From a virus, in the IMG/VR virus record IMGVR_UViG_3300025853_000858, positions 1 through 20,413 of that record: DNA of 20,413 bases; one strand, written 5' to 3'. Shown piece after piece: positions 1 through 20,413 of this stretch (position 1 is its first letter; every line of letters begins with the position of its first letter). The position numbers were made by a program, and so were the translations under genes. Below the pieces are notes generated by a model. It was not told the origin of the DNA, ran no database searches, and saw only the letters and a program-made list of their open reading frames with translations.

Positions 1-36
1 GGCCGCAAAGCCCTCGTCGGTTCCGTATCCGGCCAT
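1..36 (-). CDS. Head-tail connector/adaptor protein, N-terminal fragment
   Basis: Only the first 12 codons are in the window (MAGYGTDEGFAA); the gene runs off the left edge. An ATG at 36-34 is preceded on the minus strand by a strong ribosome site (AGGGGGTGAT). The MAGYGTDxGF opening resembles the start of short phage head-tail adaptor proteins, often labelled DnaT-like ssDNA-binding, that follow the capsid gene in alphaproteobacterial prophages. Position directly downstream of capsid and a small head protein fits that. The identification rests on 12 residues and on synteny, so it is tentative. Confidence 0.5.
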   Translation of the reverse strand, partial: MAGYGTDEGFAA

Positions 37-85
37 AGATCACCCCCTTGTGCGACGGGTCGACATAAGCCGCCCCGCCGTTTGC

Positions 86-355
86 TTAGCTGGCCTTGGC
101 GGCTTTAATTGCAGCGATCAGCTCATCATCACTCAGACCGTCGAAATCAACGCCAGCCTCAATGGCCTGCTCTTCAAGGCCGATGCGCTTCTTGGTCTTC
201 GCGGGATTTGTGATCGCCACTTCTGCGCCCGAAAGCGTGGCCTTTCCGACCAGATAACGGGGGAGTGTATCGCCTTTGATCGGCAACTCAGTGCCAACAT
301 TTACGCGTTTCCCTTGGGAATCATAGACGCCCGCTTGCGTGATTTTTGCTTTCAT
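86..355 (-). CDS. Small phage head-module protein with HeH/LEM-like C-terminus
   Basis: An 89-aa protein between the major capsid gene and the head-tail connector. The N-terminal half (KAKITQAGVYDSQGKRVNVG...) looks like a small beta domain. The C-terminal 20 residues (VDFDGLSDDELIAAIKAAKA) resemble the short helix-extended-helix (HeH/LEM-like) motif found at the ends of small phage structural proteins. The start is chosen because AGAGGAA lies 8 nt before the ATG. Base composition matches the neighbours. An accessory head or head-completion role is inferred from position only; the exact function is unknown. Confidence 0.7.
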   Translation of the reverse strand: MKAKITQAGVYDSQGKRVNVGTELPIKGDTLPRYLVGKATLSGAEVAITNPAKTKKRIGLEEQAIEAGVDFDGLSDDELIAAIKAAKAS

Positions 356-391
356 TTGGAATTCCTCTCATCTGACTTTGCTGTTCTTGTG

Positions 392-414
392 AAAGGGGCC
401 GGCTTCCCAGCCCC
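392..414 (-). terminator. Hairpin with short T run after the capsid gene
   Basis: On the minus strand GGGGCTGG-gaag-CCGGCCCC (arms 414-407 and 402-395, one internal mismatch) is followed by TTT. It lies just downstream of the capsid stop and before the next ribosome site. It is probably a partial terminator or 3'-end stabiliser that lets capsid mRNA outnumber downstream genes. The short T run makes full termination doubtful. Confidence 0.45.
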
Positions 415-435
415 TCGACAAACACAGCAGTTAGA

Positions 436-1422
436 TCAGGTCGATTGCGCCACGCCGCAGTTGTCTTCCGCGTCGAACTTGATCTCCAGCGAGGCTGCAG
501 CCATGGTGATGAAATTGTAATCATCCTCAGGGTTTGCGCGGAACTGAGCGCGGGTTGTCATCGGCATGCCGTTGAGAACCTGCACAACGCGGCGATCCTT
601 GACCAAAGCGATGATCTCATCGGCAGCGATGCTGTCGGCGGGGATGATCTCTTTCAGGCCGCCGAGCTCCATGACACGCTGAGCGATGGTTTTCGGATAG
701 CCGGTCGTGAACTCCGTGCTGGTTGCATAGAACCAATCATCCCAGTTGACATAGACCGTCGCAGGAACCTTGAAGTTGTCGCCGTGCAGCAGCTTCAAGG
801 TTGCGGTGATCTCCGCCAGCCACTGCGCGCCAGTTGCCCCGTTGAGCGTCACGCCCGTGGAGCGGGTGTTGCGTTTGGGGTGGTTACGAAGGCCGTAGAG
901 CTGGCTGCCGTTGACAACAATCTTTGCGTCGCCGTCGAGTGCGATGCTCTCCAGCTTTTCAGCCGTGCGGCGCATGGCATTGCTGCGACCTGCGCTGTCG
1001 AGCTGGAAACCCTCGGTGCGCGCTGCCTCAACCTCACGCCAGCCATAGCTGAACGGGCTGTCGATGATCGGCAGCGGCGTGCCGTGGTAGTCAAAGGTGG
1101 GCTTGTCGGTGCGCCCCTTCGAGCGCCCATCGAGCGAGATGTGAGCCTCGCCGCTGTCGCTGATGGTCTGGAAGAAGTGCACCAGCTTGCCAATGGGCAT
1201 GGGGGTCGCAACAGAGGCAGCAAGGTCGTTGAACACAGCAAGAGTGCTGCGCTGGACCTCGATACCTTCACGATCCCACTGGCCCCAGACATCCTTGGGG
1301 AGAGGCAGCGCGTTGCCGATTACGGTTTGCCCATAAGCATTCGCGAGGGCGGTTTGAGAAGCGTTGAAGTGACGGCGGTTCGCCAGCACAAACGCCTGCT
1401 GTTCGGGTGTGAATTTCAGCAT
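436..1422 (-). CDS. Major capsid protein (HK97-like fold)
   Basis: A 328-aa protein in the capsid position, after protease/scaffold and decoration genes. Segments such as LPKDVWGQWDREGIEVQRS, AVFNDLAASVATPMPIGKLVHFFQ, SLDGRSKGRTDKP and VKDRRVVQVLNGMPMTTRAQFRANPEDDY resemble a family of roughly 330-aa phage coat proteins that databases variously label major capsid, encapsulin-like or DUF6260. There is no N-terminal delta domain of the classic HK97 gp5 kind, so scaffolding probably comes from the separate protein at 1872-3005. The ATG at 1422 has an excellent ribosome site (TAAGGAGGG) overlapping the stop of the upstream gene, as expected for the most abundant virion protein. It is not a true encapsulin, because it sits inside a full head module. 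Confidence 0.88.
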   Translation of the reverse strand: MLKFTPEQQAFVLANRRHFNASQTALANAYGQTVIGNALPLPKDVWGQWDREGIEVQRSTLAVFNDLAASVATPMPIGKLVHFFQTISDSGEAHISLDGRSKGRTDKPTFDYHGTPLPIIDSPFSYGWREVEAARTEGFQLDSAGRSNAMRRTAEKLESIALDGDAKIVVNGSQLYGLRNHPKRNTRSTGVTLNGATGAQWLAEITATLKLLHGDNFKVPATVYVNWDDWFYATSTEFTTGYPKTIAQRVMELGGLKEIIPADSIAADEIIALVKDRRVVQVLNGMPMTTRAQFRANPEDDYNFITMAAASLEIKFDAEDNCGVAQST

Positions 1423-1434
1423 AGCAGGCCCTCC

Positions 1435-1875
1435 TTAGGCCGGAACGTTGTAGCTGTTGGCGATGATCACATCAGCCAGGGCGCCAGCCGCGTAAGCGCC
1501 AGGCGTGTCATCAAAGAAGGCGAAGACAATATCGCCCGCAGTGGTGGCTGCAGCGAGGCGACCAGCTGCCGAAATCTTCAGGGGTGCGCCCTTGGCATAG
1601 GTTGCAGCGGCCAGAGCGCACTGGAACACGTCATTGACCTGCGCCTCATAGGCGACGCCAGTATCGCCGGAGGTATAGGCATCAGCGATGGTCTGATCCG
1701 CAAAATCAACCACACCAAGGATCAGAGGGCGTTTGGCCAGCGAGGTGGTGATCTGCGCAAGAGCAGTTGCCGTTTCCTCGACAAACGTGCCGGGCAGAAG
1801 TGCGCCAGACACGGGGAGGTTTACGGTGCGGGGTTGGCGGTTGATCGGACCGCGATAGATCACGTTGCCGCTCAT
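1435..1875 (-). CDS. Capsid decoration/cement-type protein (DUF2190-like)
   Basis: A 146-aa protein, rich in Ala, Gly, Thr and Val, with beta-strand pattern (VNLPVSGALLPGTFVEE..., RPLILGVVDFADQTIADAYTSGDTGVAYEAQVNDVFQCALA). Small beta-rich proteins directly upstream of the capsid gene are commonly decoration or head-stabilising proteins, and the sequence resembles the DUF2190 class. The start ATG overlaps the stop of the protease/scaffold gene (ATGA, 1872-1875), and the stop is followed after 12 nt by the capsid start, so the three are translationally linked. The role is inferred from size, composition and synteny. Confidence 0.65.
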   Translation of the reverse strand: MSGNVIYRGPINRQPRTVNLPVSGALLPGTFVEETATALAQITTSLAKRPLILGVVDFADQTIADAYTSGDTGVAYEAQVNDVFQCALAAATYAKGAPLKISAAGRLAAATTAGDIVFAFFDDTPGAYAAGALADVIIANSYNVPA

Positions 1876-3005
1876 TTGCCTGCCTCCATGCCCGCATTGA
1901 GATCGACGCCCGCGAATTCATCTTCCGCGTTCGTTGTGAGTGGTGCCCCGTTAAGGCCCGCAGCCTTTCCGGGCTTCGCCTTCTCGGCCAACTTGCGTGC
2001 GGCGTTGAGGGTCAGCTCCTTGGCCGATTCCTCGTCCAGCACGTTCGCTTTGACGATGGCGGCGACATGGCCAGCAAGCTCCGCATCGTCCTTTGCCTTG
2101 GCGTTTGCCTGCATGGCGCTGAGGTTGTCGGTCAGCGGCTTCACGGCGTTCGCAACCGATGCGGTTACTGTTTCACCGAATTTTTCGAAGCTTTCCGAGA
2201 GGGTGTTCACCTTCGCGGAAAGGGCCTCGAACTGCTCTTTCGTCACAGTCATTGGATTGTCCTTTCTGTTTTCAACAGGTTCCCGCTCGGCGGGCATAGC
2301 CCCCAGAAACGCGGCCTTCATTCGCTCCCACATTGACGCGCGCTCGCGCCGATCAAGAGCCTCGAGCATGCGCATGCCTGCCCAATCCAGTTCGCGGTCA
2401 GCATCCTCAATGGCTGAGTTGATGACCTCAATTTCTTCGTGTTCGCCCTTGGCGTTGACCAGCATTCCGACGCCCTGCTCGGGGGTCGCGGCACCTTCCT
2501 CATTGAGAAGGATCGCGTCGTGATCCCAGTAGATGTCGGTAGCGTCATGCTTGAAGCCGTCGCCGTTCGCGACTGGCTGGAGGGTGCACAGAAGCCCCGT
2601 CGAGGTGTGAACCGCCTCTCCTGCTTCAATCGCAGCGAGAACGCCACGACCGCCTTCCGTGCGATTGGCAACCTCGATATCAATCACCTTGTCGAGTAGA
2701 ACGCGGCCCCCTTCTTGGCGGGCATTCTCATTCCACGCGCCAATGTAGCCAACATTGATGCCTTCCGGATCTCGGGCACTGATGAACTTGCCGTTGATGG
2801 TCGGGTGACCAAGCGGCGCAGGCGTCCTGTTCAGCCCTTCGAAGGACTTTGCGATCTCATCGGCAGGATACCGGATGCCATTCATAACAATGTTGTCCGG
2901 CAGGGTTGCGCTCGGAACGACAATCACGTCACGCCCGTTGCGCTTCTCCTTGCGTGCCGATTTGGCATTGGCGATACTGCGGACATTCACACGAACTTGC
3001 TTCAT
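1872..3005 (-). CDS. DUF2213-type capsid maturation protease with scaffold-like C-terminus
   Basis: The ATG at 3005 overlaps the portal stop (ATGA) and gives 377 aa; longer in-frame extensions run inside the portal gene and are rejected. The N-terminal part (about 1-215) has the DUF2213 pattern: RNGRDVIVVPSATLPDNIVMNGIRYP, then NRTPAPLGHPTINGKFISARDPEGIN, then HTSTGLLC. This family occupies the head-maturation protease slot of many phages. The C-terminal part (about 250-377) begins MTVTKEQFEALSAKVNTLSESFEKF and is Lys/Glu/Ala-rich and coiled-coil-like, as in protease-scaffold fusions. An internal ATG at that point (codon 253) could be a separate start giving a scaffold-only product. No catalytic residues are assigned with certainty. 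Confidence 0.75.
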   Translation of the reverse strand: MKQVRVNVRSIANAKSARKEKRNGRDVIVVPSATLPDNIVMNGIRYPADEIAKSFEGLNRTPAPLGHPTINGKFISARDPEGINVGYIGAWNENARQEGGRVLLDKVIDIEVANRTEGGRGVLAAIEAGEAVHTSTGLLCTLQPVANGDGFKHDATDIYWDHDAILLNEEGAATPEQGVGMLVNAKGEHEEIEVINSAIEDADRELDWAGMRMLEALDRRERASMWERMKAAFLGAMPAEREPVENRKDNPMTVTKEQFEALSAKVNTLSESFEKFGETVTASVANAVKPLTDNLSAMQANAKAKDDAELAGHVAAIVKANVLDEESAKELTLNAARKLAEKAKPGKAAGLNGAPLTTNAEDEFAGVDLNAGMEAGK

Positions 3006-4318
3006 TCGTTGCTTCCTTCTGCTTCGGTGAGCGGGTCCATATCGACCGCACCACGGATTTCGTCGTCCGTGAAAATAATGTCGCCAGCCATCCCGCCGAT
3101 GCCTGCCGATGCGCTTTTGGCGTTGATGTCTGCCATTTTCACAGCACGCTCCATCTTCTCCGCGCTGCTGCTTTCGGTCAGGTCGGACCAGTTGATGACC
3201 CAATCGCGTTCTGGCAGGATTCGGACCTGCTCCAGCCTGTTGATGAATTCCTGAATGCTGGGCCGTGCAATGTTGATGCGCCGCGCCATGTTCGTCGCGT
3301 TCCACTCCCGCACATCTTCCGTGCTGGCCCGTTCTCCGGTTTGGTTACCGATGAGGATTTTTTGCGGCATCGGGATGGATGCTGCGAATTCCTGCACCCG
3401 CACATTGAAGAAGTGCTCGGGGCTCGGCAGTGTCACGTTGAGCGTCTTCGCCGTCATGCCTTGCAGCATCAGCAGCTTGTCAAATCCCTTCTGGAAGTCG
3501 TCGACTTGCTCATTCATGGCGTCGGCGAGGCCGTCCACCTCGACACCCATTGCCCGCGCCATTTCCGCGATCTTGGCCTCTTTATCGACCTCAAGAACGG
3601 GCGCAGACTTTGCGTTCTTCCAGAAGCCTTCGCCACCAGCGCCGCCGATCTTTTCTAGATCCAGCAGCGCGTTGTAGCCCGGCTCCAGCATTGATCGGCA
3701 ATGCACCGTGCCATCCGCAGACCAGATGATGACGCGATCCGGATGCAGGTCGAAACTACGCGCTTTGAGCTGGCCGCTCTCGGCCCCCACCGCAGCCTCG
3801 TGAAACGCATACATCTTCGGGTGGCCGTAGGTCAGACTGTTCTCGTCTGTATCCCAGTCCGCAACGGTGAGCTGGCCAGCCCAAGCGGGGATCACCTCCA
3901 CCAGCCCGTCAAGCCCGCCACCGACAGTGTCAACGGGCTGGTTAAACCGCTTATCATCCGCAAAGCGCAGGATCAGGCCGGAATACCCGCCCACCATCGA
4001 CTTGCGGTCAGCATCTGCGAACTTTTGCCAGACCCGCAGATCGGCGAAACGCTGACGAATTGCTGTCTCCATATCGCTCTCGGTGGGCTTCTCGCTCTCC
4101 CAGATCGAAGGGTTGTCCTGCCATGTTTTCAGGATGGTCTTTTCAACTGCCGCCGTGGCCAGCCCGTTGCGCTGATAGATGCCATATGTCGCGGCAAAGG
4201 TGATCGTATCGGGCCACCCGAAGTCCTTTCGATGATTGTGCTTTGCCTCTGGGAAGTAGCCGGGGAACATGGCCTCCACGCGTCGCGCCGCATTCATGAT
4301 GATCTGCATAGGTTTCAT
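3002..4318 (-). CDS. Phage portal protein (DUF1073 / Phage_portal_3 family)
   Basis: A 438-aa protein between terL and the protease, the canonical portal slot. The opening FGWPDTITFAATYGIYQRNGLATAAVEKTILKTWQDNP, the VGGYSGLILRFAD block, and the later FNVRVQEFAASIPMPQKILIGNQTGERASTEDVREWNATNMARR segment are typical of the DUF1073 portal family. The start ATG overlaps the terL stop (ATGA, 4315-4318) and the stop overlaps the next start (ATGA, 3002-3005). Members are sometimes auto-labelled 'anti-CBASS Acb1 family' because the Acb1 domain shares a database neighbourhood with this portal family. The position and portal motifs here support portal, not an anti-defence enzyme. Confidence 0.85.
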   Translation of the reverse strand: MKPMQIIMNAARRVEAMFPGYFPEAKHNHRKDFGWPDTITFAATYGIYQRNGLATAAVEKTILKTWQDNPSIWESEKPTESDMETAIRQRFADLRVWQKFADADRKSMVGGYSGLILRFADDKRFNQPVDTVGGGLDGLVEVIPAWAGQLTVADWDTDENSLTYGHPKMYAFHEAAVGAESGQLKARSFDLHPDRVIIWSADGTVHCRSMLEPGYNALLDLEKIGGAGGEGFWKNAKSAPVLEVDKEAKIAEMARAMGVEVDGLADAMNEQVDDFQKGFDKLLMLQGMTAKTLNVTLPSPEHFFNVRVQEFAASIPMPQKILIGNQTGERASTEDVREWNATNMARRINIARPSIQEFINRLEQVRILPERDWVINWSDLTESSSAEKMERAVKMADINAKSASAGIGGMAGDIIFTDDEIRGAVDMDPLTEAEGSNE

Positions 4319-5715
4319 CTGCGGTGCCTCTTTGTGAGCATCATTGCTACCTGCGGAGCTTCGTTCAGAAGCGCATTGAACGCCCTACTCGTGCCGTCGA
4401 CGGCATCGTCATGTGCAGCAATCGGGAAGCCCTCAAGCTCGCTGAACCACGCTTCGTTCCACGATCCACGCACAACCCAAACGTTTCCGGCTTCGGCCTG
4501 CGCCGAGAAGGGCGAGAACCGTGTGATCTTGTCGCCGCTCTCCGTCGAGAACCGGACGTTATAGCCCTCAAGGTGCTTGGCGATATCCGAGACCTGTGAC
4601 TTACCCGCCTGCCCCGGATCCTGAGGAATATTGACCTCTGTTTCAGGCCCATCCTCGCCAGCCGTGCCCTTGAGCATTGCCCGCACGCCGCTCGGCCCAT
4701 GATGGCCCCAGCGCGCGTCAGCCACGATGATGCGGCCATCAGGACAGCGCCCGACCTTCACGCCAGCCGTTGCGTCTGGATCGTTGCCATCGGTCTTCGG
4801 TGTGGCTGCCAAATCCCAGCCACGAACCCACCGACAATCAGGCGGGACACGGTCGAGCATGTTCGACTGTGTGACCCACTCCCGCTTGAAATAGAGCCCT
4901 GCAGCGGGTCTGATTTTCCAATTGCCCCCAAGAAGGCGCTCACGCTCGACGGTCGGCAGCGCCATCAACGAGGCCATGTAGCCCGGGTCAGCCGCCATCA
5001 GGGCTTTGTTATCCGTCAGCCGCGCCGCGATGAACGTCACCGACTTCGGCGGGATTGGAACCTGCTCCCCATCTTCGCCAAGCATCGTGTATTCGGCCAA
5101 TTCAGCCGGATCACTGGCCCAGACGATCTTGTCACCGATCCGAACGAACCACCGGACCTTGCCGGAGCGCTCGAGGATCGGCAGCCCCGTCTCTTGGTCG
5201 ATCCACCACTCAATGAACCGCGCCACCCAGCTATCCGCATCAGGGTTGCAGGTGGCCCGCACGTAGGGCCTGACCCCACACATCGAACGGTTGCGCGAGA
5301 GCATGTAGAAGAACTGCTTCTCGCTGAAATGCGTCAGCTCATCGAAGAGGATGAGCGGAATCTGCGACCCCTGATAGTTGTTGACCGTCTTGTCATGCTC
5401 GAGGTGAGCCATAGTGACGGCGGAACCGGCTGGAAATTTCCAATCCAGCACGTTCTCGCGCGGCGATGCGCCGAGGGTTGAGTAGAGCTTTAGGCTTTCA
5501 TCCCAGAGCCCGCCCTCGTTGCGGATCTGGACCGTTGAGCGGCGAAAGAACACCGCACCGAACTCAGGGTTATGGATGTGCCGAAGCGGCTCCATGAGCA
5601 ACGCCCACGTCTTGCCCCCGCCTGCCGATCCTCCGTAAATTGCAATATCCGCCGACGAGCTGAGAAACTGCATCTGCGGCCCAGCTTGTGGCCGGATTGC
5701 ATTAGCCGCGGCCAT
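4315..5715 (-). CDS. terL: Terminase large subunit (DNA-packaging ATPase/nuclease)
   Basis: A 466-aa protein with both terminase domains. The ATPase half has Walker A GGSAGGGKT (28-36) and Walker B LILFDE (121-126). The nuclease half has the RNase-H-like acidic set: WDLAATPKT (Asp301), IPQDPGQAGKSQ (Asp366) and HDDAVDG (Asp437/438/440). It drives packaging of concatemeric DNA through the portal and cuts the ends. The start lies 14 nt inside terS, and its stop overlaps the portal ATG, so terS-terL-portal form one translational chain. Length is normal for the family. The packaging strategy (pac or cos) cannot be read from this. Confidence 0.95.
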   Translation of the reverse strand: MAAANAIRPQAGPQMQFLSSSADIAIYGGSAGGGKTWALLMEPLRHIHNPEFGAVFFRRSTVQIRNEGGLWDESLKLYSTLGASPRENVLDWKFPAGSAVTMAHLEHDKTVNNYQGSQIPLILFDELTHFSEKQFFYMLSRNRSMCGVRPYVRATCNPDADSWVARFIEWWIDQETGLPILERSGKVRWFVRIGDKIVWASDPAELAEYTMLGEDGEQVPIPPKSVTFIAARLTDNKALMAADPGYMASLMALPTVERERLLGGNWKIRPAAGLYFKREWVTQSNMLDRVPPDCRWVRGWDLAATPKTDGNDPDATAGVKVGRCPDGRIIVADARWGHHGPSGVRAMLKGTAGEDGPETEVNIPQDPGQAGKSQVSDIAKHLEGYNVRFSTESGDKITRFSPFSAQAEAGNVWVVRGSWNEAWFSELEGFPIAAHDDAVDGTSRAFNALLNEAPQVAMMLTKRHRR

Positions 5716-6154
5716 TGTCCGGAAGCTGGAAGATCGTCACCTGCTGTTGAGGCAGATCCTTGCCGTCCTTTCCCGTGTGCTCCATGCGCGCGCGAGCTGG
5801 TGCCTCAAGCCCAAACAGCTTCGCCTTGCCTGTAGTGGCAGAGACCATCGCGGACGGATTTCCGACCTTGGCCGCCAAAACTCGCGCCTCCTCGTATTCT
5901 TTGAGGGCCTCCATCCGCGAGAACATGGACAGGGCTTGGGCGTGCTGTTGGAGCTCTTGTATTCTTAGGGAGACCTTAGGGTGATCGAGAAGCTGACTGG
6001 CCTCCACATAAACCCAGTTGTCGCGGGCATTCTCGTCGGTGTTATAGGCCCTGCGATAGGCCTCCGCCGCGTTTCCCGTCTCGAAATATGCGAGGGCAAA
6101 TGCTTCCTGCTTGGGCGTGAGCGGCTTGTCTGTGGCTTCGTCCACTTTAGACAT
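5702..6154 (-). CDS. terS: Terminase small subunit
   Basis: A 150-aa protein of the Terminase_2 type: LTPKQEAFALAYFETGNAAEAYRRAYNT is the N-terminal DNA-binding helix-turn-helix, followed by HPKVSLRIQELQQH and a helical region with FGLEAPARARMEHTG near the C-terminus. It recognises the packaging start site and recruits TerL. The ATG at 6154 has a strong ribosome site (GGAGGTG). A terminator-like hairpin lies immediately upstream, so expression needs either read-through/antitermination or a promoter hidden in the short leader. Confidence 0.9.
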   Translation of the reverse strand: MSKVDEATDKPLTPKQEAFALAYFETGNAAEAYRRAYNTDENARDNWVYVEASQLLDHPKVSLRIQELQQHAQALSMFSRMEALKEYEEARVLAAKVGNPSAMVSATTGKAKLFGLEAPARARMEHTGKDGKDLPQQQVTIFQLPDNGRG

Positions 6155-6170
6155 CGCCCACCTCCAAACG

Positions 6171-6199
6171 AAAAACGCCCCGAGCTTCCCCGAGGCGTT
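6171..6199 (-). terminator. Rho-independent-type terminator upstream of terS
   Basis: On the minus strand AACGCC and GGCGTT form the outer stem (6199-6194 with 6179-6174), two further CG pairs lie inside it, and GTTTTTCG follows. It stops leftward transcription from the AT-rich gene at 6285-6917 before terS. The T run is on the minus strand only. The late operon must therefore be read by an antiterminated or separately initiated transcript. Confidence 0.7.
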
Positions 6200-6207
6200 G
6201 CAGTGCT

Positions 6208-6270
6208 ATGGTCATAACCATGCCGTTGTCACCCACTTTGCACAAGATGTTGTGTGCCGTCAAGTGGGTG
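6208..6270. repeat. Cluster of inverted repeats after the AT-rich gene
   Basis: Three perfect inverted repeats lie here. ATGGT-cata-ACCAT is at 6208-6221. CACCCACTT (6230-6238) pairs with AAGTGGGTG (6262-6270). Nested inside that loop is CACAA-gatg-TTGTG (6241-6254). The bifurcated structure is non-coding and sits between the AT-rich gene and the terminator. It could be an RNA 3' structure, a protein-binding site, or a scar of the insertion. Confidence 0.7.
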
Positions 6271-6284
6271 GTCGATGTTAGGAG

Positions 6285-6917
6285 TTAAGCAGCCGGATTC
6301 CCCGAATTTGGTCTAGCCACAAACTTTATTGATCCATTTGATGCCTGAGTGAGGGCTTCGGCCATGCTCCCGTGAACCAAAAAGGTTACGCAGTCATACT
6401 CACAATCCGTAAGAATGCAATTTTCAAAGCCAATAACACCGTTTAGGTAGGAGTCGCCTATTTCAATAAAATTACAAGAATTTACTGAAAGCCCGTTTGC
6501 AGTAACATTGTTCAAAAAACCAATCACCATTGGTCCGACGAAACGGCACCTATGGAAGCGCTTTCCTGACACTTTCTGATGTTGAAAGCTCCAAATGTCC
6601 TTCGCGAAGATCACTTCTCCCTCAAAGCTATCATCTAAAATGTTGACACGGGTACTTTCCTCGGCGCGTTTCAGATTAACCATGCGACGGGATCGCGCCT
6701 CAAGAAACAAGCCAAACAAATATAAGCAAAAGGAGAAAGCTATCGCACAGGATATACCTACTACCAGATAGCCAACCGGGCCCCAGACAGACAACCAGTT
6801 CGTAACAGCTGCCACGTATGCGCCGAGCCCAGTCACGGCAATCTGCCCAGACAAATAAACGAAGAGCGCCAAGCGCGACTCCAGTCTATCGAGTTGTTTA
6901 TTGATCCAGTTCCACAT
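6285..6917 (-). CDS. AT-rich two-TM membrane protein with beta-helix-like domain (moron)
   Basis: A 210-aa protein with no recognised family. Two hydrophobic segments (about 18-40 and 45-72) form a hairpin in the inner membrane, followed by basic EARSRRMVNLKR. Residues about 90-185 have a repeated beta-strand/turn pattern with regularly placed Cys and Phe (FHRCRFVGPMVIGFLNN, NSCNFIEIGDSYLNG, FENCILTDCEYDC) resembling degenerate pentapeptide or right-handed beta-helix rungs. Composition differs sharply from its surroundings: 6421-6480 has 20 G/C in 60, against 41 in 60 at 7141-7200. The ATG at 6917 lacks a close strong ribosome site; AGGAG lies 17 nt upstream, in better position for an out-of-frame ATG. 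It has its own terminator. A superinfection-exclusion or defence role is a guess from architecture and position. Confidence 0.75.
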   Translation of the reverse strand: MWNWINKQLDRLESRLALFVYLSGQIAVTGLGAYVAAVTNWLSVWGPVGYLVVGISCAIAFSFCLYLFGLFLEARSRRMVNLKRAEESTRVNILDDSFEGEVIFAKDIWSFQHQKVSGKRFHRCRFVGPMVIGFLNNVTANGLSVNSCNFIEIGDSYLNGVIGFENCILTDCEYDCVTFLVHGSMAEALTQASNGSIKFVARPNSGNPAA

Positions 6918-7027
6918 GTGGAATTCATCTCACAGTTCTCCTACGAGTGTCGAGTTTTTTTACACTTTGAGGCCACTTGAAATAATTGACGCAATGGACC
7001 GCAAATTCTCCGTGTGCCCTTGCCCCC

Positions 7028-7654
7028 TCACCCCTCCACCACATCACGCAGCCGCCGCACAGCCGCCACAAAACTCCGCCCTGCCGCAGTCAGCACGCCC
7101 AGATCGTGCAGCGTCTCTGCCTGCCGGACCACGCCTGCGAGAATGTGGCGCTCCCACGGGCGCAGCTTGGCCATGTGCGCGTCCCACGCTGCCATAGCGT
7201 TGCGGGCATCACGCACCCGCTCATCCTCGGTGCGCAGGTCTGGCCGATCATCCGCCCGCGTCTCCAGCCGCTCTGGCATGAACTCCATCTTGGAAATGCT
7301 CGGGAACCGCGAGCGGCCCAGCACCAGCCGCGAATAGGCGCCGTGTGCGCGATCATAGGCCGTGAACACCTCCCACAGCTTAGCCGCCTCGTCGCCCTCT
7401 GCCGCCAGCGTGATAGCCTGCCCCGCCTGCTCGCACATGATCGGATCCAGCAGCGTTGACCGGTTCGCCCGTGGCATGTGCCGCTTGCGCGCTTCCCGCA
7501 CCGTCTCGGTCGGGTTGTCGATCTCGATTGTCGCCTTGTTCACCTGCTCGGCCTCCTGCCAGTTTTGTTGCATCGCCCTCTTGCCGCCTTTCTTCTGCCT
7601 GCGCCTCGCCGCGCGGCTGTAGGCTCTCGGGGTGATTTGGTCGTGTTTGGTCAT
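7028..7654 (-). CDS. Phage protein of unknown function, last gene of replication operon
   Basis: 208 aa from the ATG that overlaps the upstream stop (ATGA, 7651-7654); further in-frame starts lie inside the neighbour and are rejected. The first 30 residues are very basic (PRAYSRAARRRQKKGGKRA), suggesting nucleic-acid contact. The rest is mostly helical, ending LRPWERHILAGVVRQAETLHDLGVLTAAGRSFVAAVRRLRDVVEG. No catalytic motif is visible. Its place as the last gene before the packaging module is where lambdoid phages keep their late-gene activator (Q), so a late-transcription role is possible but unproven. Confidence 0.7.
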   Translation of the reverse strand: MTKHDQITPRAYSRAARRRQKKGGKRAMQQNWQEAEQVNKATIEIDNPTETVREARKRHMPRANRSTLLDPIMCEQAGQAITLAAEGDEAAKLWEVFTAYDRAHGAYSRLVLGRSRFPSISKMEFMPERLETRADDRPDLRTEDERVRDARNAMAAWDAHMAKLRPWERHILAGVVRQAETLHDLGVLTAAGRSFVAAVRRLRDVVEG

Positions 7655-8316
7655 GCTCCTGCTTCCCGCTTCCGCGCTGCATCCGCGCGCGCTGCCGCAA
7701 TCAGCGGGTTTCGATCCCTCTCCGCCCGCAACGCGTCCCACTTCGGACTATCCGGTGGTGTCACCTCAGACCAGTGCGCCTTGCGTGGCTTTTCCGCTGC
7801 CTCCTCGGCCTCCTCGATACTTGCCGCCATCGGTGCCTTTCGCACCGCGTTCACCGCGCTCACCGTAAAGCCAGCTTGCTGCACGATCCGCTCAACGGCA
7901 GCCTTAGCCGCAGCATCAGGCACATAGCTCTCTGCCTCCTCGCGGCGCTGCGCTTCGGCCTTCTCGCGGCGTTTGATCTCGTCGGTGAACGGCATCAACT
8001 CGCGCTTCGCCAAGATCGCGATTTCGCCCGGGCTCGGCCTGCGAACGCCAGAGCGCTCCCACGCATCGAAGGCCTTGTGCATCGCCCATGTCGGCACATC
8101 TGCCAGCGCGCGAACGAACGCTTCGCGGATTGCCGCCCGATCAGCTGGCGATCCGTCCGGATCGAAATACAGCTTGAGGCAGATGTTTGCCCGCTTGAGG
8201 GTTTCACCCCCGTCGCACGGCGAATGGATCGCGGCTTGCAGTTTCGAGAGCGACTGAGCCGTCAGAGAGACGCTTTGCGGTTTCGTGAATTGCGTGATCG
8301 AAGGCATTTCGCTCAT
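7651..8316 (-). CDS. Phage replication-operon protein, possible helicase-loader-like
   Basis: A 221-aa protein, not assigned to a family. The central segment ALADVPTWAMHKAFDAWERSGVRRPSPGEIAILAKRELMPFTDEIKRREKAEAQRREEAE resembles the helical middle and coiled tail of phage proteins that follow the initiator gene and load the host helicase; that likeness is weak. The ATG at 8316 has AGAAAGG 9 nt upstream. The gene overlaps the 3' end of the DUF1376 gene by 113 bp in another frame, which is unusually long, and no good later start exists before codon 79. The stop overlaps the next start by ATGA. Confidence 0.65.
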   Translation of the reverse strand: MSEMPSITQFTKPQSVSLTAQSLSKLQAAIHSPCDGGETLKRANICLKLYFDPDGSPADRAAIREAFVRALADVPTWAMHKAFDAWERSGVRRPSPGEIAILAKRELMPFTDEIKRREKAEAQRREEAESYVPDAAAKAAVERIVQQAGFTVSAVNAVRKAPMAASIEEAEEAAEKPRKAHWSEVTPPDSPKWDALRAERDRNPLIAAARADAARKREAGA

Positions 8317-9181
8317 TTTGGGTGGCCTTTCTGTGCTCGGAATGGATTGGTTGCAGCGGCGGTGCGTTCAGTTCTCCGGCGCGCCGTCGCATCGCCTCGG
8401 TGAAGTATCGGAAGGAGCTGGGCGGCCCATCGCGCTTTTTCGCCATGAGTTCGCGGATCACGTCGCACTGCTGGTCCAGCGTCAGGTCCATCTTCGCCCA
8501 CCGCTGCGCCTCGGCCATGTCCCCCGGATTACCCAGCATCCGGCCCGTTGCGGTCAGGCCGCTAGTCAGTCCCATCGCTGCGAGAAGCCGTTCCCGCGGT
8601 GTCGGTTCATCGGGCAGAATTTCGGATCGCGCGCCCGCGCTACCACCACCATCATCTAATGTTGGGTTGTTGGGTTGTTGGGTTGGATGTGTCGGCGGTT
8701 TGTCCGTGGAGTTATCCGTGGAAAGTGCCACTTTGTTATTTTTCAATGAGTTATCCGAATTTTCGGCGTTTTCCTCGTTGAAGTCAGGCGCTCCCTGAGG
8801 TTCAGCGTAAGTGCTACTTTCTGGTGAGGTGCCGTTTTTCCGGTCGCTTTGAGCCTGCAAGAAACGCTCCACAAACGCAGCTTCTTCCCGCAATTTCTTC
8901 GATGTCAGGACGCCATTTTCGGAGATCAGGAACGGTCTAATTGCGGGGCCGACGCGCGACTTCCAGAGGCGCGAAGACACCTTTGACACCCGCGCCAACC
9001 GCATATCGTCGTCCGGAAAATCGCACGTCTCACGTGTCCACATCGCCATGATGATCATGATGTATGCGCCGATTTCGTCGGCACAGAGCATCTGCGTGTC
9101 GCGGTGAAATGCGTCCACCCAGATCGGGCAAGGCCTCTTGCCTCGTGCCTTCTTGGCGTTGAATGGCTCTTTTTCGGTCAT
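8204..9181 (-). CDS. DUF1376 replication-initiation-like protein
   Basis: 325 aa. The N-terminal ~110 residues (KRPCPIWVDAFHRDTQMLCADEIGAYIMIIMAMWTRETCDFPDDDMRLARVSKVS...LTSKKLREE) carry the DUF1376 winged-helix-like pattern found in phage replication proteins in the lambda O slot. A low-complexity Asn/Ser/Thr/Pro linker follows (about 118-185), then a helical C-terminal domain (PDEPTPRERLLAAMGL...GDMAEAQRWAKMDLTLDQQCDVIRELMAKKRDGPPSSFRYFTEAMRRR). The linker-coding DNA carries short direct repeats and an AT-rich stretch, the arrangement of a phage origin inside its initiator gene. The ATG shares one base with the stop of the DnaA-domain gene (TAATG), so the genes are coupled. Confidence 0.82.
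   Translation of the reverse strand: MTEKEPFNAKKARGKRPCPIWVDAFHRDTQMLCADEIGAYIMIIMAMWTRETCDFPDDDMRLARVSKVSSRLWKSRVGPAIRPFLISENGVLTSKKLREEAAFVERFLQAQSDRKNGTSPESSTYAEPQGAPDFNEENAENSDNSLKNNKVALSTDNSTDKPPTHPTQQPNNPTLDDGGGSAGARSEILPDEPTPRERLLAAMGLTSGLTATGRMLGNPGDMAEAQRWAKMDLTLDQQCDVIRELMAKKRDGPPSSFRYFTEAMRRRAGELNAPPLQPIHSEHRKATQNERNAFDHAIHETAKRLSDGSVALETASRDPFAVRRG
8661..8775. other. Candidate phage replication origin inside the DUF1376 gene
   Basis: Three perfect tandem copies of GTTGGGTT (8661-8684) are followed by a 10-bp direct repeat GAGTTATCCG at 8709-8718 and 8748-8757, a TCCGTGGA repeat (8703-8710, 8715-8722), the palindrome AAAGTG-c-CACTTT (8722-8734), and an AT-rich stretch (8731-8775). 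GAGTTATCC contains TTATCC, the first six bases of the DnaA box. Tandem iterons plus an AT-rich tract within the initiator gene is the lambda O/ori arrangement. The simpler alternative is a low-complexity protein linker; both may be true. Confidence 0.4.
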
Positions 9182-9483
9182 TACTCTGAAAACTCCCCAG
9201 CCCGCGCCGCCGAAGCCCGCAAGCCATGCACAACCGTGCTGTGATCGCGACCGAAGAACCGACCGATACGGGGCAGCGAATAGCCCAGCCCCTCGCGGAT
9301 CCGACGCATTGCATCCTGCCGCGCGCGGGCAATATGGCGCGTTGTGCCAGTCATGATCTCATCTGCCGTGATGCCAGCCCGTGCAGCCTCATCAGCGGCT
9401 ATGATCGCCATCGGTGCAGGCATGGACCGCGCGGGGCAAGCAACGACCCTCACAGTGGCGGCTAGGAACGTGGCGCGGCTCAT
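9181..9483 (-). CDS. Stand-alone DnaA domain-IV-like DNA-binding protein
   Basis: 100 aa from the ATG at 9483, which overlaps the upstream stop (ATGA) and has GGAG 8 nt before it; a GTG three codons upstream is the alternative start. Residues 26-89 match the C-terminal DNA-binding domain of the replication initiator DnaA: IAADEAARAGITADEIMTGTTRHIARARQDAMRRIREGLGYSLPRIGRFFGRDHSTVVHGL. The signature helix (DHSTVVHG, 80-87) is the part that reads DnaA boxes. The AAA+ domain is absent, so it cannot unwind an origin alone. It could mark phage-origin boxes, compete with host DnaA, or act as a regulator. It is immediately upstream of the DUF1376 replication gene. Confidence 0.88.
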   Translation of the reverse strand: MSRATFLAATVRVVACPARSMPAPMAIIAADEAARAGITADEIMTGTTRHIARARQDAMRRIREGLGYSLPRIGRFFGRDHSTVVHGLRASAARAGEFSE

Positions 9484-9962
9484 TCCAGCCACTCCCCATG
9501 CCCCGGCAAAGCATCACTTGCACCGCCACACCCGACAGCATCCGGCATGATCCGGCGATGCAGCTCTGCATAGTCATCGCGCGCCTTTGGAGCCGATAGA
9601 ACCGCCTTCACATCATCGATGGACCGGACAACGGCATAGATGCCGCCATTGCGTTCAACTATCTCCTGCACGGCCTTCTGTGAGGGCTGCTGCCCGTTAC
9701 CCTTCGCCTTGACCTCAAGCGCGAAGAACTGGCCGCCCATCAGCAAGCCGATATCTGACATGCCCACCAGCATACCTTGCGTTTTTGCGCGGGCTTGCAT
9801 GTTGCGGATGGTCGCTTGACGTTTGGCGCGGTCCTGCCCGCCTCCAGCCTTTGAGGCAAGTTCGTTCGGCACCGAGAAGACCAGCGCGCGCGGGTATTGA
9901 GTGCGCAGGAACTGGACGATTGCGGCTTGGATTGGGCCTTCTCTGTCGATGTTGCGAGTCAT
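9480..9962 (-). CDS. VRR-NUC domain nuclease
   Basis: 160 aa. Residues about 8-120 carry the VRR-NUC form of the PD-(D/E)XK fold: a helix EGPIQAAIVQFLRTQYPRA, then SVPNE, then GMSDIGLLMGGQFFALEVKAKGNGQQPSQKAVQE, with Asp70, Glu83-x-Lys85 and Gln95 as likely active-site residues. Phage VRR-NUC proteins are thought to act on branched DNA, such as Holliday junctions, during recombination and before packaging, in the slot where other phages carry RusA. The gene is linked by ATGA overlaps on both sides. The substrate is inferred from the family. Confidence 0.87.
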   Translation of the reverse strand: MTRNIDREGPIQAAIVQFLRTQYPRALVFSVPNELASKAGGGQDRAKRQATIRNMQARAKTQGMLVGMSDIGLLMGGQFFALEVKAKGNGQQPSQKAVQEIVERNGGIYAVVRSIDDVKAVLSAPKARDDYAELHRRIMPDAVGCGGASDALPGHGEWLE

Positions 9963-10648
9963 AGTAATTCCCCCTGCATGGGGTCGGAAACCTCACGGTA
10001 CAGGCGCTTGCGAATCCACTCATTCGGCCCCGCTGCGGGGCGGTTTAGGTCCCAAACAAACCACGAATTGCGCTGCGGAGGACTTCCACCACCGCGAAAA
10101 TCAATTTTCCAGCAACACAGATATTCCACTGATGGCGGATGATCGTGCAGTAGCTTGTCAAAGCCGTTGATGCGCGCGGCGGGCCAATCTGCATTCAGAA
10201 GCAGCGCCACATAGCCAAAGCCTAGGTCCATCGAGTGACGCAGCCATCTTCCATGCCCATTCGAGGCATTGATCATGTTGTAGGGTGGATTCGTGATCTG
10301 AATCGGCGCGCGCGGCGAAATGCAGTCAAAGAAGCTGCGAAGCTCAACGCCGTCCCACCCGCGATCAACAACATCATTCCCGAGAACGTCGAAGCCGAAC
10401 TCCGTCAGAACACGTGCGATATGCCCAGCCCCAACGGCTGTTTCTAAAACGGTATTTCCGTGCGCTCGAATGAACTCATATTCCGCAGAGATGAAGGGCC
10501 GCGTTGCGCTCTCTGGCGTCGGGTCGAAATCAAGAGGATCCCGCGTGCGTGGCGCTGCGGCCTCTGCGAAATCACCGAGCGAAATTTGCCGCTTGTCGTG
10601 CTTGGGCTTTATCGCGGTGAAAAGCGGTTTTGCTGAGACGGATGCCAT
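9959..10648 (-). CDS. Phage DNA adenine (N6) methyltransferase-like protein
   Basis: 229 aa. SAM-binding motif I is VLETAVGAGHIARVL (67-81), motif II is GNDVVDRG (90-97), and catalytic motif IV is NPPYN (120-124), the [DNS]PPY signature of amino-methyltransferases acting on adenine N6. An upstream DPLDFDPTPESATRPF block is typical of phage members. No restriction enzyme is adjacent, so it is probably an orphan enzyme that shields phage DNA from host restriction or marks replicated DNA. The target site cannot be read from sequence. The start shares one base with the preceding stop (TGATG) and its stop overlaps the VRR-NUC start (ATGA). Confidence 0.85.
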   Translation of the reverse strand: MASVSAKPLFTAIKPKHDKRQISLGDFAEAAAPRTRDPLDFDPTPESATRPFISAEYEFIRAHGNTVLETAVGAGHIARVLTEFGFDVLGNDVVDRGWDGVELRSFFDCISPRAPIQITNPPYNMINASNGHGRWLRHSMDLGFGYVALLLNADWPAARINGFDKLLHDHPPSVEYLCCWKIDFRGGGSPPQRNSWFVWDLNRPAAGPNEWIRKRLYREVSDPMQGELL

Positions 10649-11217
10649 CAGTTTCCCACCTTAGCCGCAGCGCGCTCCACCCGCCGCAGCTCCAACACAT
10701 CGTCATACGCCTGCGTTGGACTGCGCCCGATCCGCTCAGCCACCCGATCCGCGGTTTCCTTGGCTGTGATGATCTCGCCATTCCTAGCCGCCTCGGCCTG
10801 CACTGCGGCGACATGAATTGCCACTTTCGCCAAACGCGTTTCGCGCTCGGCCCCTTGCTGAGATCCGGTCTTCCATGTGCCCAACACAGGCTCTGACGCC
10901 TCCGCCTTCGCGATCAGCGCGGCCTCGAACGCCTCGAACCGATCCGCTGCCGGTTCAGCCCGCCGCAACGCCGGACGCGCACCGATACGGCCAGAGAGCC
11001 AGACAGGATCGCGCGGCTTGGTGGCAAATGTGGGTTCGGTGGGTTCTGGTGCGGGCGGTGTCGGTGCTGCCTCCCATGGGGCGCGCGGCAGGGTGACGTT
11101 GTTGGCGTGGATGCGTTCGCCGGATTTGAATTCGCGGGTGATTGTGGGGCAATTGATGCTTGCCCGATCATGACCAGATGCATCAGGGTTGGTGCGGGGC
11201 TGGCGGTGAGAGGCCAA
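10648..11217 (-). CDS. Phage protein of unknown function with displaced 5' end
   Basis: The solid reading frame covers about 167 codons from PTITREFKSGERIHANNVTLPRAPWEA to the stop (from about 11148 down). It has a Pro-rich stretch, then a helical region with GRSPTQAYDDVLELRRVERAAAKV near the C-terminus, which looks HTH-like. No in-frame ATG or GTG lies close to the conserved start; the nearest possible start is a TTG at 11217 (189 aa) inside a hairpin. Joining the frame to the ATG at 11605 across the repeat at 11136-11149/11587-11600 would restore an M-T-P-T-I-T-R-E start with ATGA coupling to the upstream gene. The native start therefore seems to have been split off by the zinc-ribbon cassette. 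Whether it is still expressed is unknown. Confidence 0.6.
   Translation of the reverse strand: MASHRQPRTNPDASGHDRASINCPTITREFKSGERIHANNVTLPRAPWEAAPTPPAPEPTEPTFATKPRDPVWLSGRIGARPALRRAEPAADRFEAFEAALIAKAEASEPVLGTWKTGSQQGAERETRLAKVAIHVAAVQAEAARNGEIITAKETADRVAERIGRSPTQAYDDVLELRRVERAAAKVGN
11136..11149. repeat. Direct repeat, left copy flanking the zinc-ribbon cassette
   Basis: GGGTGATTGTGGGG is identical to 11587-11600. The likeness continues with gaps into the following bases (CAATTG here, GTCATTG at the other copy). In the minus-strand frame it encodes PTIT of the gene at 10648. Confidence 0.9.
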
Positions 11218-11228
11218 CCCCGCGCACC
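11191..11228. repeat. GC-rich hairpin upstream of the zinc-ribbon gene
   Basis: GGTGCGGGGCTGGC (11191-11204) can pair with GGCCAACCCCGCGCACC (11212-11228), with a 2-base bulge and one mismatch. It ends about 12 nt before the ribosome site AGAGGA of the gene at 11252. With no T run it is more likely a structured leader, or a block to opposing transcription, than a simple terminator. Confidence 0.65.
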
Positions 11229-11251
11229 CATCAGCACAAGAGGAATTTGTG

Positions 11252-11566
11252 ATGACAGATGATTCAAACATTACGCTCTCCATTGAAGGCAAGAGCCATG
11301 CGATCCTTTGCGGCATCTGCAAGACGCCGATAGCCTTCATTGGAGAAGGCAATGCGGATGCTGGCGAGGCAGGATGCATCGACTGCGGGAACGTGGACGA
11401 CGTGAAAGAGGTCGCCAAGCTGGCTGTCGAGTACGCCAAGATCGAGGCTCAACTCATGGTCAACCGCTTGATGAGAGACACCGCGCGAGGCAGCAAAATG
11501 ATGACATTCGAGGGCAAGACTTCCCATGATAAGCCGCACCGATTCATCGTTGAATTTGAGTTGTGA
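11252..11566 (+). CDS. Small zinc-ribbon protein in the cassette
   Basis: 104 aa, from the ATG at 11252 with AGAGGA 8 nt upstream (a GTG one codon earlier is possible). The N-terminal half is a treble-clef/zinc-ribbon candidate with two CxxC pairs, CGIC (20-23) and CIDC (42-45), about 18 residues apart. The C-terminal half is helical then beta (VKEVAKLAVEYAKIEAQLMVNRLMRDTARGSKMMTFEGK...HRFIVEFEL). Zinc ribbons of this size usually bind nucleic acid or RNA polymerase, but no named family is recognised. It is the only plus-strand gene within the leftward replication operon, so its transcript opposes the operon. Confidence 0.8.
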   Translation: MTDDSNITLSIEGKSHAILCGICKTPIAFIGEGNADAGEAGCIDCGNVDDVKEVAKLAVEYAKIEAQLMVNRLMRDTARGSKMMTFEGKTSHDKPHRFIVEFEL

Positions 11567-11586
11567 TACGTCGAGGTTGAGTTGTG

Positions 11587-11600
11587 GGGTGATTGTGGGG
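11587..11600. repeat. Direct repeat, right copy flanking the zinc-ribbon cassette
   Basis: Identical to 11136-11149 over 14 bp. It lies three codons after the orphaned ATG at 11605 and encodes PTIT in the same codon phase as the other copy. A further partial copy of its core (TTGTGGGG) directly precedes it at 11582-11589. Confidence 0.9.
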
Positions 11601-11601
11601 G

Positions 11602-12018
11602 TCATTGTTCCACCTCATCCATCGAGTGAACCGCTGAAATCAGCGCATTGAGCGCCGCCTGAGCCTCTGGCACCTCCTTGCGCAGCGACGTTGTGTCGCC
11701 AGCGGAGAGCATCGAGAACATTGCGGGCGCCACATCGGCCAACTCCCGCAGTGCCTCATCGATCAGGCGGTTGATGTTGTCGCGCTTCGGGCAAGTGCTG
11801 CGGCGTGCAGCGAGCATGTCGGTGATCGGGAAGCGGCCAAGCGCATCCTCCAGTGCCGCCCAGTGATGCACCTGCAAGGGCAGATCGCCCGACGCCTGCT
11901 TGCTGATTGTGGATTTTGCCACACCGAGCAGCGCGGCCGCCGCGTCCATCCCGCCGAAATCCTTAACGAGCTGTCCGTAGATGGTGCGGATAGCGGGGCC
12001 TTCGTAAACTCTGGTCAT
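11602..12018 (-). CDS. CII-like phage HTH regulator
   Basis: 138 aa. Residues about 12-68 form a helix-turn-helix: IYGQLVKDFGGMDAAAALLGVAKSTISKQASGDLPLQVHHWAALEDAL, with the recognition helix around KSTISKQASG. The remainder is helical. It is the first gene after the Cro-like gene and its terminator and precedes the replication genes, which is the cII position in lambdoid phages. It probably controls the lysis-lysogeny choice or early leftward transcription. The ATG at 12018 has GAGG 7 nt upstream. The family assignment (CII-like versus a generic Cro-type fold) is uncertain. Confidence 0.75.
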   Translation of the reverse strand: MTRVYEGPAIRTIYGQLVKDFGGMDAAAALLGVAKSTISKQASGDLPLQVHHWAALEDALGRFPITDMLAARRSTCPKRDNINRLIDEALRELADVAPAMFSMLSAGDTTSLRKEVPEAQAALNALISAVHSMDEVEQ

Positions 12019-12112
12019 AGGGCTACCTCGGAAACGGGGTTTTCTTGTCGCTCCCGGCGATCAGCGCCAGACAGGCAGCATGGAAAGGGAAACGGCATGT
12101 TGAATGGAGAAA

Positions 12113-12134
12113 GGGCGGCCTTAGGCTGCCGCCC
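12113..12134 (-). terminator. Terminator between cro-like and cII-like genes (tR1-like)
   Basis: On the minus strand GGGCGGC-agcctaag-GCCGCCC (7-bp perfect stem) is followed by TTTCT. It starts 1 nt after the Cro-like stop. In the lambda plan a terminator here holds back cII and replication transcription until antitermination. Confidence 0.75.
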
Positions 12135-12135
12135 C

Positions 12136-12333
12136 TTAGGCCTTGGAAGATGCGGCCATTTTTTTGCGGACCTTCTCAATGGTGCTTGGGCGACACTCCC
12201 CACCATCGCGCAGACGGCGCACGAAGCCCGGATCGTTCAGAACTTCACGCCCAAAGGTGGACGCGGCGGTTCCTGTCTTTTTGAGGTATGCCTCAATGTC
12301 GTTTATGAATTGGTTCATCATCATGCCAAGCAT
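12136..12333 (-). CDS. Cro-like small transcriptional regulator
   Basis: Up to 65 aa; the ATG at 12333 or the MMMN cluster four to six codons later may be used, as neither has a clear ribosome site. FINDIEAYLKKTGTAASTFGREVLNDPGFVRRLRDGGECRPSTIEKVRKKMA is a compact helix-turn-helix of the kind common in alphaproteobacterial prophages opposite the repressor. It is divergent from the S24 repressor, and its start abuts operator 1. It is expected to repress the repressor promoter during lytic growth. The call rests on position plus HTH pattern. Confidence 0.8.
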   Translation of the reverse strand: MLGMMMNQFINDIEAYLKKTGTAASTFGREVLNDPGFVRRLRDGGECRPSTIEKVRKKMAASSKA

Positions 12334-12334
12334 A

Positions 12335-12354
12335 ATGTGGGTTATATCCTACAT
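12335..12354. promoter_or_regulatory. Operator 1 (at cro-like start)
   Basis: ATGTGGG-TTATAT-CCTACAT, a 7-6-7 palindrome with one mismatch. It abuts the Cro-like start codon at 12333. On the minus strand it contains TAGGAT, a possible -10 element, leaving a very short leader. Confidence 0.85.
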
Positions 12355-12357
12355 TGT

Positions 12358-12377
12358 AAAGAGGATTTATCCTATTT
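12358..12377. promoter_or_regulatory. Operator 2 (middle site)
   Basis: AAAGAGG-ATTTAT-CCTATTT, a 7-6-7 palindrome with one mismatch, centred 23 bp from operator 1. The outer bases differ from the other sites, so it is probably the weakest. Just beyond it lies another inverted repeat, TTTGCG-cgc-CGCAAA (12375-12389), of unknown role. Confidence 0.75.
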
Positions 12378-12392
12378 GCGCGCCGCAAACGC

Positions 12393-12412
12393 ATGTAGGA
12401 TAACCCCTACAT
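12393..12412. promoter_or_regulatory. Operator 3 (overlaps repressor start codon)
   Basis: ATGTAGG-ATAACC-CCTACAT, a perfect 7-6-7 palindrome whose last two bases are the AT of the repressor ATG. The embedded TAGGAT (12396-12401) is a candidate -10, placing transcription start almost at the ATG. Its T-rich side faces the opposite way to the other four sites. Confidence 0.88.
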
Positions 12413-13043
12413 GGATACTGGACAGATGATCGCTGATAGAATTGAAGCACTTATCGTGGAGCGAGGCACAAATCATCGTGCCGTCGCCCTCTCTGCAGGC
12501 ATGAGCCCCACGGGCGTCCGCGACATTGTTTTGCGAAAAACCAAGAATCCGACCTTCGCGAACCTTGCGAAAATAGCAGAGGTGCTGGGCGTCCCAGTCA
12601 CTGCGATTATTGAGGGTGCAACCCGTCAGCCGTCTGTCGCAGTCCCCGGGCGTGCTGGTGCCGGTGCGGAGGTCCACCTCGTCGACGATTACGCTAAGGG
12701 CGATGGGCTGTTTCAGGTCGAATGCCCGCCCCTCCTATCGCCGCACGGAATCGTGGCCGTAGAGGTTGAGGGTGACAGTATGGAACCCGCTTATTCTGAG
12801 GGAGACCTACTGTTTTATAGCCGCGAGGCAATGGGTGTTCCCATTGAGGCTATCGGGAGGATGTGCATCTGCGCCGACGAAGATGGTCGCGTTTGGGTCA
12901 AACAGGTTAAGGCCGGAACCGAGGCGGGACGTTTTAATCTGCTCTCGATCAATCCGCTCGGGGCAAACATGCATAATGTGCGCCTGAACTGGGCTGCGCC
13001 TGTTAAGCTGCATTTACCCAAGGAATTTGTGAGGAAAGTATGA
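12411..13043 (+). CDS. CI/LexA-type phage repressor (HTH + S24 peptidase)
   Basis: 210 aa. The N-terminal HTH (about 5-66) reads RGTNHRAVALSAGMSPTGVRDIVLRKTKNPTFANLAKIAEVLGV. A short linker RAGAGAEV offers Ala-Gly bonds (82-83, 84-85) for self-cleavage. The C-terminal S24 domain has the nucleophile in GDSMEPAYSEGDLL (Ser123) and the general base in VWVKQVK (Lys164), a 41-residue spacing normal for the family. RecA-stimulated cleavage on DNA damage is expected to induce the prophage. No ribosome site precedes the ATG at 12411, and a -10-like TAGGAT sits 9 nt upstream, so the mRNA is likely leaderless like lambda cI from PRM; an internal ATG (codon 6) preceded by GGACAG is the alternative. An operator overlaps the start, implying autoregulation. 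Confidence 0.93.
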   Translation: MDTGQMIADRIEALIVERGTNHRAVALSAGMSPTGVRDIVLRKTKNPTFANLAKIAEVLGVPVTAIIEGATRQPSVAVPGRAGAGAEVHLVDDYAKGDGLFQVECPPLLSPHGIVAVEVEGDSMEPAYSEGDLLFYSREAMGVPIEAIGRMCICADEDGRVWVKQVKAGTEAGRFNLLSINPLGANMHNVRLNWAAPVKLHLPKEFVRKV

Positions 13044-13306
13044 AAAATTACGGATTTGCCCGATCGCTACTCCTGTGGATGGAAATCCTCGCGTGGATCG
13101 CTGTGGCAGCTGGTATTTTCTGGACGATGTACGCGCTCGGCGACTCAAGCGGCGCCACGCTGATGTTCTCTGTCCCCACACTTATCTCCGGCCTCTCCAC
13201 GGTGGCGCTGATGCGCATTGGCGGTGCCATATTCGACATTGCCGAGAATACTGGTGGCATGTTGGCGCTTTCTCGTAAGGCGGATAAGGCATCGACTGCG
13301 GAATAA
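13040..13306 (+). CDS. Small two-TM membrane protein co-transcribed with the repressor
   Basis: 88 aa, start overlapping the repressor stop (ATGA). Two hydrophobic segments (about 9-32 and 41-64) form a membrane hairpin; the tail (SRKADKASTAE) is polar. No family is recognised. It is one of the very few genes expected to be on in the lysogen, because it shares the repressor transcript and is followed directly by a strong terminator. Lysogen-expressed small membrane proteins often mediate superinfection exclusion or change host surface properties; that role is inferred. Confidence 0.8.
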   Translation: MKNYGFARSLLLWMEILAWIAVAAGIFWTMYALGDSSGATLMFSVPTLISGLSTVALMRIGGAIFDIAENTGGMLALSRKADKASTAE

Positions 13307-13352
13307 GGACACCGCCGATCCGGTAACAAGAAGATATGTCCAACACCCAAAG

Positions 13353-13375
13353 CCCCGCCTAGTGCGGGGTTTTTT
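13353..13375 (+). terminator. Strong rho-independent terminator after the lysogenic operon
   Basis: CCCCGC-ctagt-GCGGGG followed by six T. It closes the repressor and membrane-protein transcript before operator cluster 2. The following bases contain a short direct repeat TGTCGCGCG/TTGTCGCGCG (13386-13404) of unknown meaning. Confidence 0.92.
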
Positions 13376-13425
13376 CATATCTAACTGTCGCGCGTTGTCG
13401 CGCGGAATTTTGCCACACGTCGTGA

Positions 13426-13445
13426 AAGTGGGTTTTATCCTACAT
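13426..13445. promoter_or_regulatory. Operator 4 (upstream of early promoter)
   Basis: AAGTGGG-TTTTAT-CCTACAT, the same 7-6-7 layout as operators 1-3, with mismatches in the left arm. It lies 6 nt upstream of the -35 element at 13452. Its centre is 29 bp from operator 5. Confidence 0.82.
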
Positions 13446-13451
13446 TTTCCA

Positions 13452-13480
13452 TTGACGTAGGTTTTATCCTACGATAACTT
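13452..13480 (+). promoter_or_regulatory. Rightward early promoter with embedded operator 5
   Basis: The -35 element TTGACG (13452-13457), a 17-bp spacer and the -10 element TAACTT (13475-13480) are overlapped by operator 5, ACGTAGG-TTTTAT-CCTACGA (13455-13474), a perfect 6-bp-arm palindrome filling the spacer. Repressor bound here would block RNA polymerase directly. The promoter serves the rightward operon that begins at 13534. The -10 is a modest match. Confidence 0.78.
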
Positions 13481-13533
13481 AATCCCATCAGCAGCGACAA
13501 CTTGAGCCTGCAAGCGACAATGGGAGACACCAC

Positions 13534-13863
13534 ATGAACGCCCTCACCGAAATCCATCCGCTAAAGACCCGCGCCGATAGCGCGTGCGATCTGACTGACG
13601 TGTGGATGGAGGAAACCGACCCGCAGAATGAGCGCGGAGAGGCTTGCGAGGCATATTTCACGCATGACGGTCGGGGCGATGCGTTCACCGCAGCAACCCT
13701 GATCGGCGCGCGGATCGACACCGGACACCGCGCCTATGAGTTGGGTCGCGATGAGGTGCTGGCGATGGTCGGCGCTGATGAGGTGGCACGCGTCGAAGCG
13801 CTGCACCTTGAAACACAATCGGAGCAAGAGGCCCGAGATATGGCCCCCTGCTACCGCGAATAG
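13534..13863 (+). CDS. First early-operon protein, unknown function
   Basis: 109 aa, acidic, no recognised family. The middle reads EAYFTHDGRGDAFTAATLIGARIDTGHRAYELGRDEVLAMVGADEVARVEALHLE, mixed alpha/beta with no metal or catalytic signature. The ATG at 13534 has GGGAG 8 nt upstream. As the first gene behind the repressor-controlled promoter it is among the first phage proteins made on induction, a position often used for host-takeover or anti-defence proteins. That is inference from position. Confidence 0.7.
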   Translation: MNALTEIHPLKTRADSACDLTDVWMEETDPQNERGEACEAYFTHDGRGDAFTAATLIGARIDTGHRAYELGRDEVLAMVGADEVARVEALHLETQSEQEARDMAPCYRE

Positions 13864-13883
13864 GCGGCCCTCCCTCCGCCTCT

Positions 13884-13921
13884 GCCTCGGCCCCTCCTCC
13901 CACACCACACAGGGCCGAGGC
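13884..13921. repeat. Perfect 10-bp inverted repeat in a 162-bp gap
   Basis: GCCTCGGCCC (13884-13893) pairs with GGGCCGAGGC (13912-13921) across an 18-nt C-rich loop, with no T run. It is the main feature of the gene-free stretch 13864-14025; the rest of that gap is C-rich sequence leading to the ribosome site CAGGAGA. It may be an RNA processing or stability element. Confidence 0.75.
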
Positions 13922-14025
13922 TCCCCATAACCCCCGCTGCGCTGATGCATCGCCCGTCGCGCGGCCAACTCCCCCGGCGTTTGCTGCTCGCGGCGCTGGG
14001 GCCTTTATTCACAGGAGAATGACAG

Positions 14026-14250
14026 ATGACGGTATGCGTTTCATTTCAAGGCCTGAGTTCCGTGAATGTCTGCGAGTTTGAGGGCCCGCACGATTTTTCC
14101 ACACTCGGATTTTTTGACGAAAATCGCGGTGAGGTGAAGATTTTCCTCGAAGGAAAAATGCGCGGCGCGGCTCATGCCATGAAGGCCGCCTTTGACGCCC
14201 ATGTCGCCAGCATCACCGCTGAGGACGTTACACCGGAGGCCGCACAATGA
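14026..14250 (+). CDS. Small phage protein, unknown function
   Basis: 74 aa (MTVCVSFQGLSSVNVCEFEGPHDF...), probably a small beta domain followed by one helix (RGAAHAMKAAFDAHVASI). AGGAGA lies 8 nt before the ATG. Its stop overlaps the next start (ATGA, 14247-14250). No motif points to a function. Confidence 0.65.
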   Translation: MTVCVSFQGLSSVNVCEFEGPHDFSTLGFFDENRGEVKIFLEGKMRGAAHAMKAAFDAHVASITAEDVTPEAAQ

Positions 14251-14690
14251 CCGCCGAAGTCCTCCCCCTCTTCCCCCGCGATACCGAGGCCCACGCCCGC
14301 AAGGTTGCGCTTCGTGTCCGTGATCACTCTGCAACCGGCCTGCGCAAGGCCCTCTGTGTCCTGTCCAGCGATGACCAGCGGAACGCGCTCTATGTGGGCC
14401 TGATCCTCTCTGAGCTTGACCGCCGCGAGCTGGCCACGGCATCGGCAAGAGGCCTTGCCCGCCAGATGATCTCGCAGGCCACTCCGGTTGAGCCGCGTGG
14501 GTTTGAAGCCGCGATCATCACAGCGCCCGCGCCACAGCCCGCACCGCGCCGCGCTGGCTTTGCCGACGCTTTCACCGCCGCCGCTGTGGCTGGTGCGCTG
14601 GCTCTCGCGCTGGTGTTTGGCACATCGGCTGCCGCCAAGGCTCGGGCTGATGTGGCTATGTATGAGAGGATGCAGGAGGCGGCGCGATGA
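14247..14690 (+). CDS. Phage protein with C-terminal membrane segment, unknown
   Basis: 147 aa. The first ~80 residues are helical and soluble (LRVRDHSATGLRKALCVLSSDDQRNALYVGLILSELDRREL). A Pro-rich hinge (APAPQPAPRR) leads to one hydrophobic segment (about 104-128, ending LALALVFGTSAAA) and a short basic/polar tail. The soluble part would be anchored to the inner membrane. Both ends are coupled by ATGA overlaps, the second to the exonuclease gene, so it is made together with the recombination proteins. No family is recognised. Confidence 0.7.
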   Translation: MTAEVLPLFPRDTEAHARKVALRVRDHSATGLRKALCVLSSDDQRNALYVGLILSELDRRELATASARGLARQMISQATPVEPRGFEAAIITAPAPQPAPRRAGFADAFTAAAVAGALALALVFGTSAAAKARADVAMYERMQEAAR

Positions 14691-15640
14691 TCAAGCAACG
14701 CTTCACCCTCGACAAGGCTGGCATCTACCAGCTCCCCGCAGATGTTTATCACGCCGATCCCTGCCCCGCGCCGAGCCTATCTTCCACGCTGGCCAAGACG
14801 ATGATCGCTCAAAGCCCGCTGCACGCATGGGACAAAAGCCCGCTACTCAACCCCAATTATGAGCAGGCCGACAGCAAGACGTTCGACATTGGCCGCGCCG
14901 CTCACCGCGCTGTTCTTGGCAAGGGTGAGGGCTATGTGGCGATCCCCAATGACATGCTCGCATCCAACGGCGCTGCGTCCACAAAGGCCGCGAAGGAGTT
15001 CATCGAAGTGGCCCGCGCGTCCGGTTTGACGCCTCTCAAGGCTGATGAGGTCGATCAGATCGGGTCCATCGCTGAGAAGGTTCGCGCCAAGCTGGATCGC
15101 ATGGGGATTGAGTTCGATCCCGCGCATTCTGAGGTGACAGCAATCGCGCAGATCGACGGTGTGTGGTGCCGCGCGATGATCGACAACGCGCCGACCGATC
15201 CACTCAAGCCGCTCTATGACCTCAAGACGTGTGAGGACGCCAGCCCGCAGGCCGTGGAGCGCTCAATCATGAACTACGGATATCAGCTGCAGGCGCAACA
15301 TTACATCGACGTGTGGAAGGCCGCCACGGGCGAAGATCGCGCATTCTGCTTCGTATTCGTTGAGAAGAAGTCACCCCATGAGGTGACGCTGGCCCGCATC
15401 GCGAACGGCACGATGGTTATTGCTCGCAAGCAGGCGATCCGCGCCCGTGAAATGTGGGCGAACTGCATCAAGGCGAAGAATTGGCCGGGCTATCCCGATG
15501 GCATCATGGAAATCGACCTGCCCGCATACTGGCAGGAACGCTGGCTCGAGCGCGAGAGCGTAGAGGCCGATCACAAGCAGCGGACTGGGAGCGACATTCT
15601 TGAGCTCGCTCGCCGCTTCCAATCACCCGAAGGACTTTGA
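14687..15640 (+). CDS. RecE-like PD-(D/E)XK exonuclease
   Basis: 317 aa of the exodeoxyribonuclease VIII-like (PDDEXK_12/DUF3799) type. Features in order: YHADPCPAPSLSSTLAKTMIAQSPLHAW (21-48), the conserved GRAAHRAVL with His73, Glu149 in HSEVTAIA, Asp166 in CRAMID, Asp178-x-Lys180 in LYDLKTC, and the helix YGYQLQAQHY (197-206) of this nuclease class. It resects double-strand ends 5' to 3' to expose single strands for annealing. It is followed directly by an ATP-dependent recombination protein, forming an exonuclease/annealing-partner pair. The start overlaps the upstream stop (ATGA). Confidence 0.92.
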   Translation: MIKQRFTLDKAGIYQLPADVYHADPCPAPSLSSTLAKTMIAQSPLHAWDKSPLLNPNYEQADSKTFDIGRAAHRAVLGKGEGYVAIPNDMLASNGAASTKAAKEFIEVARASGLTPLKADEVDQIGSIAEKVRAKLDRMGIEFDPAHSEVTAIAQIDGVWCRAMIDNAPTDPLKPLYDLKTCEDASPQAVERSIMNYGYQLQAQHYIDVWKAATGEDRAFCFVFVEKKSPHEVTLARIANGTMVIARKQAIRAREMWANCIKAKNWPGYPDGIMEIDLPAYWQERWLERESVEADHKQRTGSDILELARRFQSPEGL

Positions 15641-15642
15641 CA

Positions 15643-16755
15643 ATGAGCATCCGCTTTATCCCCGTTGCTGAGATCAACGACCCGCTGACGCTGGCAATCG
15701 GCCTGTCTGGTGGCTCCGGCACTGGCAAGACCTATACCGCCCTGCGCATGGCGCGCGGCATCGCAGAGACGATCACGGGCAAAAAGGGCGCGCCCATCGG
15801 GTTTGTGGACACCGAGAACCGCCGCGCGCTGCACTACCGGCAGGCGTTCCCTGAAATGGTGCACTTCGACATGACTGCGCTCGATGAATCCGGCGCCATG
15901 GTTGGCTTCAACCCTGAGCGCTGGATTGATGTGATCGACGCCGCAGAGGCCGCAGGGCTTCCCGTGATCGTGGTGGATAGCTTCTCACACGCATGGGAAG
16001 GTGTGAACGGGGTTCTGGAGCTGCAAGCATTCGAGCTTGAGCGCCTTGTTTCGGAAGCCGAGAAGCGCGCAGCGGGCCGCTATACCGTGGACCCCGCCAA
16101 GTTCTCGCAGCTCGCATGGGCGGCCGTGAAGCCGCGGTATCGCCGCCTGATTGACCGGATCGTGCGGGCCAAGACCAACATCATCATGTGCACCCGCGCA
16201 AAGCCCGTCATGCAATCAGGATTTGGCGACAAGGCGAAGAACGCGCGCAGCACAAAAACCCGCCGAGAGGATGTGCCGTGGGATCCGGCGAGCGATGGCG
16301 ATCTGATGTTTGAGATGACAACGATGGTCATTCTCGACCCGAAGGCCCCGGGCTGCCCCACCTATCAGATCAAGGTGGCTGACCAGTTCAAAGGACTGCT
16401 CAATGTTAGCCGCCAGATGGACGAAAGCACGGGCCGCGCGATGGCGGAGTGGGCGCTTGGTCTGGGCGATGCTCAGAAGAAGAAGGAAGCCATGGACGCG
16501 GCGCGCGAAGAGGCCCGCAAGGGCGGCGACGTGTTCCGCAAATGGTGGAGCGAAAACCTGTCGCTTCATGGCGTCCTGACCCCAATCAAAGAGGAACTGC
16601 GCAGGATCTTCGAGGCTGCAGACGCTGCTGCGGCGGAGAGCGCCAGCGGAGAGTTTGACGCCTTCACCCCCACCCCAGAACAGCTCGCAGCGGCAGAGGC
16701 CGAAGCGCTCGCGGCGATCCGCGAAAGCGACGAGCAGGCGCAAGCCGCCGAATAA
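15643..16755 (+). CDS. RecA-fold phage recombination ATPase (Sak4/AAA_24-like)
   Basis: 370 aa from the ATG at 15643, with AAGGA upstream; a TTG two codons earlier is rejected. Walker A GGSGTGKT (23-30) follows a strand typical of RecA-like folds, and Walker B is PVIVVDSFSH (107-116). Then come a sensor-like strand TNIIMCTRAKP and VADQFKGLL. Phages often place such ATPases next to a RecE-like nuclease as single-strand annealing/strand-exchange proteins (Sak4 type). The C-terminal ~100 residues are an Ala/Glu-rich helical extension with WWSENLSLHGVLTPIKEELRRIFEAAD, which makes the protein longer than typical Sak4. Biochemical role is inferred from neighbour and fold. Confidence 0.85.
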   Translation: MSIRFIPVAEINDPLTLAIGLSGGSGTGKTYTALRMARGIAETITGKKGAPIGFVDTENRRALHYRQAFPEMVHFDMTALDESGAMVGFNPERWIDVIDAAEAAGLPVIVVDSFSHAWEGVNGVLELQAFELERLVSEAEKRAAGRYTVDPAKFSQLAWAAVKPRYRRLIDRIVRAKTNIIMCTRAKPVMQSGFGDKAKNARSTKTRREDVPWDPASDGDLMFEMTTMVILDPKAPGCPTYQIKVADQFKGLLNVSRQMDESTGRAMAEWALGLGDAQKKKEAMDAAREEARKGGDVFRKWWSENLSLHGVLTPIKEELRRIFEAADAAAAESASGEFDAFTPTPEQLAAAEAEALAAIRESDEQAQAAE

Positions 16756-16807
16756 GAGGCCGCATGGTGCAGCCTCGGGCGGCGGTGATGTAACGGACCC
16801 GCCGCCC
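16756..16807. repeat. Two adjacent hairpins before the GapR-like gene
   Basis: GAGGC (16756-16760) pairs with GCCTC (16772-16776), and GGGCGGCGG (16777-16785) pairs perfectly with CCGCCGCCC (16799-16807). Both are GC-rich with no T run, filling the gap between the ATPase gene and the ribosome site AAGGAG. Confidence 0.75.
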
Positions 16808-16834
16808 AACCGTACAAGGGAAGGAGCCCACCAC

Positions 16835-17080
16835 ATGAGCGATGCATACAACGTGACAGCCGAAGAGCTGCGCCAGTTCGTCGAGCAATACGAGAGCCTT
16901 GAGGCCGAGAAGAAAGACCTCACCGAGCAGCAGAAGGACATCATGTCCGAGGCGAAGGCGCGGGGCTACGACACCGCCGTCATCAAGAAGGTCATCTCCC
17001 TGCGCAAGCGCGACAAGGACGACATCGCCGAGGAAGAGGCGATCTTGGAGCTCTATAAAACCGCGCTCGGCATGAGCTGA
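16835..17080 (+). CDS. GapR-like (DUF2312) nucleoid-associated protein
   Basis: 81 aa from the ATG at 16835 with AAGGAG 9 nt upstream. NVTAEELRQFVEQYESLEAEKKDLTEQQKDIMSEAKARGYDTAVIKKVISLRKRDKDDIAEEEAILELYKTALG matches the DUF2312/GapR family almost from end to end. In Caulobacter, GapR forms dimers and tetramers that clamp overtwisted, AT-rich DNA and help type II topoisomerases ahead of replication. A phage copy in the recombination operon could aid phage replication or redirect the host protein. Long N-terminal extensions in the same frame lie inside the preceding gene and are rejected. Confidence 0.92.
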   Translation: MSDAYNVTAEELRQFVEQYESLEAEKKDLTEQQKDIMSEAKARGYDTAVIKKVISLRKRDKDDIAEEEAILELYKTALGMS

Positions 17081-17091
17081 CCATCCGGTGA

Positions 17092-17110
17092 CCGCCCCCA
17101 CGTGGGGCGG
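17092..17110. repeat. Compact perfect hairpin upstream of the next gene
   Basis: CCGCCCC-cacgt-GGGGCGG, 12 nt after the GapR-like stop and about 20 nt before the ribosome site AGGAGG. No T run follows. It is similar in layout to the hairpins at 13884 and 16777. Confidence 0.75.
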
Positions 17111-17141
17111 CATCCCGAGAGACAGCAAACAGGAGGCCGAT

Positions 17142-17594
17142 ATGCGAGCCTGCAACGTCATAATTCGCGACAAGCACTACCATGAAATGCACCATGCCCT
17201 TGGCTGTCCGTGGCCCGATGAGATCATGGGCGAGACATATCGCAACTATTTCGCGATCGATGCAGACACTGAAACTGCAACACGGATGCGCGCCTCTCCG
17301 CACTGGACTGGCGGCACGAAAAAGTTCGGCATGGTCTATTTCAGCGTGACGGATCAGGGCAAGCGAGCGCTGATCGATCACATGCAGGCAAACGTCACCG
17401 TTCCGGCCCGCTATGCGATCACGTTCCGGCATTACGACGGGTGCAAACTAGTGCCAGCTCGGAGCCGTTCCGCCGCAAAATACGCGTCATATCTGGCCGC
17501 TGAAATCGAATGGCCGTTCATCGAGTATGCCGCCGAGATCAAATCGGTGCGGCTGCACTCCGTAGCGATCAACCCCGCACCAGCCACCCCATGA
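17142..17594 (+). CDS. Phage protein of unknown function
   Basis: 150 aa from the ATG at 17142, which has AGGAGG 6 nt upstream; the longer in-frame start at 17088 precedes the hairpin and is rejected. The first part, HEMHHALGCPWPDEIMGETYRNYFAIDADTETATRMRASPHW...GMVYFSVTDQGKRALIDHM, resembles a hypothetical family frequent in alphaproteobacterial phages. The C-terminal part, RSRSAAKYASYLAAEIEWPFIEYAAEIKSVRLH, looks like a second short helical module. His-rich KHYHEMHH near the start could bind metal. No function is known. The stop overlaps a 27-codon gene (ATGA). Confidence 0.7.
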   Translation: MRACNVIIRDKHYHEMHHALGCPWPDEIMGETYRNYFAIDADTETATRMRASPHWTGGTKKFGMVYFSVTDQGKRALIDHMQANVTVPARYAITFRHYDGCKLVPARSRSAAKYASYLAAEIEWPFIEYAAEIKSVRLHSVAINPAPATP

Positions 17595-17674
17595 CAACCG
17601 CCCTCCTCCTCGCAGGCCTGTGCGTCGTCGCGGCCCTGCTCGTCGCCCTCATCATGATTGGATTTGATCAATGA
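17591..17674 (+). CDS. 27-aa single-membrane-segment microprotein
   Basis: MTTALLLAGLCVVAALLVAL followed by IMIGFDQ: almost entirely one hydrophobic helix. Its start overlaps the preceding stop (ATGA, 17591-17594) and its stop overlaps the next start (ATGA, 17671-17674), so it fills exactly the space between two genes with the coupling used throughout this operon. That architecture argues strongly that it is translated. Single-helix phage microproteins can disturb or regulate membrane enzymes; the function is unknown. Confidence 0.7.
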   Translation: MTTALLLAGLCVVAALLVALIMIGFDQ

Positions 17675-17925
17675 CCTCACCAGCCATCCCTTGCCCGATC
17701 TGTGACAGCCCGAAGCTGGAAACGGAGGGTAAAACCCACGACACCCGCTTTGTGCGCTGCGAGGCTTGCGGCTTTGAACTGCACCACTGCGGGACAAACG
17801 CGCGGGTGCTGGCGATGAATGCCGCACTCAAGGCCGTCCACGCAAAGCAGGCCCTTGAGGCTGAGAGCCGCATTCTGCGCGGTCAGCTCGCCGCCGTGCT
17901 TGGGCCTAAGCGGGAGGTGGCGTGA
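17671..17925 (+). CDS. Lar-like zinc-binding (restriction alleviation) protein
   Basis: 84 aa. A zinc ribbon with CPIC (8-11) and CEAC (30-33), arranged as IPCPICDSPKLETEG...FVRCEACGFELHHCG, resembles the Lar family, whose founding member on the Rac prophage reduces host type I restriction. The C-terminal half is one long helix (ALKAVHAKQALEAESRILRGQLAAVL). If Lar-like, it protects incoming or replicating phage DNA. Small zinc ribbons are easily mistaken for one another, so the role is provisional. Confidence 0.68.
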   Translation: MTSPAIPCPICDSPKLETEGKTHDTRFVRCEACGFELHHCGTNARVLAMNAALKAVHAKQALEAESRILRGQLAAVLGPKREVA

Positions 17926-18596
17926 TGGCTGACAAACCGATCCTATTCTCCGCGCCGATGGTGCGCGCCCTGCTCGATGGCCGGAAGACCCAGACGCGGC
18001 GGGTTATCAACGCGCCATCCGCGCATGATGCAATCGCCGTTTTTGGCGCTGATTTTTTGACGCTGCGCGGTAATTTCGACCTGCTTCCGATCCGGGCTCT
18101 TCGCGGCGACCGCCTTTGGGTGCGGGAAGCATGGCGCAGCATGGATGGACTGGACGGCAGTAATGCCACCGAGATCGCAGCAAATTGCATCGAGGCTGGT
18201 TATCGACGCCCATGGGCCCCGCTCCATTATGAGGCAGATGGTGCCCGCGTGGACTGGATTGCTGAACTTCGCGGGTTCGGGACCAAGGCTGGCCGCTACC
18301 GTCACGCCCGCTTTATGCCCCGCTGGGCCTCCCGCCTGACGCTGATCGTGACCGATGTCCGCGTGCAGCGGTTGCAGGATATCAGCGGAGAGGAATGCGC
18401 TGCGGAGGGCGTGTGCGAATTTGCCATGCTTCCGCCTACAGACGCAGATGCGGCCGACGCCAGAATTGTGTTTCGCGACCTCTGGAACAGACTGCACGGC
18501 CCCGAAGCATGGGATGCAAACCCGTGGGTGGCCGCGTATTCGTTCCGCGTTATTCGCGCGAACATCGATAGCGAGGCGGTCGGATATGCTCTTTGA
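17925..18596 (+). CDS. ASCH/PUA-like phage protein
   Basis: 223 aa from the ATG at 17925, which shares one base with the preceding stop (TGATG) and has GGGAGG upstream. ILFSAPMVRALLDGRKTQTRRVI near the N-terminus, RGDRLWVREAWR (about 61-72) and the C-terminal NPWVAAYSFRVI are the recurrent blocks of a phage family related to ASCH/PUA-like domains, which bind RNA or modified nucleotides. Database labels vary from hypothetical to morphogenetic protein. The location in the early operon favours nucleic-acid metabolism over morphogenesis. The biochemical activity is not known. Confidence 0.75.
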   Translation: MADKPILFSAPMVRALLDGRKTQTRRVINAPSAHDAIAVFGADFLTLRGNFDLLPIRALRGDRLWVREAWRSMDGLDGSNATEIAANCIEAGYRRPWAPLHYEADGARVDWIAELRGFGTKAGRYRHARFMPRWASRLTLIVTDVRVQRLQDISGEECAAEGVCEFAMLPPTDADAADARIVFRDLWNRLHGPEAWDANPWVAAYSFRVIRANIDSEAVGYAL

Positions 18597-18804
18597 CAAA
18601 ACCACGTTTCCCAAGGCTGCACCAATCAAGCGCATGCGCGTGGCGGACGCTGGCGAAATGACCGGAGGGAAAAAGGGCATTCGCTTTGTCTGCTCACGCT
18701 GCGGCCATGACACCGGATGGATCGCGGATCACTGGACGATTTCAGAGAACAAGCGCGGGCTCCCATGCCCATGCTGCAACGGGATTGAGGCCGCCCATGG
18801 ATAA
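18586..18804 (+). CDS. Small zinc-ribbon phage protein
   Basis: 72 aa from the ATG at 18586, 11 nt inside the previous gene. Two Cys pairs, CSRC (36-39) and CPCC (61-64), frame GHDTGWIADHWTISENKRGLP, a zinc-ribbon pattern. It probably binds nucleic acid or a protein partner. It is the third small zinc-ribbon protein in this prophage. A longer in-frame start upstream lies inside the ASCH-like gene and is rejected. Confidence 0.72.
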   Translation: MLFDKTTFPKAAPIKRMRVADAGEMTGGKKGIRFVCSRCGHDTGWIADHWTISENKRGLPCPCCNGIEAAHG

Positions 18805-18961
18805 CCCCGACCGCCTCCCGCATCTCGCCCGCCTCGCCGAGGCCCACGACCCAGAACCCACGCAACCCCGCCGCATGCCCTCGGGCTGGTGGCTACTGCC
18901 CGCGCTGATCGTGAGTGTGGGGCTATCCATCACACGCACCATAAGGAAGGCTCTGGTATGA
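18797..18961 (+). CDS. 54-aa single-TM phage protein
   Basis: 54 aa from the ATG at 18797, 8 nt inside the previous gene. A soluble, Pro-rich N-terminus (MDNPDRLPHLARLAEAHDPE...) leads to one hydrophobic segment (about 31-46, WWLLPALIVSVGLSIT) and a basic end (RTIRKALV). Its stop overlaps the xis-like start (ATGA). No family is recognised. Confidence 0.6.
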   Translation: MDNPDRLPHLARLAEAHDPEPTQPRRMPSGWWLLPALIVSVGLSITRTIRKALV

Positions 18962-19176
18962 GTAAGCATGAGGATTTCAAAACCGCCGCGATGCTGCCGG
19001 CACTGATGCGAGTTTCAGAAGCCCAGACACATTTCAACGTTTCGCGGTCCACGATCTATCGCGCTGCGAAAGCTGGCGAGATCAAGCTGTATAAGCGGTG
19101 CGGGACGCGGGTTGATACGGAGGAACTGCGGGCGTGGTTGTCGCCGGATGATGAAGGCAGCGAGCGGCCCCAGTAA
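18958..19176 (+). CDS. Excisionase-like HTH (MerR/HTH_17-type) protein
   Basis: 72 aa. MRVSEAQTHFNVSRSTIYRAAKAGEIKLYKRCGTRVDTEELRAWLS is a winged HTH of the excisionase/HTH_17 type, with recognition helix SRSTIYRAAKAG. AAGGAAGG lies 7 nt before the ATG. It is the last phage gene, about 85 bp from the 3' end of tRNA-Thr, where Xis proteins bind to direct excision. The overlap with the previous stop (ATGA) keeps it in the early operon, so it would be made only on induction. No integrase gene follows it. Confidence 0.8.
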   Translation: MSKHEDFKTAAMLPALMRVSEAQTHFNVSRSTIYRAAKAGEIKLYKRCGTRVDTEELRAWLSPDDEGSERPQ

Positions 19177-19185
19177 ACTTATTCT

Positions 19186-19209
19186 GTGGGGCTGGCCGTG
19201 GGGCTGACC
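19186..19209. repeat. Two tandem 12-bp repeats, candidate Int/Xis arm sites
   Basis: GTGGGGCTGGCC (19186-19197) is followed immediately by GTGGGGCTGACC (19198-19209); 11 of 12 bases match. They lie between the xis-like gene and the tRNA 3' end, the usual place for integrase arm-type or Xis binding sites. Confidence 0.7.
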
Positions 19210-19211
19210 CA

Positions 19212-19256
19212 CACCAGAAAACCTTATCGTTAATAGTATCAACAGGTTATCTGGTG
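19212..19256. repeat. 13-bp inverted repeat at the tRNA end, candidate attachment region
   Basis: CACCAGAAAACCT (19212-19224) pairs with AGGTTATCTGGTG (19244-19256) with one mismatch across a 19-nt AT-rich loop. It lies 4 bp from the tRNA CCA end and reads as phage-side attachment DNA. No T run on either strand, so it is not an ordinary tRNA terminator. Confidence 0.7.
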
Positions 19257-19260
19257 GAAT

Positions 19261-19336
19261 TGGTGCCGCTGAAGGGACTCGAACCCCCGACCCCATCATT
19301 ACGAATGACGTGCTCTACCAGCTGAGCTACAGCGGC
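19261..19336 (-). tRNA. tRNA-Thr (anticodon CGT)
   Basis: A full cloverleaf on the minus strand. The acceptor GCCGCTG/CAGCGGC is 7 bp. The anticodon stem is CGTCA/TGATG with loop TTCGTAA, giving anticodon CGT. The T arm contains GGTTCGAGTCC and the discriminator A is followed by an encoded CCA (19263-19261). The 3' end faces the prophage, and tRNA 3' ends are classic tyrosine-recombinase attachment sites; the phage therefore probably rebuilt this end on integration and kept the tRNA functional. Confidence 0.96.
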
Positions 19337-19376
19337 CTGGTGGCGCGCCGGATAGCACCTTCTCCGGCGGATGTGT

Positions 19377-19404
19377 AGCCCCTTTTTTAGGTCGGGGCTT
19401 TTTT
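19377..19404 (+). terminator. Terminator between tRNA-Thr and hemY-like gene
   Basis: AGCCCC (19377-19382) pairs with GGGGCT (19394-19399) and is followed by TTTTTT on the plus strand. It would stop rightward prophage transcription before it runs antisense into the hemY-like gene. A second stem, CGCCGGA/TCCGGCG (19346-19352 with 19363-19369), lies just before it. Confidence 0.7.
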
Positions 19405-19432
19405 CCGGAGATTTCCGACGCGCCGATTGAGG

Positions 19433-20413
19433 TTAGACTGTCTTTCGCGCCATCGCGACCGCGTCATCAAGCGGGAGAACCTCCGCCTCTTCGACATCCG
19501 ATGTCTCGGTCTCCTGCGCGTCCTCCGCCACGGGCTCTTCGACCTCTTCCGCCTCGTCGATCTGCGGCTTGCCCACGATCAACGGCAGCATCTCCGCGCC
19601 ATGCGGCAGGGTGGTCGTCGCATGCGGCGCATCGCGCCACGACAGCGTATCGAACCCGCCGCAGTTGGGGCAAACGGGGCCCCATTCCTCATGCACGGAT
19701 TGGCAGGTATCGCAGATCCACTGTTTGCCGCGCGGCGCGGTCAGCGCCCGCGTGAGCCAGCCGCGCACGACCGTATCATCGGCCCCTTCGCCCCGCTCGA
19801 CGGCCGCCATGATCGTGAGGGCGCGCACGGTTGGACGCGTCGAGATCAGATCGCCCAGCGCGCGCCGCGCGGCTGGGAAGTCTTCCGCCGCGATCAGCAA
19901 TTCCGCCTGCAGCAAGCGGCTTTCCTCGGCGTCGGGTGCCTGCTTGATCAGCGCCGCAAACCGCTTGAGACGCGCGGAAGGGGCCTCATCGGGGGCAATC
20001 TCGGCATAGGCGGAGGCCAGATCGGGATGCGGCTGTGCGCCCCATGCCTTCTCCAGCACCCGCGCTGCGTTCTTTTGTTGGCCATTGGCAATATAGCCCC
20101 GCGCCGCCATCGCCGCTGCCGGAATCAGATCCGGCGAGGCTTTATTCGCCGCAATCGCTGCCTCGCGCGCCTCCACAGAGGCTGTCTCGTCGAGAATGCC
20201 TTTGGCCTCCTGCAAGGCCAAAACGGCATCGCGGCGGCGGTGCACCTCTTTGGGCAATTGCCCCTGACGCGCCTTCGCGGAAAGCACTTCGCGCGCACCC
20301 TTCCAATCGCCCGCGCCCGCTTGCAGTTGCAGCAGCGTATCTTGTGTATCCACATGCTTGGGCTTCATCGAGAAGGCCTTCTCGGCCAGTTTCAACGCGG
20401 TTGCGGTATCGCC
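19433..20413 (-). CDS. hemY: HemY-like TPR protein with C-terminal zinc ribbon (partial)
   Basis: The frame is open to the right edge, so the N-terminus, with the expected membrane segments, is missing; the visible part is about 326 residues. TPR-like helical repeats (AEKAFSMKPKHVDTQDTLLQLQAGAGDWKGAREVL, AARVLEKAWGAQPHPDLASAYAEI, RLLQAELLIAAEDFPAARRALGDLI) match HemY, a membrane protein encoded with heme-biosynthesis genes in proteobacteria. After them come WICDTCQSVHEEWGPVCPNCGGFDTLSW, a zinc ribbon with two CxxC pairs seen in alphaproteobacterial HemY, and an acidic tail. This is host chromosome beyond the prophage. HemY's exact role in heme synthesis remains unsettled. Confidence 0.88.
   Translation of the reverse strand, partial: GDTATALKLAEKAFSMKPKHVDTQDTLLQLQAGAGDWKGAREVLSAKARQGQLPKEVHRRRDAVLALQEAKGILDETASVEAREAAIAANKASPDLIPAAAMAARGYIANGQQKNAARVLEKAWGAQPHPDLASAYAEIAPDEAPSARLKRFAALIKQAPDAEESRLLQAELLIAAEDFPAARRALGDLISTRPTVRALTIMAAVERGEGADDTVVRGWLTRALTAPRGKQWICDTCQSVHEEWGPVCPNCGGFDTLSWRDAPHATTTLPHGAEMLPLIVGKPQIDEAEEVEEPVAEDAQETETSDVEEAEVLPLDDAVAMARKTV

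What the first reader, a model, noticed from the sequence alone, without database searches (positions are those of the whole stretch)
6171..6917. AT-rich membrane/beta-helix moron with private hairpins and terminator between replication and packaging modules
The 210-aa protein (two TM segments plus beta-helix-like rungs with regular Cys/Phe) has no recognised family. Its DNA is much poorer in G+C than its flanks (20/60 against 41/60 in sampled lines). It is followed by three inverted repeats, one nested, and a terminator placed right in front of terS. That is the signature of a lysogen-expressed accessory gene. A membrane hairpin with a cytoplasmic sensor-like domain suits an exclusion or abortive-infection protein.
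Basis: partly seen in the sequence, partly recalled or inferred. Interest (0 to 1): 0.7.

Follow-up and report, generated by a model that had tools for sequence, protein, structure and literature searches.

The report
Phage-borne membrane-anchored knotted-solenoid-family protein
A temperate phage carries, in a swappable gene slot just before its DNA-packaging genes, a foreign gene for a membrane-anchored relative of a newly described protein fold that can tie a knot; similar genes ride on unrelated phages and a jumping gene, so it is probably mobile cargo that protects or changes the host cell.

Summary
ORF 6285-6917(-) is 46.4% G+C; the other genes are 60.6±3.3%. Three hairpins follow it, the last terminator-like, just before terS. 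No Pfam, NCBIfam or PADLOC family matches, yet it is not familyless. Four distant homologues share the layout (membrane hairpin, then a Cys/Phe β-solenoid). A profile of all five has exactly three significant hits in the whole PDB: Knotted Solenoids 9RDS, 9SOJ and 9QIX (E 4e-7 to 2.5e-6), a fold published in 2026 with unknown function. The homologues are cargo: in the putative moron cluster of Variovorax phage VarioGold; between Rz and terS of another viral contig, beside a moron glycosyltransferase; inside a complete IS1595-type element with 8-bp target duplication; and beside a truncated IS1595 transposase. The slot varies: Paracoccus phage Pkon1 has it empty, Pyei1 holds a histidine kinase. 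Best reading: a moron for an inner-membrane protein with a cytoplasmic knotted-solenoid-type domain. Exclusion or abortive infection is plausible but untested. Whether the phage form is knotted is unknown; its core segment is 3-8 residues shorter. Side finding: chromosomal knotted-solenoid genes lie between pheS and pheT in all 11 loci examined.

The parts
6285..6917 (-). CDS, 210 aa: membrane-anchored Knotted-Solenoid-family protein (TM-KS)
   Evidence: ORF; profile of five TM-KS proteins hits 9RDS/9SOJ/9QIX at 4e-7 to 2.5e-6; homologues in VarioGold, L102/L103, L113
6810..6875 (-). first membrane segment (about residues 15-36), moderate hydrophobicity
   Evidence: helix 2-45 in the model; below the 1.6 Kyte-Doolittle cut-off; VarioGold homologue annotated with two TM segments
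6702..6776 (-). second membrane segment (about residues 48-72), followed by EARSRRMVNLKR, which suggests a cytoplasmic C-terminal domain
   Evidence: hydropathy 2.2 over residues 51-69; helix 47-88; positive-inside reading is inference
6336..6644 (-). Knotted-Solenoid-type β-solenoid domain (about residues 92-194): FHRCRFVGP, ENCILTDC, C-terminal helix
   Evidence: model of residues 80-210, pLDDT 75, pTM 0.68; invariant F121, C124, G128, P129, C167, C172, T178 in five proteins
6230..6270 (-). hairpin 1: 9-bp stem with nested 5-bp stem
   Evidence: (I2)
6205..6223 (-). hairpin 2
6174..6199 (-). intrinsic-terminator-like hairpin (11-bp stem, T tail) in front of terS
5702..6154 (-). terS, one border of the cargo slot
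   Evidence: PF03592, E 4.5e-14
7028..7741 (-). other border of the slot: 237-aa gene of unknown function, homologous to pkon1_p32 and pyei1_p29, which also precede terS
   Evidence: no Pfam or PHROG family

Best explanation
The gene is a moron: mobile cargo dropped into the variable slot between the end of the early/replication operon and terS of a temperate phage. It encodes a small inner-membrane protein: a membrane hairpin at the N-terminus, then a β-solenoid domain of the Knotted Solenoid family that most likely faces the cytoplasm and, like its solved relatives, may dimerise. Shown here: composition, slot variability, homology to Knotted Solenoids, and repeated carriage by unrelated mobile elements. 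Inferred: inner-membrane N-in/C-in topology, dimerisation, expression in the lysogen. Most likely use (inference, about 0.35 on its own): superinfection exclusion or a related protection of the lysogen at the inner membrane, with the solenoid domain contacting a host or phage component on the cytoplasmic side.
For: Composition outlier. The five-protein profile hits only 9RDS, 9SOJ and 9QIX significantly in the PDB, 4e-7 to 2.5e-6, next hit 1.3; reverse search and shuffles agree; window plus VarioGold alone already reach 9RDS at 1.1e-3 and a Caulobacterales-type member at 7e-9. The VarioGold homologue lies in VG_p25-p28, which its authors call putative moron-like and perhaps active in lysogeny, with an O-antigen ligase. 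The L113 homologue (35.6% G+C, flanks 50.6%) lies between endolysin/Rz and terS, before a PHROG 'moron' glycosyltransferase, and has its own 11-bp-stem terminator. The L102 homologue is inside an IS1595-type element, 8592-10375, with 23-bp inverted repeats and 8-bp duplication GCCTTAAA. Slot empty in Pkon1, histidine kinase in Pyei1. No homologue in the 80 TerL-relative loci, although many are cut short upstream.
Against: No promoter recognised before the gene and no expression data. The terminators may be the phage's own, since Pkon1 has them at the same boundary without cargo. No direct evidence of any anti-phage activity; PADLOC matches are weak and scattered. TM1 is only moderately hydrophobic in four of the five proteins.
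Confidence: 0.72

Rival explanations
1. It is a 2TM-type abortive-infection effector: the solenoid senses an infection signal, the dimer or a larger assembly opens the membrane and the cell dies before phage release.
For: Layout of membrane hairpin plus β-rich ligand-like domain; weak matches of single members to CARF_TM (5e-4), Csx27 (2e-3) and 2TM effector (0.03) models in PADLOC.
Against: Those matches are each in one member of five and probably reflect hydrophobic helices; no partner enzyme gene recognised beside any of the five copies.
Confidence: 0.15
2. It is a host-physiology cargo gene whose solenoid domain does what the chromosomal Knotted Solenoids do, possibly connected with phenylalanyl-tRNA synthetase, only tethered to the membrane.
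For: Knotted-solenoid genes lie between pheS and pheT in all 11 chromosomal loci examined; the domain is homologous.
Against: The mobile forms are not beside pheS or pheT; operon position alone does not show interaction; identity is only about 19-30%.
Confidence: 0.15
3. It is a late gene helping lysis or assembly, since two homologues lie beside lysis genes.
For: L113 copy follows Rz; VarioGold copy is near the lysis module.
Against: VarioGold copy is on the strand opposite to the lysis and structural genes; the copy in the insertion sequence has no lysis genes around it; in the window the gene is cut off from terS by a terminator-like hairpin.
Confidence: 0.07
4. It is a decaying or non-expressed relic.
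For: AT-rich, no promoter recognised.
Against: Intact frame and conserved motif residues across five proteins 19-62% identical.
Confidence: 0.06

Closest known systems
Knotted Solenoid proteins 9RDS, 9QIX, 9SOJ (Brevundimonas; PNAS 2026, PMC13123833)
   Same: Homologous domain (E 4e-7); Phe-x-x-Cys and Gly-Pro at the start of the knot core; predicted first coil with helix, four coils, C-terminal cap helix; size within the published range (100-160 aa, to 250 with an N-terminal domain).
   Different: N-terminal membrane hairpin; carried by phages and an insertion sequence rather than the pheS-pheT operon; Pro-to-Cys core segment 37-40 residues instead of 43-45; third-coil Phe-x-x-Cys kept only in VarioGold; knot and dimer unproven.
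Variovorax phage VarioGold VG_p28
   Same: Same layout and length; tblastn E 4e-5; cargo position in a temperate phage.
   Different: 19-25% identity; sits by attP in an O-antigen-ligase cluster, not before terS; annotated only as 'two transmembrane segments'.
Inner-membrane superinfection exclusion proteins, P22 SieA and HK97 gp15 (PMC10883804)
   Same: Small prophage-encoded proteins; SieA shown and gp15 predicted to be in the inner membrane; gp15 is a moron.
   Different: SieA has three predicted TM segments; no sequence relation shown to either; no exclusion tested here.
Pentapeptide repeat proteins (AlbG, Qnr, MfpA)
   Same: β-solenoid with Phe/Cys rungs; weak fold matches, Z 3-4.
   Different: Below every Pfam threshold; PDB profile E 1.3 against 4e-7 for Knotted Solenoids.

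Membership tests
Knotted Solenoid | significant sequence similarity to solved members | tested here: met
   only significant PDB matches, confirmed by reverse search and shuffles
Knotted Solenoid | Gly-Pro at the start of the knot core | tested here: met
   G128-P129 invariant in all five TM-KS and in the Brevundimonas proteins
Knotted Solenoid | Phe then Cys three residues later at the start of coils 2, 3 and 4 | tested here: inconclusive
   coil 2 met in 5/5; coil 4 keeps the Cys pair in 5/5; coil 3 FxxC only in VarioGold (FNRC), VNSC in the window, absent in L102/L103
Knotted Solenoid | coil order in secondary structure: two strands plus helix, three further coils, C-terminal helix | tested here: met
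   E18-25, H26-32, E36-55, E60-73, E83-102, H104-113 in the domain model; the input alignment contained family members, so this is not independent
Knotted Solenoid | skip-and-backtrack shift and 3_1 knot | not testable with these tools
   no coordinates are released by the predictor; core segment is 3-8 residues shorter
Knotted Solenoid | fold match to the crystal structures | tested here: inconclusive
   9RDS/9QIX/9SOJ not listed by Foldseek or VIA-align 2; the library stops at 2026-04-08 and may lack them
Knotted Solenoid | homodimer through a hydrophobic face | not testable with these tools
   needs multimer prediction or biophysics
Phage moron | extra gene absent from close relatives at a variable locus | tested here: met
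   Pkon1 empty, Pyei1 other cargo; absent from L003-L082 where the region is covered
Phage moron | atypical base composition | tested here: met
   46.4% against 60.6±3.3%
Phage moron | own promoter and terminator | tested here: inconclusive
   terminator-like hairpin yes, but the same boundary has such hairpins without cargo in Pkon1; no promoter recognised
Phage moron | expression in the lysogen | not testable with these tools
   no transcript data
Superinfection exclusion protein | inner-membrane location | not testable with these tools
   membrane segments predicted only
Superinfection exclusion protein | blocks infection by other phages | not testable with these tools
   needs a plating assay
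Pentapeptide repeat (PF00805/PF13576) | Pfam gathering score | tested here: not met
   no match for the window protein; homologues L102/L103 reach 13.5-15.7 bits against a cut-off of 27

The most novel reading that the evidence does not exclude
The mobile, membrane-anchored forms are a distinct branch of the Knotted Solenoid family that spreads on phages and insertion sequences as an anti-phage or host-modifying module, and with their shorter core segment some of them are unknotted: the unknotted relatives that the fold's discoverers looked for and did not find.
Probability: 0.2. Interest if true: 0.85.

Novelty: new variant of a known kind. Interest (0 to 1): 0.6.

Why it matters
The Knotted Solenoid fold was published in 2026 with no known function; the paper's main text mentions neither phages nor gene neighbourhood. 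Here is a membrane-anchored branch repeatedly carried by mobile elements, which points to a selectable trait and offers easy tests (phage challenge, localisation). The chromosomal branch turns out to sit between pheS and pheT, which gives a first functional lead for the solved proteins. The shorter core makes the question 'when does this solenoid become knotted?' testable within one family.

Tried and rejected
(1) Close-relative searches in IMG/VR and GTDB contigs with the window protein, VarioGold's or (in IMG/VR) the 9RDS fragment found no relatives of the phage form; a DNA pattern for NC-x-[FL]-x2-C-x-[FY]-x2-VT found one (L113). (2) An alignment of all five was too diverged for another scan. 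(3) Foldseek and VIA-align gave only generic β-solenoids and SV2 luminal domains at Z about 4; no function was read from them. 9RDS was not listed, which proves nothing. (4) Plasmid collection: no TM-KS; one 16% partial hit at E 0.7 in Sinorhizobium ignored. (5) Rfam: nothing but the tRNA, so the hairpins are no described RNA. (6) IS1595-type inverted repeats around the window gene: none. (7) LeoBC hit in PADLOC (0.03) rejected as membrane-helix noise. (8) A DNA-mimic reading (as for MfpA): net charge of the window domain only -4, not compelling.

Full report
What is there. The window is the right part of an integrated temperate phage: packaging and head genes on the left, a leftward early/replication operon, repressor and recombination genes, an excisionase, then tRNA-Thr and a hemY-like chromosomal gene at the right end (the hemY name is my reading of the protein). 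Its closest annotated phages are Paracoccus phages Pyei1 and Pkon1, so a Paracoccus or related host is likely (inference). The gene in question, 6285-6917 on the minus strand, encodes 210 aa and lies between a 237-aa gene of unknown function (7028-7741) and terS (5702-6154).

Observation. Its G+C is 46.4% (GC3 49.8%) against 60.6±3.3% (GC3 68.8±6.5%) for 27 other listed reading frames. Three hairpins follow it; the 133-nt block folds 4.2 standard deviations better than shuffles, and the last hairpin is terminator-like, 20 nt before terS. There is no Pfam or NCBIfam match and only insignificant PHROG and PADLOC ones.

Homologues. tblastn found VG_p28 of Variovorax phage VarioGold (E 4e-5), annotated as a protein with two transmembrane segments. 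A profile of the two then found, in 395 genomes of the family of a genome whose HemY is 60% identical to that of the window, two further copies: L102:9587-10312 and L103:863-1606. A DNA pattern from their shared motif found a fifth in a viral contig, L113:983-1609. The five are 19-62% identical and share F121, C124, G128, P129, C167, C172 and T178. All are AT-rich against their flanks (CDS/flank G+C): window 46.7/61.0, VarioGold 51.5/59.5, L113 35.6/50.6, L102 49.4/59.5, L103 48.6/67.9%.

Family. With the single window sequence the PDB search already pointed, insignificantly, to three chains of the knotted solenoid work. The profile of two reaches 9RDS at 1.1e-3; the profile of five reaches 9RDS, 9SOJ and 9QIX at 4e-7, 1.7e-6 and 2.5e-6, the next PDB hit being a pentapeptide protein at 1.3. 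A profile of Brevundimonas knotted solenoids finds all five in return, and 1000 shuffles on each side score below them. These proteins were described in 2026 (PMC13123833): a triangular β-solenoid with a skip-and-backtrack coil order and a trefoil knot, homodimeric, function unknown, half of them from Caulobacteraceae, some up to 250 aa with an extra N-terminal domain. The mobile proteins fit that last size class; whether the paper's N-terminal domain is this membrane hairpin I could not check.

Structure. The full-length model has two long N-terminal helices and a low-confidence solenoid (pLDDT 66). The domain alone, with L113 and ten chromosomal sequences, gives pLDDT 75 and pTM 0.68 with the coil and helix order published for the family; the alignment contained family members, so this agreement is not independent. 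Coordinates are not released, so the knot could not be tested. The stretch from the Gly-Pro to the fourth-coil Cys is 37-40 residues in the mobile proteins and 43-45 in the chromosomal ones, so the backtracking linker is probably shorter and the knot is an open question. The basic stretch after TM2 suggests a cytoplasmic domain (inference).

Cargo nature. VarioGold: VG_p25-p28, next to attP, called putative moron-like by its authors, with an O-antigen ligase. L113: endolysin, Rz, the gene, its own terminator, then a glycosyltransferase of a PHROG 'moron' family, HNH, terS, terL. L102: the gene and an IS1595-type transposase (PF12762, E 5.7e-36) lie together between 23-bp inverted repeats (78% complementary), flanked by an 8-bp duplication GCCTTAAA, that is, a complete element with a passenger gene. 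L103: beside a truncated IS1595-type transposase. In the window no such repeats are seen. The slot itself varies: homologues of the 237-aa gene precede terS in Pkon1 (slot empty, 433 bp) and Pyei1 (a GAF/HisKA_2 histidine kinase and a tail-Z-like gene). Around the empty slot Pkon1 has four terminator-like hits against 0.5 expected, two of them with 8-9-bp stems inside the slot, so the hairpins of the window may be the phage's boundary between early and packaging transcription rather than parts of the cargo.

Function. Shown: a mobile accessory gene, membrane-anchored by prediction, homologous to knotted solenoids. Inferred: it acts in the lysogen at the inner membrane. Superinfection exclusion is my first choice because small inner-membrane prophage proteins such as P22 SieA and the HK97 gp15 moron do this (PMC10883804) and because two homologues travel with surface-modifying genes; I put it at about 0.35. 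An abortive-infection effector and a host-physiology role remain open.

Side finding. In the eleven chromosomal loci examined (six Brevundimonas loci L083-L088 and genomes G066, G281, G617, G652, G663) one or two knotted-solenoid genes lie between pheS and pheT. The paper's main text does not mention tRNA or operons.

Rarity. The membrane-anchored form was seen in 2 of 395 genomes of one family and in none of the 385 class-wide and 398 phylum-wide genomes searched.

Noticed in passing
L083-L088, L091, L104, L105, L134, L135: Chromosomal knotted-solenoid genes, including the gene of crystal structure 9RDS, lie between pheS and pheT, one or two in tandem, in every locus examined; in L083 the gene starts at the pheS stop. 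A functional lead for a family with no known function.
   Followed up: partly
L102:8592-10375: Complete IS1595-type element (transposase plus TM-KS passenger gene) with 23-bp inverted repeats and 8-bp target duplication GCCTTAAA.
   Followed up: yes
L103:674-1680: TM-KS beside an IS1595-type transposase that is cut short, with a small frame from about 715 that may be another passenger gene and short inverted repeats at 674-687 and 1667-1680; element borders unclear.
   Followed up: partly
L140:4744-5976: Paracoccus phage Pyei1 carries a GAF/HisKA_2 histidine kinase in the slot before terS, an unusual phage cargo.
   Followed up: partly
window 7028-7741: 237-aa gene of no known family, conserved in position before terS in Paracoccus phages Pkon1 and Pyei1; may be a late-gene regulator (guess).
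   Followed up: no
L027:3-1957: Another IMG/VR record (3300034375_003033) has TerL and portal 100% identical to the window over the part covered: the same or a very near phage; its contig begins inside terL, so the slot is not covered.
   Followed up: no
window 19261-20395: tRNA-Thr and the end of a hemY-like chromosomal gene at the right end suggest integration at tRNA-Thr; an excisionase-like gene (18889-19176) lies beside it and no integrase was noticed in the window.
   Followed up: no
L113:3476-3994: A second AT-rich gene (39% G+C, opposite strand, phrog_3983 of unknown function) lies among the moron genes before terS.
   Followed up: no
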